Under the pieces are notes generated by a model. The model was given only the letters and a program-made list of their open reading frames with translations. It was not told the origin of the DNA and did not search any database. From Octadecabacter arcticus 238 (lineage in GTDB: Bacteria > Pseudomonadota > Alphaproteobacteria > Rhodobacterales > Rhodobacteraceae), in the NCBI RefSeq assembly GCF_000155735.2, contig NC_020908.1:2175001-2239000 (forward strand): a stretch of DNA of 64,000 nt, written 5' to 3'. A program made the translations under genes and the position numbers. Shown piece after piece: positions 1 through 64,000 of this stretch (positions are counted from its first letter, which is position 1; every line of letters begins with the position of its first letter).

Positions 1-246
1 TAGGGTGTCGCCTCGGTGGCCAACTTAACCACCACTTTTCTTACCGGACTTACCACGCAGGCTACGCGGTACCGGCTTCTTCAACCCATCACTCGAAGGC
101 GGCTTGCTGCTATTACTGCTGTTCTTGGCCAACTGACGCCGCAGATCCGCATTCTCTTGCGCCATGCTCGCCAACGCGGCTTCCAACTCGGCGATCCTGC
201 GCAGAGCCGTGGCGAGGAGTTGTTCAAGAGCAGTAACTTGGTCCAT
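1..246 (-). pseudogene. IS66-type transposase, N-terminal part with nonsense codon, runs off window
   Basis: The first 73 residues have the usual start of a single-gene IS66-type transposase: a coiled-coil-like run rich in Leu, Glu and Ala, then a Ser/Asn/Lys/Pro stretch (NSSNSSKPPSSDG) and Lys/Gly-rich residues. A TAA codon at 25-27 stops it. The same frame stays open beyond this stop to the window edge and reads VGHRGDTL, which fits the family motif GGQxGHxGxTL, so the TAA most likely replaced a Gln codon (CAA to TAA). The remainder lies outside the window. This copy is probably inactive unless read through. Confidence 0.75.
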
Positions 247-479
247 TCCACCAATGATTCAGAGAAATCGTCACAGCGCCACAAAATTCAGACCACAACA
301 GAAAATTCATGCGCACAATGGCCAAGGAGGTTCACACCAAAACTGACAAAAAACCCCGTTGGCGGCTGGGGTGCTTGGGAGTTACGAAATAACCAGCAAT
401 GTATCTTAACATTTCTGGTATATTTTCGCCGCTTGCGGAAAGCCGCCGACAACACTGCGTATGCCCGCTCAAAGCCATG

Positions 480-511
480 AAAAAGACCCCTACGACACTG
501 TCGCAGAGGCC
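480..511 (-). terminator. Rho-independent terminator after coxM
   Basis: On the minus strand a 12-bp stem (GGCCTCTGCGAC / GTCGTAGGGGTC, fully paired if G-U pairs are allowed) with an AGT loop is followed by TTTTT. It lies 27 nt beyond the coxM stop codon and probably ends the cox transcript. Confidence 0.65.
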
Positions 512-537
512 CTATTCAGGTTGTAGCCGCCGAGAAA

Positions 538-1326
538 TCAGATTGCAGCTTTGACCGCGCGTCCGGTCATGACCTTAACGAGATGGGCGCGGTATGCGCC
601 CGATCCATGCAGATCGGCAATCATGCCGTCACCGTCCAAAGACAGATCACCTAATGCGTCGGCTGTGAAATCGGCACTCAGCGCGGCCTCGGCTTCGGTC
701 CAGCGGAACACGCCACTTTCAGACGCGCCCGTCACGGCCACACGCACCCCATCTGCATATTTTGCGACCATCACACCCACCAAGGCAAACCGCGACGCGG
801 GCTGTACGAACTTTTCATAGTGGGATTTTTGCGGCACCGGAAACCGGACCTCGGTGACAACCTCGCCCTCCTCCAAAGCGGTCGTGAACATGCCTTGAAA
901 ATAATCGTCAGCGGCAATTTCGCGGCTGTTGGTGATAATGCTCGCGCCGGACGCCAGCGCTGCCGCCGGATAACAGGCGGACGGGTCATTGTTAACCAAA
1001 CTGCCGCCGATGGTCCCGCGATTGCGCACCGCAGGATCACCGATCCGCGCCGCCATTGCCGCCAAACCAGGATAGGCCGTGGCCTCGCGTGCAACGGTTG
1101 CATGGGTTGTCGCGCCGCCAACGCAAACCTCTCCAGCGTCGGACATGCACACGCCCTGCATTTCACCGATTGCCGTCAGGCTGACCAAAATCGATGGCAT
1201 CGCAAGGCGCTGCTTGAGCGTCGGGATCAACGTCTGCCCGCCGCCCAGCGCCTGCGCGTCTTCTTTTTTCAATGCATTCACGGCGTCCGCAATGGTCGAG
1301 GGACGTGTCATTTCAAAGTTATACAT
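538..1326 (-). CDS. coxM: Carbon monoxide dehydrogenase-like medium (FAD) subunit
   Basis: The 262-residue protein matches the FAD-binding medium subunit of molybdenum hydroxylases. It has the N-terminal FAD loop GGGQTLIPTLKQRL (about residues 28-41) and the second flavin motif TIGGSLVNNDPSACYPA near residue 105. It would carry electrons from the iron-sulfur subunit to the respiratory chain. It is the last gene of a coxS-coxL-coxM cluster, the usual order for form II enzymes. AAGGAG lies just upstream of the ATG, and the intended coxL stop is 3 nt upstream (see coxL). Length is near the family norm. The true substrate of form II enzymes is not settled. Confidence 0.9.
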   Translation of the reverse strand: MYNFEMTRPSTIADAVNALKKEDAQALGGGQTLIPTLKQRLAMPSILVSLTAIGEMQGVCMSDAGEVCVGGATTHATVAREATAYPGLAAMAARIGDPAVRNRGTIGGSLVNNDPSACYPAAALASGASIITNSREIAADDYFQGMFTTALEEGEVVTEVRFPVPQKSHYEKFVQPASRFALVGVMVAKYADGVRVAVTGASESGVFRWTEAEAALSADFTADALGDLSLDGDGMIADLHGSGAYRAHLVKVMTGRAVKAAI

Positions 1327-3721
1327 CTCTCAAACTCCTTTGGCGTTCATGGCGTCCCAAACGCGCGACGGCGTCAGGGGCATGTCGATGTGGGTGATAT
1401 TTTTGCCTCCGCGTTGCAGTGCGTCGATGACAGCGTTTACGACAGTTGGCGGCGATCCGATCGCCCCCCGCTTCGCCGCAAACTTTGACGCCCAGCGGGT
1501 TGTGCGTGCACGGTGTACCGTCGTCGTGGTTCACCTGATAAAACGGCATATCATCCGCCCGTGGCATCGCATAATCCATGTAGGACGCGCTCAGAAGTTG
1601 GCCGTCTCTGTCATAGCTGGTCTGTTCAATCAAGGCTTGCCCGATGCCTTGGCCGATGCCGCCATGCACCTGTCCGGTCACGATCATCGGGTTGATAATA
1701 TTTCCAAAATCATCCGCTGCCGCAAACTTTTCAATGGTGACTTTTCCGGTTTCGGGATCGACCTCGACCTCACAGGCATAGGCACCAGACGGGTAGGTAA
1801 AGTTGGCTGGGTCGTAAAATGCCGTCTCCTCCAATCCCGGCTCGATGTCTTCGATCGGGTATTGGTGCGGGATGTAGGCCTTCAGCGCGACTTCGCCGAA
1901 GCTCACCGATTTGTCGGTGCCTGCGACGGTAAACTGGCCATCGACCAGTTCAATATCCGCGTCCGACGCTTCCAACATATGCGCTGCAATCTTCTTAGCC
2001 TTCACGATGATCTTTTCCGTCGCACGAACCATTGCCGACCCGCACACCGCTAGCGACCGCGACCCGTAGGTTCCCATGCCAAACGGAATTTTCGCCGTGT
2101 CACCATGCACGATTTCAATGCTTTCGAGATCAATCCCCAACATATCCGCGACGATTTGTGGAAAGGCTGTTTCGTGCCCCTGCCCGTGACTGTGCGCCCC
2201 GACCATCACGGCCAGACTGCCCGTGGCATTCACCCGCACGGTGGCTGCATCATACAGCCCTACACGCGCACCAAGGATGCCAACCAGATTGGACGGCGCG
2301 ATGCCGCAGGCCTCAATATAGGCGTTCAAGCCCAGCCCGCGCAGTTTGCCATTTTTCGCGCTCTCGATGCGGCGCGCCTCGAATCCGTCGCGATCAATCA
2401 TCGCTTCAAGCTTGTCCATCTGACGGTCGTAATTGCCGCTGTCGTATTCAAGACCCGCGGCAGAGGCGAATGGATACTGATCGGGCTTGACGAAGTTCAT
2501 CCGCCGCAATTCAACCGGGTCCATCCCAAGTTCGCGCGCAGTCATGTCGATGACCCGTTCGATGGAATAGGTGGCCTCTGGTCGCCCGGCGCCACGGTAG
2601 GCGTCAACGGGCGCTGTATTGGTAAACACCGCCTTCACGTTCACGTAGACATTGGGCACCGTGTAATTGTCCGCCATCAATGTACCATGCAAAAACGTCG
2701 GTGTGACGGTGGAAAAATTCGACAAGTACGCGCCAACATTGGCCATTGTCTCTGTGCGGAACGCGATAAATGTGCCTTCTTTTTCACAGGCCAATTCGAT
2801 CTTGGTGACGTGATCGCGCCCGTGGGCATCGGTCAGGAAGCTTTCAGATCGTGACGCGGTCCACCGGACTGGGCGCTTTAGCTTTTTGGAGGCCGCCAGC
2901 ACCAGTGCCTCTTCGCCATAATGATAGATTTTTGAGCCGAATCCGCCACCCACATCGGGTGCAATCACCCGCAGCTTGTTTTCGGGAATGCCCAGCACAA
3001 ACGCCGAAATCAGCAGCCGTGTAAGGTGCGGGTTCTGGCTGGTCGTATAAAGCGTGTATTCACCCGTGCCCTTGTTGTAATCGGCGGTAGATGCACGGGG
3101 TTCCATCGCATTGGGCACCAGACGGTTGTTGACCAGTTCCAGTGTCGTCACATGAGGTGCTGCCTTGATTGCGGCGTCGGTCGCAGCGCGGTTGTCTTCG
3201 ATCCAACCCCAATCAAAACAGACATTGGTTTCAATTTCGTCGTGGACCAGACTGCCGCCTTTGACCGCCTCAGCCATGTTGATAACTGCGGGCAGTTCTT
3301 CGATATCAGCTTCAATCGCCGCCACCGCATCCATGGCCTGCGCGCGAGTTTCAGCGATCACCGCTGCATAGGCGTCTCCGACATGGCGCACCTTGCCGTG
3401 GGCCAATACGGGGCGCTTGGGTTCTTTCATCGGCTCACCGTCGCGGGAATTGATCAGCCAGCCTGCGGGGTTGCCGCCGACTTCGGCGAAATCCGCCCCT
3501 GTGAACACCGCCAACACGCCGGGCATCGCCGCAGCCACGCTGGTATCAATTGATTTGATCACCCCGTTGGCGACGTCAGATCGCGCGAACACTGCATGGG
3601 TCTGACCCTGCAGTTGGATGTCATCGGTATACATGCCTTCGCCAGTCAAAAACCGGATATCTTCGCGGCGCAGCGTGCTGGCGCCGATTCCGCCGTCTGT
3701 TTGTGTGTTGTCTTTGGGCAT
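1319..3721 (-). pseudogene. coxL: CO dehydrogenase-like large (Mo) subunit, form II, C-terminal frameshift
   Basis: This is the molybdenum-cofactor large subunit of the xanthine oxidase family. The active-site loop reads AYRGAGR, the form II signature; true form I CO dehydrogenases have AYxCSFR. The reading frame slips at the end. A run of six C on the plus strand (1464-1469) gives [11 protein letters not shown], whereas removing one base gives [11 protein letters not shown] and restores a normal C-terminus ending at a TGA at 1330-1332, just before coxM. About 45 C-terminal residues are therefore replaced. The conserved active-site Glu in GEAG is kept. A Val replaces the usual Gly two residues before that motif (VKVCGEAG rather than VKGxGEAG). 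Either the gene is newly inactivated or one base is a sequencing error. Confidence 0.85.
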
Positions 3722-3811
3722 TTTCAGTCCTCCCTAAAAGCCACTCACCTGCTTTACTGCGCTGCCCTCGCCTCCCCGCGAAAACAGCCAAAGCTGGATG
3801 GGCTGGCGAAT

Positions 3812-4297
3812 TTATTCAGCGGCGATGGCGGATACGTCCTGTCCGGACGCGGCCATGATGGCTTTGACGATATTGTGGTAGCCCGTGCAGCGGCAAATAT
3901 TGCCGTCAAGATACGTGCGGATCTCTTGCACTGACGGTTTCGGGTTTTCCTTGAGCAAGGACGCCGTCGACATCACCATGCCCGGCGTGCAAAAACCGCA
4001 CTGCAATCCGTGGTGGTCTTGAAACGCCTGCTGGATCACGTTCAGGGAGCCGTCCTCATTGGCCTGTCCTTCGATTGTGCCAACATCCGCGCCGTCTGCT
4101 TCGGCTGCAAACATCGTGCAGGCCTTCACCGCTTCACCATTCACATGCACCACACAGGCGCCGCATTGGCTGGTGTCACAGCCAATATGCGTGCCCGTCA
4201 AATTCAAATCTATGCGCAAAAAATCCGACAGCAGCGTGCGTCCTTCGACGTCACCGCTGACAGCTTTGCCATTCACAGTCATTGAAACCTGTGCCAT
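3812..4297 (-). CDS. coxS: CO dehydrogenase-like small [2Fe-2S] subunit
   Basis: The 161-residue protein has both [2Fe-2S] domains of the small subunit: the plant-ferredoxin-type cluster ([12 protein letters not shown], with a further Cys in VKACTMFA) and the C-terminal four-helix cluster ([10 protein letters not shown] and [10 protein letters not shown]). The start was set at 4297 because GGAGG lies about 7 nt upstream and [10 protein letters not shown] is the typical family N-terminus; an upstream in-frame Met would add 17 unlikely residues. It is the first structural gene of the coxSLM cluster, downstream of an XdhC-type maturation gene. Confidence 0.92.
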
Positions 4298-4377
4298 GTG
4301 CGATCCTCCCAGATGTGCAAGTGTTGGTGGAGTTAAACACGCCATCATCGATCTGAGAACACCTTTTTCGTGAAGCG

Positions 4378-5385
4378 TTATCCTTGTCGCAAGATTTGCG
4401 TCACCTGCGCAATGACACTGACTGCAATTTCAGCCGGTGATCGCCCACCGATGTCTAGCCCCACAGGCGCATTGATCCGCGCAATTGCGTCCGCGCCAAA
4501 CCCCGCCTTTTGCAATCGTTCAACGCGTTTGGCGTGGGTCCGTTTTGATCCCAGACAGCCAAGGTAAAACACGTCCGAGCGCAGCGCTGCCATAATCGCG
4601 GGGTCATCCAGTTTCGGATCATGGGTCAACGTCACAACGGCACAACGCGCATCAAGACCCACCGCCTGCAATGCGTCGTCCGGCCAATCGTCCAGAATTT
4701 GCAGGTCAGGAAACCGCGTCGGCGACGCGAATGAGGGGCGCGGATCAACAAGCGCGACGTCATAGCCGCAGGCGCGCGCCATCGGCACCAATAATTGCGC
4801 GATATGAACACCGCCAACGACAAACATCCGCAAGGGCGGGTTGTGGACGGCCACAAACGTGCGCGCGTCGTCTTCTACACCGGAACGATCCAGCCGGAAC
4901 CGGTCAGGATAGGCCTGCGCGCTGTCCAGTTGTCGCGTTGTGCCGTCCAAATCTGCGACATAGGCCACCGGCACGCGCGCCTCGCGCTGCGTAACCAGTT
5001 GCGCCAAGACATCGACGGTCATCGCACCACGCGTCGCTTCCCCGTTTGCCTGTCCGACAACCGGTTCGACCAGCACCTTGATGCGACCACCGCAGGCAAG
5101 CCCGACGGCAAAGGCTTCGTCGTCAGTGACGCCAAACTCCAGCAGCCGCGCGTGTTTTTGGTCTGGACCGCCCTCTAACGCCTCGAGCGCTTCAACGATC
5201 ACCGCGCCTTCAACACAGCCGCCCGACACGGACCCTTCCATGTGACCATCATCACGGATCACCAATTGGCTGCCGACAGGTCGCGGGGCCGAGCCCCATG
5301 TTTCAACGACCGTTGCCACAACTACACCGCGCCCATCGCGGAACCAGTCCCATGCCAGCCGTGGAACGCCGCCCAGATCGCTCAA
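4378..5385 (-). CDS. XdhC/CoxF-family molybdenum cofactor maturation protein
   Basis: The 335-residue protein has the N-terminal XdhC/CoxI domain ([32 protein letters not shown]) and a C-terminal Rossmann-type domain ([13 protein letters not shown] followed by DPRPSFA). Relatives bind and sulfurate molybdenum cofactor and insert it into xanthine dehydrogenase or CO dehydrogenase. It lies directly upstream of coxS on the same strand, so it probably matures the adjacent enzyme. Its start overlaps the LysM gene stop by 4 nt, suggesting shared transcription. Specific assignment as coxF or coxI is not possible from sequence alone. Confidence 0.85.
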
Positions 5386-6782
5386 TTGTTGTCCGCCACG
5401 TCTGGTGGCGGCACCGTAAATACCTGACCGGGATAAATCAGGTCAGGATCGCGGATGCGGTCGCGGTTGGCCTCGAACACCTTCAGGTACAAAATCCCCG
5501 ATCCGTAGCGTTCCTCGGCAATCGCCCACAGCGTCGCGCCGGGCTGCACCGTGCGTGTTGCCACGGTGAAGTTCGGATTCGCGACGTCGTTTGCCATGGC
5601 TGCGATAACATCGGCAGGGTCTTCGCGCAAGAACGGCGTTTCGATGCGGCTGACCACGTCACCCGCCGCGTCTATTTCATCAATTCGCAAGTTGTAAACG
5701 CCCGTTTTTACATCCGGTAAATCGCCGCGCCATGTGCCGTTCGCGTCAATCGGAAGGCGGCTGACAGGCGCGTTATTAATGTAGACCTGCACAAACCCGT
5801 CGCCACCTTGCCCAATGGCGCGGCCACGCAAGATTACGTCGCCCGAGGGTTCATAGGTAATGGCATCGAGGGCGACGTTGGACATGACTTCGGGCGGCGT
5901 GTCGGCGGCAACCGCTGGCTGGATCACATCGACTCCGTCTTGCGTGATGGCAAGAATTGCAGGGGTGGACGGATTGGCTGTCGTGCTTTGCGCAGCGTCG
6001 CTCTCAATTAATGGCTCCGTTGAGGTTGGGTCAGGCGTTGGTGTTTCAACCGAAACCTGCGCCACTGTCACATCAGGTGCTTCAATTGACGACTCGACAG
6101 GTATTTCAACAGGTGATTGAGCGGGTGTTTGAACAGGTGCGTTGATTGGCGTCAGACTCTCTGTGGCGGCATCAGCCGATACGGCTGCGGCCACTTGCGC
6201 AAGTGTCGTTTCGGGCTCAACCGCAATCTCAACTTCAGTATTCGCAACAACAACCGGCGCAGGATTGGCGGCCAGCACAAATGTTTGCTCCGCCAGTGTC
6301 GGCGTTCCGTCAGGATCGCTCACGACTGTCAGGATACGTGGCGCGTCTGAAAAGCCCAAAAAACCGACGATAAAAAATGTGCCGTCGGTGTTGGCCATGA
6401 CCCGTTCGACCTCGACATCATTAACCATCGCAGCAACAGGCAGGTCCGGCGTAACCAGACCGGACACAACGAAACCGCCATCCGGTTCGAACCGCAGGTC
6501 TGTCAAATTAACTGTGTCAATAACAGGTACGTCCGCGGGTTCTCGGGCTTGCATATCATCACCGGCAGGTTGTGAAATGGCCTCGTCTTGGAGAACAGGA
6601 TCAGGAGCCACAGTATCAAGCGCTGCGTTAGTTACCACATCTTGCCCCAAAGTTTTCCCCGAGTTTTGCACTGGCGCAAGCGGCGCACTGGTCAGGTCCG
6701 GCATCGGCCAAAGGTACACCGCAACAGCAATTGCCACCGCCGATACAAGGCCACCGGTGATCATTAAATTTCTGGTCTGCAC
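5382..6782 (-). CDS. LysM-domain envelope protein with Ig-like segments
   Basis: The 466-residue protein starts with a short cytoplasmic tail and one hydrophobic segment (about residues 7-26), then a long acidic Pro/Thr/Val/Ala-rich region with two Ig-like beta segments (around 85-170 and 300-385). A C-terminal LysM domain begins at VQPGATLWAIAEERYG and ends with YPGQVFTVP. LysM domains bind peptidoglycan, so this is probably an inner-membrane-anchored periplasmic protein. This architecture is common in Rhodobacteraceae and has no defined function. The gene diverges from the LOG gene across about 90 nt, so that gap likely holds both promoters. Confidence 0.85.
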   Translation of the reverse strand: MQTRNLMITGGLVSAVAIAVAVYLWPMPDLTSAPLAPVQNSGKTLGQDVVTNAALDTVAPDPVLQDEAISQPAGDDMQAREPADVPVIDTVNLTDLRFEPDGGFVVSGLVTPDLPVAAMVNDVEVERVMANTDGTFFIVGFLGFSDAPRILTVVSDPDGTPTLAEQTFVLAANPAPVVVANTEVEIAVEPETTLAQVAAAVSADAATESLTPINAPVQTPAQSPVEIPVESSIEAPDVTVAQVSVETPTPDPTSTEPLIESDAAQSTTANPSTPAILAITQDGVDVIQPAVAADTPPEVMSNVALDAITYEPSGDVILRGRAIGQGGDGFVQVYINNAPVSRLPIDANGTWRGDLPDVKTGVYNLRIDEIDAAGDVVSRIETPFLREDPADVIAAMANDVANPNFTVATRTVQPGATLWAIAEERYGSGILYLKVFEANRDRIRDPDLIYPGQVFTVPPPDVADNN

Positions 6783-6875
6783 GATTTAGCTCCCCAACAG
6801 TTGGCAGACTGTAACAACGGGACTATCAGGGGTCAAAAGATGCTTTCGCACCCCCTCCCTTTGATTGGACCAATC

Positions 6876-7457
6876 ATGACCAACAGCACCCCCTTCAAGC
6901 GCAGTTTTTCTGTTTGCGTCTACTGCGGCTCACGCGATGGGCTCGATCCCGCCTATGCCCAAGCCGCAACAGATTGTGGCACGATGCTAGCGCGCAACGG
7001 CTGGCGGCTGGTTTACGGCGCTGGTGATGTCGGGTTGATGGGGCGCGTGGCGCGCGCAGCGCAGGCGGGCGGCGGCGATACGTTCGGTGTGATCCCACAA
7101 CACTTACTAGACTGGGAGGTCGGTAAGACCGACCTGACGACCTTCATCGTTACTGAAACCATGCACGAGCGTAAAAAGGTCATGCTGATGAACGCCGATG
7201 CTGTCGTTGTTCTGCCCGGCGGCGCGGGCTCGATGGATGAATTGTTTGAGGCACTGACATGGCGCCAGCTTGGCCTGCACGCGAAACCAATTTTCGTGCT
7301 AAATCAGAACGGCTACTGGGACCCGCTTTTGGCCTTGATGGATCAGATCATCGACCAAGGGTTCGCCGATGCCAGCCTGCGCGACTTCCTGACCGTCGTG
7401 CCTGATGTGGACACGCTGACCACGGACCTCGCGGCAGTGCGGGCCAGCGCCAGCTGA
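6876..7457 (+). CDS. LOG-family (TIGR00730) nucleotide phosphoribohydrolase-like protein
   Basis: The protein has the Rossmann-type fold of the LOG/lysine-decarboxylase-like family: VCVYCGSRDG near the N-terminus, VYGAGDVGLMG, MHERKK and the active-site stretch PGGAGSMDELFEAL. Plant and bacterial members release cytokinin bases or hydrolyse nucleoside 5'-monophosphates. Usual members have PGGxGTxxE; here a Ser replaces the Thr. The start at 6876 is preferred over 6801 because MTNSTPFKRSFSVCVYCG matches family N-termini. The Shine-Dalgarno is weak. It is probably a single-gene unit diverging from the LysM gene. Confidence 0.85.
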   Translation: MTNSTPFKRSFSVCVYCGSRDGLDPAYAQAATDCGTMLARNGWRLVYGAGDVGLMGRVARAAQAGGGDTFGVIPQHLLDWEVGKTDLTTFIVTETMHERKKVMLMNADAVVVLPGGAGSMDELFEALTWRQLGLHAKPIFVLNQNGYWDPLLALMDQIIDQGFADASLRDFLTVVPDVDTLTTDLAAVRASAS

Positions 7458-7459
7458 CG

Positions 7460-7476
7460 CACCAATGTTATTGGTG
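7460..7476 (+). terminator. Hairpin just after the LOG gene, possible terminator
   Basis: CACCAAT-gtt-ATTGGTG is a perfect 7-bp stem starting 3 nt after the LOG stop codon. There is no strong T tract, so it may act only as a transcript end or stability element. Confidence 0.35.
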
Positions 7477-7616
7477 ATAATTCACGAATCTTTGCCCCTA
7501 GAGGGGACAGGCGTTAGCACGCTATAAACCATTGCGTCTTATTTTGACCCGCTGGGCGAGTATCTTTAGCGAATAATTACGCGGCTCCGCCTACCTGTCG
7601 CCTTATTGTATTTAGT

Positions 7617-8054
7617 TTAATCCGTATTCACAAAGGTGCGTTTGGCCACGGCATGCCAATGTCAGATATGATCGTGTCGCCAAACCATCGCATCCTGTTG
7701 AACGGCCCGCGACTAACGGTGAATTTCGGTGAGGACGAGGTGCTTGTGGCAGCCAAACACCTTGTCGGCATGCACTGCGTCGAAAAAGTCGCGCCACGCA
7801 ATGTAAGCTATTTGCATCGCTTGTGTGCCCGCCATGAGGTTCTGATGGTCGATGCCATCTGGACCGAAAGCTTTCAGCTGGGCGCATAGACGATGACTGG
7901 AATGGCATCTGATCAAGTTGACGAGGTTTATTCTTTGTTCCCAGAATTAAAGGACCCAAAACTCAACCTCGGGTTCCGCGACGCGCGCATTGTCTTGCGC
8001 AGTCACGAGGCACAAATCGCACGTGCGTCACTGGGATATGAAGCACGGGCCTAG
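7617..8054 (+). pseudogene. Hint-domain (hedgehog/intein-like) protein remnant with amber codon
   Basis: The frame reads HKGAFGHGMPMSDMIVSPNHR, then GEDEVLVAAKHLV and MVDAIWTESF, then after an in-frame TAG (7887-7889) VYSLFPELK and VLRSHEAQI, ending at a TAG at 8052. These pieces match in order the Hint_2 domain that is abundant in Rhodobacteraceae secreted proteins. The N-terminal part of the domain and any partner domain are missing upstream, where I see no reading frame with similarity. It is a decayed gene. Confidence 0.7.
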
Positions 8055-8093
8055 CAGTTTTCGCAAATTGCCCTCAAAATTGACCCAAACCAC

Positions 8094-8121
8094 AAAAAAG
8101 GCCCGCCGTTGCAGGCGGGCC
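8094..8121 (-). terminator. Rho-independent terminator of sodB
   Basis: On the minus strand GGCCCGCC-TGCAAC-GGCGGGCC is a perfect 8-bp GC stem followed by TTTTTT. It begins 23 nt after the sodB stop codon. Confidence 0.9.
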
Positions 8122-8144
8122 TTTCCTTTTGGAATGAGCAATCA

Positions 8145-8744
8145 TCACATGCGGGATGCGACGTTTTCCCAGTTCACAAGATTGTCGAGGAAGTTGTTCA
8201 AATACTTTGGACGCGCGTTGCGGAAGTCGATGTAATAAGAATGTTCCCACACATCACAGCCCAGCAGTGCCGTTTGGCCAAAGCACACAGGGTTCACGCC
8301 GTTTTCGGTCTTGGTGACCTTCAGGCTGCCGTCAGTGTCTTTGACCAGCCACGCCCAACCGGACCCGAACTGACCTGCGCCCGCAGCGGAAAACTGCGAT
8401 TTGAAGTCGTCGACTGATCCAAAGCTGTCTTTGATCGCGGCCTCAAGTTCGGACGGCATCGCCCCACCGTTGGGACCCATCATTTCCCAAAACTGGTTGT
8501 GGTTCCAAAGCTGGGAGATGTTGTTGAAAATGCCCGATTGCGCGACGGCGGATGCGTCATACGTACCAGTGATAATATCTTCCAGGGACTTGCCGTCCCA
8601 TTCAGTTCCAGCAATCGCCTTATTGCCGTTTTCGACGTAGGCGTTGTGGTGCTTATCGTGGTGGTACTCAAGCGTTTCGGCGGACATGCCTTTGGTCGCA
8701 AGCGCGTCGTGGGCGTATGGAAGATCGGGAAGTTCGAAAGCCAT
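8145..8744 (-). CDS. sodB: Superoxide dismutase, Fe/Mn family (probably Fe)
   Basis: The 199-residue enzyme converts superoxide to oxygen and hydrogen peroxide in the cytoplasm. All four metal ligands are visible: His in LEYHHDKHHNAYV, His in LWNHNQFW, and Asp and His in CDVWEHSYYIDF. Length and the GSGWAWLV block are standard for the family. Relatives in alphaproteobacteria are usually iron enzymes, but metal choice cannot be proved by reading. GAGG lies 7 nt before the ATG. The gene is alone, with a promoter-like sequence upstream and a strong terminator downstream. Confidence 0.95.
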   Translation of the reverse strand: MAFELPDLPYAHDALATKGMSAETLEYHHDKHHNAYVENGNKAIAGTEWDGKSLEDIITGTYDASAVAQSGIFNNISQLWNHNQFWEMMGPNGGAMPSELEAAIKDSFGSVDDFKSQFSAAGAGQFGSGWAWLVKDTDGSLKVTKTENGVNPVCFGQTALLGCDVWEHSYYIDFRNARPKYLNNFLDNLVNWENVASRM

Positions 8745-8782
8745 TGGGAAACCTCATGTTTAGAATTAGGATGTCTGACTCT

Positions 8783-8811
8783 TAACAAAGCCCTCATGGT
8801 CCCAACGTCAA
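8783..8811 (-). promoter_or_regulatory. Possible sigma-70-type promoter of sodB
   Basis: The minus strand has TTGACG, a 17-nt spacer and TTGTTA, ending about 39 nt upstream of the sodB ATG. The -35 is good and the -10 is a weak match. Confidence 0.35.
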
Positions 8812-9017
8812 GGTGCATGAGTCAATTTGGTCGCATTCGGCAGTGTTTCCCCGCTTGCGCCGGTGGACTTTAGGGCAGTTTTCATCATGTTTTTAACAAA
8901 GCGGGACCAACCGGCAATCACGACGTGTTTCCTCACGGCGGCCAAGTGAGAGCAGATAACATCTGTACCATAACTGGCGGTGCCGCGTTTGATGGCCAAA
9001 CACGGCTTTTTTTGCAC

Positions 9018-9194
9018 AAATCGGTTAAAGGCAGTAAGAAATGCTACGGGTTCAAGCGGATTTACGAGGATTTGTTAGCTGCTCGTAGGTCCGTATCTGA
9101 GCGCTGCGTGGCGCGAACAATGAAGGAAAACGGGCTGTCACCACGCCAGAAGAAAAGGAGAATGCGAATAACCACGGAAATAATCACAAAATGA
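9018..9194 (+). pseudogene. IS3-family transposase fragment (HTH_21 region)
   Basis: The stretch KKCYGFKRIYEDLL...RSVSERCVARTMKENGLSPRQKKR matches the helix-turn-helix segment that precedes the catalytic core in IS3-family OrfB proteins. Both ends are missing, and the ISXO2 copy at 9211 follows directly. It belongs to a different IS3 group from the three full copies in this window. The preceding 200 nt (8820-9017) hold nothing I recognise. Confidence 0.6.
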
Positions 9195-9210
9195 GCCCAT
9201 ACCCAAACCT

Positions 9211-10412
9211 AAGGCTTATCCCTTTTAGTCCGGTTGCCCCACATGTTGACGCGGCGCAGAATCTTGCCCTTGTGGCTTTAGAGGCGGATCGGATCAGTTT
9301 GTAACGTCTGGTGGGTTTATAGGGCGTGGCTTTTGCCGTGAACGAGGCCCTTCAGGCGCGCTGTTTAACAAAATCACGATATGTCGCTGGCCCGAGACCA
9401 ACACCGATCCCCAGCAGCGTGTCGAAGCCGCTTCGCATGTGTCGCCGTCGGTTCCAGCGGAACACGAATTCGTCAAGATAGCGTTGCAGATGGCACTTTC
9501 TGAGGCCGTGGAAGACGCCTTTTGCCCACGTTTTTAGGTTGGAGAACACGCGGTGGACCCAGTGGAGTATGTCGCGTGCCTTTTTGCCGCTGACGACCTT
9601 CGCCTCATGCGTGTTTGCAGGAGGATTTTCGTAACCGAGCCAGCCATCCGTGATGATGTGAGCGCCAGGCTCTACAGCCTGACCAATGAACCCGTGCAGC
9701 GTCTTTGACGCGCCGTCGGGAATGTGTTTCATCCTGATACGGCGCGGATGTCCGTCACTTGATAACTCGACGGCACAGACGACAAACATCTTTCCGACGG
9801 GGCTGCGCCCACCCTTTGGCCGGTTCTCGGGATCATGCCGGGACCGGAACGGCATCTCTGTTTCATCGATTTCGACAAGGTCTTTCAGGGGGTTGCGGTC
9901 AGGGTTGACCATCGACCGCCGCAGCTTTTGCAAGAGGAGGTCGCCGAGAAGCGCCATCGGTCCGAGCGACGATGGCGACCCGTCTTGTAGCTGCCAAGGC
10001 CAAGTTGCGCCTGAAGTTGCTGCGCTGACATGCCGTTGGAATGGCTGGTGATGATGTGCGCGGCAAGAAACCAAATTCGCAACGGCAAATGGCTGCTGTG
10101 CATCACCGTGCCAGCCGTCACGAATGTCTGCCGTGCGCAACCGGCACATTCCCAAGTCGCGCGACTTCGCTTTAACGGCCAGCCCTTGCAGGTGCCACAG
10201 GACGGACACACGAAGCCCTCAGGCCAACGATGTTCCGCCGGAGAATGCGAGCACGCTTCCTCATCAGAAAACCTGGCATCGAACGCCGGGCGGGACATGG
10301 GTTTGTCGTTTTTTCATCTGGCTGGCATAGGTGGAACAATACCAGAACACTCTAGATTGGCAAGCCGCGTCGCACTACATCAAGTGCCGCCGGAGCAAAG
10401 GAGATAAGCCTT
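9211..10412 (-). mobile_element. IS1595-family (ISXO2-type) element, copy A, 1202 bp
   Basis: Ends are inverted repeats: AAGGCTTATCCCTTTTAGTC at the left and, reversed, AAGGCTTATCTCCTTTGCTC at the right. Length equals copies B (10481) and C (39108). Flanking bases do not form a target duplication, so this copy was probably involved in a rearrangement. It differs from B and C at scattered positions. The transposase frame is broken. Confidence 0.85.
9352..10298 (-). pseudogene. ISXO2-type transposase, broken by hairpin insertion (copy A)
   Basis: The N-terminal part (from 10298) carries the zinc-ribbon (FVCPSCGTCKGW, WECAGCARQT) and the stretch LQAQLGLGSYKT. The C-terminal part is in another frame and carries the DDE domain (VEIDETEMPFR, HIITDGWLGYENP, FVFRWNRRRHM). 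Between GSYKT and LRRSMVNPDR relatives have about seven residues, but here 56 nt separate the two blocks and shift the frame. That stretch contains CGCCATCG...CGATGGCG (9952-9977). The same disruption is present in all three copies, so it predates their spread. Confidence 0.75.
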
Positions 10413-10480
10413 TACAAGATTATTATTAATTTCTTCACAACGTCAAGAAGATTGGACAGAGTTTTATCATTAACATACCT

Positions 10481-11682
10481 AAGACTTATCCCTTTTAGTC
10501 CGGTTGCCCCACATGTTGACGCGGCGCAGAATCTTGCCCTTGTGGCTTTAGAGGCGGATCGGATCAGTTTGTAACGTCTGGTGGGTTTATAGGGCGTGGC
10601 TTTTGCCGTGAACGAGGCCCTTCAGGCGCGCTGTTCAACAAAATCACGATATGTCGCTGGCCCGAGACCAACACCGATCCCCAGCAGCGTGTCGAAGGCG
10701 CTTCGCATGTGTCGCCGTCGGTTCCAGCGGAACACGAATTCGTCGAGATAGCGTTGTAGATGGCACTTTCTGAGGCCGTGGAAGACGCCTTTTGCCCACG
10801 TTTTTAGGTTGGAGAACACGCGGTGGACCCAGTGGAGTATGTCGTGTGCCTTCTTGCCGCTGACGACCTTTGCCTCATGCGTGTTTGCAGGAGGATTTTC
10901 GTAACCGAGCCAGCCATCCGTGATGATGTGAGCGCCAGGCTCTACAGCCTGACCAATGAACCCGTGCAGCGTCTTTGACGCGCCGTCGGGAATGTGTTTC
11001 ATCCTGATACGGCGCGGATGTCCGTCACTTGATAACTCGACGGCACAGACGACAAACATCTTTCCAACCGGGCTGCGCCCACCCTTTGGCCGGTCCTCGG
11101 GATCATGCCGGGACCGGAACGGCATCTCTGTTTCATCGATTTCGACAAGGTCTTTTAGGGGGTTGCGGTCAGGGTTGACCATCGACCGCCGCAGCTTTTG
11201 CAAGAGGAGGTCGCCGAGAAGCGCCATCGGTCCGAGCGACGATGGCGACCCGTCTTGTAGCTGCCAAGGCCAAGTTGCGCCTGAAGTTGCAGCGCTGACA
11301 TGCCGTTGGAATGGCTGGTGATGATGTGCGCGGCAAGAAACCAAATTCGCAACGGCAAATGGCTGCTGTGCATTACCGTGCCAGCCGTCACGGATGTCTG
11401 CCGTGCGCAACCGGCACATTCCCAAGTCGCGCGATTTCGCTTTAACGGCCAGCCCTTGCAGGTGCCACAGGAAGGACAGACGAAGCCCTCAGGCCAACGA
11501 TGTTCCACCAGATAATGCGAACACGCTTCCTCATCAGAAAACCTGGCGTCGAACGCGGGGCGGGACATGGGTTTGTCGTTTTTCCATCTGGCTGGCATGG
11601 GAAGAACAATACCAGAACATTCTAGATTGGCAAGCCGCTTCGCACTACATCAGGTGCCGCCGGAGCAAAGGGGATAAGCCTT
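10481..11682 (-). mobile_element. IS1595-family (ISXO2-type) element, copy B, 1202 bp
   Basis: It has the same terminal repeats and length as copy A. Its encoded protein pieces are identical to those of copy C (39108-40309), which lies in the opposite orientation. Flanked by an 11-bp direct repeat in the methyltransferase remnant. Family duplications are usually 8 bp, so part of the 11 bp may be chance or belong to the IS ends. Confidence 0.88.
10622..11598 (-). pseudogene. ISXO2-type transposase, broken by hairpin insertion (copy B)
   Basis: The layout is as in copy A: an N-terminal zinc-ribbon frame from 11598 and a C-terminal DDE frame ending at 10622. The disrupting stretch has CGCCATCG at 11222-11229 and CGATGGCG at 11240-11247. 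A single polypeptide would require a frameshift, or a transposase supplied by another copy. Confidence 0.75.
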
Positions 11683-12158
11683 AACATACCTCTTGATATG
11701 AATGTGATGAAGGTTCTCACCAATGGCATAAAATATGCTCGAACAGAAGTAGGACATTTGCATTATTTCAGTGAATATACAGCACTTGAAACATTAAAAG
11801 ACTGTGGTTTTACAATTAAAGATAGCTTTCTCTCAACAGCTTTTTTGAGTATTCCTCCAAGAAACATCAGACAGCTCGCAGTCTTGCCTTTCAGATTGAC
11901 AACCTTAGCGTTAGGAAAATCTATCGGATCAAGAATCTTTGGAGGGCAATCTCTCGTCGTGTACGCTGAAAGTTAATATCATTGGGAATGAGTGAGTGGG
12001 ACGACTGTCAAAATAAACCATGCGGCAGCTTTGGCAAGTTGCTGCAAGAACGCATAGATAAAGAAAATCCACGACGCACACCTTAGGGTCAGGACCCATT
12101 AATTGATTGAGTTTGTCGCGTTGTGGTGATTCATAGTCTTCAATTGTAGGGGGATATT

Positions 12159-12887
12159 ATGAGCAATTTGTATTGGCTGACTGAGGCGCAGATGGAGCGT
12201 CTCCGGCCGTACTTTCCAAAGAGCCGAGGTCGTGCTCGTGTTGATGACCGTCGTGTTTTGAGTGGCATTATCTTCATCAATCGCAATGGTTTAAGGTGGT
12301 GTGATGCACCTTCCGAGTATGGACCGCCGAAGACGCTATATAATCGATGGAAGCGCTGGAGTGATATGGGCATATTTGCCCAAATCTTGATGGGGCTGGC
12401 CGAGCAGGCCCCCGACAACAAAACCATCTCAATCCCCTCTCATCGAAACTGCGTTTCGACTGCCGGGCAGTGGACGCCACCTACCTCAAAGCACATCGTA
12501 CGGCCGCCAGCCTGCGGTTAAAAAAGGGGGGCGAGGACGCCTGATCGGGTTGACCAAGGGCGGTATGAATACAAAGCTACATGCTGTCACAGACACCAGC
12601 GGACGACCAATCCGCCTCTTCATCACAGCAGGACAAGTCAGTGATTACACTGGTGCAGCCGCCTTGATGAATAATCTGCCTGAGGCTGACTGGCTCCTCG
12701 CTGACAGAGGGTACGATGCTGATTGGTTCCGTGAAACCCTTGTAGACAAGGGCACAACGCCCTGCATCCCCGGTCGCAAGTCGCGCAAAAAGACCGTCAA
12801 GTACGACAAGCGCCGTTACAAACGACGCAACCGTATCGAGAGAATGTTCGGAAGGCTCAAAGATTGGCGCCGCGTCGCAACTCGCCA
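12159..12887 (+). pseudogene. IS5-family transposase, disrupted by a 38-nt double hairpin and truncated
   Basis: The first frame (from 12159, MSNLYWLTEAQMERLRPYFPK) covers the N-terminal DUF4096-like half up to DNKTISI. After a 38-nt insertion (12435-12472) the expected sequence DATYLKAHRTA continues in another frame, then GMNTKLHAVTDTSGRP, WLLADRGYDADW and RNRIERMFGRLKDWRRVATR, where IS3 copy 1 cuts it. IS5 elements of this group often make the protein from two frames, but here removing the 38 nt restores one continuous family-like frame at that point. Confidence 0.75.
12435..12472 (+). repeat. Double-hairpin mini-insertion in IS5 transposase (element 1)
   Basis: A 38-nt insert between codons for I and D of the family sequence TISIDATYLK. 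Layout: CCCTCTCA, stem TCGAAAC, loop TGC, stem GTTTCGA, then CTGCC-G-GGCAG and TG. The same layout occurs at 19025-19066 and 19224-19260 in an unrelated IS110 transposase gene. Confidence 0.6.
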
Positions 12888-12959
12888 CCCTCCGTGCCAA
12901 TAAGCGTGAGACAATTGACTGGCTAAAGTTTACACTTGAGGGCGTAGGAGAACGAACCC

Positions 12960-13442
12960 ATGGTTATGCCTTCACAATCACCACTTTCGCCAGATGCTGG
13001 ATCTGGAGCCGTTTTGGCCCCGACGTCGCCTCCCCGCGTTGTTAATGCGCCGTTGGCTCCCACAGCGGAACTGACGAGCATCCCGAAGCGGCGCAACTTC
13101 ACAGCCAAATACAAACTGCGCATTCTGGATGAGACGGACCAAGTGGCAGACACTGGCGGGGTTTCCGCCATTCTACGGCGGGAGGGGCTTTATTCCTCTG
13201 CACTGACCGATTGGCGCCGTGCGCGGGCGGCCGGCACATTGGGTGCATTGCAGCCAATGCGCCGTGGCCCACAAAAGGCACCTGCCAATCCATTGCAAGC
13301 TGAGCTGACCAAGGCCAACCGTGAGGTGACAGCCTTGCGGCGCCGTCTGGATCAGGCGGAAGCCATCATTGCCATCCAAAAAAAAGTGGCGGGACTTCTG
13401 GACGAGATGGAGCAGACGCAAGAGCGCAGCGGCAAATCATGA
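12960..13442 (+). CDS. IS3-family OrfA (helix-turn-helix protein)
   Basis: A 160-residue protein with the IS3 OrfA helix-turn-helix ([36 protein letters not shown]) and a C-terminal Leu-rich coiled coil ([20 protein letters not shown]). It binds element ends and regulates transposition. Its last codons overlap the orfB start by 4 nt (13439-13442). IS3 elements usually make the active transposase by frameshifting between the two frames. Confidence 0.85.
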
Positions 13443-14452
13443 TGGCCGTCGCGATTGCATTGCCCACCGGCAGCGGCTTGACCTCGGCTGTCTGCGCCGC
13501 GCTATCATTATCGCGCGCGAGCGTTCTTCGACAGCGTGCGGCGCTGACGGCACCACCACGCACACGCCCACCGCGCGCAGCGTCTTCGCGGGCTCTGCCG
13601 GAAAGGGAAAGAGACCAGGTATTGCACCACCTGCGCGAACCCCGCTTTGCGGATCAGACGCCCACAGAGGTCTTTGCCACCTTGCTGGATGAAGGCACCT
13701 ATCTGTGTTCAATCCGCACGATGTATCGGATATTGGCCGCGCAGGGCGAAGTTGGCGAACGCCGCCGACAGCGCACACATCCCGTCTATCAAAAGCCTGA
13801 ACTTCTAGCTGAAGCCCCCAATCAGGTCTGGTCTTGGGACATCACCAAGCTGAGGGGCCCGGTGAAATGGTCCTACTTCTATCTCTATGTCATCCTCGAC
13901 ATCTTCAGCCGCCGCGTTGTTGGCTGGCGCGTCGAGCACGCGGAGAGCGCCAGCCAGTTCAAAGAGCTGTTCATCGACGCGATGGAAAAACACGAGGTTC
14001 CACGCGATCAGCTGACATTGCATGCAGATCGCGGTGGGCCCATGAAGGCAAAGACGACAGCTCTGATGCTGGTTGATCTTGGTGTGCTCAAGTCCCACAG
14101 TCGGCCCCACACCTCAAACGACAACCCGTTCTCCGAAGCCCACTTCAAAACACTGAAATATCAGCCAGAGTTCCCCAAGAACTTTGAAACCATCGAGCAG
14201 GCTCGCGCATTCTGCCGCAGGTTCTTTGCATGGTATAACCAAGACCATCATAACGCCGAGATTGGTCTGATGACGCCCGACCAAATCCATTTTGGGCAGA
14301 CCCAAGAAATCTACACCGCGCGACAAGCAACACTAGACGCGGCATTCCTCGCCACGCCCGAACGCTTCGTACACAAACCACCAAAACCGCCTCAAATCCC
14401 GACCGCCGTCTGGATCAACCCACCAAAACCAACCGAAGAAACCCAAGCCTAA
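13439..14452 (+). CDS. IS3-family OrfB transposase (DDE)
   Basis: A 337-residue catalytic protein with the DDE core: [27 protein letters not shown] and [13 protein letters not shown]. The N-terminal segment carries the HTH_21-type region ([23 protein letters not shown]). The frame is intact. Copies 2 and 3 encode nearly identical proteins. Confidence 0.9.
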
Positions 14453-14492
14453 AGTCCAAAAGCCACTGTCTCAAAGTCGTTGATACGTTCCG

Positions 14493-15336
14493 TATGATGC
14501 CCGGCGCGCGCGCTGCCGCCGCAAGCGCAAGCTTGTGGAGGGGAGCGATCTTTATCGTTTCGTTCATGGCAAGCTCGTACATCTGCACTGGTCGCCTGAG
14601 CAGATTGCGCAGAGACTGCGTCTCATGAAGCCTGATGATCCATCCGCCCATGTGAGCCATGAGACCATCTATGCCGCGATTTACGCGCAGCCACGTGGTG
14701 GGCTGAAGGCGGCGATGATCGAGGCGTTGCGTCAAGCGAAGCCTAAGCGTGGGCTCAAGCGCAGGACAGCGGCGGGCAGTGCTATGGTCCCGGAATCATT
14801 GCGCATTATCAACCGCCCTGAAGAGATCGAAGCGCGACTGGTACCAGGCTATTGGGAGGGCGACCTCATCAAGGGCGCATTCAATCGCTCGTCAGTGGGG
14901 ACCTTGGTCGAGCGCAAGACACGCTTTGTCATTCTTTGCAAAATGGACGGCAATGGGGCCGAGGCCGCGCTCGACAGCTTCACCCGCCAGATGAGACGAC
15001 TACCCGCTGCTTTGCGCAAGAGCATGACCTACGACCGCGGCTCCGAAATGGCCTGCCACCCCGAACTCGCCAGACGGTTGAAGATCGATATCTGGTTCTG
15101 CGATCCGCATGCGCCTTGGCAGCGTGGCAGCAACGAGAACACCAACGGACTGCTGCGTCAGTACATGCCCAAAGGAACTGACCTGAACGGTGCAAGCCAA
15201 ACATGGCTGAACGACGTTGCAAACCTGATGAACAACCGTCCGAGAAAAACTCTCGGTTGGAGAACACCCGCTGAAGCCATGGCCGACGAAATCGCGGCCT
15301 TCAAATCAACCGTTGCACTTGATGTTTGAATCCAAG
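14493..15336 (+). pseudogene. IS30-family element fragment, 5' end missing
   Basis: The sequence from tatgatgcccggcg onward corresponds to position 24002 onward of the complete IS30 copy and is almost identical to it. The catalytic pieces remain (EGDLIKGAF, YDRGSEMACH, NENTNGLLRQYMP), but roughly the first 60 residues of the transposase are lost where IS3 copy 1 joins. The right end matches the complete copy to ccaag (15336). Confidence 0.88.
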
Positions 15337-15384
15337 CCTTGTCTTGTCATGCGGGCCCAAAGCCCAAGTATCCGTTCAGGTTTC

Positions 15385-15470
15385 AAAAAAAAGACGGAGG
15401 TGACCTTACTCAGCGACGGTCCTCAACGACCAAGAGGGGAACGGTCCAACCTCCGCCGCTGCCTGGCATA
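15385..15470 (-). ncRNA. Structured RNA-like stretch with terminator, minus strand
   Basis: On the minus strand CGGAGGT (15455-15449) pairs with ACCTCCG (15401-15395), which is followed at once by eight T. The 47-nt interior can form smaller stems (for example GGTC/GACC at 15431-15418) and contains GGACCGT twice. This could be a small RNA or the attenuator of a lost gene. No known family is recognised. The surrounding 15337-15531 has no coding frame. Confidence 0.35.
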
Positions 15471-15531
15471 AATAACGTGCTGCGCAGCTGTTCCAGCTTC
15501 GCATAAAAACTGCCAAAATCATAAGACAAGA

Positions 15532-15917
15532 GGGGCCAAGCTGCATGCGGTTACAGATACCAGTGGTCGCCCGGTCCGCTTGTTTATTACTGCAGGTCAG
15601 GTGAGCGATTATACCGGCGCAGCTGCGCTAATGAATGGCCTGCCTGAAGCCGAGTGGCTCCTTGTTGACAGAGGATATGATGCTGACTGGTTCCGCGAAA
15701 CCCTTGTAGACAAGGGCACAAAGCCCTGCATCCCCGGACGCAAGTCGCGCAAAAAGACCGTCAAGTACGACAAGCGCCGTTACAAACGACGCAACCGTAT
15801 CGAGAGAATGTTCGGAAGGCTCAAAGATTGGCGCCGCGTCGCAACTCGCTACGACAGATCACCAACAGTCTTCCTCGCCGCAATCGTCATATTCTGGTTA
15901 TGAGTCCTGATCCTAGG
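15532..15917 (+). pseudogene. IS5-family element, right-hand fragment
   Basis: It encodes the C-terminal half of an IS5 transposase (KLHAVTDTSGRPVRLFITAG, WLLVDRGYDADW, RIERMFGRLKDWRRVATRYD) and ends with the right terminal repeat near 15917. It overlaps in content with the IS5 piece at 12566-12887, so it is a second copy rather than the other half of the first. Confidence 0.8.
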
Positions 15918-15973
15918 GCTTTGTTCATTTCCTATTTGATGACTATTTCGGGTATCTGCGGCATTTTTTGCGG

Positions 15974-16864
15974 TTAAGTCAGGTTTGATAATCCCAAAGC
16001 GTTTGATAGGTTCGGCAGCTCAGAAACATCTATGAGCCGGACGCCATTCTTGTCGGCCAGTTGCATTGCGGATCGTGTATAGCCACTCTTTCCAACCACG
16101 ACAGCGCTGTCGCCATCAAAAAACGTTTTCGCAGCATTAACTTCTTGCACAGCTTTGTTCCCAACTGGGCTTCTGTACAATTTGCATTGGATAATACATT
16201 TGTGGCGTCCATAAATAGCCACAACGTCTGAACCTTGATCGCCACTTCCTTGGGTTGCCTGAGCGTCCCAGCCGTGCATGTTAAGCACGCTCGCAGTCCA
16301 ATGTTCAAATTCGATTGGGTCGTGCGGGATCGTATCTATTGAAACGCCCGGAAACGCAGACTCCGCCGTTATGTAGACTTGGTCAACGACATATTCATAG
16401 AGTTCGGGTAGCAGCAGCAGGTCCTCGGAAATGTTCAGCTCAGGCAGCATAATATTCTGGTAAAAATAATTAACTTCCTTGTCGAATGCCTCGTATTTTT
16501 GTTCACCGTAGTGACCTTGGTAAACTTTCTGGCGGTAAATTTTCCCAAGGGCATCTTGGTGCTTCTCGGTGATAGTTCTGATTTGCCGATGTGCCTCTTC
16601 AATGCGCGCTTTCTCACTCCCCCCTGAATAATAACCGCCCAACGCAACAACCGTTAACAAGCCGCCCGCTACGATTGTAATCGTAGCTAAGTCGCCTTCC
16701 AGACCCTTGGACAAAAGGTAAATGAGGCCCCCAACAACAACCACGAGCACGACTATCCAGCCCTCACCTCTCTTACTTCCTGCCACAGATCTATCCTTTG
16801 ATTTCTTCACTTCTGACCCTTGTACGGGATCGAGGCCTAGCATTGCTCGTTTCACAGCTAGCAA
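15974..16864 (-). CDS. Membrane-anchored Mrr-like restriction endonuclease domain protein
   Basis: A 296-residue protein. Residues about 35-85 hold two hydrophobic segments (WIVVLVVVVGGLIYLL and ITIVAGGLLTVVALGG). A charged coiled-coil-like region follows, then a C-terminal Mrr-type PD-(D/E)xK nuclease domain: FEHWTASVLNMHGW, then GSGDQGSDVVAIY and CIIQCKLY, giving the D...QxK active-site pattern. Mrr-like proteins cut modified or foreign DNA. It stands alone, so partner genes are not evident. It may defend against foreign DNA, but that is inference. The upstream region has no clear promoter. Confidence 0.75.
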   Translation of the reverse strand: MLAVKRAMLGLDPVQGSEVKKSKDRSVAGSKRGEGWIVVLVVVVGGLIYLLSKGLEGDLATITIVAGGLLTVVALGGYYSGGSEKARIEEAHRQIRTITEKHQDALGKIYRQKVYQGHYGEQKYEAFDKEVNYFYQNIMLPELNISEDLLLLPELYEYVVDQVYITAESAFPGVSIDTIPHDPIEFEHWTASVLNMHGWDAQATQGSGDQGSDVVAIYGRHKCIIQCKLYRSPVGNKAVQEVNAAKTFFDGDSAVVVGKSGYTRSAMQLADKNGVRLIDVSELPNLSNALGLSNLT

Positions 16865-17592
16865 AAGAGCTTTAATGCCGGAGGTCTAACTGTGTCGCTG
16901 ATCCAACAATCATACAACAAGAAATGCCTCTAAAAAATATGAAAAAATCTGTAGTTGCGCGTACTTTGCTATAAGGTGTTTGCCCGCTTTATTTTCATAC
17001 CGGTTTAGCTCAAAATACTTTCGTTAGCAGGTCACGCACCAGATACTTCTGAACGTTGGCGATACACAATGAGCCATGCCTTGCTTACCGCCTCTTCACA
17101 TCAGCAGGCCGTCACCGTGGTGCTTATCGCCAAGCGTTCCAGCAGCCAAGAATATGATGAGAATCATGGGGGCTGACGATATGTCGGATCTCCCCCCCAT
17201 CATTCGCCTGCCAAACACGATTAATCTGCCAGTCCTGATAGGCCCAAGCGAACCGTTAAGATCAAACTAGAAGTCGTTCGAAGGCACGCCCATACTTGCG
17301 CGTTTAACCCAATGGACCGCAGTTCTGGGTGCGAAGGAGTGCAATAAACCTCAGTTGGGGCAAGATTGGTCTCGGCAGCCCGCCCCTTGTGTATCTTATG
17401 AATGCCCACAAGCAAGCAGACAAAAAGGATTTTCGCAGAGGCGGTGCTGTAATTGAGCGGCCCCATCTCAGAAAATAATCTCTAAATTTATTGTATGATT
17501 GGTCTTTGGTCCATCGTTGCGATAATTGCCAAATGCTGCCAATCGTCTGAGAAACCGTGTTTGAACACCCAGTTATGAAGGGGCGCAGCAAG
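16865..17592 (+). other. Gap with no recognisable gene
   Basis: About 730 nt without a frame resembling any family I know. Short frames are present in all directions but look random. It is probably decayed IS or intergenic DNA. Confidence 0.5.
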
Positions 17593-18060
17593 ATGGATAT
17601 TAACCCAACGTGGGAATACGTCGCTGACAATGTAATGGGTGGCGTGTCCAACGGCGACATGCGCCAAGAAACGTATCAAGGCCGCAAGGCGTCCGTCTTG
17701 TACGGGGATGTGTCGCTGGACAACAATGGTGGTTTTATACAGATCGCTTGCAATCTAGGCGCTGATGAAAACACTTTTGATGCAAGCGAATGGACTGGCC
17801 TTGAACTGGACGTTAGCGGCAATGGCGAACGATACGATATTCGCCTACGCACTGACCAACTGACGCGGCCATGGCAATCTTTTAGAACTGAGTTCACGGC
17901 GCCACAAGAATGGCAGACGCTTCTGGTACCGTTTGACACGTTCATATCGCATAAAACTGACGCCATATTTGATCCGGCACAGCTTCGTCGGGTCGGTATT
18001 CTTGCAGTTGGTCGCGAGTTTAAGGCACACGTGGCTATCGCAGGCATACGGTTGTACTGA
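17593..18060 (+). CDS. CIA30-family (complex I intermediate-associated 30-like) protein
   Basis: A 155-residue beta-sandwich protein with the CIA30 signature WEYVADNVMGGVSNGDM near the N-terminus and DVSLDNNGGFIQI, FTAPQEWQTLLVPFDTF and RRVGILAVG further on. Relatives in mitochondria assist complex I assembly; bacterial members are uncharacterised and contain a galactose-binding-like fold. The start at 17593 is chosen over 17557 because the domain begins right there and AGGGG lies about 10 nt upstream. It is a single gene between the gap and IS110. Confidence 0.8.
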   Translation: MDINPTWEYVADNVMGGVSNGDMRQETYQGRKASVLYGDVSLDNNGGFIQIACNLGADENTFDASEWTGLELDVSGNGERYDIRLRTDQLTRPWQSFRTEFTAPQEWQTLLVPFDTFISHKTDAIFDPAQLRRVGILAVGREFKAHVAIAGIRLY

Positions 18061-18934
18061 GTTTGTAATCAGTACCGCGACGATGCGCGCCACTTCACTT
18101 CAGTCGTTCAAACTGGCTTTGATGATGTAACCGCCGCCCGACGGCATCGATGCGCCAAGATGGGTCTGCAATGATCCACAAAAAGGAGAGCGGTCATGTC
18201 AGATATTACCACAGTCGGTCTCGATTTGGCGAAGAATGTATTCCAAGTACATGGAGCTGATGGCGCAGGCCAAGCGGTTCTGCGCAAGAAGTTACGTCGA
18301 ACGCAGGTCTTGGCGTTTTTCGGCCAACTTCCGCGATGCGTGGTTGCGATGGAAGCGTGCGGCGGCGCGCATTTCTGGGGCCGTGAGATTGATAAGCTGG
18401 GCCACGAAGTGCGCCTAATCCCGCCCGCTTACGTCAAACCCTTCGTTAAACGCCAAAAGAATGATGCCGCTGATGCTGAAGCGATTTGCCAAGCAGCGGT
18501 ACGCCCATCGATGCGCTTCGTGCCGGTGAAGAGCGAAGATGTGCAGGCTACAGTCATGGTCTTCCGGGCCCGGGAGCTGCTGATCCGTCAGCGCACACAA
18601 ACCATCAATGCGCTTCTCGGCCACCTGACGGAGTTTGGAGAGGTGGTTCCCCTGGGCGCAGCGAACGCAGCGCGTCTGATTGTGATCATAGAGGATCCGG
18701 CAAGTTGCTTGCCGGAGGAAGCTCGGGCAACATTGCTGGTTCTGATCGAGACGAAGACCCGCCTCGACGGCCAGATGGCTAAGCTCAACGCAGAGATCAG
18801 TCGGCGTGCCAAAGAGAATGAGGTGGCGTGCAGGCTGATGACGATCCCGGGAATTGGGCCGTTGATCGCCACGGCTCTGGTTGCCCTCGCGCCGCCCCCT
18901 GAGACCTTCCGCAGAGGGCGCGATTTTGCAGCGT

Positions 18935-18961
18935 CGTGCTGCAAGCACGCCTCTGGCGTGA
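18935..18961 (+). repeat. Hairpin mini-insertion in IS110 transposase (element 4, 27 nt)
   Basis: CGTGCT-GCA-AGCACG followed by CCTCTGGCGTGA. Removing these 27 nt gives AASLGLVP, one codon base from the family's AAWLGLVP. It keeps frame, adding nine residues. It lacks the CCCTCTC leader seen in elements 1-3, so membership is uncertain. Confidence 0.4.
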
Positions 18962-19024
18962 CGCTCGGGCTTGTGCCGCGACAACACTCGACTGGCGGCA
19001 AGCAGAGGCTCGGGGCGACGACGA

Positions 19025-19066
19025 CCCTTTCGGGACATTGCGTGCCGCAATGCCCTGCCCGGCAGT
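19025..19066 (+). repeat. Double-hairpin mini-insertion in IS110 transposase (element 3, 42 nt)
   Basis: Layout: CCCTTTCGGGA, stem CATTGCG, loop TGC, stem CGCAATG, CC, then CTGCC-C-GGCAG and T. Removal restores codons for TTRMGDR against a family TTKMGDR. The 3' hairpin and TGC loop match element 1 at 12435. Confidence 0.6.
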
Positions 19067-19223
19067 GAATGGGAGATCGGTCTTTGCGGCGACGGCTGAT
19101 TATTGGCGCCAACAGTGTCATTATAAAGCGGCATGTCCATCCAATGGCCGGATCGGGCACTTGGCTGGGAGGGGTGCTTTTGCGCAAGCCACCGATGCTT
19201 GTGCGGGTGGCGCTGGCGAACAC

Positions 19224-19260
19224 CCCTCTCACACATGCAAGCATGTGTTGACGGGCAACG
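19224..19260 (+). repeat. Double-hairpin mini-insertion in IS110 transposase (element 2, 37 nt)
   Basis: Layout: CCCTCTCA, stem CACATGC, AA, stem GCATGTG, then TTG-ACGGG-CAA and CG. Removal restores ALANTMARIVWAL against a family ALANKMAR. The first eight bases are identical to element 1. Confidence 0.6.
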
Positions 19261-19329
19261 GATGGCGCGGATTGTCTGGGCGCTCATAGTGAAAAAAACG
19301 TTTATAGAGCTCTGGCTGCGGCGGCGTAA

Positions 19330-19430
19330 GCCGACTGACAGCCGCGAGGACGTCGGAGCGGAGGAGGGCAAGGAGCTGTATGGCGCAACGGTCGTGAGAC
19401 GGGATTGGGAAAACCGTAAACATACAGGGA
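19330..19430 (+). ncRNA. Possible IS1111-type right-end noncoding (bridge RNA) region
   Basis: IS1111-group IS110 elements carry their target-selecting noncoding RNA downstream of the recombinase gene. This stretch after the TAA has no frame and contains short inverted pairs (CGAC...GTCG). Assignment rests on position only. Confidence 0.25.
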
Positions 19431-19511
19431 ACCCCCTCTTTTTTTGGCATGATCTAAGGTGCGATTATTGCGCGAAGCTGGCGATATGGCTGGCGCGATA
19501 TGAGGATTTTG

Positions 19512-19880
19512 ATGATGAACAAGACTAGGCGTGGCCGAGGTTCCAAATACACGGATGATTTCAAGCGACAGCTTGTAGCGGAAAGCCACACTGCTGGCGT
19601 GAGTGTTCCAATGGTTGCCAAGAAGCACGGTGTGGGCACCAACCGGATTTATGCATGGCGCAGCGATGGGCGGTTTCAGCCTGACAAATCAGATATAGGC
19701 CAGTTCACCCCCGTAGAGATTGCCGATGCGGGTATGGTGGACACGCCTGCGTCATCCGGCACCAGCATCTTACCTGTCCCCCATATTGAGATCACACTTG
19801 AGAACGGTCGCAAGCTGAGCGTGAGCGACGGGGTTGATGCTGGCTTTGTGCTGGAACTGGCGCGAGGACTTGCAGCATGA
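19512..19880 (+). CDS. tnpA: IS66 accessory protein TnpA
   Basis: A protein of about 122 residues with a helix-turn-helix of the IS66 OrfA type ([38 protein letters not shown]) split over residues 12-45. It is needed for efficient IS66 transposition. GAGG lies just upstream of the chosen ATG. Its stop overlaps the tnpB start by 4 nt. Confidence 0.88.
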
Positions 19881-20224
19881 TCCCTGTTTTGGGGGATGCG
19901 AAGATCTGGCTTGCCGCAGGAGTTACGGATATGCGGCGCGGCTTCAACGGGCTGGCGGCGCAGACCGCGCAGGTTCTTGCAGCTGACCCTTACGCGGGGC
20001 ATCTATTTTTGTTCCGTGGCCGTCGTGGCGATCAGATCAAGATGATCTGGTGGGATGGTCAGGGCGCGTGCCTGTTTACCAAACGGCTTGAACGTGGACG
20101 GTTCGTATGGCCCTCAGTCAAGGAAGGTAAAGTCAGCCTAAGCCGCGCACAGCTTGCGATGCTGATGGAAGGCATAGACTGGCGTATTCTCAAGAAGACA
20201 TGGCGTCCAAGTATGGTTGGATAG
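19877..20224 (+). CDS. tnpB: IS66 accessory protein TnpB
   Basis: A 115-residue protein with the IS66 OrfB core: [18 protein letters not shown], then [21 protein letters not shown] and [15 protein letters not shown]. The family length is 110-120 residues. The exact role in transposition is unknown. The start overlaps tnpA. Confidence 0.93.
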
Positions 20225-20293
20225 CTGTATGTTTTATAGGACTTCTTGCCTTTGTGGGATTCCCATGATGCCCGAGATTTGGTATGTAATGGC

Positions 20294-21988
20294 ATGAGTA
20301 AGACCCCTCCAAATCTGACTAATCTGCCCCCTGAAGTACAGGCATACGTTGCCGCGCAAACAGCGGAATTGTCAGAGCTGAAGCAAGCGTTTCTCGGGTC
20401 ATCCCTTGGCCATGCGACGGTACAAAAACGCCTCAAGGATGAGATGGCATCAGTGGACGCCGCCCTGAGTGCCGAGCGCACCGCTCATGCGCGGGCCATC
20501 CAGAACCGAGACACCATCATCGCCGATCTGCGCCTGCAACTCCACGGTCACAACAAGCACCGCTTTGGCTCAAAGTCGGAAAGCAGTGCACAGCTGGCGC
20601 TTGAGTTGATCCTTGAAGAACTTGAGATCGAACAAGCCGTTGAGACAGATGATGAACCCTCTGACGCTGAGGCCAAGCCGCCCCGCACACCGCGCAAGCG
20701 CAAACCTTTCCCAAAGGGGCTGAAGCGTGTCCAAAAGACCATCACCCCCAGTGATGCTTGCACCGACTGTGGCGGCAGCTTCAAAGTGCTTGGAACGGAT
20801 GTGATGGAGGAGTTGGAATATGTCCCGGGACATTACATCGTGAACCAAATTGGCCGCCCGCGTCTGGCCTGCACCTGTTGTGAGGCCGTTGTTCAGGCTG
20901 AGATGCCAAGCCGACCCATTCCGAAGAGCTTTGTCGGCCCCGCGCTGATGGCCCACATCCTGTGCTGTAAATACGGCTATCATCTGCCGCTGTATCGCCA
21001 GAGCCAGATGTTTGCCAACGAGGGCATTGATCTGAGTGGATCGCTCATGGCGGGATGGGTCGGCAAATGCACCAAACTGCTGGAGCGCGTCTCAGATGCA
21101 ATCCGCGATCACGTCTTTGAGGCGCAGGCGATCTTCATGGATGACACAACGGTCAAGCTGCTCCAGAAGGGCAATGGCAAAGGAAAGAATAAGACCAAAA
21201 CCGCGCGACTGTGGGTCTATGCCCGAAAAGAAGACACTTGGGCCAGCGGAGCTCCACCTGCGGTGTGGTACCAGTTCTCCACCAGCCGTGAGGCGGAGCA
21301 TCCCAGCAAGCATCTCGAAAGCTATGAAGGCTACGCCCATGCGGATGCCTATGCTGGGTATAATGACGCCTACCGCACGGGGCGGGTCAAAGAGATGGCA
21401 TGCATGGCCCATGTGCGGCGTGAGTTCTTTGACCTTTATGAAAGCACAAAGCTGCCCGTGGCGGGCGAAGCCGTGCTGCGGATTAAAAAGCTCTATGATG
21501 TTGAGACACAAGCGCGGTTCCTGCCCCCTGCGGAACGCGTGGCCCTGCGTCAGGAATACGCCAAGCCGATCTTTGATGACCTGGAAGTCTGGCTTAAAGA
21601 GCAACTGGGCAAGATCTCTAGCAAGACGCCGCTGGCCAAGGCGATCAAATATGCACTGGCGCGCCTGCCAAAGGCACGGCCCTATCTTGATCACGGCTTT
21701 CTTGAGCTGGACAACAACACAGCCGAGCGCGCAGTGCGCCCTGTGGCCGTGGGACGCAAAAACTATCTCTTCATGGGATCAGAAGCAGGCGGCAAATCTG
21801 CAGCAATTGCTTATACGTTGATAGAGACCGCCAAGATGAACAAAGTGAATCCCAAAGCCTGGCTCGCATGGGTGCTGGAACGCATCCAGGACCATCAAGC
21901 AAACCGTATCAACGATCTCATGCCGTGGGCCTATCAGGACATGATCGATGCTAAAAACGCCGAGGCCGAGGCAAAAGACGCAGCTTGA
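20294..21988 (+). CDS. tnpC: IS66 transposase TnpC (DDE)
   Basis: A 564-residue transposase. The order is: coiled coil (about 25-85), zinc-binding segment CTDCGGSF, EYVPGHYIVNQIGRPRLAC with a further CTCC, the helical domain, and the DDE core (FMDDTTVKLL, AHADAYAGYND, NTAERAVRPVAVGRKNYLF). The start at 20294 gives MSKTPPNLTNLPPEVQAYVAA, the family N-terminus; an upstream in-frame ATG at 20246 is less likely. The frame is intact, so this is one of the few complete transposases here. Confidence 0.92.
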   Translation: MSKTPPNLTNLPPEVQAYVAAQTAELSELKQAFLGSSLGHATVQKRLKDEMASVDAALSAERTAHARAIQNRDTIIADLRLQLHGHNKHRFGSKSESSAQLALELILEELEIEQAVETDDEPSDAEAKPPRTPRKRKPFPKGLKRVQKTITPSDACTDCGGSFKVLGTDVMEELEYVPGHYIVNQIGRPRLACTCCEAVVQAEMPSRPIPKSFVGPALMAHILCCKYGYHLPLYRQSQMFANEGIDLSGSLMAGWVGKCTKLLERVSDAIRDHVFEAQAIFMDDTTVKLLQKGNGKGKNKTKTARLWVYARKEDTWASGAPPAVWYQFSTSREAEHPSKHLESYEGYAHADAYAGYNDAYRTGRVKEMACMAHVRREFFDLYESTKLPVAGEAVLRIKKLYDVETQARFLPPAERVALRQEYAKPIFDDLEVWLKEQLGKISSKTPLAKAIKYALARLPKARPYLDHGFLELDNNTAERAVRPVAVGRKNYLFMGSEAGGKSAAIAYTLIETAKMNKVNPKAWLAWVLERIQDHQANRINDLMPWAYQDMIDAKNAEAEAKDAA

Positions 21989-22033
21989 TCAAGGGCAGCG
22001 TTGATGCTTACGTTCAGTCTGTATTTTGAGTTT

Positions 22034-23148
22034 ATGAGCAAGCAATACAAAACAGTCTCCTTATCCGACGAGCAGCGCATAGCACTTGAAGCGCTTTGCC
22101 GCCGCCGCAAAGTTGACGCCCTTGTATAGCACTTGAAGCGCTTTGCCGCCGCCGCAAAGTTGACGCCCTTGTTTGGAAACGGGCGCGCGCGTTTCTTCTT
22201 TTGGACGCAGGAGAAGACGCCGGAACGGTTTGCCGGATTTTGGATATTGGCCCGACAGTTTTGACGGAGTGGCGATTTGCCTTTGCCGGTGCGGGACTAT
22301 CGTTTTTCGGTCTGAAGGACTACAGCCAGCGTCAGGGTCATTTGTCCGTCGTGCAAGAGCAGGCGGTGAGAGCCCATTTCACCGCGCAGCCTGCCCGCAA
22401 TGCCGATGAGGTCTGTGCCTATGTTCTAGCCGAGTGCGACCAAAACTACAGCACGTCGGGAGCCGCCAAGCTGATGCGCCGCCTGGGGTTCGCGTATAAG
22501 AAACCACAATTGCTGCCTGCACAGGCCGATGAAGCCAAGCAGGCTGCGTTTATTGCCAAATATGAGGCCCTGATGAACGGGTTGGCCGCAGATGAGATGG
22601 TTGTCTTTTCGGACGCTGTCCACCCCGAACACCAGAGCCGCCCCGCCCATGGTTGGTTCCCCAAGGGACAAAAGACGGCCCTGAAGGCGACATCAGGGCG
22701 CAAGCGGCTCAACATTCAGGGCGCGCTTGACCTTGAGACTTTCCAGTTCACCTTTGTGGAAGGCGAGAAGATCAATGCCCAGACAACCCGACAGATGCTG
22801 GAAAAGTTGGAACGCAACAACCAAACCAAGACGGCCATCCACGTCTTTGTCGACAATGCCCGCTATCATCATGCCAAGATACTACAGCCATGGCTGGACA
22901 GCCCAGAACGTCGGGTGAAGTTGCATTTCTTGCCAGCATATGCCCCGCACCTCAACCCGATCGAGCGTCTTTGGGGTGTTATGCACAAATGGGTCACCCA
23001 CAATCGGCACTATGCAACGTTCAACCAATTCACAGAGGCCATTTTCGACTTCTTCCGCAAGACCCTGCCAGAAAAATAGCCAGAGTTCCGCGACACCGTC
23101 ACCGACAACTTCCGCGTCATATCGCTCAAGGAATACAAAGTGATTTGA
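22034..23148 (+). pseudogene. IS630-family transposase, broken by a tandem duplication and an amber codon
   Basis: It starts MSKQYKTVSLSDEQRIALEALCRRRKVDALV, after which a 47-bp tandem duplication (22079-22172) brings a stop and shifts frame. Without one repeat unit the frame continues WKRARAFLLLDAGEDAG. The core is preserved (VVFSDAVHPEH, FVDNARYHHAK, LNPIERLWGVMHKW). Near the end LPEK is followed by TAG instead of the expected Trp codon, then PEFRDTVTDNFRVISLKEYKVI to a TGA at 23146. Two independent lesions mean this copy is dead. Confidence 0.85.
22079..22172 (+). repeat. Perfect 47-bp tandem duplication inside the IS630 transposase
   Basis: Units at 22079-22125 and 22126-22172 are identical, beginning atagcacttgaagcg and ending gacgcccttgt. 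Confidence 0.95.
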
Positions 23149-23178
23149 GGGGAAAACCTCAGGTCAATTCAGGCGCGG

Positions 23179-23376
23179 GAGTATAGACTAAATTTGGTGT
23201 GTGACCGAAGAGGAGACAGCGCGTCCGTCATCTCGTCTCGACGCGCAAAATCAACAATGTTAGTCGTTTTCATGGTGGTGTATCTCCTTTGGTTGGGCTG
23301 CTGTCTCACAACAACAATTAAACCAGATACGCCACCAACCTTCAAACCACTCAAACACCAGATTCAGTCATAGCTC
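23179..23376 (-). mobile_element. MITE-like internally deleted IS256-family element (198 bp)
   Basis: Inverted ends of about 26 bp (19 matches): GAGTATAGACTAAATTTGGT at the left, and reversed GAGCTATGACTGAATCTGGT at the right. Inside, on the minus strand from 23273, is the start of an IS256 transposase (MKTTNIVDFARRDEMTDALS), after which the sequence jumps to the other end. No matching target duplication is evident. A matching 3' fragment lies at 28513. Confidence 0.6.
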
Positions 23377-23759
23377 GTGGTAGTCCGAAAGAATGGAAAA
23401 TACTACGATTTCGAAGATTTTGGCCCCGCATTGAAATATCTTAGATACTCCATGAAAAGCTCTGGGTGATTTGCGATCAAGTCAGTTGGTCCGGTGAAAA
23501 GATAATCATTGTGTTCACTTGTACCTCGCACAACAATAGATGGTCCATATGCTGATGGTTCCATTGTAATTCTGTTCGGGTCAGGAGACTTAAAGTCTTC
23601 AAGCTCAACAATATCGCCGCCTTTGGCACTCATCGGTATCAAGCCGTTGACGAATGTAAATGTGGTGTAATTTTCTGAAGCATTAATAATATCATAATCA
23701 TTCATTGTATATTCTTTTAGGTATGATTTAAACTTAAGTAGACGTCCTTCTTCATTAAC

Positions 23760-24845
23760 CTTAGGCTCAAGTTTCAAATGCAACACTCAGAGCCCTTTGG
23801 GCATAGGATGTTGTGATGGACATACGAAGCAAGCACCTCAGCAGCGAGGACCGTGGCGTGATATTAGCCGAGCATAATAGGGGCAGCAGTCAGCGGTTGA
23901 TCGGCCAGCTTTTGCATCGCCCGGCGAGCACGATCTGCCGTGAGCTGGCGCGAGGTCGGCAGGAAGACGGCAGCTATTGCCCGCAAGCGGCGCGGCAGGC
24001 CTATGATGCCCGGCGTGCGCGCTGCCGCCGCGAGCGCAAGCTTGTGGAGGGGAGCGATCTTTATCGTTTTGTTCATGGCAAGCTCGTACATCTGCACTGG
24101 TCGCCTGAGCAGATTGCGCAGAGACTGCGTCTCATGAAGCCTGATGATCCATCCGCCCATGTGAGCCATGAGACCATCTATGCCGCGATTTACGCGCAGC
24201 CACGTGGTGGGCTGAAGGCGGCGATGATCGAGGCGTTGCGTCAAGCGAAGCCTAAGCGTGGGCTCAAGCGCAGGACAGCGGCGGGCAGTGCTATGGTCCC
24301 GGAATCATTGCGCATTATCAATCGCCCTGAAGAGATCGAAGCGCGACTGGTACCAGGCCATTGGGAGGGCGACCTCATCAAGGGCGCATTCAATCGCTCG
24401 TCAGTGGGGACCTTGGTCGAGCGCAAGACACGCTTTGTCATTCTTTGCAAAATGGACGGCAATGGGGCCGAGGCCGCGCTCGACAGCTTCACCCGCCAGA
24501 TGAGACGACTACCCGCTGCTTTGCGCAAGAGCATGACCTACGACCGCGGCTCCGAAATGGCCTGCCACCCCGAACTCGCCAGACGGTTGAAGATCGATAT
24601 CTGGTTCTGCGATCCGCATGCGCCTTGGCAGCGTGGCAGCAACGAGAACACCAACGGACTGCTGCGTCAGTACATGCCCAAAGGAACTGACCTGAACGGT
24701 GCAAGCCAAACATGGCTGAACGACGTTGCAAACCTGATGAACAACCGTCCGAGAAAAACTCTCGGTTGGAGAACACCCGCTGAAGCCATGGCCGACGAAA
24801 TCGCGGCCTTCAAATCAACCGTTGCACTTGATGTTTGAATCCAAG
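23760..24845 (+). mobile_element. IS30-family element, complete
   Basis: Imperfect 25-bp inverted ends (CTTAGGCTCAAG... and, reversed, CTTGGATTCAAA...) are flanked by a 3-bp duplication AAC (23757-23759 and 24846-24848), the size expected for IS30. Confidence 0.88.
23816..24838 (+). CDS. IS30-family transposase
   Basis: A 340-residue protein with the N-terminal helix-turn-helix (LSSEDRGVILAEHNRGSSQR, RPASTICREL) and DDE core (HWEGDLIKGAF, YDRGSEMACH, GSNENTNGLLRQYMPK). The GTG-ATG start region favours the ATG at 23816. The frame is intact, and the truncated copy at 14493 is nearly identical. Confidence 0.92.
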   Translation: MDIRSKHLSSEDRGVILAEHNRGSSQRLIGQLLHRPASTICRELARGRQEDGSYCPQAARQAYDARRARCRRERKLVEGSDLYRFVHGKLVHLHWSPEQIAQRLRLMKPDDPSAHVSHETIYAAIYAQPRGGLKAAMIEALRQAKPKRGLKRRTAAGSAMVPESLRIINRPEEIEARLVPGHWEGDLIKGAFNRSSVGTLVERKTRFVILCKMDGNGAEAALDSFTRQMRRLPAALRKSMTYDRGSEMACHPELARRLKIDIWFCDPHAPWQRGSNENTNGLLRQYMPKGTDLNGASQTWLNDVANLMNNRPRKTLGWRTPAEAMADEIAAFKSTVALDV

Positions 24846-25056
24846 AACTTTAACCTCTGGTGGATTTCCCTTATGATTTGGGCCATTGTGCTCTGGCTAA
24901 CTATTTCAACTTCGTGTTCTTTATACTCAGCTCGCTCCAAAACCCGAAAATTTTGGAGAGTGTCAGATCTTCTTGATCTACTAATCTTTTTTGTCTAATA
25001 GTGCCCACCACATCCAAGCGCGATTACCTATTTTAACAAAATAACGCGTGGTGATA

Positions 25057-25263
25057 TCAAGTTTTGATCTGCTCAATAGTATGGTAGCTAATCTCATTAT
25101 CATTCTTTGTGTTTATTTTATCCATTTCGAGCTTAGCCTGATCGTATGTCATGGCATCAGTGAGTATTAATTTTGTGTGATCCCAGGTATCGTGCAATAT
25201 CACAGCCCAAACTGGTTTATCATCAATACTTTTCCTACGTTCCATTCTCTTTTTCTTAGACAT
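25057..25263 (-). CDS. Small protein of unknown function (68 aa)
   Basis: A short basic-then-acidic protein (MSKKKRMERRKSIDDKPVWAV...) in an AT-rich region, about 30 nt downstream of the phosphoesterase gene on the same strand. It has no recognised domain. Composition is that of a soluble protein. A good start with a purine-rich upstream stretch makes it plausible, but it is not proven. Confidence 0.5.
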   Translation of the reverse strand: MSKKKRMERRKSIDDKPVWAVILHDTWDHTKLILTDAMTYDQAKLEMDKINTKNDNEISYHTIEQIKT

Positions 25264-25294
25264 TTAAAACCTTTCGATTGTTGTTTGAAACCAA

Positions 25295-26218
25295 TCAGGA
25301 ATGCGTGGTTAGATTCTTTAAATCCAATGAGGTAATTTTTGGATCGAACTGATAGGAAACCAGAGGCCCATCCCGACCAGCTGAATAATCTAAACAAAGG
25401 GCATTTTTAGCTTGAAGTACTGGCTTTCCAGTCAACCAATAATGCCCAAAGAAAACTGGCTTAGACTGTAATGGATATACGCTCTGTTTGATTGATTTAG
25501 GAAGATTTTTGTCGGGCAATTGATCTAAGTTAGGAACAGAGGTTGCTATCTGCTTCCAAGTGGAGGCAGAGCCATTCCACCACTGTAGCCGAACCTCATA
25601 ACGACCATGCCCTTCTTTATCGTAAATGAGGTAGTCATCAGGGAGCGTGGCCTCAGGACCTTTGGTGGACGTTTCAACCAAAGAAAATAGCTGGCTATCC
25701 TTGTCAGCAGCTAAGAGAAATTGCTCATCAGTCAGCCTGCCATTTTGGGTAACCTTCGACAACTCATCTATTACAGTCTCGTTCCAACAAGCGTGAACAA
25801 TACGAAACGTGTCAAACTCGATAAAGAGCGGTAAGGTCATCATCCATGAAATAGCCTCAGTTGTTTTAGGGGCTTCAAGCGGGAATTCTTGTAGAAAACT
25901 GGCATGCAGTTTGAAATTTTTAGCGGAATGCGCGCGTGCTGGCTCCCCACTCTTTGGGTCTCTGGTATGAAAGTGGATAGCATTAAGTTCGTGATTACCC
26001 ATGATCGCAGCAGCAGTGCCCGCATCGACCATACGACGAACAATGTCGATAACCGCTTCATTGTCCGGCCCCCTATCGATAAAATCACCTAAGAACACGC
26101 ATGTTCGTTTGGGATCGCTATGACGCCATGCACCATTCTTGTGCACATAACCGAGCGACGTTAGAGCTCCTTTTAATTTACCTGCCTGTCCATGAATATC
26201 GGGGATTATATCGTACAT
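25295..26218 (-). CDS. Calcineurin-like metallophosphoesterase
   Basis: A protein of about 307 residues with phosphoprotein-phosphatase/ApaH-type motifs: DIHGQAGKL (GDxHG-like, here PDIHG), GDFIDRGPDN, IMGNHELNAI and a late FGHYWLTG, all binding the two metal ions. Relatives hydrolyse phosphoproteins or diadenosine polyphosphates. The first Asp motif has Pro where Gly is usual. The start at 26218 is chosen because AAGGA lies about 6 nt upstream; 26236 would add six residues. It lies in an AT-rich patch with small unknown genes, suggesting acquisition by transfer. Confidence 0.8.
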   Translation of the reverse strand: MYDIIPDIHGQAGKLKGALTSLGYVHKNGAWRHSDPKRTCVFLGDFIDRGPDNEAVIDIVRRMVDAGTAAAIMGNHELNAIHFHTRDPKSGEPARAHSAKNFKLHASFLQEFPLEAPKTTEAISWMMTLPLFIEFDTFRIVHACWNETVIDELSKVTQNGRLTDEQFLLAADKDSQLFSLVETSTKGPEATLPDDYLIYDKEGHGRYEVRLQWWNGSASTWKQIATSVPNLDQLPDKNLPKSIKQSVYPLQSKPVFFGHYWLTGKPVLQAKNALCLDYSAGRDGPLVSYQFDPKITSLDLKNLTTHS

Positions 26219-26391
26219 TTCGTTTCCTTCTGACACGTTCCCAAAATGATAAAATTTGGGTTTCTCAATTATTTTGCGAATCGTTTCTTCGCTTTCAATT
26301 CACATATAGTAATACGTGCGACGTATTACAAGAAAATTTGTGTTACTTTTATAAATACGTGTTACAATCAACCAAATAGGAGTAAAATATT

Positions 26392-26655
26392 ATGACCGAT
26401 AAACCTATTTCTATAAGGTTAGGTGCTAGGCGCATGGATGCACTCAAACGTTACCTAGTGGCAAATCCCAATGAAAACAGAAACGGGGTTATTGCCGGAG
26501 CAGTCGAAGCTTATCTCAAGGAAACCGGACACTGGAATGACACACTTCCTGTCGGCAGTCGAAATGATCATCCGGACGATCGAAGAAGACCAACATTATC
26601 AGAACGCGTTGCTCGTTTAGAGGAGACAATGTCTCAATTGGCTAAGAAATGCTAA
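26392..26655 (+). CDS. Small ribbon-helix-helix-like protein of unknown function
   Basis: An 87-residue protein beginning KPISIRLGARRMDALKRYL, which resembles the beta strand and first helix of ribbon-helix-helix DNA-binding proteins, followed by a charged C-terminal coil (SERVARLEETMSQL). AGGAG lies 10 nt upstream of the ATG. The AT-rich 26237-26391 upstream likely holds its promoter and that of the divergent phosphoesterase. The 150 nt downstream of it before ISL3 are empty. Confidence 0.5.
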   Translation: MTDKPISIRLGARRMDALKRYLVANPNENRNGVIAGAVEAYLKETGHWNDTLPVGSRNDHPDDRRRPTLSERVARLEETMSQLAKKC

Positions 26656-26807
26656 TCTGATTACTACGAAAGTCAAACTGGTGCTTAAGCAAACCCGCAG
26701 GCTACAAAGTAAGAATTTTCATCAGGTTAGACATAATTTTACTTGTTGAGCAGTTATAGCTGCCAAAGGCCCCTGCCTCTCAAATTCCATTGTATATCAA
26801 TATATAA

Positions 26808-28296
26808 GGCTATTTCGCGATTTGTGTGGGTAGTTTGTTTTCCGGTCACTCGACGATAGCCCTAGATGTTGTGGTGTAGGGCGACGCTGGCAGGTGGCTG
26901 AGTTTGCCAGAGATCAGATAGGCCATGAGGATGAGGTTGCGTGGTTTTCGATATCCTCTGGCGCGCGCCTTGGCGGCTTGGATTAAGCCGTTGATGGCCT
27001 CAACTGAGCCATTGCTCAGGGCGCTTTCAAAGCTGTTAAGGATACCATCCCAGTGGGTTTTCAGGGTCAGGGCGAGCTTCTTGAAGGGCGCTAGCTTGCT
27101 GCGGCGCGCCCATCGGAACCATGCGGTGAGCCGCTCTTCGGCCTCGGCGCGCGTGGTCGCCGCCGCAAAGATGTCGCGCAGCGCTTCCTTCAAGCGGAAG
27201 GCGCGCCCTGTCTTCAGCTGCATGCGTGATAGCGTGTGGTGCTGTGCAATCTGTTTTTTGGTCCACTTCTTTTTGTCCTTGAGCCACATCCATCGGCTTC
27301 GTTTCAGGGCGGGCTCTTCGCGCACCTCAGCACGCCTGACTTCTTCCAGCGCGGCGTTGGCCAGCTGGATGACGTGGAACCTGTCGAAGGTGATGGCCGC
27401 GTTCGGCAGATGCCGACCGATACCAGCAATATAGGCCCTGCTCATGTCGATGCAGGCGGCAGTGATGGCGTCCGGATCGCCACCATGGGTACGGAGGTCT
27501 GCAGTGAAAGTCTTGACCGTGCCCGCATCATGGCCTTCACAGGCAAAGAGCAGTCTTCCCGCCTTGAGATCATGGAACAGGGTGATGTAATTGTGGCCGC
27601 GCCGCGCTGCTGTCTCGTCGATCCCGACAGCCGTCACGTCGCTGAAGTCCTCCAGCTCGCGCGCAGCCGGGACGTAGTGGTCAAGCACGCGCCATGACCG
27701 GTCGTCCCCGATCTCGAGAAGATCGGCTATGGCCTTCACCGGCATCTCTTTGGCCAGAGCGATCACGAAGGCCTCGAACAATTGGCTGAAGCCGCTGCCA
27801 CTGCGCGCCCAGGGAACCGTGATCTGCCCTGTCTTGCCGCATGCGCTACAGGCAACACGGGGAACGGAGGCGTGGATGAAAGCCTTGTGCTCAAAGAAGC
27901 GCAGATGCTCCCAGGTCCGGGGCCGCGTGTCATGGACCGGCTGATCGGCCGCGCCACAGGACGGGCAGGCAAACCGGGTGCCAGGCTTGAAGCGGATCTC
28001 GAAGTGGATCTCCTTTGCCTTGGTATCGAAGCGCACGTCGGAAACGCTCCAGGGCGCTTGCAGACCAAGCGCAATCGTAAACAAGTTTGTCTCGGGCCCC
28101 ATGGTTCCCCTCCATCTTCTGATCTGTGGGAACTATATTCTACCTTGCGACATCGCAGACGCCAACAGATCCGGCGCGTCAGGCGCTGCGATATGTGAGG
28201 TCTACGCGCCAGACGCGCCTCACCTCGCGACCACAACATCTGGTGACAGCATCAAAAGGCCATCGCAGGCCTACCCACACAATTCGCGAAGGGACC
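26808..28296 (-). mobile_element. ISL3-family element, complete
   Basis: Inverted ends GGCTATTTCGCGATTTGTGT and, reversed, GGTCCCTTCGCGAATTGTGT. The bases tataa occur directly at both outer flanks (26803-26807 and 28297-28301); family duplications are usually 8 bp. Confidence 0.85.
26846..28102 (-). CDS. ISL3-family transposase
   Basis: A 418-residue protein with an N-terminal zinc finger (CPSCGAADQ and CSACGKTG), a central DDE domain (VGIDETAARRGHNY, CIDMSRAYIAGI) and the C-terminal Glu region SVEAINGLIQAAKARARGYR. The frame is intact and the length is normal. Confidence 0.93.
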   Translation of the reverse strand: MGPETNLFTIALGLQAPWSVSDVRFDTKAKEIHFEIRFKPGTRFACPSCGAADQPVHDTRPRTWEHLRFFEHKAFIHASVPRVACSACGKTGQITVPWARSGSGFSQLFEAFVIALAKEMPVKAIADLLEIGDDRSWRVLDHYVPAARELEDFSDVTAVGIDETAARRGHNYITLFHDLKAGRLLFACEGHDAGTVKTFTADLRTHGGDPDAITAACIDMSRAYIAGIGRHLPNAAITFDRFHVIQLANAALEEVRRAEVREEPALKRSRWMWLKDKKKWTKKQIAQHHTLSRMQLKTGRAFRLKEALRDIFAAATTRAEAEERLTAWFRWARRSKLAPFKKLALTLKTHWDGILNSFESALSNGSVEAINGLIQAAKARARGYRKPRNLILMAYLISGKLSHLPASPYTTTSRAIVE

Positions 28297-28301
28297 TATA
28301 A

Positions 28302-28512
28302 AAGCCATCAAAATAAGTGCGAAAATTTCGTCAATGCTCATGTCGTGTTCCACAGTGTGTTAGTTCAACTTACACCAAATATACAGCGCTTGCCAAACAC
28401 CGCAACTGTTCAGCATTCACGTCAATGTAGCGCTGTGTCGTTGCTGTGCCGCTTTCGGCGGCTGATCTGGCCCCAATCGTCACATATCCTGTGCATGACC
28501 TTGCCCAGAGTT
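28302..28512 (+). other. Short gap without a gene
   Basis: About 210 nt between ISL3 and an IS256 fragment. No convincing frame or structure is seen. Confidence 0.4.
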
Positions 28513-28650
28513 ATAGTCAAATCTGGTGTTTGAAGCTTGTCGGTCATGCAGCGATCTGGTCTGGGTTTGTGGCTTCAATTCCGTCTTTGAACGTGACGCC
28601 TGTGATGACTTTGGCGAGGCAATCAAAGCCTCGTAATTTTTTCAATTTTC
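28513..28650 (-). pseudogene. IS256-family transposase 3' fragment with element end
   Basis: The minus strand encodes ERKLKKLRGFDCLAKVITGV then TFKDGIEATNPDQIAA and a stop, matching the end of IS256 transposases (RxLKGxxxLPKVIxGxxFxDGIE). It is followed by the terminal repeat gtcaaatctggtgtttga, similar to the ends of the MITE at 23179. The rest of the gene is missing. Confidence 0.65.
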
Positions 28651-28703
28651 GCTCAGCGAGCTGGTCCCTTTTTACTCTGCGATTGACACATTCAGTTTGG
28701 CAT

Positions 28704-29408
28704 TCAGTTTGCTCCACAGCATTTTTTGTATTTGCGACCGCTGCCACAAGTGCATGAATCATTGCGACCCACTTTGGTCGATCTCGCTGGATCAGCATTC
28801 ATATTCGCAGCAGCCAACCAATTCGGGTTTTCAGCCATCGGTATCGGGGATTGTTCCTTGATCCAGTCGTTCATTATCACAACCATGTTTGGAATTAGAT
28901 CGCAGGCATGCTCACGCAGTTGGTCTTGTCTTGCGGTTGGCAGCGAGCTGTCTTCACGCTCCATCTCAATCAATCCACAAATTACAGAAAACGCGGCCTC
29001 TATCTTGTTATCGCCAGCGTTCATGTACTGCAGCCATGCTTTTGGACGCAGACGCATGGCCTGTTCAAAGCCACCAACCCAAAACTCCCAAAGCGGCTGA
29101 TCATCGCCTTCAGCAGGGTCCAATACGATTTCGTAGGGCTTCGTTCGATTGCTGAGATTTTGGGCAACTCGGTTGTAGTGCGCCATCACTGCGCCAATTG
29201 TTTCCTGCGCTTGGGCCATGCCTTCAAACTCAGGTTCGTCCTCCAAACCCCAAACTTCTGGCAACCATTCACTGGGCATGATCATATCAGGACACAGCAG
29301 TAGGCCTGCAACATAGCCATCAAGTTCACTGACACACATTGCGTCTAGCATCACTTGGAGATTGCCCAAAAGCTCTTCAAGGTGGTCGATTTCAGCGTCG
29401 GTGTGCAT
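28704..29408 (-). CDS. UPF0149/YecA-family protein with C-terminal SEC-C zinc motif
   Basis: A 234-residue protein with a helical UPF0149/YecA domain (ELDGYVAGLLLCPDMIMPSEWLPE, residues about 25-50, given here in part) and a C-terminal SEC-C motif, GRNDSCTCGSGRKYKKCCG, which binds zinc in SecA and many unrelated proteins. The start was set at 29408: its ATG overlaps the macro-gene stop (TGATG), a sign of translational coupling. It is the last gene of the brxHII-pglZ operon as I reconstruct it. Function is unknown; SEC-C proteins often bind ribosomes or other proteins. Confidence 0.8.
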   Translation of the reverse strand: MHTDAEIDHLEELLGNLQVMLDAMCVSELDGYVAGLLLCPDMIMPSEWLPEVWGLEDEPEFEGMAQAQETIGAVMAHYNRVAQNLSNRTKPYEIVLDPAEGDDQPLWEFWVGGFEQAMRLRPKAWLQYMNAGDNKIEAAFSVICGLIEMEREDSSLPTARQDQLREHACDLIPNMVVIMNDWIKEQSPIPMAENPNWLAAANMNADPARSTKVGRNDSCTCGSGRKYKKCCGAN

Positions 29409-29896
29409 CACTTTAATCTTTCCGCATAGGCTGCCAGAGTTGCGTCGTCGAAGCATATGAATGTTGCGTTGAGACTTTCAGGCACGAATTTGCGCAGTGT
29501 CACAATTGCGATCTCAGCAGCCAAGTCCAACGGAAACCGATAAATACCAGTTCCAATAGATGGTATGGATATGCTGGTGATGCCGTGCTCTTCGACAAGT
29601 TGGCAAATGGAACGGTAGGTCTGCGCCAAAACGTCAGCCTCGCCTCGCTTGCCATCCATGTAGCGAGGGCCGACTGCGTGTATAACGTACTCAGCGGGCA
29701 GTTCGAAAGCATTAGTCATCACCGCTTTACCGGGTTTGATGCAGTCAATTGCACGACACGCAAGTTCAAGCTGTGGGCCAGCAGCTCGGTGGATAGCGCC
29801 ACAAACACCGCCTCCCGCTAACAGGCTTGGGTTTGCTGAGTTCACGATGGCCTGCGCCGGTATTTTAGTGATGTCACCTAGCTTTGCGATAATCAT
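29408..29896 (-). CDS. Macro-domain protein (ADP-ribose-binding/deacylase type)
   Basis: A 162-residue protein that is a complete single macro domain of the MacroD type: GDITKIPAQAIVNSANPSLL, AGGGVCGAIHRAAGP, HAVGPRYMDGKRGE and SIPSIGTGIYRFP. Such proteins bind ADP-ribose and remove mono-ADP-ribose or O-acetyl groups. Before the IS3 insertion its ATG lay 3 nt after the stop of the small ORF at 33062, so it belonged to the same operon as the BREX-like genes. In its present state IS3 copy 2 separates it from the original promoter. Confidence 0.9.
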   Translation of the reverse strand: MIIAKLGDITKIPAQAIVNSANPSLLAGGGVCGAIHRAAGPQLELACRAIDCIKPGKAVMTNAFELPAEYVIHAVGPRYMDGKRGEADVLAQTYRSICQLVEEHGITSISIPSIGTGIYRFPLDLAAEIAIVTLRKFVPESLNATFICFDDATLAAYAERLK

Positions 29897-30199
29897 AGTT
29901 CAATAAATCTTCCCGATCAGTGGCGGCCCGGAACGTGTCAACGACTTTGAGACAGTGGCTTTTGGACTTTAGGCTTGGGTTTCTTCGGTTGGTTTTGGTG
30001 GGTTGATCCAGACGGCGGTCGGGATTTGAGGCGGTTTTGGTGGTTTGTGTACGAAGCGTTCGGGCGTGGCGAGGAATGCCGCGTCTAGTGTTGCTTGTCG
30101 CGCGGTGTAGATTTCTTGGGCCTGCCCAAAATGGATTTGGTCGGGCGTCATCAGACCAATCCCGGCGTGATGATGGTCTTGGTTATACCATGCAAAGAA

Positions 30200-31636
30200 G
30201 GGGATGTCCCGTACGATGTTGAAAATCGGGCGAGTGGCGCTGCTTGATTGATGGTTAGGCGACGTCCTTGATTTGGTCAAGCGTTACGGTATTGCGATGA
30301 TCTAGCAAAGCTTGCTTGAGAATGGGGAGTTGCTTGTAGGCCTTTAGGCGGCGGAAGCCTTTCGCGGCTTCCAGCATACCAGCCCCTGTCCAGCGCAGCG
30401 CCATTTTTGCATCGCGCCAGCGTTTGACGTTTCGACAGACCTGTCGGATCACGCTGTTCATAGATTCAATGATGTTGGTGCTGGCCAATGAGCGTCTCAA
30501 TTCCACAGGTAGCCCCAACCTAACAACAGTTAGAATTTCGTCTAGGCCCTCAAGGATCGACTTTGAAACGTCCGGAGCCTCAAGCTCTAGTCGCTGGGCA
30601 AGATTCCGCATCAACCGCTCGGCTTTGTCGGCATCATCAAGCTCCCATGCTTGCTTCAGCGCGCGGCGTACGGAGGCGTGCAGCTTTGGAGGAAGCCTGT
30701 CAGTTATGTTGCGGGCCTTGTGTATCTGGCATCTTTGGATGGGAATATCGGCACCAAATGTGCGCCGAATTGCCTTGGTCAGTGCCTTAGCCCCATCTAC
30801 GATGAACAAATAGCAGCCCGCTGGATCGAGCCCACGCTCTATCAGATTGTCCAAAAGCGCCTGAACCGTCGCGGCGTTCTCGGTCGCCCCTTCAATGACG
30901 CCCAGAGGGTGCTTTTCGCCTGAAACCTCCACACCCACGGCCGCAAGCACCAACAAATGATCGTCCAAATGCAGCCCGTCGATCTGGATCGCTACAAGGT
31001 CAAGCTCCGATAGATCAGATGACATCCACTCATCCAGGCGCGCTTGGGTGAGTGCTTTGAAGCGACGCGAAACTGCTGACCTGGACAGCCCGCTCCCTGC
31101 CTTATTAGGCACCTTCGCTTCGGGCAGCCGTACAGCTCGGTCATACTTACGGGTGGAAACATTCATCAACATTAGGCTCATTGCCCATTGTTCAAGGAAG
31201 CCACCCGAGGAGGCCTCTTCCCAGCTCGGCAGGACAATCTCTTTACCGGTCACTTTATCGCGCACACGGGCGCGCTCCAGCTCAATCTTCCCACCATGGA
31301 ACCCAACCTGACCTTTCGCGGTGCCCCATCTGTGGCCAGGCTTGTCAGTGCAATGCTCGTATCGGCCACCCGCCAGCGTATCTGCGTCCTCACCAAACAT
31401 CTGAACCAGACTGGCGACGCCCGCCGTCAGGCAGAACTGCTCGAAGCTCTCGCCAACTTTGTCCCAGGCTGTTTCCACGAGTTGATGAACATTCGACGCG
31501 CTGGCAAGTCCAGCGCTTGCTGTGATAGTCTTCTTCATGGTGTTGCTTCCTTTTGCGATTAAACACCCAGAGCCTACGGCTCAGGGGAAGCAACGCCACC
31601 CTAAATTAAAATTTCAACATTCTTCGGGACATTCCC
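30200..31636 (-). mobile_element. IS256-family element, complete (1437 bp)
   Basis: Inverted ends ggggatgtcccgtacgatgt and, reversed, gggaatgtcccgaagaatgt. It is inserted in orfB of IS3 copy 2. Instead of the 8-9 bp duplication typical of the family, 9 bp of the target are absent. Confidence 0.9.
30255..31538 (-). CDS. IS256-family transposase
   Basis: A 427-residue Mutator-type transposase with DDE residues in IQIDGLHLDDHLLV, FIVDGAKALTKAIRR and TNIIESMNSVIRQ, plus the CQIHKARNI motif. The frame is intact. It differs in sequence from the family of the MITE at 23179. Confidence 0.93.
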   Translation of the reverse strand: MKKTITASAGLASASNVHQLVETAWDKVGESFEQFCLTAGVASLVQMFGEDADTLAGGRYEHCTDKPGHRWGTAKGQVGFHGGKIELERARVRDKVTGKEIVLPSWEEASSGGFLEQWAMSLMLMNVSTRKYDRAVRLPEAKVPNKAGSGLSRSAVSRRFKALTQARLDEWMSSDLSELDLVAIQIDGLHLDDHLLVLAAVGVEVSGEKHPLGVIEGATENAATVQALLDNLIERGLDPAGCYLFIVDGAKALTKAIRRTFGADIPIQRCQIHKARNITDRLPPKLHASVRRALKQAWELDDADKAERLMRNLAQRLELEAPDVSKSILEGLDEILTVVRLGLPVELRRSLASTNIIESMNSVIRQVCRNVKRWRDAKMALRWTGAGMLEAAKGFRRLKAYKQLPILKQALLDHRNTVTLDQIKDVA

Positions 31637-32406
31637 GAATGCGCGAGCCTGCTCGATGGTTTCAAAGTTCTTGGGGAACTCTGGCTGATATTTCAGTGTT
31701 TTGAAGTGGGCTTCGGAGAACGGGTTGTCGTTTGAGGTGTGGGGCCGACTGTGGGACTTGAGCACACCAAGATCAACCAGCATCAGGGCTGTCGTCTTTG
31801 CCTTCATGGGCCCACCGCGATCTGCATGCAATGTCAGCTGATCGCGTGGAACCTCGTGTTTTTCCATCGCGTCGATGAACAGCTCTTTGAACTGGCTGGC
31901 GCTCTCCGCGTGCTCGACGCGCCAGCCAACAACGCGGCGGCTGAAGATGTCGAGGATGACATAGAGATAGAAGTAGGACCATTTCACCGGGCCCCTCAGC
32001 TTGGTGATGTCCCAAGACCAGACCTGATTGGGGGCTTCAGCTAGAAGTTCAGGCTTTTGATAGACGGGATGTGTGCGCTGTCGGCGGCGTTCGCCAACTT
32101 CGCCCTGCGCGGCCAATATCCGATACATCGTGCGGATTGAACACAGATAGGTGCCTTCATCCAGCAAGGTGGCAAAGACCTCTGTGGGCGTCTGATCCGC
32201 AAAGCGGGGTTCGCGCAGGTGGTGCAATACCTGGTCTCTTTCCCTTTCCGGCAGAGCCCGCGAAGACGCTGCGCGCGGTGGGCGTGTGCGTGGTGGTGCC
32301 GTCAGCGCCGCACGCTGTCGAAGAACGCTCGCGCGCGATAATGATAGCGCGGCGCAGACAGCCGAGGTCAAGCCGCTGCCGGTGGGCAATGCAATCGCGA
32401 CGGCCA

Positions 32407-32889
32407 TCATGATTTGCCGCTGCGCTCTTGCGTCTGCTCCATCTCGTCCAGAAGTCCCGCCACTTTTTTTTGGATGGCAATGATGGCTTCCGCCTGATCC
32501 AGACGGCGCCGCAAGGCTGTCACCTCACGGTTGGCCTTGGCCAGCTCAGCTTGCAATGGATTGGCAGGTGCCTTTTGTGGGCCACGGCGCATTGGCTGCA
32601 ATGCACCCAATGTGCCGGCCGCCCGCGCACGGCGCCAATCGGTCAGTGCAGAGGAATAAAGCCCCTCCCGCCGTAGAATGGCGGAAACCCCGCCAGTGTC
32701 TGCCACTTGGTCCGTCTCATCCAGAATGCGCAGTTTGTATTTGGCTGTGAAGTTGCGTCGCTTCGGGATGCTCGTCAGTTCCGCTGTGGGAGCCAACGGC
32801 GCATTGACAACGCGGGGAGGCGACGTCGGGGCCAAAACGGCTCCAGATCCAGCATCTGGCGAAAGTGGTGATTGTGAAGGCATAACCAT
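32407..32889 (-). CDS. IS3-family OrfA (copy 2)
   Basis: A 160-residue helix-turn-helix protein almost identical to the product at 12960. It is intact, but its partner orfB is interrupted. Confidence 0.85.
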
Positions 32890-32959
32890 GGTTCTTCTCC
32901 TACGCCCTCAAGTGTAAACTTTAGCCAGTCAATTGTCTCACGCTTATTGGCACGGAGGG

Positions 32960-33062
32960 GCCAGTCTACTTGGGTACCCGTGCGCGATGCCCGAGTGTAC
33001 TTCCCTCGGTGCTCGACACGGACCTGTTTGCCGTCTTTGTCTTTTTTGCCCAGACCAAACAT
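32960..33062 (-). pseudogene. Small BREX-operon ORF truncated by IS3 copy 2
   Basis: The frame MFGLGKKDKDGKQVRVEHRG... starts at 33062 on an ATG overlapping the stop of the preceding ORF (TGATG) and runs into IS3. With IS3 removed and one gcc kept, the frame continues PPLIGKIY and stops at 29900-29902, giving about 42 residues. Longer roseobacter proteins share the HRGKYxRASRTG motif, so it may itself be an internally deleted version. Function unknown. Confidence 0.5.
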
Positions 33063-33256
33063 CAGCGCGTCTGGGGCGTTGCGTTCGCCTGAACCTGATC
33101 AATCGTATCGATCGCATCTTTGCGTCGCAATTCCACGCCAAGTAGTTCGCATTCAATCTTGGGATTGTTACTAACACGGTCTGGTAAATGGTCAGTGTGG
33201 TGGGCATGACTGTGAACGAGATGATCATATAACTCCCTCCGCAATTTTTCCATCAA
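33062..33256 (-). CDS. Small His-rich protein of unknown function in BREX-like operon
   Basis: A 64-residue protein with a histidine cluster (HLVHSHAHHTDHLPD, about residues 12-26), possibly metal-binding. Its start overlaps the brxA-like stop by 4 nt and its stop overlaps the next start, so it is translationally coupled. I do not recognise a family. Confidence 0.5.
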   Translation of the reverse strand: MMEKLRRELYDHLVHSHAHHTDHLPDRVSNNPKIECELLGVELRRKDAIDTIDQVQANATPQTR

Positions 33257-33969
33257 CTAATGATTGCAACAACCTGGGTGCCAGCTCCATCAGCACGCAC
33301 CTCAAGTGTTTTGGATTCTGACAAAATATACGGAATTGAGCTTCCTAAGTAGAACGGGAAATTCAAAGGGCTTGCTTCAAGTGATGCGATCGCGATAGGG
33401 CGATCAGAACTAAGCAGACAAGCCTCAACCAACCAATTAACGAACGAGGATTGCTCGATATTGATGGGCTGCTTCCGTAAAACCAGTTTTCCTTTGTTTT
33501 GTCTTTCAATGAGAACCCAATTATCTAAAGACTGTATAACCATGTTGGTCATCCTGCGGGTCCCTTCACGTTCGCCGTAGATTTCCGCCATCCTACGATG
33601 CACCTCAGCTGTGGTGCAGTCGCCTTGAAGTGAAGTTAGGCGGCCGATGATCTCAGCCACTTTGGCAAAGAAAGGGTATGTTACAATTGCCATGCCCCAT
33701 GTGAGAATAGCCGGCGGCGTATTGGGAGCCGCTTGAAAAAGCTCTACGGCTCTTAGCGCAAATGGCTCAAGGTTTTTGCGCGGCTCCAACCAGAGGCGGT
33801 TCAATACCGTTCTGGTCTTCTTTCTGGCTGCCGGTCCTGAATGTGCCTCATCCAAGATGGCTTCAAGTTCGTCGATCTCCGCGAGACCCGCCCTGACTTC
33901 TAGTGCTTTTGTCGCCCACTCAAGGCGAATAAAGCGGTCAAATCCAATCTTAGGTGCTATCGGTCTCAT
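33253..33969 (-). CDS. BrxA-like protein (BREX-associated)
   Basis: A 238-residue helical protein (FDRFIRLEWATKALEVRAG, LTWGMAIVTYPFFAKVAEI, EIYGEREGTRRMTNMVIQSL). Position after brxHII and pglZ is that of brxA in type 3 BREX operons, and I infer the assignment mainly from this context. BrxA proteins bind DNA. The start is 1 nt after the pglZ stop, so the genes are probably cotranslated. No clear catalytic motif is seen. Confidence 0.6.
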   Translation of the reverse strand: MRPIAPKIGFDRFIRLEWATKALEVRAGLAEIDELEAILDEAHSGPAARKKTRTVLNRLWLEPRKNLEPFALRAVELFQAAPNTPPAILTWGMAIVTYPFFAKVAEIIGRLTSLQGDCTTAEVHRRMAEIYGEREGTRRMTNMVIQSLDNWVLIERQNKGKLVLRKQPINIEQSSFVNWLVEACLLSSDRPIAIASLEASPLNFPFYLGSSIPYILSESKTLEVRADGAGTQVVAIIS

Positions 33970-33970
33970 G

Positions 33971-35956
33971 TTATTCTTTCTGCATTTTAATCTTCACGAA
34001 CGGCACTATCAGTTCCTCTAACGCCATCCCTCCATGAGCGACAATCTTATTTCCTTTAGGTACAAACGCGCCCCGATCACTTGCATAGAGTGGTAAGAAA
34101 TCAGTCGGAAGCCCGGGTCCGCCAAATTGAAATGCATCAATCCCGGGTGGAACAGATGAGGCAAGGTCTTCGCTTCGATAAGCTCTGACTCGCTCACCCT
34201 TCAATTCGGATACAACACCCTGGCTGAGCCGTCCAATGCCCTCAGCATCAACGTTGCCATGGTCCGCAGTTAGATAGATATGATACCCGTGCTTACTGAG
34301 CATGAGAAACAGCTTTTCGATGAAGCCGGTATCACACCATTCGCGAATTTGGCCTGCAATCCCGCGTTTGCCGAGCATTGCTCCGTGGACGACTTCATCG
34401 ATCATGTCGACTACCAGACCGGCCACTTTTGTCGTTGACTTCGAGAGAGCCTCCTCTAGCGCCTCCAGTTGTTCGGATCGCTTGAGCCCTTTCTGAAAGA
34501 TGACTTCGGTCTTTCGAAGCCCGTTCTCTTGCCAGAACTTTGCCCAGAGTGAAGGCTCTTGAGCAGTCGTGGCCATCGATTTCTGGAATTCTCGCGGTTT
34601 AAGTCCAGAAAAAAGCGCCTGACGAGAGATAGATGTCAGCGTTGGTAACCAAGCGAAACAGCCACCTTCGTCAGCGGAAAACCCGGGGGACCTTGCCGAC
34701 AAGTCCTCCCTAATTTGGACCCACTGGTCTAGCGCAAGACCGTCAAACACTAAAAGGGCGATACGCTCTTCCCCAGAGTCACGGCGCATGGCCAGATAAC
34801 GCGGCACATGATGTACCATCACGGGTGCCTTCGCGACTGGCAGAGAAGGCAAATCCGCGAAGTGCTGAAATACCCAATCCTTTAGGCGTACGTCGGCTTC
34901 CTTCTGCAACGTTTGGATCTGCCGTTGCAGGCCGTCTGCATCCGCAGCTTTCAGCTCATTAAAGCGATATAAGAGCTCAGCCAGACGACGGGCCGCTTCC
35001 ACCCAGTCTCGATGGGAAGCGCCGGTCGAAGGCAGATCTGTTGCGATCCGTTTTGCGCCTTCTGACACCAAGTGGGTAAGTGCCTGTGGGTCATTGATCA
35101 GCCCCACCCTTATCCAATCGGGCAGATCGTCAGGTTGGATATGTGCCTCTATGGGCTGAAGGGTGCCCTCGAGGAACATGGTGTCAATGATGACACGCAC
35201 ATCGGGGTGATCGAATGGTACTATGGGCGTATTGCTTTCAGCTAGCTTCCCCTCGCTGCTGGGTGTCTCGACGCCATACCGCACAATGAAGCGGGACCAC
35301 GCATCCTGAACTGTGCGAACCATAAAGGCTTTGGACTTAAGTAGTTCATCAATTGGCAAGGCATTTAGGGGCGTATCCCTTAAGACTGCTGCAACATGTT
35401 GTGCGAGAAGTTCGGGTAGCCCTGTACCACGATAGTGGAGCCGCAGAACTTCGCGCCAAAAATCCTCTGGCCTGCTCAGTAAATAAGGGCTGAGCCTAAA
35501 AATATGGGTAAGGATGAAATCTTTGGTCGCCCCCTCCCCAAGAGGCTGTGCCGCATGCTTTTTGCAAGCTTGAAACAAGACCTCGTGGTGTTCGGAGTCG
35601 ATTTGCCGGACGACACCATAGCTCAACTTGGGGAAAAGATCAGCCAGGCTCAGATTAAGCGTGCGGGCTGATCTGATGTAGTCCTAGGGGAGTGAGTTGA
35701 GGTCTGTGCCTCGCAGCTGCAAGACCAACGCCTTTGCCGTTCCTTCCCTGCCAGTATCCCATGCCGCCCGGTAGCGCTCCTCATACTCAGTCCTGAACGA
35801 AACAGAGTCTTCGAAGGGCAGGACTTCAAATCCGCGTTCACGAAGGCCGTGCAAGATGCGTTCATCCAAAAGGAGGCCATCCGGATCAAGAGCGATCCAG
35901 AAGCGTGAAAGATCGGCAGGAAACTCCTGCAGGATGCGGTCGATCCAAACACTCAT
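33971..35956 (-). pseudogene. pglZ: PglZ-family alkaline-phosphatase-superfamily protein with one amber codon
   Basis: The N-terminal piece (35956-35684) reads WIDRILQEFPADLSRFWIA and DGLLLDERIL, then LNSLP, TAG (35684-35686), then DYIRSARTLNLSLADLFPKL in the same frame. The large remainder holds the PglZ core: ALLVFDGLALDQWVQI, TSISRQALFSG, VVDMIDEVVHGAML and YLTADHGNVDAEGIG. These carry the metal ligands and nucleophile region of the superfamily. PglZ is the hallmark of BREX phage defence. A single stop, probably from a Tyr codon, interrupts an otherwise complete gene. Its start overlaps the helicase stop by 4 nt. Confidence 0.85.
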
Positions 35957-38766
35957 TTCTCGCCATCCGCTAACTCGCCAACGCGCAAAACGAGAAGTGC
36001 ATGCAGATCTGGCGAATAGGGTGCCGCTGCCTCTAGTTGCGCCATCCGCGCCTCATGCTCGCTCTGGAGACGTTTCCTGCGATAATCACGAACCGTTTGA
36101 AGCCCAACCTTTCCTATTGCTTGGTGGCGAGCTTCAAAAGCGAAGAGCGCGCGTCCGCGCTCTTCCTCAATCCTTGTCTTGTGCTCTGTAACAAGATCAG
36201 AGAACACGCGCTCACCTTGAGCGATGGCAGCGGACTTCGACCGCCTAAACCAGTCGTGTGAGTCTTGTGTTGCATCGTTTTCGATCTGTTCGACTTGTTC
36301 CGTGAGAAGGAGGTCCCAAATGCGCTTTGCTGTGGGTTGGAAGGCACGACCCTCGTCATTGACGAACACGGATAGGAAGCGGCGACGGCTGAAATCGTCA
36401 GCGGCTAGGCTGATTTCCCAAAGTGACCAAACACCTCTGACGCTCTCAGGAAGTCCAACTATGCGCACGGCAGGTACAGGCTGACCAGAGATGCATCGAG
36501 GCAGATCCGCAATCAACGCCTGTGCCCGAGGGTCTTCAAGCGTCACCCATTCGATTTCAGGTCGATCTGCTGCGGTTCGCGCGTCAAAGCATACGGTGGC
36601 TGACTCGCTGCCATCGGCCCAACGTATCCGCCAGGCATCACCGTCTCTTGTAGCTTCTCCTCCACGGGCTGGCAGTCCAGTTGTAATTGCGCGCTCAAGC
36701 CAGAACTGAGCAGGATGGTCGCGCCACTTTCGCGCGTCATCCGCATCCAGATCGTGCCCGTCAGCTAAAAGATCGCTACTCTTCCGGCTTTCCGTCAGCG
36801 TGGTTCGAAGCTGAGTCAGGACTGCATCGCATTCGGTTTCGATCGAAGCAGGATCTTGAAGCCCCTGAACGAAAAGCTCATCGAAGAGAGGCTCCGACTC
36901 GACCGAATCCATCACATCAGCAACTTTATCCACGCCAAACTCTTCGGCGATTACCGCAAGTTTGGCTTCGAGGACTTCCCGAACGCGATGCTCGACCGTA
37001 TCTTCGAGCACGAAATTAATTGCCCGTACAATATGAGGCTGACCGATACGATCCACGCGGCCAATCCGTTGCTCGACCCGCATAGGGTTCCACGGCATGT
37101 CGAAGTTGACAATGATGTGGCAGAATTGGAGGTTGAGCCCTTCGCCGCCAGCGTCCGTGGAGACCAGAATACGTACGTTCCCTGAAAATGCCCGCTGAGC
37201 TCGGCCACGCGCTTCCAGATCCATACTCCCATTGAGCGTCGTAACCGAGAAGCCCCTGCTCTCAAGGAACTCCGCGAGCATAGCCTGTGTTGGAACGAAC
37301 TCGGTGAAGACCAGGACCTTCAGTTCAGGATCGTTCTCTTCCTGCTGAATCTTGTAGATCTGCTCCAAGAGCGCCTCGGCTTTGGCATCAGTTCCCTGTG
37401 CCTCGGTTTCTCGCGCGAGAAATAGGAGTCCCTCTACGTCTTTTCTCTCATCGCCCAAAGCTTCAAATGCCACGGCAACATCAATCTGATCATCACCCGT
37501 CAGCTCATGCCAATCTCCGACACCTTCTGTAGAAAACAGCTGCAATTGACGGTGATCATCGTCCAGAGCAAGTAGCCGCCGTTCCAAGGTTGCACGGATG
37601 GCCGCAGTGCTAGAAGTCACCAATCGCTGCATCAGGATCATCAGGAAGCCGATGTGTCTTTGCTTCGATGCCATGGCCTGATTGTAGCCGTGACGAACGT
37701 ATTCAGTGACTGCTTCGTACAAGCCTTGCTGCGCGCTGTGGCGATCCAACCAGGCGACCGCTTGCGTCCGTGTCACCCGGGGCTTGAACAGGGGTTTGCC
37801 TTCGGCATCGATCGCCAACCGCTTTTCGGTTCGGACGACGAAGGGGCGGACACGATCACTGGATATGCTATTTTCATCCGGAAAGGAGTCACGGTCGAGA
37901 AGCTGCATCAGGCGGTGGAATTGGTCGGTTTTGCCCTGGTGTGGCGTTGCGGAGAGAAGCAAGAGATATGGCGCAGCTTCGGCAAGTGCTGCGCCAAGCT
38001 TGTAACGCGCAACCTGGTCGGTGCTCCCGCCCATTCGGTGGGCTTCGTCTATGATCACGAGATCCCAGGATGCCGATATCAAGTCTTCGAAGCGTTCACG
38101 GTTATAGGTGCTCAGCTGCTCCGCACTCCAGCCGCGCCGACCTTCAAGCGGCTTCACGGAATCCAGGGAACAAATCGCCTGATCGTGCAGCCGCCAAAGA
38201 TTTTCCTCGTCATCGCGAAATTGCCGATATGCGGAAAACTCGGACGGCTCGATGAATTGGAAATTCTCACCAAAGTGAAGGCGCATTTCGGCCTGCCATT
38301 GCCGCACCAAGCCTTTGGGTGCCACGACAAGGATCCGCTTCGCCATGCCGCGAAGCTTGAGCTCGCGCAGAATCAGCCCGGCCTCGATAGTCTTGCCAAG
38401 CCCGACTTCATCCGCCAATAGATAGCGGATCCGGTCCCGGCTCATGGCGCGGTTCAGTGCGTAAAGCTGGTGCGGCAGCGGCACGACGCTCGACTGAATT
38501 GGTGCCAGAAGCAGGTTATCCTCAAGCGCATCCAAGAGCTTTGCCGCAGCGGCAGTATGCAAAATCTGGTCGACTGTCGGCCGAACAGCATCGAGTGGTC
38601 CTAGATCACGCGACCGGGCACGGACGACGGCGTCTTTGCCCGGCAGCCAAACCCGATATGAAGTCTCGCCCCATATCTCCTCCCGGTCCACGACACGGCA
38701 GGGCGCGGCATGTCGCTTATGCCAGCACCATGTGCCAATGCCTTGCCCGCTGTCCGCATCTTTCAT
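35953..38766 (-). CDS. BrxHII-like SNF2/DEAD-type helicase
   Basis: A 937-residue superfamily 2 helicase of the RapA/SNF2-like kind: Walker A LADEVGLGKTIEAGLIL, DEAH box LVIIDEAHRMGG, SATPHQGK, and the C-terminal motifs LVSTDAGGEGLNLQ and RIGRVDRIGQ. Length and position directly before pglZ match BrxHII of type 3 BREX systems. It probably moves on DNA in an ATP-driven way. It is intact, and it overlaps both the SfsA-like gene (stop at 38763) and pglZ by 4 nt. The specific BREX assignment is inference from order. Confidence 0.8.
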   Translation of the reverse strand: MKDADSGQGIGTWCWHKRHAAPCRVVDREEIWGETSYRVWLPGKDAVVRARSRDLGPLDAVRPTVDQILHTAAAAKLLDALEDNLLLAPIQSSVVPLPHQLYALNRAMSRDRIRYLLADEVGLGKTIEAGLILRELKLRGMAKRILVVAPKGLVRQWQAEMRLHFGENFQFIEPSEFSAYRQFRDDEENLWRLHDQAICSLDSVKPLEGRRGWSAEQLSTYNRERFEDLISASWDLVIIDEAHRMGGSTDQVARYKLGAALAEAAPYLLLLSATPHQGKTDQFHRLMQLLDRDSFPDENSISSDRVRPFVVRTEKRLAIDAEGKPLFKPRVTRTQAVAWLDRHSAQQGLYEAVTEYVRHGYNQAMASKQRHIGFLMILMQRLVTSSTAAIRATLERRLLALDDDHRQLQLFSTEGVGDWHELTGDDQIDVAVAFEALGDERKDVEGLLFLARETEAQGTDAKAEALLEQIYKIQQEENDPELKVLVFTEFVPTQAMLAEFLESRGFSVTTLNGSMDLEARGRAQRAFSGNVRILVSTDAGGEGLNLQFCHIIVNFDMPWNPMRVEQRIGRVDRIGQPHIVRAINFVLEDTVEHRVREVLEAKLAVIAEEFGVDKVADVMDSVESEPLFDELFVQGLQDPASIETECDAVLTQLRTTLTESRKSSDLLADGHDLDADDARKWRDHPAQFWLERAITTGLPARGGEATRDGDAWRIRWADGSESATVCFDARTAADRPEIEWVTLEDPRAQALIADLPRCISGQPVPAVRIVGLPESVRGVWSLWEISLAADDFSRRRFLSVFVNDEGRAFQPTAKRIWDLLLTEQVEQIENDATQDSHDWFRRSKSAAIAQGERVFSDLVTEHKTRIEEERGRALFAFEARHQAIGKVGLQTVRDYRRKRLQSEHEARMAQLEAAAPYSPDLHALLVLRVGELADGEK

Positions 38767-39107
38767 GTATTTTTCTCCAAGCGGATTAGCGAAGTATCGT
38801 ACAGTTCTATGACGTCATCTACTTTTGTATTGTACGGTAGAATTTTTGGCTTTCCAAAGCCCTCAGGGTGAACCGAAACGCCCAAGACGATCACTTCAAC
38901 GCCTGCTGCAATTGCAGCCTCGAAAGCTTGATAATAAGCAGGATCACGCGATGCGCTCACCTCAAAACTTCGAGCGTCGTTGCGTTGCACGAGAAATAGC
39001 AGGACTGCACGATGCCCAGCAGAAGCCTTGCGCGTGAGAGATTTAAGTTGTTTTACACCTCTCGGTGTTGGGGAGTCAGGATAGCGAGCCACGCCATTCT
39101 CCACGAC
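38763..39107 (-). pseudogene. SfsA-family nuclease, C-terminal fragment cut by ISXO2 copy C
   Basis: The minus strand reads VVENGVARYPDSPTPRGVKQL, then GHRAVLLFLVQRNDA, PAYYQAFEAAIAAGVEVIVLG and VHPEGFGKPKILP, the second half of SfsA. The SfsA family is now seen as a PD-(D/E)xK-type nuclease; its EVK motif lies just before VENGVARYPD and is exactly what the IS removed. Right of copy C there is no N-terminal half, so a deletion accompanied or followed insertion. Its stop overlaps the helicase start by 4 nt, implying it was the preceding gene of the operon. The tail beyond ILPYN is longer than usual. Confidence 0.7.
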
Positions 39108-40309
39108 AAGGCTTATCCCCTTTGCTCCGGCGGCACCTGATGTAGTGCGAAGCGGCTTGCCAATCTAGAATGTTCTGGTATTGTTCTTCCCATGCCAGCC
39201 AGATGGAAAAACGACAAACCCATGTCCCGCCCCGCGTTCGACGCCAGGTTTTCTGATGAGGAAGCGTGTTCGCATTATCTGGTGGAACATCGTTGGCCTG
39301 AGGGCTTCGTCTGTCCTTCCTGTGGCACCTGCAAGGGCTGGCCGTTAAAGCGAAATCGCGCGACTTGGGAATGTGCCGGTTGCGCACGGCAGACATCCGT
39401 GACGGCTGGCACGGTAATGCACAGCAGCCATTTGCCGTTGCGAATTTGGTTTCTTGCCGCGCACATCATCACCAGCCATTCCAACGGCATGTCAGCGCTG
39501 CAACTTCAGGCGCAACTTGGCCTTGGCAGCTACAAGACGGGTCGCCATCGTCGCTCGGACCGATGGCGCTTCTCGGCGACCTCCTCTTGCAAAAGCTGCG
39601 GCGGTCGATGGTCAACCCTGACCGCAACCCCCTAAAAGACCTTGTCGAAATCGATGAAACAGAGATGCCGTTCCGGTCCCGGCATGATCCCGAGGACCGG
39701 CCAAAGGGTGGGCGCAGCCCGGTTGGAAAGATGTTTGTCGTCTGTGCCGTCGAGTTATCAAGTGACGGACATCCGCGCCGTATCAGGATGAAACACATTC
39801 CCGACGGCGCGTCAAAGACGCTGCACGGGTTCATTGGTCAGGCTGTAGAGCCTGGCGCTCACATCATCACGGATGGCTGGCTCGGTTACGAAAATCCTCC
39901 TGCAAACACGCATGAGGCAAAGGTCGTCAGCGGCAAGAAGGCACACGACATACTCCACTGGGTCCACCGCGTGTTCTCCAACCTAAAAACGTGGGCAAAA
40001 GGCGTCTTCCACGGCCTCAGAAAGTGCCATCTACAACGCTATCTCGACGAATTCGTGTTCCGCTGGAACCGACGGCGACACATGCGAAGCGCCTTCGACA
40101 CGCTGCTGGGGATCGGTGTTGGTCTCGGGCCAGCGACATATCGTGATTTTGTTGAACAGCGCGCCTGAAGGGCCTCGTTCACGGCAAAAGCCACGCCCTA
40201 TAAACCCACCAGACGTTACAAACTGATCCGATCCGCCTCTAAAGCCACAAGGGCAAGATTCTGCGCCGCGTCAACATGTGGGGCAACCGGACTAAAAGGG
40301 ATAAGCCTT
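39108..40309 (+). mobile_element. IS1595-family (ISXO2-type) element, copy C, 1202 bp
   Basis: It has the same length and ends as copies A and B and encodes the same protein pieces as B, in inverted orientation. The flanks (ctccacgac and tgtcggatc) do not match each other. Confidence 0.88.
39192..40168 (+). pseudogene. ISXO2-type transposase, broken by hairpin insertion (copy C)
   Basis: N-terminal zinc-ribbon frame from 39192 (FVCPSCGTCKGW) and C-terminal DDE frame (VEIDETEMPFR, HIITDGWLGYENP). The extra stretch between GSYKT and LRRSM holds CGCCATCG at 39543-39550 and CGATGGCG at 39561-39568. Confidence 0.75.
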
Positions 40310-40498
40310 TGTCGGATCATTAGGGCAAGTAACCATAACCTTCATAAGGCCTTCGCAAACTATGTCTATTCCCTCATCAAACCAATGAGATTGCCCACAT
40401 GCGCACTGAAAGCTGTCCCTATATATAGACATATTCATTACTGGTTTTGCAGCTCTCCCAAAATCATCTGCAAAGCTCTCAAAATCCATCATTTTCAT
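40310..40498 (-). pseudogene. Small Cys-containing protein, C-terminus replaced by ISXO2
   Basis: The frame MKMMDFESFADDFGRAAKPV... with CACGQSHWFD and VTCPNDPT starts at 40498 after a GGAG-like site and runs into copy C, where it ends after a few IS-encoded residues. The Cys pairs could bind zinc. It is not recognised and may have lost its true C-terminus. Confidence 0.4.
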
Positions 40499-40537
40499 AA
40501 TTAGTATATCTCCATCATTTTCACAGTTAGTATATTT
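40486..40537 (+). repeat. 26-bp imperfect tandem repeat at the start of the small gene
   Basis: ccatcattttcataattagt... (40486-40511) is repeated as ccatcattttcacagttagt... (40512-40537), covering the start codon and ribosome binding region of the small minus-strand gene. Confidence 0.7.
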
Positions 40538-41137
40538 CCAGAAATGCCATCACCACGGCCATCGACGTTTCTTCTTCTCATCTGCGCCAAGAAGCGCAGT
40601 AGCCTGTTGTTTACACGCATTTCTGTCAGACTACATTTCTGATAGCAACTCCCGTTCCAGCATGGCTTCTAGTGCTTCAACCTTCACTTGAAGACGGGTC
40701 GCGTAGTGTCCAATTGAGACGGTTTCGTGACTGTATCAGTGGACGCTGCGGGGAATTCGCGATATAGTTCAGATGGATCTATAGAATAACGACCGGTTCT
40801 GGATTGACGTCTCGCCCCTGGAACAATGCCTAAAAAGGCACATCGTTTATATCATACGTTGATCCGTCACTGTTGGTCGCCGTGGGAATTTGCGCAGAGT
40901 AGGGCTGACCATCCGTAAAACACTGCCGCATGGTCTCTCAGAAAGGACCGTTTTTTTGAACGGTCAGAATTGCAGTCGTTCAGATGCCCTTTTCTCGATA
41001 GCCGACATTGGTCTTACATAGGCCAGTGGTCGCTAAGTCCGCAAAGCTGACCTCTATTCAAACCGCAGCGAACGGCAGCTGTCCGCCCAACCTCACTGTT
41101 GTAGCCGTGCTGAAAGCTGGCGAACCGAACTCAAGAA
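40538..41137 (+). other. Gap with no recognisable gene
   Basis: Six hundred nt without a convincing frame. A hairpin GACCGTT-tttttg-AACGGTC is at 40946-40965. I see no promoter or RNA family. Confidence 0.45.
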
Positions 41138-42640
41138 TTAACTGGTTTCGGACTGACCACCACTCGAGGACGCCTGATCTAAACGCGATATTCTACTTCG
41201 TCCGTGCAACTCTTTTCCGGTGCAGCGCTTAAGCACACGAGCGCCTAACGGTTTGTTTACTTTCCGTCCTCTGTCACCCCATGCCTTGAAGAATGAAACG
41301 ATCGCGTCGATCTCATGGGGCTCTGCAGCACCAGCGGCACGCAGTTCCTCCAGTGCAGCTTGGGCTTTTCCGTGGGTCATCCACTCGGTTTCAGGCCCAT
41401 CAGGCGCGGACCACTTTTCGCGCAGAAAGCCGTTGAAGAGCGCCGTTTCTTCCGAACTCAACAACTCTGGACTGTGAAACGCCACCAGCCGTCGACCAAG
41501 CTGGCGCAGCCGTGGGTCGGTAAGGCTGGCGACGATTTCCTGGCGCCGCGGCCAGGTCGCATGCTGGAACTCCTGCAGCAGTTGCTTGTCTGCGTTGGAG
41601 TAGAACTCCCCGTAGATCTGCCGCTCAACGGGCTTGGGCGGCGCGTCAGGGTCCTCGACGAAACGGGCGGCCATTGCCGCGCCCACACGCAGGCGAAACG
41701 CAGGTGCCTCTGCGATGACGGCGGCACGGCGCAGATGTTCCTCGCTGGGCGCCGTATGCTCGAGGAGCGCCGGTGCTTTATTTGTGGAAACGCCCCGTAT
41801 GATCTTCGGTGTGGCATCGACGGCCGCAAAGATCGCCTCATCAGACGCTTCGACGAATTCGGCTGGGTCCGCGGCATCAAGATCAAAAAATGCCGCTTGG
41901 GCCCTGTTCCCTTGGGAGTATCCGCAGAAACAGCCGGTGTAGGATCGAGGCTCACCGCCGCCAAAGCGGGTGACCAGCTCATAGGGACGGAAGCTTTCCA
42001 GCTTCGCCTGCACGCGCGCCTTATGCGCGTTATCGAGCAACTCGGACCACAGTGCTGGGCTCCTCATCGCAATCAGACGTGCGATATGGATGGTCGCCTC
42101 GACATCCCCCAAAGCATCATGTGCGTTATGAGCCTTGAAGCCATTGGCGGGTGCCAGTCGATCCAGCTTGAAGCTGCGGCGGCCCGTATCATCCTTGGGC
42201 CAAGCCAGGAGATCAGGTTCCCGAACATAGGCGGCATAGACGGCCGGCAGAATGTCGAAGCGCGTGTTTCCGTTGAACTGCGTGGCATAAACATTGGGTG
42301 AGAGGTTCCGGTAGAAAGTCTGCCGCAGCACCTCCTCGTCAAACTTGATCGTATTGTAGCCCACCCAGATCGCAGGCGCCCACCGCTCTGTTAACTCGGC
42401 CACCTGTTGCGAAAACTCGAAGAGCGACGGCAGACTGGGGTCAGTCAGCTGATCAGGGGTAACGCGCGTGACGACTAACGCCTGAGGCGACGGCAGGATG
42501 TGCGGCGCCAGCCGGCAGCGAATATTGACCCGATCCTTTTCCACAAAATTCTCATCAGTATAGATCGCGGCGAACTGCAACGGCTGGTCAAATGCGGGTG
42601 AAAGACCGGTGGTTTCGAGGTCGTAGAATACAAAGTCCAT
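41138..42640 (-). CDS. sbcB: Exodeoxyribonuclease I
   Basis: A 500-residue single-strand-specific 3'-5' exonuclease used in recombination and mismatch repair. The DEDD-type core is clear: FVFYDLETTGLSP (motif I), GYNTIKFDEEVLRQTF (II) and HNAHDALGDVEATIHIA (III), followed by the SH3-like and helical domains typical of ExoI. Length is slightly above E. coli ExoI (475). The C-terminal 20 or so residues (Arg/Ser-rich) look like an addition. It is a single gene and the frame is intact. Confidence 0.9.
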   Translation of the reverse strand: MDFVFYDLETTGLSPAFDQPLQFAAIYTDENFVEKDRVNIRCRLAPHILPSPQALVVTRVTPDQLTDPSLPSLFEFSQQVAELTERWAPAIWVGYNTIKFDEEVLRQTFYRNLSPNVYATQFNGNTRFDILPAVYAAYVREPDLLAWPKDDTGRRSFKLDRLAPANGFKAHNAHDALGDVEATIHIARLIAMRSPALWSELLDNAHKARVQAKLESFRPYELVTRFGGGEPRSYTGCFCGYSQGNRAQAAFFDLDAADPAEFVEASDEAIFAAVDATPKIIRGVSTNKAPALLEHTAPSEEHLRRAAVIAEAPAFRLRVGAAMAARFVEDPDAPPKPVERQIYGEFYSNADKQLLQEFQHATWPRRQEIVASLTDPRLRQLGRRLVAFHSPELLSSEETALFNGFLREKWSAPDGPETEWMTHGKAQAALEELRAAGAAEPHEIDAIVSFFKAWGDRGRKVNKPLGARVLKRCTGKELHGRSRISRLDQASSSGGQSETS

Positions 42641-42735
42641 GACTAAAGCCTACCCATAAATGAGGAGGCCGTCAGCCTGCAATGGCTGCCTTTGGACCGG
42701 ACCGTGCCTTTCAGCATTTTGGATGAAAGCGGCAT

Positions 42736-43977
42736 TTAAATGCGGCCTCTTTCAATATCAGCGAGCCTCGATTTCAGCCGCGCTGACATAATCACGTCAG
42801 TCGCTGCATTCGCGGCAAGCCTCTTGAGCGCTTGTAGCGCCCATCCCGATTTCTCAATGCGCTCTGACGCGGCCATGATGTGTACAACCGCCTCATCAAT
42901 ATCTAGCGGGTTGGGATCATAGCTGCGCCCCGCCAATAGATGGCCGATCGCATGAAGCCCAACTTGTACGGCGAAGGCAGGTTCTTTGATCGTAAAATCC
43001 CGCGCTGCGCGAGTCAGCGTGGCGGGCGCAGCATCTGGCTGCGCAGCACACTCGAGGGCTAGATCAAGATATTTTGCGGTCTTAGCCGCTGCAAACCACT
43101 TACCCTTTTGGCCCTTGGTGTCGATCAGATCTTCGAGGATCTGACGCGCATCAAGATCCGGGTAGCGCTTCACCAGATCGCGCCACATTGCGACATAGGT
43201 GTTGCCCGAGACAGAGGGTAGACCGAAGCGGCGATAGGCCTCTTCCTCGCGCCCCTGCGCAACCAGAATGCGTTCGCAGAACTGCGAGATGTCATGATAG
43301 CCCCAAGGCTGACGATCACCCTGCAGCAGCGCTTCAGCATAGGCGAGAGCTTCGTCTTCCCGCCCTTGGCGAAGTAAAGCCTCAGCGCCAAACCGTTCAT
43401 CAAACCAGAGACGGGTCTTCTTCTTTTGCAATAGGTCCAGCAATTCGTCGTAGCGTCCGGCCTCGAGCAGGCAGGACAGCGTAAGCGTACCCGTCGTGAC
43501 ATGTGCGAAGCTCGCGTGATCCGACCACGCGGCCTCGATCATGTTGAGATCCCTGTCGGCATGCAGGTTTATCAGGGAAGGACACGCAGCGATTTGCCCA
43601 AAGCACTGCGCGATCGGCGCGAGATAGTCCACGCCGTCATCCATGATCGCTTCACGCAGCTGCTAGAGCCATTTCGCACGGTTTTTTTCATCGGCGGGTG
43701 CATCGATCACGATCGGGAGCAATTCCTCCAGCGTTCGGGCCACAGCGTTGCCAAGCGCACCCGACGATGTGTCAATATGCTCGAAGGCAGGCCAGATGCG
43801 TTGGGCAAGCGCGATGACACCTTCCGCCGCCTTCGTAGGATCGGTACGCGCAACGACCCGGATCTCGGAGCTTGCCGATTTGAGTTTCTCGATCGCCTTG
43901 GTTGACGACTTCCAACTATAGGCACCCGCTCTCATACTCGGCTTGAACGCCCATTTTTGAACCGGCTTGCTCGCCAT
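42736..43977 (-). pseudogene. Helical-repeat protein of unknown function with one amber codon
   Basis: The frame begins at 43977 (MASKPVQKWAFKPSMRAGAYSW) and reads RAKWL, TAG (43663-43665), QLREAIMDDGVDYL and on to ADIERGRI, about 414 codons in one frame. The later part is rich in paired helices (LEAGRYDELLDLLQKKKT, EDEALAYAEALLQGD), like TPR-type solenoids. The single TAG fits a Gln or Leu codon change or a new mutation. No family is assigned with confidence. Confidence 0.55.
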
Positions 43978-44308
43978 CTATAACCTTTCCATCATGCGCA
44001 GCGCGTTGGCTTCAACGGCCTCGGCTGTCTGTACAACGTATCCTTTGGTGGCACCCACAAGCGCGCTCACCTCGGCCATAACCGTAACTCTATTGGCAAC
44101 CATCGCGGAGACAAGCTGCTCTACACGGCTTTTGACATCGGTCGGACGATACCAACCTCCCGTGCGAGGGCTTCCCAGTGCCGGCCTGCAATCGAATCCG
44201 GGCGCCGCTTTTTACCGCAGATGGATGATCTCGGGGCTCGTATTGAAGTAACGAAAGGATGAGTATTTTGTCGTCCACAGAAGCTAAGTGCCACCCTGCC
44301 CGCCTCAA
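43978..44308 (-). pseudogene. Decayed gene remnant, possibly HipA-like C-terminus
   Basis: Two frames together give HWEALAREVGIVRP, then VKSRVEQLVSAMVANRVTVM and AEVSALVGATKGYVVQTAEA, ending just before the next gene on the minus strand. It resembles the helical C-terminus of HipA-type kinases, but the match is from memory and weak. A one-base frameshift separates the pieces. Confidence 0.3.
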
Positions 44309-44331
44309 CCGATTTTGCTCTGACAGTACCC
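44309..44331 (+). repeat. 23-bp direct repeat, left copy
   Basis: ccgattttgctctgacag then taccc, identical to 51419-51441 in the same orientation. The two copies bracket the LysR, ABC transporter and ureohydrolase genes. Read in reverse, gggtactgtcagagcaaaat resembles the start of an IS terminal repeat. Confidence 0.8.
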
Positions 44332-44365
44332 GTTCAGCAATCGACAACGATGTCGGGTTTTGCCA

Positions 44366-45268
44366 TTATCCCTTATTAATAAGGCAGTCAATAAAAGTCA
44401 GCTCAGCTAAACTTCGAACTTGTCCACGCTTGTTGATCAGTTCGATAGAAACAGGCAATGCAAGCTCACTCCCCGCCACCGCTTGGAGCCTCCCCTCACT
44501 GACCATACTTTCCGCGAAAGAACGCGGCAGGTATCCGATGTAGTGCCCAGTCAGGATCAATGTTGCGATCCCCTCTACCTGGTGAGCCTCGGCATTGGAC
44601 CTTATCCCGCGCATCATGGGGGCCACTTTCACTTCGTTCAAATATGACCGCTTAGCCAATAATGCGTCAGCCATTTTTTCTCGAACACGCTTCGGGTCAC
44701 GACAATCAAACAGAGAGTTGCCCGGCGAACAATATAGATCGACATACTCTTCGCTGATTTTTTCGTAACTAATGCCTGGCTTGTGTGCGTGGAAAACGCC
44801 AATACCAAATGAAATTTTCTGATCCAAGATACCAAGTTCGAGGTCGTCAGGAGCCAGCGTGTGAATTTCCAAGCTGACATCCGGTGCTACCTTTGTGAAT
44901 GCAGATAGCGCCTGAACCATGGCCGACGTTCCATTGGAAATCCAGTTATCGATGACACCCAAAGAAAGGTGACCAACAATGTTCTCGCGCACGCCAGTTA
45001 CAGTTTTTCCGAAATCCTCAAGAGATAGAAAGAGCTTTTGTGCAGCCTCGTAAACTAGGTTCCCCTGATCCGTCATCTGGAAACCACCACGGCCTCGATT
45101 GCACAGTCGCATACCAAGACGGGTTTCAAGGTCAGATATTTGTCTAGAAATCGTTGAAGTCGAGACATTCAGGTCAACCTGAGCGGCCGAGAACCCACGC
45201 GCCTCAGTGACAACTGTAAAGACATGTAAAAGGTGCAGGTCAGCCTTGGATAGGACACTTGACAACAT
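44366..45268 (-). CDS. LysR-family transcriptional regulator
   Basis: A 300-residue regulator with an N-terminal winged helix-turn-helix (LHVFTVVTEARGFSAAQVDL, STSTISRQISDLETRLG) and a C-terminal effector-binding domain. It is divergent from the ABC transporter genes 129 nt away and probably controls them together with the two ureohydrolase genes downstream. A 7-bp palindrome overlaps its start codon, suggesting autoregulation. The ligand may be the transported compound; this is inference. Confidence 0.9.
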   Translation of the reverse strand: MLSSVLSKADLHLLHVFTVVTEARGFSAAQVDLNVSTSTISRQISDLETRLGMRLCNRGRGGFQMTDQGNLVYEAAQKLFLSLEDFGKTVTGVRENIVGHLSLGVIDNWISNGTSAMVQALSAFTKVAPDVSLEIHTLAPDDLELGILDQKISFGIGVFHAHKPGISYEKISEEYVDLYCSPGNSLFDCRDPKRVREKMADALLAKRSYLNEVKVAPMMRGIRSNAEAHQVEGIATLILTGHYIGYLPRSFAESMVSEGRLQAVAGSELALPVSIELINKRGQVRSLAELTFIDCLINKG

Positions 45269-45289
45269 ACAATAGTTATAAGTTGTATG
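45266..45289 (+). promoter_or_regulatory. Possible LysR operator
   Basis: CATACAA-N10-TTGTATG, a perfect 7-bp inverted repeat that contains the T-N11-A pattern of LysR boxes. It overlaps the regulator's own ATG (45266-45268, minus strand). Confidence 0.45.
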
Positions 45290-45397
45290 AATGTGAAAGT
45301 AAATTCCTGATGTATGTAGTTTTAGGAAACCTTTAGTTGCGCGTACGCTTTCTCATACACGCTGTGAATCACCGAAAAAAACCAAACGGAGTTTGAA

Positions 45398-46348
45398 ATG
45401 ATCAAAGTTACACTTCCGATAGCGACTGCGATGACAATGTTGTTGAGCACTGCTGCAATTGCACAAGACGTCGTAATTGGTGTGCCCAACTGGGCGTCTG
45501 CTGCGGCAACTGCAAACATCCTGAAGATAGCGATTGAGGATAATCTTGGCCTTGAAGTCGCTCTTCAAAATGGCACCAACCCCATCATTTTTGAAGCGAT
45601 GGATACAGGTTCTATGCATGTACATCCCGAAGTGTGGATGCCCAACCAACAAAACCTTTATGACACCTTTGTCACTGAACGCGGCAGCGTAGCGATGAAT
45701 CCAAATACGGTACTATCCGACCAAAACATCTGCGTGACCCGCGCCACTCAGGAACGCACCGGTATAGTAGCGCTTAGTGAGCTGACAGATCCAATCATGT
45801 CAGCAAATTTTGATACCGACGGTGATGGTATGGGTGAAATGTGGATCGGTGGCGCCGGTTGGGCTTCAACCAACGTGGAAAAAATTCGCGCGCAATCGTA
45901 CGGCTATGCTGAAACAATGCAGATGATGGAAATGGACGAGGCTCTTGCAATGGCGCAGGTTGATGCCGCAATCGCTCAGGACAAGAACATTGTTTTCTAC
46001 TGCTATACGCCACATCATATGTTTTCACTTTATGACCTTGTGAAGCTCACAGAGCCTGCATACGACGCTGCTAAATGGAACGTTGTCCAGCCAACAGACG
46101 ACCCAAATTGGCTTGAGGTTTCCACGGCGCCGACCGCCTGGGATGCCACACGGTTACATGTTTTCTACTCGGTTGCTCTTGCAGACACGCAGCCACTGGC
46201 CGCTACCATGCTTGCCAACGTGTCTTTCGATACAGAACAGGTCAACGGCATGGTCTATGCACTTTCTGTTGAAGGTAAAGATCCCGCAGTATTTGCACGT
46301 GAATGGGTCGATGCAAACGGTAGCCTCGTTGACGCTTGGTTTAAGTGA
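45398..46348 (+). CDS. Betaine-type ABC transporter substrate-binding protein
   Basis: A 316-residue periplasmic protein with a signal peptide (IATAMTMLLSTAAIAQD, cleavage after AIA or nearby). The mature part begins VVIGVPNWASAAATANILKI and has ALQNGTNPIIFEAMDTG and HPEVWMPNQQ, the ProX/OpuAC pattern, close to roseobacter TMAO-binding TmoX proteins. Aromatic residues (Trp) in these proteins cage quaternary or other cationic groups. The gene starts an operon with ATPase, permease and two ureohydrolases, so the ligand could be a cationic guanidino compound. Confidence 0.85.
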   Translation: MIKVTLPIATAMTMLLSTAAIAQDVVIGVPNWASAAATANILKIAIEDNLGLEVALQNGTNPIIFEAMDTGSMHVHPEVWMPNQQNLYDTFVTERGSVAMNPNTVLSDQNICVTRATQERTGIVALSELTDPIMSANFDTDGDGMGEMWIGGAGWASTNVEKIRAQSYGYAETMQMMEMDEALAMAQVDAAIAQDKNIVFYCYTPHHMFSLYDLVKLTEPAYDAAKWNVVQPTDDPNWLEVSTAPTAWDATRLHVFYSVALADTQPLAATMLANVSFDTEQVNGMVYALSVEGKDPAVFAREWVDANGSLVDAWFK

Positions 46349-46450
46349 TTGGCCGTCGTGACAGCACGCTGAAAATCGTGCTGTCACGACATTCAAGTTT
46401 CAAAATATTTGACTTTTTAAAGATGCCGTAAAGTCAGGAAGTGTGATCCG

Positions 46451-47500
46451 ATGACCGATACCGTAATTGAGCTAGACGGCGTCTGGAAAATATTTGGTGC
46501 CAGCGCCAAGACCGCAATGAAAGCAGTTCAGGAACGGGGGCTGACCAAATCTGAAGTCCTCTCCGAATTTAACTGCGTTGTGGGGATTGCGGATTGTTCC
46601 TTCTCCGTTCAGCGCGGTGAGATTTTTTGCATAATGGGCCTTTCCGGATCGGGCAAGTCGACACTGGTGCGGCACCTTAATCGACTGATCGAACCGACCG
46701 CAGGGCGGATTTCTATTCTTGGCAAGGATATGCTTGGGCTGGGCGTTAAGGAGTTGCGTCAGATCAGATCAAAAAACATCGGAATGGTGTTTCAACACAT
46801 GGCGTTGTTGCCACACCGTACCGTACGCGACAACGTGGCCTTACCGCTTCAGGTTCGAGGCGAACCAAAAGGTGTCCGTTGGAAAATTTCACAATCCTGC
46901 TTAGACCTCGTCAACTTGACTGGGTATGAAGACAGGTTTCCGTCAGAGCTTTCAGGTGGCATGCAGCAACGCGTCGGCTTGGCCCGTGCTCTGGCTTCGA
47001 ACCCTGATGTGTTGCTCATGGACGAGCCCTTTTCAGCGCTTGATCCTTTAATCCGGCGACAGCTGCAAGACCAGTTTATGGCACTTTCTGCAGAACTGAA
47101 AAAGACAACTGTCTTCATCACACATGATCTCGACGAGGCGATCCGTATCGGACATCGTATCGCGATCATGAAAGATGGACGTATCGTTCAGATCGGCACA
47201 CCCGAAGAAATTGTGACTCAACCTGCGGACGACTATGTCCGTGATTTTGTCGAGGGGATTTCCAGACTGAAACTGGTTTTCGCACATTCCATAATGGTCA
47301 ACCTTGACGATTACGTACCAGCCTCTGGTGAGAACTTAACAAACAGTCCTCGCGCGCACCATGGAACAAATTTGGATCAATTAATTGATATCTCGACCAC
47401 GACGGAATTCGCTGTGGTTATAACCGATGACGATGGGAATGACATTGGCGTCGTGGACAAATCGACGCTTTTGAACGGGATGAAAGGGGGCAAGGCATGA
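46451..47500 (+). CDS. Betaine-type ABC transporter ATP-binding protein
   Basis: A 349-residue ATPase with Walker A GLSGSGKSTLV, signature LSGGMQQRVGLARAL, Walker B VLLMDEPFSALDP and an extended C-terminus as in ProV/OpuAA. It lies 102 nt downstream of the binding-protein gene and overlaps the permease start by 4 nt. It drives import through the permease. Confidence 0.93.
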   Translation: MTDTVIELDGVWKIFGASAKTAMKAVQERGLTKSEVLSEFNCVVGIADCSFSVQRGEIFCIMGLSGSGKSTLVRHLNRLIEPTAGRISILGKDMLGLGVKELRQIRSKNIGMVFQHMALLPHRTVRDNVALPLQVRGEPKGVRWKISQSCLDLVNLTGYEDRFPSELSGGMQQRVGLARALASNPDVLLMDEPFSALDPLIRRQLQDQFMALSAELKKTTVFITHDLDEAIRIGHRIAIMKDGRIVQIGTPEEIVTQPADDYVRDFVEGISRLKLVFAHSIMVNLDDYVPASGENLTNSPRAHHGTNLDQLIDISTTTEFAVVITDDDGNDIGVVDKSTLLNGMKGGKA

Positions 47501-49071
47501 CAAGCCTAAATCAGCAAGATGTTTTCAACTCACTTGACCAGTCGGTTGCAACATTTGTCACAACAAACACTACTTATTACGAGACGGAATTCGCTCGTAT
47601 TCAAGGAAAAATAGGCTTCTCCAGGTCATGGAACACATGGGCTGCAATTTTTGGACCATTTTGGGCCGCATCACGTGGGGCTTGGGGTTTTTTTTGGTCC
47701 TTTCTTGTTCTTGAGCTGTTTGCACTTGTGCAGATCGTGCGCGGACTTTGGGGCGAGCTGGGTGCCGATCAGCTTGAACGCTACGATCGACTGATGACCA
47801 ATATTGCGGGCCGCGAAGTCCAGGCTGCAGAGTTAATGGCCAGTGGCGATCAGGCAGGGGCTGATGCAAAACTGAACATCGCCAATAACTTGCGTGCTGC
47901 CGCCGATCTCGCCCTAGATGCCGCAAGTGCCGCAAACGGAACGGCCACGATGGTCCTGCTGGCTGGCCTTGCGCTGATGCTGATGCTGAAAATCTGCGAG
48001 GGGTTCACCGCCAATACTGTCTATGAGGCGCAGTATCTGCGCTGGCGCGCTTCGCATAATGAACAAGTTGGCCTAAAAGTCAGCAGCCTTGTGTTAGGTG
48101 TTTTGGGAATACTTGCAATCTGGCCTCTAACCCTGATCCGCTTCACGGTCGGGAACCCCGAAGAGGCTGTTGCTTGGTTGACCGGCGGCATCTTGGGAAC
48201 AAAGGTTACAATCACGGAGTTCCCCGTTGGAAAAGAGTACTTTTCTGCATTGTCTCGCATAGGGGACAGCGGATTTGATTTTCTGGCCATCCAGTTTGGC
48301 GACGTTTTTGACGGCATCACGGCAACCATTCGCTGGGTACTCGATGCACTTGAGATACTGTTGATCCAGACACCGTGGCCCGTAGTGATGTTTGTAATTA
48401 TTGTTATGGCATACCGTTTAGCAGGTCCACGTGTAGCGATCTTTACAGCTGCGTCACTGGCCTATCTGGCATTCATGGGATTGTGGGAACTGTCGATGAT
48501 CACCGTTGCCCTCATTGGGGCGGGCGCATTTCTATGTATCATCATTGGTATTCCCCTCGGCATTTGGTTTGGAAAGTCACCGCGCGCTTATAACATCGCA
48601 GAACCGATACTCGATTTCATGCAAACCATGCCCGCATTTGTTTACCTTATTCCAATTATTGCGTTCTTTGGCACGGGCAAACCACCTGGCGTGCTGGCGA
48701 CACTGATCTTTGCAATGCCACCTGTAATCCGTCTCACCGCATTGGGTATGCGCGGCGTGCCTGAAACCACCAAAGAAGCGGCAACCGCGTTTGGGTGCTC
48801 ACCTTGGCAATTGCTCACCAATGTGGAGCTTCCGCTTGCGTTGCCTTCGATCATGACAGGAATAAACCAGACCATTCTCATGTCACTTTCCATGGTGGTC
48901 ATTGCATCTCTGATCGGCGCTGAGGGGCTGGGCGCTTTAATTTTGGAAGCACTGCAATACGCAGCAAAGGGTCAGGGATTACTCGGAGGATTGGCAATAT
49001 TACTCTGTGCGATGGTGATCGATCGAATTGCCCAAGGCGCCTATCGCAAGAGCGCTAAGCAACACAAGTAG
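47497..49071 (+). CDS. Betaine-type ABC transporter permease
   Basis: A 524-residue inner-membrane protein. An N-terminal region of about 260 residues has several hydrophobic segments and a linker (as in TmoV-like permeases). The C-terminal half is the ProW-type channel with the EAA-like motif ETTKEAATAFGCSPWQLLTNVELPL, given here in part as EAATAFGCSPWQLL. It is stop-start coupled to the ATPase gene. The ureohydrolase genes follow after 67 nt. Confidence 0.9.
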   Translation: MTSLNQQDVFNSLDQSVATFVTTNTTYYETEFARIQGKIGFSRSWNTWAAIFGPFWAASRGAWGFFWSFLVLELFALVQIVRGLWGELGADQLERYDRLMTNIAGREVQAAELMASGDQAGADAKLNIANNLRAAADLALDAASAANGTATMVLLAGLALMLMLKICEGFTANTVYEAQYLRWRASHNEQVGLKVSSLVLGVLGILAIWPLTLIRFTVGNPEEAVAWLTGGILGTKVTITEFPVGKEYFSALSRIGDSGFDFLAIQFGDVFDGITATIRWVLDALEILLIQTPWPVVMFVIIVMAYRLAGPRVAIFTAASLAYLAFMGLWELSMITVALIGAGAFLCIIIGIPLGIWFGKSPRAYNIAEPILDFMQTMPAFVYLIPIIAFFGTGKPPGVLATLIFAMPPVIRLTALGMRGVPETTKEAATAFGCSPWQLLTNVELPLALPSIMTGINQTILMSLSMVVIASLIGAEGLGALILEALQYAAKGQGLLGGLAILLCAMVIDRIAQGAYRKSAKQHK

Positions 49072-49138
49072 CACCAACACAGTTGAATAGAGGTGGACGC
49101 AGATTGCTGTTCCACCCTACTAAAAAGGAAGAAAAGTT

Positions 49139-50131
49139 ATGGCCGATGAACATCTCACTTCCATGATGGAGAACTTATATTGGTGGGGCATCGCAACCAT
49201 GTTTCGCTGCCCAAACGAGAGCCCCGAAGGCAACGATATCGCATTGATCGGCGTACCTCATTCTACTGGTAACGGCACCACAGAGCGCGATCAACATCTA
49301 GGGCCGCGGGCATTGCGAAACGTATCGGCAATGGCGCGACGCGTACATAGCTCGTTTGAAATTGACCCTTGGAAAGCTGCCAATATCGTCGATGTTGGCG
49401 ACGTGCCATTTCCACGCGCCAATGACAATGAAGACTGCATCGAACAGATTACGCAATTTTATACTGATATCGACAAATCTGGGGCGCGGCCTGTCTCTGT
49501 TGGAGGCGATCATTCTATCACAGGTGGCATTATACAGGCACTTGGATGTGGCAGTATCGCTGGTGGAGAACCAGTATGCCTCTTGCATCTGGATGCTCAC
49601 ACAGATGTTTTCACCAAAGTCGATCACTTTCTAGGCGCGAAGAAATCCGCAGCCCATTGGGGGGCCTATCTGGCCGATCAGGGTAAAGTTGACCCGACCC
49701 ATTCTATGCAGATCGGATTGCGTGGCCATGCACGGACTTTGGATTGGTTAGAGCCCTCCTACGAATATGGCTACAATGTTGTCACCATGCGAGAATTTCG
49801 CCAACGTGGCCTGGAGGATGTGATAGCGCAGATCAAGAAGGTCCTGAATGGGCGGCCTGTCTACATCACCTTTGACCTTGATTGCCTTGACCCAACAATA
49901 GCCCCTGGTGTGTCTAACATCGAAGCTGGCGAAAAGGGTTTTGATATCGACGAGGCCGTCGCACTACTGCATGCGGTGCGCGGTATGAACATCGTTGGTG
50001 GTGACATCGTCTGCATGATGCCAACTAAAGACAGCCCAAACCAAATAACCGCACTGACGGCCACGGCCATAATGTTCGAGATGATTTCGATGATAGCTGA
50101 AAACGTTTCAACTAAAGCAAGGACCCAATAG
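49139..50131 (+). CDS. Ureohydrolase-family protein, subunit 1 (degenerate active-site loop)
   Basis: A 330-residue member of the arginase/agmatinase family. The metal ligands remain (GGDHSITGG, LHLDAHTDVF, FDLDCLDP). Two other conserved parts have changed: the loop after the last motif reads APGVSNIEAGEKG instead of APGTGTPExGG, and the EVxPxxD segment reads CMMPTKD, so the usual Glu is missing. It may be a regulatory or structural partner of the next gene product, with substrate specificity altered. AGGAAG lies upstream; the stop directly precedes the next ATG. Confidence 0.85.
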   Translation: MADEHLTSMMENLYWWGIATMFRCPNESPEGNDIALIGVPHSTGNGTTERDQHLGPRALRNVSAMARRVHSSFEIDPWKAANIVDVGDVPFPRANDNEDCIEQITQFYTDIDKSGARPVSVGGDHSITGGIIQALGCGSIAGGEPVCLLHLDAHTDVFTKVDHFLGAKKSAAHWGAYLADQGKVDPTHSMQIGLRGHARTLDWLEPSYEYGYNVVTMREFRQRGLEDVIAQIKKVLNGRPVYITFDLDCLDPTIAPGVSNIEAGEKGFDIDEAVALLHAVRGMNIVGGDIVCMMPTKDSPNQITALTATAIMFEMISMIAENVSTKARTQ

Positions 50132-51097
50132 ATGACGACACCGTTTTTCCAACCTGTTTCAGGAATCGACCTTCCGCGATTTGCCGGCGTGCCAACTTTT
50201 ATGCGTCTCCCACACCTAACACCAAACGACCCCGCATACACAGATGTGCAGATGGGGTTGGTTGGTATCCCTTGGGACAGCGGCACCACAAATCGGCCAG
50301 GCGCACGCCACGGCCCACGTATGCTTCGCGATCTGTCCACAATGATCCGAGCCGGAAACCCTGTGACTGGAATCAATCCATTCACAATCGTCAACTGTGC
50401 TGATCTGGGAGATATATCACCCAATCCTGTCGATATCATGGACTGCATGGAGAGGATCACTACGTTCTATACTGATCTGAAAAACCGAGGTATTACGCCA
50501 ATGACAGCAGGAGGTGATCATCTGTCCACTTTGCCTGTTTTGCGTGCATTGGCCAGTGACAGCCCTGTCGGTCTAATTCAGTTTGATTCACACACCGATC
50601 TGTTCGACAGCTATTTCGGTGGAAATAAGTTCACACATGGAACGCCGTTTCGCCGGGCCATTGAAGAAGGACTGGTTGACCCCAAACGGATGGTGCAGAT
50701 CGGCATTCGTGGTACCGCCTATAACTCGGAAGATGTTGAATGGGGCGAAGCGCAAGGTGTGCGTATTATTCGAATTGAGGAATACTTTGATCGCGGAATT
50801 AAGGACGTCATGTCCGAAGCCCGCAAGATTGTTGGCTCAAGGCCAACTTACTGCACCTTCGATATTGATTTTGTTGACCCAGCTTATGCCCCAGGTACTG
50901 GCACCCCTGAAATAGGTGGTCCCACAAGCTTTCAGGCGCAACAGACTATTCGGGAATTATCCGGCATCAACTTGATTGGCGCAGATCTGGTGGAGGTTTC
51001 ACCTCCATTTGACCCAAGTGGAACAACGGCTTGGCTCGGAGCTTCATTGATGTTCGAACTGATGTGCGTTCTTTCGCAGGCCATTAAAGCTGAATGA
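50132..51097 (+). CDS. Ureohydrolase-family protein, subunit 2 (complete motifs)
   Basis: A 321-residue agmatinase-like protein with full motifs: GGDHLSTLPVL, FDSHTDLFD, FDIDFVDPAYAPGTGTPEIGG and GADLVEVSPPFD. Such enzymes use two metal ions (Mn or Ni) to hydrolyse a guanidino group to urea plus an amine. It starts immediately after the stop of subunit 1. The substrate cannot be read: agmatine, guanidinobutyrate, guanidine and methylated guanidines are candidates. A heteromer like the two-subunit Ni-dependent ureohydrolases described for metformin is possible. Confidence 0.88.
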   Translation: MTTPFFQPVSGIDLPRFAGVPTFMRLPHLTPNDPAYTDVQMGLVGIPWDSGTTNRPGARHGPRMLRDLSTMIRAGNPVTGINPFTIVNCADLGDISPNPVDIMDCMERITTFYTDLKNRGITPMTAGGDHLSTLPVLRALASDSPVGLIQFDSHTDLFDSYFGGNKFTHGTPFRRAIEEGLVDPKRMVQIGIRGTAYNSEDVEWGEAQGVRIIRIEEYFDRGIKDVMSEARKIVGSRPTYCTFDIDFVDPAYAPGTGTPEIGGPTSFQAQQTIRELSGINLIGADLVEVSPPFDPSGTTAWLGASLMFELMCVLSQAIKAE

Positions 51098-51418
51098 TAA
51101 GTTCATATCTCCGGGATGGGTGCTGTTAGACGAATGCGCTCCAGTATCAGTTCTCTAGCAGCCTCAACCTCTTAGACTGCCCAGAGGCCGCGCCACTTAG
51201 TAAGAGCGGCGGCACAGTTCAGCTTGAAATTTGATTGGTTGTAAATATGACGCTACGCATTGAAATGGTTGTGGACTGAGGCGTGGACGGCGACGAGTTT
51301 CTGTAAAATTTACATCCGCCTAAAGCGAAGCATAGCCCTCTCTCTTCGTCTAAAGGGCTAGTGTGAATTCTCCGCCCTGTTATTAAGCCAGCGGCCAGTT
51401 TCTTGCCGGTCAGCGTTG
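51098..51418 (+). other. Gap downstream of the ureohydrolase genes
   Basis: No gene is evident. A 7-bp inverted repeat TAGCCCT...AGGGCTA lies at 51333-51360 but lacks a T tract in the right place. Confidence 0.4.
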
Positions 51419-51441
51419 CCGATTTTGCTCTGACAGTACCC
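51419..51441 (+). repeat. 23-bp direct repeat, right copy
   Basis: Identical to 44309-44331; it lies just upstream of the end of umuC. Confidence 0.8.
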
Positions 51442-51448
51442 TTAAACC

Positions 51449-52720
51449 TCATCGAACTACCGGTAGGTCAGTAAGCCGCGTCGTATACCGTGGACTTCGA
51501 TGATCCGACCTAAGCTGCCAAGGGCGCTTCATACCTTCACTCGCCAAGACCAACGTTTTCTTCCCAAACCGATTATTGACTTGATCAAGCGCGCTCATGA
51601 GAGCCGCTGATTTTGGTTTCTCAACATCAAAAAGGGTCAGCGGCCGATCCTCGAAACGAATAAGATCAGCGAGCATTATTCCGGCTTTCGTAAAGCCAAA
51701 CGCCTGCCCCTCCCCCTTTGGCCAAGCCGCTTGCGCGTACCGCCGCGCCGCTTCCACCAGATCGAACGTATCTGACGACATCGGTGTAATCCGTGTCGAG
51801 CGAGACCCTGAATACTGCGGTCGGTCTAAGCGGTGCCGGTTCGTGTGGAAAAACACCGTCAGCGTTCCAGCCACCAAGCCATGTTGCCTTAGCTTCTCGG
51901 CTGCGCGGGTCGCATGCGCAGTCACCGCCTGAAACACTGTGTCAAAATCCTTCATAGGCGTTCCAGCAGACCGCGTAACAGCCATACCTTTGCGTTGCGG
52001 CTCTATGTCATCAAATGCGATACAGGCTTCACCTTGGAGCTCGAGGACCGTCCGCTCCAAAACAACTGAACCAACCGCCCGCGCTTGCTTTGTCGGCATA
52101 TCCCGCAGTTCAGCGGCGGTATATGTGCCAAGCTTTTGTAGTTTGGCGTCTGTCTTACGCCCAATCCCCCAGATGTCACCAACGGGCACCATTGGCAGAA
52201 GCCAGGTCGCCAATGCGTCATCCGTCACGTCCAACACTCCCCCAAAAATTGGGTTCTTCTTCGCTATGTCATTGGCACATTTAGCCAGCGTTTTGGTTGG
52301 AGCAATTCCGATCCGCACCGGCACGCCAATCCGGCGCAACACCTCACGCCGCATCGCCCGCGCATGTTTATCCCGATCTTTGAAACCGCCAAAATCCAAG
52401 AAACATTCATCTATCGAGTAGATCTCAACGTTGGGTGTAAAATCCTCGTACACCTCGACAACGCGACGGCTTATGTCGCCGTAAAGTGTGTAATTAGAGC
52501 TGAACACCCGGACGCCATGCGCTTTGATCTTGTCCTGCAACAGGTGCAGCGGTTCGCCCATCTTAATGCCGAGCGCTTTTGCTTCATCACTGCGCGCCAC
52601 GGCGCACCCGTCATTGTTTGACAGCACGATCACCGGCACGTTCTTTAAAGTGGGATCAAATATCCGCTCCGCTGAGACATAGAAGTTTGCGCTGTCCGAG
52701 ATCGCAATGGGCCGCTTCAT
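51449..52720 (-). CDS. umuC: Y-family DNA polymerase V subunit UmuC
   Basis: A 423-residue error-prone polymerase. Catalytic acidic residues lie in [17 protein letters not shown] and in [12 protein letters not shown]; the fingers and helix-hairpin-helix regions follow ([32 protein letters not shown]). The first motif has DSANFY where DVNNFY is usual, but the Asp is kept. It overlaps umuD by 4 nt and would be induced with it under DNA damage. Length is normal. Confidence 0.92.
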
Positions 52721-53151
52721 TCAAGATCATACCGCCGCACTACACCTGCAATGACGCCCCATATCTCGCTGTCTTCCGTCAACTCGATATCTGGAAAGCT
52801 CTCTTTGCTGTTGGCCGGAGCCAAGAAATACCGCCCGTCCCGCTTGCGCAACATCTTCGCAGTTACAGCACCTTCAACGACTGCCAAAACAGCACGCCCA
52901 ACTCGACGCTTACCAGCACGGTCTACGGCAATAATATCCCCATCTCGAATGCCTGCATCCCAAAGGCAATCACCCTCAACACGCCACCAAAACGTCGATG
53001 ATGGGTGCCGGACAACCCACGAAATAGGGTCAATCTCGTCCTCAAGGTCATCTCCAGCAGGCGACGGGAACCCTGCGCTGACGGCGTTAGCAACCAGACG
53101 AACAGGCATACCATTTGCAATGACTAGCGTCTCAACTGGAAAAACAGGCAC
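52717..53151 (-). CDS. umuD: UmuD-like S24 peptidase-fold protein
   Basis: A 144-residue partner of UmuC. The self-cleavage site [13 protein letters not shown] and the active-site Lys region [15 protein letters not shown] are clear. The position of the catalytic Ser is Cys: [15 protein letters not shown] rather than GDSMxDAGI. The GTG start at 53151 is chosen because AAGGGGG lies 8 nt upstream and the SOS box lies just before that; the ATG at 53223 would put the SOS box inside the gene. UmuD' normally joins UmuC as DNA polymerase V. Confidence 0.85.
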
Positions 53152-53168
53152 AGAGATTCCCCCTTGGT

Positions 53169-53183
53169 GTTCTTGTAATGTTC
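53169..53183 (-). promoter_or_regulatory. LexA (SOS) box of umuDC
   Basis: On the minus strand GAAC-ATTACAA-GAAC, exactly the alphaproteobacterial GAAC-N7-GAAC LexA site, ending 17 nt before the GTG start. Confidence 0.85.
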
Positions 53184-53223
53184 TCTTATCTCTCGCAGTT
53201 TGATGTGAGGAGTCAATGACCAA

Positions 53224-53429
53224 CGGCGGGCAACGAGGAGTATCACCAGGAATGACATCACTGCATCCGTAAAACCTAAAAAGTGATCCAAACTAAACGG
53301 ATGGAGCCCCCATCGGCGGCATTCATGCAAATGCTGCATGGCGGCATTGCGGAAAGGGCCATTGTGCAACTGCAGCATGGTTATACATCTTAACCACAAG
53401 AAACGCACAAATAACTAAAGAAATCGAGT
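53224..53429 (+). other. Gap between umuD and IS481
   Basis: No gene. TGGTTA-tacatct-TAACCA is a short inverted repeat at 53379-53397. The umuDC promoter should lie near the left end. Confidence 0.4.
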
Positions 53430-54564
53430 GTGTATAGGTTCAGGTGTTTTGAGACTCACACGACTTTGGCCTGAGTGATTCGAATGTACTCCATTGGTGT
53501 CTTGCCTTTCAAGGCATGATGAGGCCTGAATGTGTTGTATTTATTGACGGCTTTTCGAAGTTCAAACCGCATCGCTCCTATGCTGTCGGCAATGAGATCA
53601 CGACATGCATAGAACTCTTCGCGGAAGGTGCGGTTACCGCGCTCGACACCACCGTTGTATTTTGGCCTTGCTGGCGGCAGCACAATGAGCGGGATCTCCA
53701 TCTGTTCGCACGCTGTCTCAAAATCGGCCATAAACTCAGACCCGCCATCGACTTGAATTGAGATGATCTTATAGGGAGCTATTTCCACGAGTTCTTGCAA
53801 AAACCGTTTGGCAGAGCGTGCCGTGGCATTCGAATAAACTTGCGCGTGGATATGCTTGCTACACCTCTCCCAGGCTTGAAAGTGTTTGCACGTGACGCCG
53901 TTCTTCGTGGCAGTCATATGATCGATCTGCACACGCTCGCCAACCACAATATCTTTGTAATCCCTATATTTCCATCCCTTGGCATGCCCCTTGGAAAAAT
54001 TACGCTTGCGCTTTTGGGGCGCAGATCTTGATCGTGTGATCAGGCCTTTTTTCCTTAGAAAGCTCAAAATGCGCCCCACGGTGCTATCGCTCATGGTTTG
54101 CTTTTTGTCGCGACGCAAGATGGCCCCTATTTTCTCCTTACCGTAGGTTTCATTGTCGCGGCGGGCCTCAAGCACCAATTGCTTTTCTGCCTCGCCCCAC
54201 TGTGACTTGTTGCAGCGTTTGGGAGCCTTTGAAGGCGGTATGATTGCCTGCGCCAAATCCTTCAAAATACGCTTGTGACGGTAATATGTCGCGCGCGAGA
54301 TGCCGACGAATTCAGCGCACTTTGATAGAGAAACGCCCTCTGTACGTAAGTCGTCCCATTGCCGAACCTGACCTTCGTATTTGATACGGTACACGTCCAA
54401 ACATTCTTGTGTCCGCGCCCAAGCATAAAGTTTATAAACGTTCTTGTGCAGTCCGATGATTTGCATATTGGCCTCGTGAGCTGGTTTCTTTCAATTCTCA
54501 GTCTCCGAGGTCGCCTAAATCTTGGCAACAAAATTTTGTCTCACATCTATCTGAACTTATTCAA
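53430..54564 (-). mobile_element. IS481-family element, copy 1
   Basis: The ends (gtgtataggttcag at the left and, reversed, ttgaataagttcag at the right, both followed by a GAGAC motif) form an imperfect inverted repeat. The second copy starts at 63000 in the opposite orientation. Confidence 0.8.
53456..54466 (-). CDS. IS481-family transposase
   Basis: A 336-residue protein with an N-terminal helix-turn-helix (SLSKCAEFVGISRATYYRHK) and an integrase-type DDE core (VQIDHMTATKNGV, ISIQVDGGSEFMADFE, YNGGVERGNRTFREEF). Frame intact. Identical residues are encoded by the second copy as far as it extends. Confidence 0.92.
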   Translation of the reverse strand: MQIIGLHKNVYKLYAWARTQECLDVYRIKYEGQVRQWDDLRTEGVSLSKCAEFVGISRATYYRHKRILKDLAQAIIPPSKAPKRCNKSQWGEAEKQLVLEARRDNETYGKEKIGAILRRDKKQTMSDSTVGRILSFLRKKGLITRSRSAPQKRKRNFSKGHAKGWKYRDYKDIVVGERVQIDHMTATKNGVTCKHFQAWERCSKHIHAQVYSNATARSAKRFLQELVEIAPYKIISIQVDGGSEFMADFETACEQMEIPLIVLPPARPKYNGGVERGNRTFREEFYACRDLIADSIGAMRFELRKAVNKYNTFRPHHALKGKTPMEYIRITQAKVV

Positions 54565-54572
54565 GTGGCGAC

Positions 54573-54788
54573 ATGACAACATTAACAGCACCATTTTTTT
54601 CCGGCTCATCACTGAGATCTCGTTTTGAGGCGTTCCGCGCTCAGATGTCCGAGAACGCAGCCAAGCGTAAGGTCTACTTCACGATACTGAAGGAACTTGA
54701 GCAGTGTTCCCCACGTGACCTGCAGGAACTTCGAATTACGCCATCGTCGATCCGTCAGATTGCCCACGAAGCAGCTTACGGCGCGTAA
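54573..54788 (+). CDS. DUF1127-family small protein
   Basis: A 71-residue protein whose C-terminal half (YFTILKELEQCSPRDLQELRI, TPSSIRQIAHEAAY) matches DUF1127, a short Arg-rich family common in alphaproteobacteria; some members affect RNA or phosphate metabolism. IS481 ends only 8 nt before the ATG, so the native promoter and ribosome binding site have been displaced; no good Shine-Dalgarno remains. Confidence 0.75.
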   Translation: MTTLTAPFFSGSSLRSRFEAFRAQMSENAAKRKVYFTILKELEQCSPRDLQELRITPSSIRQIAHEAAYGA

Positions 54789-54873
54789 GACATAAAGCTC
54801 GGATCTTTCCCCTCCTCTCAAACAGTCAGATCCTGACAAGGCCAACACACAACCTCTTTCATGAAGCAATGCT

Positions 54874-54942
54874 TCAAACACCAGTTTCGGAACCGCCCAC
54901 CTCCTCCCGGGTGGAACCGAAAATACCGCTGACGGCGCTCAC
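54874..54942 (-). CDS. Possible 22-aa peptide ORF (GTG start)
   Basis: On the minus strand GGGAGGAGG lies just before GTG (54942); the ORF reads VSAVSGIFGSTREEVGGSET... and stops at 54874. Its Shine-Dalgarno overlaps the end of the 29-aa ORF before it. A third copy of GGGAGGAGGTG lies inside it. Coding status is uncertain. Confidence 0.3.
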   Translation of the reverse strand: MSAVSGIFGSTREEVGGSETGV

Positions 54943-55028
54943 CTCCTCCCGAGCAATGTTGGCGAAGACGCGCCTTGCTTCTTCTCCTCCAGAGACGCAC
55001 CGAGGCGCGGATACATAAGAACGGTCAT
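54939..55028 (-). CDS. Possible 29-aa peptide ORF with start codon inside a hairpin
   Basis: The minus strand has GGGAGGAGGTGAGC then ATG (55028). The ORF encodes MTVLMYPRLGASLEEKKQGA and nine more residues (SSPTLLGRR), ending at 54939. The spacing of AGGAGG to ATG is good. The ATG is inside a 12-bp stem and the Shine-Dalgarno in its loop, so translation would depend on opening the hairpin. Not recognised. Confidence 0.35.
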   Translation of the reverse strand: MTVLMYPRLGASLEEKKQGASSPTLLGRR

Positions 55029-55059
55029 GCTCACCTCCTCCCAAGCATGACCGTTTTTT
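55020..55059. promoter_or_regulatory. 12-bp stem with SD in the loop (minus) and T tract (plus)
   Basis: AACGGTCATGCT (55020-55031), loop 55032-55043, AGCATGACCGTT (55044-55055), perfectly paired. On the plus strand it is followed by TTTT and works as an intrinsic terminator for the DUF1127 side. On the minus strand the loop is TGGGAGGAGGTG and the 3' stem arm starts AGC-ATG, so the same structure could hide a start codon. Confidence 0.6.
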
Positions 55060-55102
55060 GGTTTAGAAAAGCGATGCAGGAACTTGGTCCATACGCTTAT
55101 CG

Positions 55103-55297
55103 CCTCCGATAGGTCATTCATCAAGACGTTAGCGCCAGTATAGTCACTGACTGGCCCTGCTGTGATAAAGAAACGTATAGGGCGTCCACTGGAGTCTGTG
55201 ATCGCATGCATTTCCATGGACCAAGCCGGTGGATGACCTCAGCTTTGTAGAGGCCGTTTATCGTTTCGGCCAAGGCGTTATCACTGTTCGAGCCTGA
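55103..55297 (-). pseudogene. Joined fragments of IS3 and IS5 transposases
   Basis: Minus strand 55297-55211 encodes SDNALAETINGLYKAEVIHR (IS3 OrfB core) and 55217-55103 encodes MHAITDSSGRPIRFFITAGP and VSDYTGANVLMNDLSEA (IS5 core). Each is a short internal fragment. Confidence 0.7.
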
Positions 55298-55619
55298 GTC
55301 TGCTACGTCTTTACTCAACACCAACGGCGCCTTGACCGGTTCCTTCAAATGGAAAATCTCGGCCACCAGATCGTGACGCCGCAGGGTCACGCGGAACAGA
55401 AACTTGACGCCTGTCCAAATCTGTTCAACACGTCCACCATTCCCTGTCCTACGTTTGTGAAACTATCTTACCCCGCGCTGCGATGCATCTTGTCCGTCGC
55501 GATCTTTTGCACGTCAGATCTAATGAATATGGGGCGTCACAAAGCACTTCAATTCATTGGATACTGTACAGACAAGTCAACTACGCTGTAGCGCGACAAT
55601 CTAGATGCGCGCTACACAA
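55298..55619 (+). other. Gap with no recognisable gene
   Basis: About 320 nt with only random frames, between the IS fragments and the 3' end of yaeQ. Confidence 0.4.
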
Positions 55620-56032
55620 CTACGCGGCATTTTTCCATTTGATCGGGGTCACGTAGACGATGCGATCGTCTACGCCGACCATGACTTCACCATCCTGAAT
55701 ATTTACCTGCACCTTCATCGAGCGATTTGCCAGCTCGCCAAGATCACGGGTCTCTTCTTGCGAAAAATTCATGACCTGAAGATTATCAAAACGAGTAGTA
55801 TTATTTCTGAGCTTTTCCCACCACATCTCAGCGGTTCTGCCACCGTAACTATAGACGATCACCTTGCTGGCTTTGCCACAGGACTGACGCACAACCTTCT
55901 CGCTCGGAAGGCCCAGAGCAACCCACAATTCCAGCTCACCACTTAGGCTTTTCTGCCAAACCCTCCGTGCCAATAAGCGTGAGGCAATTGACTGGCTAAA
56001 GTTTACACTTGAGGGCGTAGGAGAACGAACCC

Positions 56033-56515
56033 ATGGTTATGCCTTCACAATCACCACTTTCGCCAGATGCTGGATCTGGAGCCGTTTTGGCCCCGACGTC
56101 GCCTCCCCGCGTTGTTAATGCGCCGTTGGCTCCCACAGCGGAACTGACGAGCATCCCGAAGCGGCGCAACTTCACAGCCAAATACAAACTGCGCATTCTG
56201 GATGAGACGGACCAAGTGGCAGACACTGGCGGGGTTTCCGCCATTCTACGGCGGGAGGGGCTTTATTCCTCTGCACTGACCGATTGGCGCCGTGCGCGGG
56301 CGGCCGGCACATTGGGTGCATTGCAGCCAATGCGCCGTGGCCCACAAAAGGCACCTGCCAATCCATTGCAAGCTGAGCTGGCCAAGGCCAACCGTGAGGT
56401 GACAGCCTTGCGGCGCCGTCTGGATCAGGCGGAAGCCATCATTGCCATCCAAAAAAAAGTGGCGGGACTTCTGGACGAGATGGAGCAGACGCAAGAGCGC
56501 AGCGGCAAATCATGA
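56033..56515 (+). CDS. IS3-family OrfA (copy 3)
   Basis: A 160-residue helix-turn-helix protein, nearly identical to those at 12960 and 32407. It overlaps orfB by 4 nt. Confidence 0.85.
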
Positions 56516-57525
56516 TGGCCGTCGCGATTGCATTGCCCACCGGCAGCGGCTTGACCTCGGCTGTCTGCGCCGCGCTATCATTATCGCGCGCGAGCGTTCT
56601 TCGACAGCGTGCGGCGCTGACGGCACCACCACGCACACGCCCACCGCGCGCAGCGTCTTCGCGGGCTCTGCCGGAAAGGGAAAGAGACCAGGTATTGCAC
56701 CACCTGCGCGAACCCCGCTTTGCGGATCAGACGCCCACAGAGGTCTTTGCCACCTTGCTGGATGAAGGCACCTATCTGTGTTCAATCCGCACGATGTATC
56801 GGATATTGGCCGCGCAGGGCGAAGTTGGCGAACGCCGCCGACAGCGCACACATCCCGTCTATCAAAAGCCTAAACTTCTAGCTGAAGCCCCCAATCAGGT
56901 CTGGTCTTGGGACATCACCAAGCTGAGGGGCCCGGTGAAATGGTCCTACTTCTATCTCTATGTCATCCTCGACATCTTCAGCCGCCGCGTTGTTGGCTGG
57001 CGCGTCGAGCACGCGGAGAGCGCCAGCCAGTTCAAAGAGCTGTTCATCGACGCGATGGAAAAACACGAGGTTCCACGCGATCAGCTGACATTGCATGCAG
57101 ATCGCGGTGGGCCCATGAAGGCAAAGACGACAGCCCTGATGCTGGTTGATCTTGGTGTGCTCAAGTTCCACAGTCGGCCCCACACCTCAAACGACAACCC
57201 GTTCTCCGAAGCCCACTTCAAAACACTGAAATATCAGCCAGAGTTCCCCAAGAACTTTGAAACCATCGAGCAGGCTCGCGCATTCTGCCGCAGGTTCTTT
57301 GCATGGTATAACCAAGACCATCATCACGCCGGGATTGGTCTGATGACGCCCGACCAAATCCATTTTGGGCAGGCCCAAGAAATCTACACCGCGCGACAAG
57401 CAACACTAGACGCGGCATTCCTCGCCACGCCCGAACGCTTCGTACACAAACCACCAAAACCGCCTCAAATCCCGACCGCCGTCTGGATCAACCCACCAAA
57501 ACCAACCGAAGAAACCCAAGCCTAA
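56512..57525 (+). CDS. IS3-family OrfB transposase (copy 3)
   Basis: A 337-residue DDE transposase ([40 protein letters not shown]), intact, differing from copy 1 at a few residues. Confidence 0.9.
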
Positions 57526-57773
57526 AGTCCAAAAGCCACTGTCTCAAAGTCGTTGACACGTTCCGAAATGTCGGGCTCATCATCCGTTGAAAGACCCTTG
57601 GTCATTTCCAATTGCTCATGGGCATTCAGGGAAAAGGCGAGGAGACGCACCATCAGTCTTTCATCCGTCTCTGAGGGGTGTTTTGCCACAGTTAGTTTGT
57701 GCGTCTCATAATAATGGCGATCCATATCGGAGACGGAAAGCTCAACTTTGTAGATGGTAGCTTTTTGCGCCAT

Positions 57774-58177
57774 GACATGCTCCAGAATTGCGAAGATAGT
57801 CGTGCCTAATGCGTCTGGTGACTTTCCGAAAGCACTTTAAAAGTTTGCGTATACTTGGCGGGACACTAGGTATGGCCAAGTTGTGTGACTTGCAGGAGCT
57901 GGATGGTTGGTTCGTTTGAGGTAACTACATTCAAGGCCAAAGCTAAAGCATCGGGTACATTGAAATCACGACCCCAACAGATATGATCCACGATCACGCT
58001 GCGCGGGTCCGGTCGTTAGAAATTGTCGGCGATGTCTTGACCCAACTGCTTGCACAAAAAAGTTAGACTGGTCCTGTTTGCAGGTATCGACACTCTCGGC
58101 CCAAAGCCACCGCCCAACAGTAATCTTGGATGCTGCGTTGCGGCCCGTCGAAGGAGACATTCGTTGCTAAGCCGCAA
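57774..58177 (+). other. Gap with no recognisable gene
   Basis: About 400 nt upstream of yaeQ without a convincing frame; probably decayed sequence. Confidence 0.4.
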
Positions 58178-58399
58178 TCAAGTCGTCAACGAAGTATGCA
58201 CCCCGCCTGTTGCGGCATGATAGTCCTGTCCGCCGATATCAAAAAGTGTGTCCTCGCTCTGGGTGATTAGTGTCGCGGGCAGGCAGATCAGGATATCGAC
58301 ATCCGCGTCCGCGTGTATTTCCTCCAGTTTTGCCAGTTCGATCAGATTGGCGCGCAGCCCGTTCATCTGCCAGTTTCCGGCGGCAAGTTTACGGGGCTT
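58178..58399 (-). pseudogene. tpiA: Triosephosphate isomerase N-terminal fragment
   Basis: The minus strand reads RKLAAGNWQMNGLRANLIEL, then VDILICLPATLI and IGGQDYHAATGGVHT before a stop at 58178. It matches the first quarter of TpiA, but the catalytic Lys of NWKMNG is Gln and the rest is absent. No start codon is found at the expected place. A functional tpiA must lie elsewhere. Confidence 0.8.
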
Positions 58400-58465
58400 A
58401 TGACAGTCCTTTTATCTGATCTCAGGATTTGTTATCAATTTCGGGAACAATCGGAAAGAGTGGTG

Positions 58466-59380
58466 ATGTCTTTGTCTGTTCCACGTATTGATGCAACGGC
58501 TTTGTTAGCCGGTGATCCCGCCACGCAAAACTGGGTGGCAGAGGCCGCAACCGGTGTGGGTTTCATGACCATTTACAACACGCCCGTATCAACCGCACAG
58601 GCGCAGGCTGTTCTGGCGGCGTATCATGCGTTTTTTGCATTGCCCGTCGCTGAAAAGGCCGCCTGTGATATGGCGCAGACTGGATCAAACCGGGGGTGGG
58701 GCGCGCCGGGTTCAGAACGGGTCGATCCGGACGCGAACTCGGATTACAAACAGGTCTATGATTGCGGGGTGGCGCTCGCGCCGGATAATCCGCTCGCCGC
58801 TTTGCCATGTTATGCCCCGAATATCTGGCCTGTGCAGCCAGCGGATTTTAGGGTTGTTTTGCAGGACTATTATCGCGATGCCACGGCGCTCGCACTTGAT
58901 CTGCTTTGTGCTGTTGTAAATGCAGCAGGGCTTGATGGTGAGTATTTTCGCAGTCAGTTTGATCAGCCCATGGCCTTGCTGCGCGGCAATTACTATCCTA
59001 CCCGGCCTGCTTGGGCAGGTGAGAAGGATTTCGGAATTGCAACACATACTGATTATGGTTGTCTGACCTTACTGGCGACTGATGGTTCGCCGGGCCTAGA
59101 GGTCCGCACGCGCGGTGGTGGCTGGATCCCGGTCTCTGCGCCGCCGGGTGAGTTTGTGATCAACTTTGGTGAGATGCTGGAGATGTGGACAAGCGGCCAG
59201 ATCAAAGCGACGCCACACCGTGTTGTGGGCACCGCGCATGAACGCATTTCGGTGCCTTTGTTCTTTAACCCCAATCATGACGCCAATATCGCACCGTTTG
59301 GGTCAGACAGGGTGATCGAGGCCCGCACTCATGTGGAAACCCGCTATGCGGAAACCTACCTGCATCTGAATGCCAGCTAG
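58466..59380 (+). CDS. 2-oxoglutarate/Fe(II)-dependent oxygenase (isopenicillin N synthase family)
   Basis: A 304-residue enzyme with the non-heme iron triad: His and Asp in ATHTDYGCLTLL, distal His in ATPHRVVG, and the 2-oxoglutarate-binding Arg/Ser in HERISVPLFFN. The N-terminal DIOX_N-like part (PRIDATALLAG, VGFMTIYNTPV) is also typical. Substrate unknown; relatives act on amino acids, pyrimidines or small metabolites. The start at 58466 follows GAGTGGTG and matches family N-termini; longer frames upstream cross the tpiA fragment. Single gene. Confidence 0.87.
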   Translation: MSLSVPRIDATALLAGDPATQNWVAEAATGVGFMTIYNTPVSTAQAQAVLAAYHAFFALPVAEKAACDMAQTGSNRGWGAPGSERVDPDANSDYKQVYDCGVALAPDNPLAALPCYAPNIWPVQPADFRVVLQDYYRDATALALDLLCAVVNAAGLDGEYFRSQFDQPMALLRGNYYPTRPAWAGEKDFGIATHTDYGCLTLLATDGSPGLEVRTRGGGWIPVSAPPGEFVINFGEMLEMWTSGQIKATPHRVVGTAHERISVPLFFNPNHDANIAPFGSDRVIEARTHVETRYAETYLHLNAS

Positions 59381-59659
59381 GAACATCCCCTACAATACGC
59401 ACATATGCTTACCCCACCGTCCATGTGGAACAAAGCTATGAAGTCTGGCCGGTCTTCTGACTGGGGGTCATTTGAACTGCGTGCCTTCCCGGATTTCTCC
59501 AGTGGCGTTTTACACAGACCATCACCCTTTACAGCGTTGGGTGAGAACGGCAGTGCAAAAGTGAGCCACGGAAGTGGCAGGATTATCTTGCTGCAGGCAA
59601 AGTAAAACTTTGCCACTTTAGTCTTTTCTGTTTTCAGGGAGGGCGGGAGTATTTTCAGC

Positions 59660-61147
59660 GTGGAACTTTACAGAAAGGTCCGCCTCGCACGTCGAGGTGG
59701 CATGAGCGAACGAGCAGCAGCCGTTCATTTTGGGATATCGCGCGCGAGCGTGAAGAAGATGATGAGCTTTTCGGTTCCGCCCGGATATCAACGAACTGCG
59801 AAGATCAAGCGGCCCAAGCTTGATGGCTTTACCGGCTTCATTGATCAATGGCTGCAAGACGATCTCAGCCGGAACCGTAAGCAACGCCACACGGCCAAGC
59901 GCATTTTTGAACGTCTGCGGGACGAGCATCAATTTCGAGGCGGGCAAACCACGGTCAAGAACTATGTCCGGGAACATGGCCGCCACCATCGAGAGATGTT
60001 TGTCCCACTGGCACATGCGCCTGGCCACGCTCAGGCGGATTTTGGCGAAGCGATGGTCGTGATCGGCGGTGTGGAGCAGAAGGCACATTTCTTTGCACTG
60101 GATCTGCCCTACAGCGACGCATGCTTTGTGCGTGCTTATCCTGCAGCGGTCTCCGAGGCCTGGGTTGATGGCCATGTCCATGCCTTTGCCTTCTTCGGGC
60201 GGGTGCCGCAGTCGGTTCTCTACGACAACGACCGGTGCCTTGTTGCGAAGATCCTGCCAGACGGTTCACGCAAGCGGACCAAACTGTTCAGCGGGTTTCT
60301 GTCGCATTACTTCATCCAGGATCGTTATGGTCGCCCGGGCAAGGGCAACGATAAAGGCGCCGTTGAGGGTCTGGTCGGATATGCCCGGCGCAACTTCATG
60401 GTGCCCATCCCTCATTTTGCCACGTGGGAGGCATTCAATCTTTGGCTGGAAGAGCAATGCCGCAAGCGCCAGAACGATGTCTTGCGCGGGCATAGCGACA
60501 GCATCGGGCAACGCTTGGCCCGCGATCTTGAGGCCATGATGGATCTGCCAGCATCTCCGTTCGATGCCTGTGATCAGGCCAGCGGCCAAGTGAACTCGCA
60601 AGCATTGGTGCGCTATAAAACCAACGATTATTCCGTTCCGGTTGCCTATAGCCATCGTGACGTCTGGCTACGCGGCTATGTCGATCAGGTTGTGATTGGC
60701 TGTGGTGGCGACGTCATTTCCCGCCACCCAAGGTGCTGGGACCGCGAAGACATGGTCTTTGACCCGATCCACTACTTGCCCCTGCTGGATCAGAAGGCGG
60801 GCGCATTGGATCAAGCCGCCCCTTTGGCGGGCTGGGACTTGCCGGACGAATTTGCGACCCTGCGCCGCTTGATGGAAGCCCGAATGATCAAGGCGGGGCG
60901 GCGTGAGTATGTACAGGTCTTGCGGCTGCTGGAGACCTTCGAGATGGGGGACCTGCACATCGCCATCAAAAACGCGCTGCGCATGGGCGCAATTGGCTTT
61001 GATGCCGTCAAACATCTTGTGCTTTGCCAAGTCGAGCAGCGGCCACCCAAGCTGGATCTGGATGTCTATCCCTATCTGCCCAAGGCCAATGTCGGCACAA
61101 CATCTGCAGCCAGTTACATGTCCTTGATGCGGGGGCAATCAGCATGA
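59660..61147 (+). CDS. istA: IS21-family transposase IstA
   Basis: A 495-residue DDE transposase: N-terminal helix-turn-helix (GMSERAAAVHFGISRASVKK), catalytic residues in GHAQADFGEAMV, VLYDNDRCLVAK and GNDKGAVEGLVGYARR, then the C-terminal Mu-type beta-barrel (LVRYKTNDYSVPVAYSHRDV). The istB ATG overlaps its stop by 4 nt. Intact. Confidence 0.95.
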   Translation: MELYRKVRLARRGGMSERAAAVHFGISRASVKKMMSFSVPPGYQRTAKIKRPKLDGFTGFIDQWLQDDLSRNRKQRHTAKRIFERLRDEHQFRGGQTTVKNYVREHGRHHREMFVPLAHAPGHAQADFGEAMVVIGGVEQKAHFFALDLPYSDACFVRAYPAAVSEAWVDGHVHAFAFFGRVPQSVLYDNDRCLVAKILPDGSRKRTKLFSGFLSHYFIQDRYGRPGKGNDKGAVEGLVGYARRNFMVPIPHFATWEAFNLWLEEQCRKRQNDVLRGHSDSIGQRLARDLEAMMDLPASPFDACDQASGQVNSQALVRYKTNDYSVPVAYSHRDVWLRGYVDQVVIGCGGDVISRHPRCWDREDMVFDPIHYLPLLDQKAGALDQAAPLAGWDLPDEFATLRRLMEARMIKAGRREYVQVLRLLETFEMGDLHIAIKNALRMGAIGFDAVKHLVLCQVEQRPPKLDLDVYPYLPKANVGTTSAASYMSLMRGQSA

Positions 61148-61908
61148 CTGAAGCTCCCCAAATCCTTCTGGACCACCGCCTCAAATCGCTGCGGCTGCCG
61201 ACCGTTCTGCGGGAATACAGCAAACTGGCCAAGCAAGCCGCAGCCGAGGGACTGGACCATGTGCAATTCCTTGCACGTCTAATCGAACTGGAGATGATTG
61301 ACCGGGAACGCAGGATGATCGAGCGCAGGATCAAAGCCGCAAAGTTCCCAGCCGTTAAAAGTCTGGACAGCTTCGATTTCAAGGCGATCCCCGCCCTGAA
61401 CAAGATGCAGGTGCTGGAGTTGGCGCGTTGCGAATGGATCGAACGGCGTGAGAATGTCATCTCGCTTGGCCCCTCGGGCACCGGCAAGACCCATGTCGCC
61501 TTGGGCCTTGGCCTATCAGCATGCCAGAAAGGCATGTCCGTTGGATTTGTCACCGCCGCCGCACTCGTCCATGAGCTGATGGAGGCCAGAGACGAACGCA
61601 GACTGCTACGGCTTCAAAAGCAGATGGTGGGTTACAAGCTGCTGATCATCGACGAGTTGGGCTTTGTGCCACTGAGCAAAACCGGCGCTGAGCTGCTGTT
61701 TGAATTGATCTCCCAACGCTACGAGCGCGGATCCACGCTAATCACAAGCAACCTGCCATTCGACGAATGGACAGAAACATTTGGGTCAGAACGCCTGACA
61801 GGCGCACTCCTCGACCGCCTGACCCACCACGTCAACATCCTAGAGATGAATGGCGAAAGCTACCGCCTTGGTCAGAGTAAGGCGCGTCAGGCAACGCCCA
61901 AAACCTGA
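61144..61908 (+). CDS. istB: IS21-family helper ATPase IstB
   Basis: A 254-residue AAA+ ATPase: Walker A SLGPSGTGKTHVALGLG, Walker B LLIIDELGFVPLSK, sensor TSNLPFDEW and the C-terminal arginine-finger region. It assists IstA in target choice and strand transfer. The start at 61144 overlaps the istA end. Confidence 0.95.
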   Translation: MTEAPQILLDHRLKSLRLPTVLREYSKLAKQAAAEGLDHVQFLARLIELEMIDRERRMIERRIKAAKFPAVKSLDSFDFKAIPALNKMQVLELARCEWIERRENVISLGPSGTGKTHVALGLGLSACQKGMSVGFVTAAALVHELMEARDERRLLRLQKQMVGYKLLIIDELGFVPLSKTGAELLFELISQRYERGSTLITSNLPFDEWTETFGSERLTGALLDRLTHHVNILEMNGESYRLGQSKARQATPKT

Positions 61909-62084
61909 ACCTCAATCAGCATAGATTGGCCCTGACGGGCCAAAGCATCCGGGCAAACGCCAGCTATATGACAAGCGCAGCTGCCCGGATGCTGGCGCTC
62001 GTCTATACGCTGATTGTCCCAACCCCAAAGTGGCAACATTTTGCGCTGACCTTTGGCTCACTTTTACTCTGCCGTTGACAAATA

Positions 62085-62330
62085 ATGTCACGAGCAAGCA
62101 AGCACACAAAGATTGGCGAGACCTTGCGTAGTCAAGGACTTGTCATGCTACCACCCCTCTGGATCCAGGCAACCGATATGCCACAGATCCACGAGATCGC
62201 TGGTAAAGCCACAGAACACGTCAACGAAGTGCGCAAGGAGCACCGTGAGTTTCAAAAAGCAGCCCCCCATCCTACAACATCCAAGGAAGACGCCTGGAAA
62301 CAGTTTGAAAAGTTAAGGGAGTCGTCATGA
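62085..62330 (+). CDS. Small protein of unknown function next to IS21
   Basis: An 81-residue protein (MSRASKHTKIGETLRSQGLV ... ending KLRESS) starting 4 nt after the IS21 end, so its true 5' end or promoter may be lost. Its stop overlaps the next start by 4 nt. Charged, helical, no known domain. It probably belongs to the same decayed mobile element as the integrase fragment. Confidence 0.45.
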   Translation: MSRASKHTKIGETLRSQGLVMLPPLWIQATDMPQIHEIAGKATEHVNEVRKEHREFQKAAPHPTTSKEDAWKQFEKLRESS

Positions 62331-62569
62331 CTAAAATGGAAATTGTAGAAAGCGACACGCTTTTAGAGATCAGAGCTGAACTTGCAGCTCTGAACAAGCG
62401 TCTCGACAGTGTAGATATGGTGCCTAAATCACAATGGTTAACCATTGTAGATTACGCCTCAAAGGTCGGTAAAAGCACTGACACAGTCCGTCGTTGGATC
62501 CGTGGTGGATTGCTCGAGACTAAGACCGAAGGACATACAAGGTTGATACTTTTCAATCCAGGCGCTTAG
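62327..62569 (+). CDS. Excisionase-like helix-turn-helix protein
   Basis: An 80-residue protein with a MerR-type helix-turn-helix (YASKVGKSTDTVRRWIRGGL, then KTEGHTRLI) typical of excisionases and phage regulators. It overlaps by 4 nt with the preceding small gene and is convergent with an integrase fragment, with 17 nt overlap at the 3' ends. It could be the recombination directionality factor of a lost prophage or island. Confidence 0.6.
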   Translation: MTKMEIVESDTLLEIRAELAALNKRLDSVDMVPKSQWLTIVDYASKVGKSTDTVRRWIRGGLLETKTEGHTRLILFNPGA

Positions 62570-62999
62570 CTAATTCCTCAGCGGTAGCATTGTAATAAAT
62601 CATGAGCATCTTCAGATCCCTATGACCAACCATCCGAGCCAAATCCAAAACATCAAGCTTTCGAGCCAGTCTTGTGATCGCCTCGTGCCTGGAGTCATGG
62701 AATCTAAGATCAATTACAGCCGCACGATCTCTCAGCTTTCGCCATAAAGCATCGAGCAAAGGGCTGCTAAGATTAAAGACTGGATCACTCTTGGGTAGCT
62801 CCTCGATCAACCGCATAGCCTCAGAAGAAAGAGGGACGTCTCTGGATGTTCCGTTTTTCGTCATTGGTAAACGTACAAATCGCTTTTCAAAGTTGATATC
62901 TTTGGTTCGCAGGCCAACGATCTCACCGGCTCTCATAGCGGTCTCTATTGCAAACAAGAACGCATGGAACGCTCTAGCCGTGGAATTGTTAAGGTCGTG
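62553..62999 (-). pseudogene. Tyrosine-recombinase integrase, C-terminal catalytic part, cut by IS481
   Basis: The minus strand carries the catalytic set in order: Arg in TAMRAGEIVGLRTKD, HxxR in LRFHDSRHEAITRL, His in RMVGHRDLKM and Tyr in MIYYNATAEELAK. The frame continues upstream of the first alternative start (TTG) as ARAFHAFL into the IS481 at 63000, so the N-terminal arm-binding part is missing. Confidence 0.85.
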
Positions 63000-64000
63000 T
63001 TGAATAAGTTCAGATAGATGTGAGACAAAATTTTGTTGCCAAGATTTAGGCGACCTCGGAGACTGAGAATTGAAAGAAACCAGCTCACGAGGCCAATATG
63101 CAAATCATCGGACTGCACAAGAACGTTTATAAACTTTATGCTTGGGCGCGGACACAAGAATGTTTGGACGTGTACCGTATCAAATACGAAGGTCAGGTTC
63201 GGCAATGGGACGACTTACGTACAGAGGGCGTTTCTCTATCAAAGTGCGCTGAATTCGTCGGCATCTCGCGCGCGACATATTACCGTCACAAGCGTATTTT
63301 GAAGGATTTGGCGCAGGCAATCATACCGCCTTCAAAGGCTCCCAAACGCTGCAACAAGTCACAGTGGGGCGAGGCAGAAAAGCAATTGGTGCTTGAGGCC
63401 CGCCGCGACAATGAAACCTACGGTAAGGAGAAAATAGGGGCCATCTTGCGTCGCGACAAAAAGCAAACCATGAGCGATAGCACCGTGGGGCGCATTTTGA
63501 GCTTTCTAAGGAAAAAAGGCCTGATCACACGATCAAGATCTGCGCCCCAAAAGCGCAAGCGTAATTTTTCCAAGGGGCATGCCAAGGGATGGAAATATAG
63601 GGATTACAAAGATATTGTGGTTGGCGAGCGTGTGCAGATCGATCATATGACTGCCACGAAGAACGGCGTCACGTGCAAACACTTTCAAGCCTGGGAGAGG
63701 TGTAGCAAGCATATCCACGCGCAAGTTTATTCGAATGCCACGGCACGCTCTGCCAAACGGTTTTTGCAAGAACTCGTGGAAATAGCTCCCTATAAGATCA
63801 TCTCAATTCAAGTCGATGGCGGGTCTGAGTTTATGGCCGATTTTGAGACAGCGTGCGAACAGATGGAGATCCCGCTCATTGTGCTGCCGCCAGCAAGGCC
63901 AAAATACAACGGTGGTGTCGAGCGCGGTAACCGCACCTTCCGCGAAGAGTTCTATGCATGTCGTGATCTCATTGCCGACAGCATAGGAGCGATGCGGTTT
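63000..64000 (+). mobile_element. IS481-family element, copy 2, runs off window
   Basis: Left end ttgaataagttcagatagat, identical to the reversed right end of copy 1 (53430-54564). Inserted in the integrase gene. The right end is outside the window. Confidence 0.85.
63098..64000 (+). CDS. IS481-family transposase, partial at window edge
   Basis: Same N-terminus (MQIIGLHKNVYKLYAWARTQ) and DDE motifs (VQIDHMTATKNGV, ISIQVDGGSEFMADFE, YNGGVERGNRTFREEF) as the product at 53456. About 301 codons are visible; the last 35 residues lie outside. Confidence 0.92.
   Translation, partial: MQIIGLHKNVYKLYAWARTQECLDVYRIKYEGQVRQWDDLRTEGVSLSKCAEFVGISRATYYRHKRILKDLAQAIIPPSKAPKRCNKSQWGEAEKQLVLEARRDNETYGKEKIGAILRRDKKQTMSDSTVGRILSFLRKKGLITRSRSAPQKRKRNFSKGHAKGWKYRDYKDIVVGERVQIDHMTATKNGVTCKHFQAWERCSKHIHAQVYSNATARSAKRFLQELVEIAPYKIISIQVDGGSEFMADFETACEQMEIPLIVLPPARPKYNGGVERGNRTFREEFYACRDLIADSIGAMRF

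Follow-up and report, generated by a model that had tools for sequence, protein, structure and literature searches.

A family of short two-hairpin inserts, probably small mobile elements, in transposase genes of Octadecabacter and related bacteria

Several kinds of short hairpin-forming DNA are known to interrupt or accumulate in genomes. Mitochondrial double-hairpin elements, of which Allomyces is one source, are mobile, carry two hairpins in a few dozen nucleotides and have an unknown partner. Rickettsia palindromic elements are longer than the inserts described here and are kept in frame. They are named in a part of PMC3733652 that also describes REP sequences as mainly intergenic. Programmed translational bypassing is treated, in the portion of PMC5009743 drawn on here, for phage T4 gene 60 and for inserts in Magnusiomyces mitochondria.

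We analyzed a 64,000-nucleotide stretch of the Octadecabacter arcticus 238 chromosome (the window), in which an initial annotation had proposed that three inserts with one layout and variable stems interrupt unrelated transposase genes. All three are present at the proposed places, on the forward strand, and belong to one family. Element 1 (12435 to 12472, 38 nt) has the type I stem ATCGAAACTGCGTTTCGA, in which TCGAAAC pairs with GTTTCGA around a TGC loop, followed by CTGCCGGGCAG and TG; it scores 52.8 bits with covariance model R1. It interrupts an IS5-family transposase after ...KTISI and before DATYLKAH..., with a GAC codon directly 3'. The gene continues from a 5' segment (12159 to 12434, forward) into a 3' segment (12473 to 12903, forward; Pfam DDE_Tnp_1 on 12550 to 12903, E = 1.7e-16), whose reading frame shifts at AAAAAAGGGGGG near 12522 and whose 3' end is truncated. 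The site is empty in two copies in the same genome (G000:C1:1557471 and 3707684), both identical to the 41-nt query.

Elements 2 and 3 lie in one IS110-family gene. Its segment 5' of element 2 (18196 to 19024, forward) falls within a Pfam DEDD_Tnp_IS110 match on 18196 to 19068 (E = 3.5e-15), and the interval between the two elements (19068 to 19223, forward), read directly, is open in the expected frame. Element 2 (19025 to 19067) measures 43 nt, not 42, when its final TG is counted. Its type II stem, GGG-A-CATTGCG..CGCAATG-CCC, pairs CATTGCG with CGCAATG around a TGC loop within an outer GGG/CCC helix with a bulged A, and leads into CTGCCCGGCAG and TG (56.3 bits with model R2). Judged by eye, removing the 42 nt originally delimited keeps the frame; the nearest insert-free homologue, L115, is 77% identical, with the joint shifted by one base. 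A second copy of element 2 is present in L031. Element 3 (19224 to 19260, 37 nt) has the type I stem ACACATGC AA GCATGTGT, which is 8 bp long and not 7 as first described, with AA as its loop, followed by the palindrome TTGACGGGCAA and CG (50 bits with model R1); its placement follows the expected IS110 reading, without an insert-free homologue.

A fourth, shorter hairpin insert in the same IS110 gene (18935 to 18961, forward; 27 nt, in frame) had also been proposed. It is real, since about 27 nt are missing there from homologue L115, and it is found in both compared copies of this IS110, L013 and L031. It matches neither R1 nor R2 and is thus outside the family. The two models identify no further members in the window at E values up to 0.5; a weak reverse match at 19053 to 19073, on the palindrome of element 2, is the sole extra one. 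At gathering scores, Rfam has no match at the inserts; its only match in the window is a cobalamin riboswitch (59430 to 59635). The window also holds part of an intact IS30 copy (24436 to 24673, forward) with an empty site between GGCTCCGA and AATGGCC, at which L018, L025, L030 and L033 carry an element, and a second empty IS30 copy of the same site at 14927 to 15164.

The family layout is a CCCTYTC leader, a variable hairpin, CTGCCGGGCAG and a YG end, mostly within 37 to 43 nt, and the stems fall into types I and II, each with its own model. Among 214 distinct copies, gathered via the constant leader and palindrome, the ends are CCCTYTC and CAG, then YG in 205. Of 154 distinct inner sequences, 107 have an uninterrupted stem of at least 6 bp, compared with 6.5% after shuffling. 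In rows picked by hand for covariation, all 7 type I and all 8 type II stem pairs are changed on both sides in some sequence, and 98.8% and 98.5% of cells, respectively, are paired, versus 69.4% and 75.8% in shuffled rows. The length is divisible by three in 35 copies and frame-disrupting in 179. L097 and L334 are single in-frame cases.

Many copies occur elsewhere, as predicted: the O. arcticus 238 genome has 37 strict pattern matches and none to the reversed control pattern, and a second Octadecabacter species (G006) has 164 copies. Of 119 further genomes from the same bacterial family, 39 contain a match, a few of them by chance; in other families, 4 of 75 genomes do. Among the matches listed, the element occurs in at least 119 stretches of named genomes, and 75 of the 80 titles among these matches are of Rhodobacteraceae or Rhodobacterales, to which we take their genera to belong. 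Matches also occur in 94 plasmid records, and the ten genera tallied by name there belong to the same group. The bearers are marine relatives of Roseobacter, and a laboratory strain, Dinoroseobacter shibae DFL 12, is among them. No paper naming the element was found among the titles and abstract openings of literature matches, and the paper on the Octadecabacter genomes (PMC3646047) uses neither "palindrom" nor "repeat" in its main text.

The element enters without target duplication, in either orientation and with a preference for G-A-Y after its YG end. An insert-free homologue aligns gap-free over the joint for 113 of 203 copies. At 74 distinct sites, the three bases after YG are G in 54, A in 54, and T or C in 63, and among 86 confident cases in genes, 53 are sense and 33 antisense. 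Excision was expected to restore the host protein. Removal of element 2 as first delimited keeps the frame, by eye; some family copies need a cut one base shorter or longer for the frame to be restored. An ORF test of excision lengths on the 214 copies was uninformative (189 spanning frames of at least 300 nt unexcised, 173 to 186 excised), because long chance frames are common. By eye, 33 of the 37 strict copies in O. arcticus lie inside transposase or integrase genes, and host pieces with any family match belong to IS-related families; 57 of 226 copies have no coding strand assigned by homology, and some of these may be intergenic.

The same sites of transposase genes are hit repeatedly, and the stem may differ between near-identical host copies, as in the IS3 copies L096 and L224 versus L223 and in L314 versus L315. 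We therefore rejected common insert positions as proof of descent. Some IS copies have moved, and multiplied, together with their inserts. Inserts also pass, at least in part, between IS copies through local gene conversion: third-position identity is 0.605 locally versus 0.511 overall in 96 copy pairs with the same insert, and 0.484 versus 0.468 in 78 pairs with different inserts.

The copies, empty sites and variable stems support the proposal of a mobile unit; the inserts are not a normal part of all IS5 and IS110 homologues. They probably represent a small, non-autonomous mobile element that has two hairpins and is mostly 37 to 43 nt long, and we read them as a new family of scarless, site-preferring mobile palindromes that spread also via IS transposition and gene conversion. 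A recombinase acting in trans may recognize a folded strand, as single-stranded or cruciform DNA, and paste it scarlessly, which would explain the free stems with kept pairing, the lack of target duplication and the indifference to orientation. Movement as a single strand would be our inference from sequence rather than from an observed jump. IS genes may be the main hosts because they are numerous, dispensable and horizontally mobile; against this, their share of the inserts exceeds what dispensability alone predicts, because intergenic DNA should also be hit. Searches for Y1, Y2 and group II maturase found no autonomous partner. To our knowledge, such elements would be among the smallest mobile DNA families; their anatomy is clear, their target is defined and empty sites are available. 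The mobilizing enzyme should be findable.

What becomes of the interrupted genes is a separate matter. We lean slightly towards the inserts being dead passengers only, in which case inserts would kill IS copies, helper copies would amplify them and nothing would be skipped. Insert-free sister copies do exist, and changes among young copies are near neutral (L293-L296 differ by 4 synonymous and 16 non-synonymous changes). It is possible, though rather doubtful, that the mobile inserts are instead intron- or bypass-like, being skipped in translation, cut from RNA or excised from DNA in some cells, so that transposase would still be made and the genes stay selected. A more specific version is a shade more tentative still: intron-like bacterial elements of about 40 nt, with up to 10 precise double-hairpin inserts in either orientation, around which protein might still be made by skipping or excision through a mechanism not known in bacteria.

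The number of inserts in an IS5 gene can reach about ten. Some genes with 5 to 8 called inserts are otherwise without stop or frameshift, which speaks against dead passengers: L277 (5 inserts, 306 codons), L321 (6, 306), L323 (7, 242) and L328 (8 called inserts, 284, the last three calls odd-looking) show no other lesion. Copies with 9 to 10 inserts, on the other hand, bear other lesions. Spliced-alignment calls were odd in L318, L320, L325, L329, L332 and parts of L328, L321 and L323 (other insertions, chance or truncation); before the dN/dS tables were made we removed L318, L319, L320, L329 and L332, together with L284, a near-duplicate. Two pairs of copies with shared inserts of nearly the same sequence have low dN/dS, also outside the converted block, and this too counts against dead passengers. 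For L326-L327 the ratio is 0.26 with all codons included and 0.25 (p = 9e-5) over codons 100 to 150 and 250 to 275; for L321-L323 it is 0.18 with all codons included and 0.19 (p = 2e-3) over codons 120 to 195. The intact remainder and low dN/dS of multi-insert IS5 genes thus hint at possible skipping or removal.

Gene conversion among copies is plain, however. L326-L327 are nearly identical over codons 150 to 250, and L322-L326, rejected as a clean dN/dS pair because it is a mosaic, is near identical over codons 130 to 260 and 37% apart over codons 0 to 90. The copies may therefore be mosaics of genes selected before gaining inserts. When only the 8 codons around shared inserts are taken, dN/dS is 0.29 (p = 1e-3) for L326-L327, but L321-L323 gives 0.49 (p = 0.39) and L316-L317 gives 0.61 (p = 0.55). 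Two further pairs, L326-L331 and L293-L296, have ratios of 0.85 and 1.3. The window's own IS5 shows no purifying selection among its young copies (six with the insert, two without), in which non-synonymous differences outnumber synonymous ones by about 15 to 6. On the side of skipping, G006 contains 22 copies of an IS5 that carries a single insert and an in-frame TGA. Six copies compared with L249 are 99.9 to 100% identical to it over 1093 bp, and a 32-nt insert-free pattern, with as many as 3 mismatches allowed, matches nothing in G006 or O. arcticus. G006 also has intact insert-free relatives that share the outer 17-nt terminal repeat of this IS and could move it in trans. Both orientations and unrelated ends are also hard to fit with an RNA or ribosome signal. 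If interrupted transposases do work, they would reveal an intron-like or bypass-like layer in bacteria, hidden in apparent pseudogenes.

Two views of the mobile palindrome's partner are less likely. We consider it improbable that the inserts are miniature REP-like elements whose mobilization depends on a Y1 tyrosine transposase, of either the IS200/IS605 or the RAYT type. The hairpins and one-sided target preference are reminiscent of the Y1-moved group, and scarless insertion next to a short conserved target, as seen here, is also a feature of IS200/IS605 miniature elements. Y1 matches number 48 and 24 in the two most copy-rich genomes and zero in eight element-free genomes, but two of the six element-bearing genomes tested, both drafts, have none (G085, 18 copies; G053, 7 copies). 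The O. arcticus IS200 has a CCCTCTC heptamer in its left part, where it forms one arm of a long inverted repeat and is not accompanied by the palindrome. The termini of this IS200 (TTTACTTTCC...GTCGTTCAGT; one group, compared by eye) are unlike the element and, with only the internal CCCTCTC in common, are not supported as the source of its ends; a terminal GTAG or CGTC tag is missing in the 214 distinct copies.

Still less probable is cargo of rolling-circle IS91/ISCR-like (Y2) transposases. Rolling-circle elements make no target duplication, like the inserts, and among 14 hand-chosen genomes Y2 transposases occur in five of six element-bearing and none of eight element-free ones. This presence is nonetheless confounded with IS richness, and G082 (10 copies; a draft of about 490 contigs) has no Y2 match. 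At 12 loci in G000, G053 and G006, with one or both termini of each read by eye, IS91 termini (e.g., CAAGCACTAAATCGC...CCTACACCA) have no resemblance to the element and are not supported as its ends. A group II intron derivative is not supported, as the GIIM maturase domain is missing from all 14 genomes, six of them element-bearing.

Compared with known systems, the inserts resemble REP/BIME/REPIN sequences with their RAYTs in being palindromic repeats of the 20- to 40-nt kind, with many copies and several stem families per genome. They differ in having no GTAG or CGTC tag and no fitting Y1 partner, and in lying mainly within transposase genes (33 of 37 in O. arcticus, by eye) where REPs are mainly extragenic. 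The likeness to Rickettsia palindromic elements drawn in the initial annotation holds for palindromic inserts in protein genes of Alphaproteobacteria but fails on frame, with 179 of 214 lengths disrupting it. Bypass inserts are likewise short and within coding sequence, with many per genome in Magnusiomyces, but the inserts here, known from sequence alone, occur in both orientations and have no matching take-off and landing codons. By eye, the last triplet of sense phase-0 inserts is GTG or GCG, and the codon preceding the insert is, for example, ATC or GCC; because the ends do not repeat the preceding codon, the classical match is absent, and classical ribosomal bypassing is not supported. 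Like bacterial MITEs and other small mobile sequences, the inserts are non-autonomous and presumably moved in trans, although they have neither terminal inverted repeats nor target duplication. Mitochondrial double-hairpin and repetitive hairpin-forming elements, likened here by description and not by sequence, belong to another compartment but fall in the same two-hairpin size class.

In the window, all three inserts lie where the initial annotation placed them, at 12435-12472 in an IS5 gene and at 19025-19067 and 19224-19260 in an IS110 gene, and they share the layout described there: a CCCTCTC or CCCTTTC leader, a perfect hairpin of 7 to 8 bp, and a second palindrome. In each, YG comes directly after this palindrome, and the next base is G or A. 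Cutting the three inserts out gives the expected reading of the host transposase, as had been claimed. A fourth insert, which had been noted alongside them, is a genuine in-frame hairpin insertion of about 27 nt relative to the homologue L115 but is of another type and not of the element family; it lies at 18935-18961 in the IS110 gene and is present in both copies examined from this genome. The reading frame of the IS5 gene changes at 12518-12532, where a run of A is followed by a run of G (AAAAAAGGGGGG), resembling an orfA/orfB programmed frameshift; these runs are present in the group 1 IS5 copies that are complete at that place. The sole Rfam match in the window at gathering scores is a cobalamin riboswitch on the minus strand at 59430-59635 (41.6 bits).

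The inserts belong to a genuine family of mobile double-hairpin elements, which is abundant and in practice occurs mostly within transposase genes. A strict pattern, CCCTYTC-N15-40-CTGCCNGGCAG, matched 37 times in the O. arcticus genome (G000; 5,478,249 bases, three contigs; the window is C1:2175001-2239000), versus 0 for the reversed pattern used as control, and 164 times in a second Octadecabacter genome (G006; contig of 4,812,600 bases). This pattern undercounts, since a covariance model of the element with a type I stem (R1) finds 88 in G000 and at least 150 in G006, with 150 candidates scored per genome. For the two Octadecabacter genomes, PMC3646047 gives 1175 and 626 transposable element genes, pseudogenes included, and 411 and 361 pseudogenes of all kinds. 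Across the 195 genomes scanned, the strict pattern is present in 44: the O. arcticus genome itself, 39 of 119 further genomes of its family, and 4 of 75 from other families. The control with the pattern reversed matches in 6 of the 119 and 3 of the 75, indicating that the 39 include a few chance matches and that the 4 are probably all due to chance; those of G058 and G078, which have no good stem, are examples. A stricter pattern matched at least 119 stretches in named genomes. Among the matches listed, 75 of 80 titles belong to genera that we take to be Rhodobacteraceae or Rhodobacterales, and the other five are two Vreelandella, one Hyphomicrobiales, and two unplaced Alphaproteobacteria. Seven places match the element on plasmid pDSHI04 (NC_009958.1, 86 kb) of Dinoroseobacter shibae, a laboratory strain, and the one inspected lies between listed genes, in a gene table without pseudogenes.

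Type I stems have seven or eight pairs, and type II stems have two or three pairs, one bulged base, and then at least six pairs. In two alignments of hand-picked sequences (15 and 11), each stem pair has at least one sequence in which both partners are changed, and the paired cells make up 98.8% and 98.5%. Without hand-picking, 107 of 154 distinct inner sequences form a stem of 6 bp or longer with no interruption, versus 6.5% of shuffles; with one mismatch allowed, 196 of 226 copies have a stem of that length. Among 214 copies distinct by their flanks, CAG is followed by YG in 205, the next base is G or A in 199, and the one after that is A in 187. Element length is divisible by three in 35/214, with no bias to multiples of three. 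A head-to-head composite at G000:C1:3942007-3942070 (L026/L027) consists of two elements in opposite orientation with one palindrome common to both.

Insert-free homologues, 98 to 68% identical, locate the joints. For the element copy L030, GGCTCCGA, the element, and AATGGCC stand against the empty GGCTCCGAAATGGCC of the intact IS30 copies in the window. Of the 203 copies whose flanks are long enough, 117 have a homologue among the fetched loci that spans the joint with few gaps. When gaps are penalised more heavily and CCC..CAG plus two bases are cut out, the joint is gap-free in an alignment of at least 72 nt for 113 of the 203. In the few-gap set, many joints fit exactly if YG is taken as the end of the element, and others are shifted by one to three bases; some copies (e.g., L003 and L028) restore the frame only if one leader C is counted as host. 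Insert-free homologues define 74 distinct target sites, at which the three bases past the joint are, in order, G (54), A (54), and T or C (63). No duplication of the target was seen.

A confident reading frame is available for 86 of the 113 joints, a sample that leans to repeated genes because each joint needed a homologue among the loci; 53 are sense (phases 0, 1, and 2: 36, 3, and 14) and 33 antisense (24, 5, and 4). These joints yield 78 host pieces of at least 30 residues. The Pfam-matching pieces fall in IS-related families, and the few other NCBIfam names (DnaA, Hda, ATP-binding protein, hypothetical protein) are interpreted as the IstB AAA domain; family matches cover only part of the 78, the first piece matching none. 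In the larger set of 226 copies, homology at the protein level gives a strand for 169 (98 sense, 71 antisense) and none for 57. Many strandless copies with a good stem read as transposases by eye, and several, e.g., L047, L116, L120, L203, and L206, could not be placed. By eye, 33 of the 37 strict copies in G000 lie in transposase or integrase genes, and the other four, L006, L016, L017, and L032, are ambiguous. A frame-keeping copy lies at 2501-2545 on a Sulfitobacter pontiacus plasmid (L334), in a gene annotated as an IS3 family transposase. Many sense sites directly precede the Asp codon of conserved transposase motifs (MI/DATYLKAH, LLI/DSTGIK, and VTA/DGAYDT, the slash marking the site), some of these residues presumably being catalytic; the G-A-Y target alone gives Asp codons. 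The same sites are occupied in several genera, with different stems.

One IS3 is represented by three copies, L096, L223, and L224, which are 98 to 99.9% identical across about 1.6 kb. Each has three or four strict inserts and, in addition, about five variant ones that lie in both orientations and of which two match weakly. The stem at the first site is of type II in L223 and of type I in L096 and L224. Likewise, L314 and L315 form a tight clade with the insert-free L330, yet have different stems at one site. Among diverged IS5 copies, third-position identity near a shared insert is 0.605, versus 0.511 overall (96 pairs); where inserts differ at one site, it is not raised (0.484 versus 0.468 overall; 78 pairs). 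Together, the stem differences among near-identical copies and the raised identity near shared inserts suggest two routes of spread, independent movement of the inserts and local conversion between IS copies.

Other insertions occur in IS5 genes. Upstream of the IS5 element, L149 and L213 have, at the same place, an additional hairpin insert that is unrelated and about 46 nt long (GTGAGGCGGGACCGTCGCCCC...). At CDS position 585 in L326, L327, and L322 and at 642 in L313 and L328 lie inserts of other sequence (GCCCCGGGGCGTCGCCC...; CCAGGGC...), each of about 61 nt and possibly a further family. In one IS91 group, about 31 nt are tandemly duplicated in L341, L342, and L343 relative to L338.

The interrupted genes might still work, with the inserts skipped or excised. 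G006 contains 22 copies of an IS5 that carries both an antisense insert and an in-frame TGA; six of these copies are 99.9 to 100% identical to L249 over 1093 bp, and a 32-nt pattern with up to 3 mismatches found no insert-free form in G006 or G000. That same result speaks against DNA excision before transposition, which should give insert-free daughters. In spliced protein alignments of 35 IS5 loci, picked by search rank and fragmentary state, some copies with 5 to 8 called inserts are otherwise unbroken; those with 9 to 10 have one or two other lesions as well. Pairs sharing inserts of nearly the same sequence have dN/dS values of 0.26 (L326-L327; 47 synonymous to 47 non-synonymous), 0.25 (L322-L326), 0.18 (L321-L323; 27 synonymous to 16 non-synonymous), and 0.32 (L316-L317; 7 to 7, p 0.05). 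Outside nearly identical blocks, the ratio is 0.25 for L326-L327 (codons 100-150 and 250-275; p 9e-5) and 0.19 for L321-L323 (codons 120-195; p 2e-3); codons 110-150 of L326-L327 alone give 0.42 (p 0.06). However, the L322-L326 pair is mosaic, with almost no difference across codons 130-260 and a difference of 37% across codons 0-90. L326-L327 likewise hardly differ across codons 150-250, indicating that conversion operates. Close to shared inserts (8 codons or fewer away), dN/dS is 0.29 (p 1e-3) for L326-L327, 0.49 (p 0.39) for L321-L323, where synonymous divergence is lower than elsewhere, and 0.61 (p 0.55) for L316-L317. Other pairs are near neutral (L326-L331, 0.85; L293-L296, 1.3), and so are young copies of the window's IS5 (six filled, two empty), which differ at about 15 non-synonymous to 6 synonymous places; intact insert-free relatives in G006 with the same outer 17-nt terminal repeats could act in trans. 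Because of conversion, the near-neutral pairs, and these relatives, we consider skipping or excision rather doubtful, and the bolder reading of the inserts as bacterial intron-like elements unlikely.

Matches to Y1 transposase number 48 in G000, 24 in G006, and one each in G025 and G082, with none in the element-bearing G085 and G053 or in eight element-free genomes. Y2 transposase matches in five of six element-bearing genomes, the exception being G082, and in none of the eight element-free genomes; no group II maturase was found in 14 genomes. In the IS200 group and the IS91 groups examined, the termini are unlike the element. IS200 contains one internal CCCTCTC heptamer, possibly related to the element's leader; in the left part of one IS200 copy (L238), preceding the transposase gene, CCCTCTC and GAGAGGG form the two arms of a long inverted repeat.

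By eye, the insert ends show no repeat of the preceding codon, and antisense inserts present to RNA and ribosome ends unrelated to those of sense inserts. Programmed bypassing of the gene 60 type, as described in PMC5009743, fits the element less well than an orientation-blind DNA-level process. A literature search of titles and abstract openings found no paper naming the element. Small palindromic mobile repeats are a known kind of sequence, and this element differs from the named families tested in its anatomy, its target, and its habitat.
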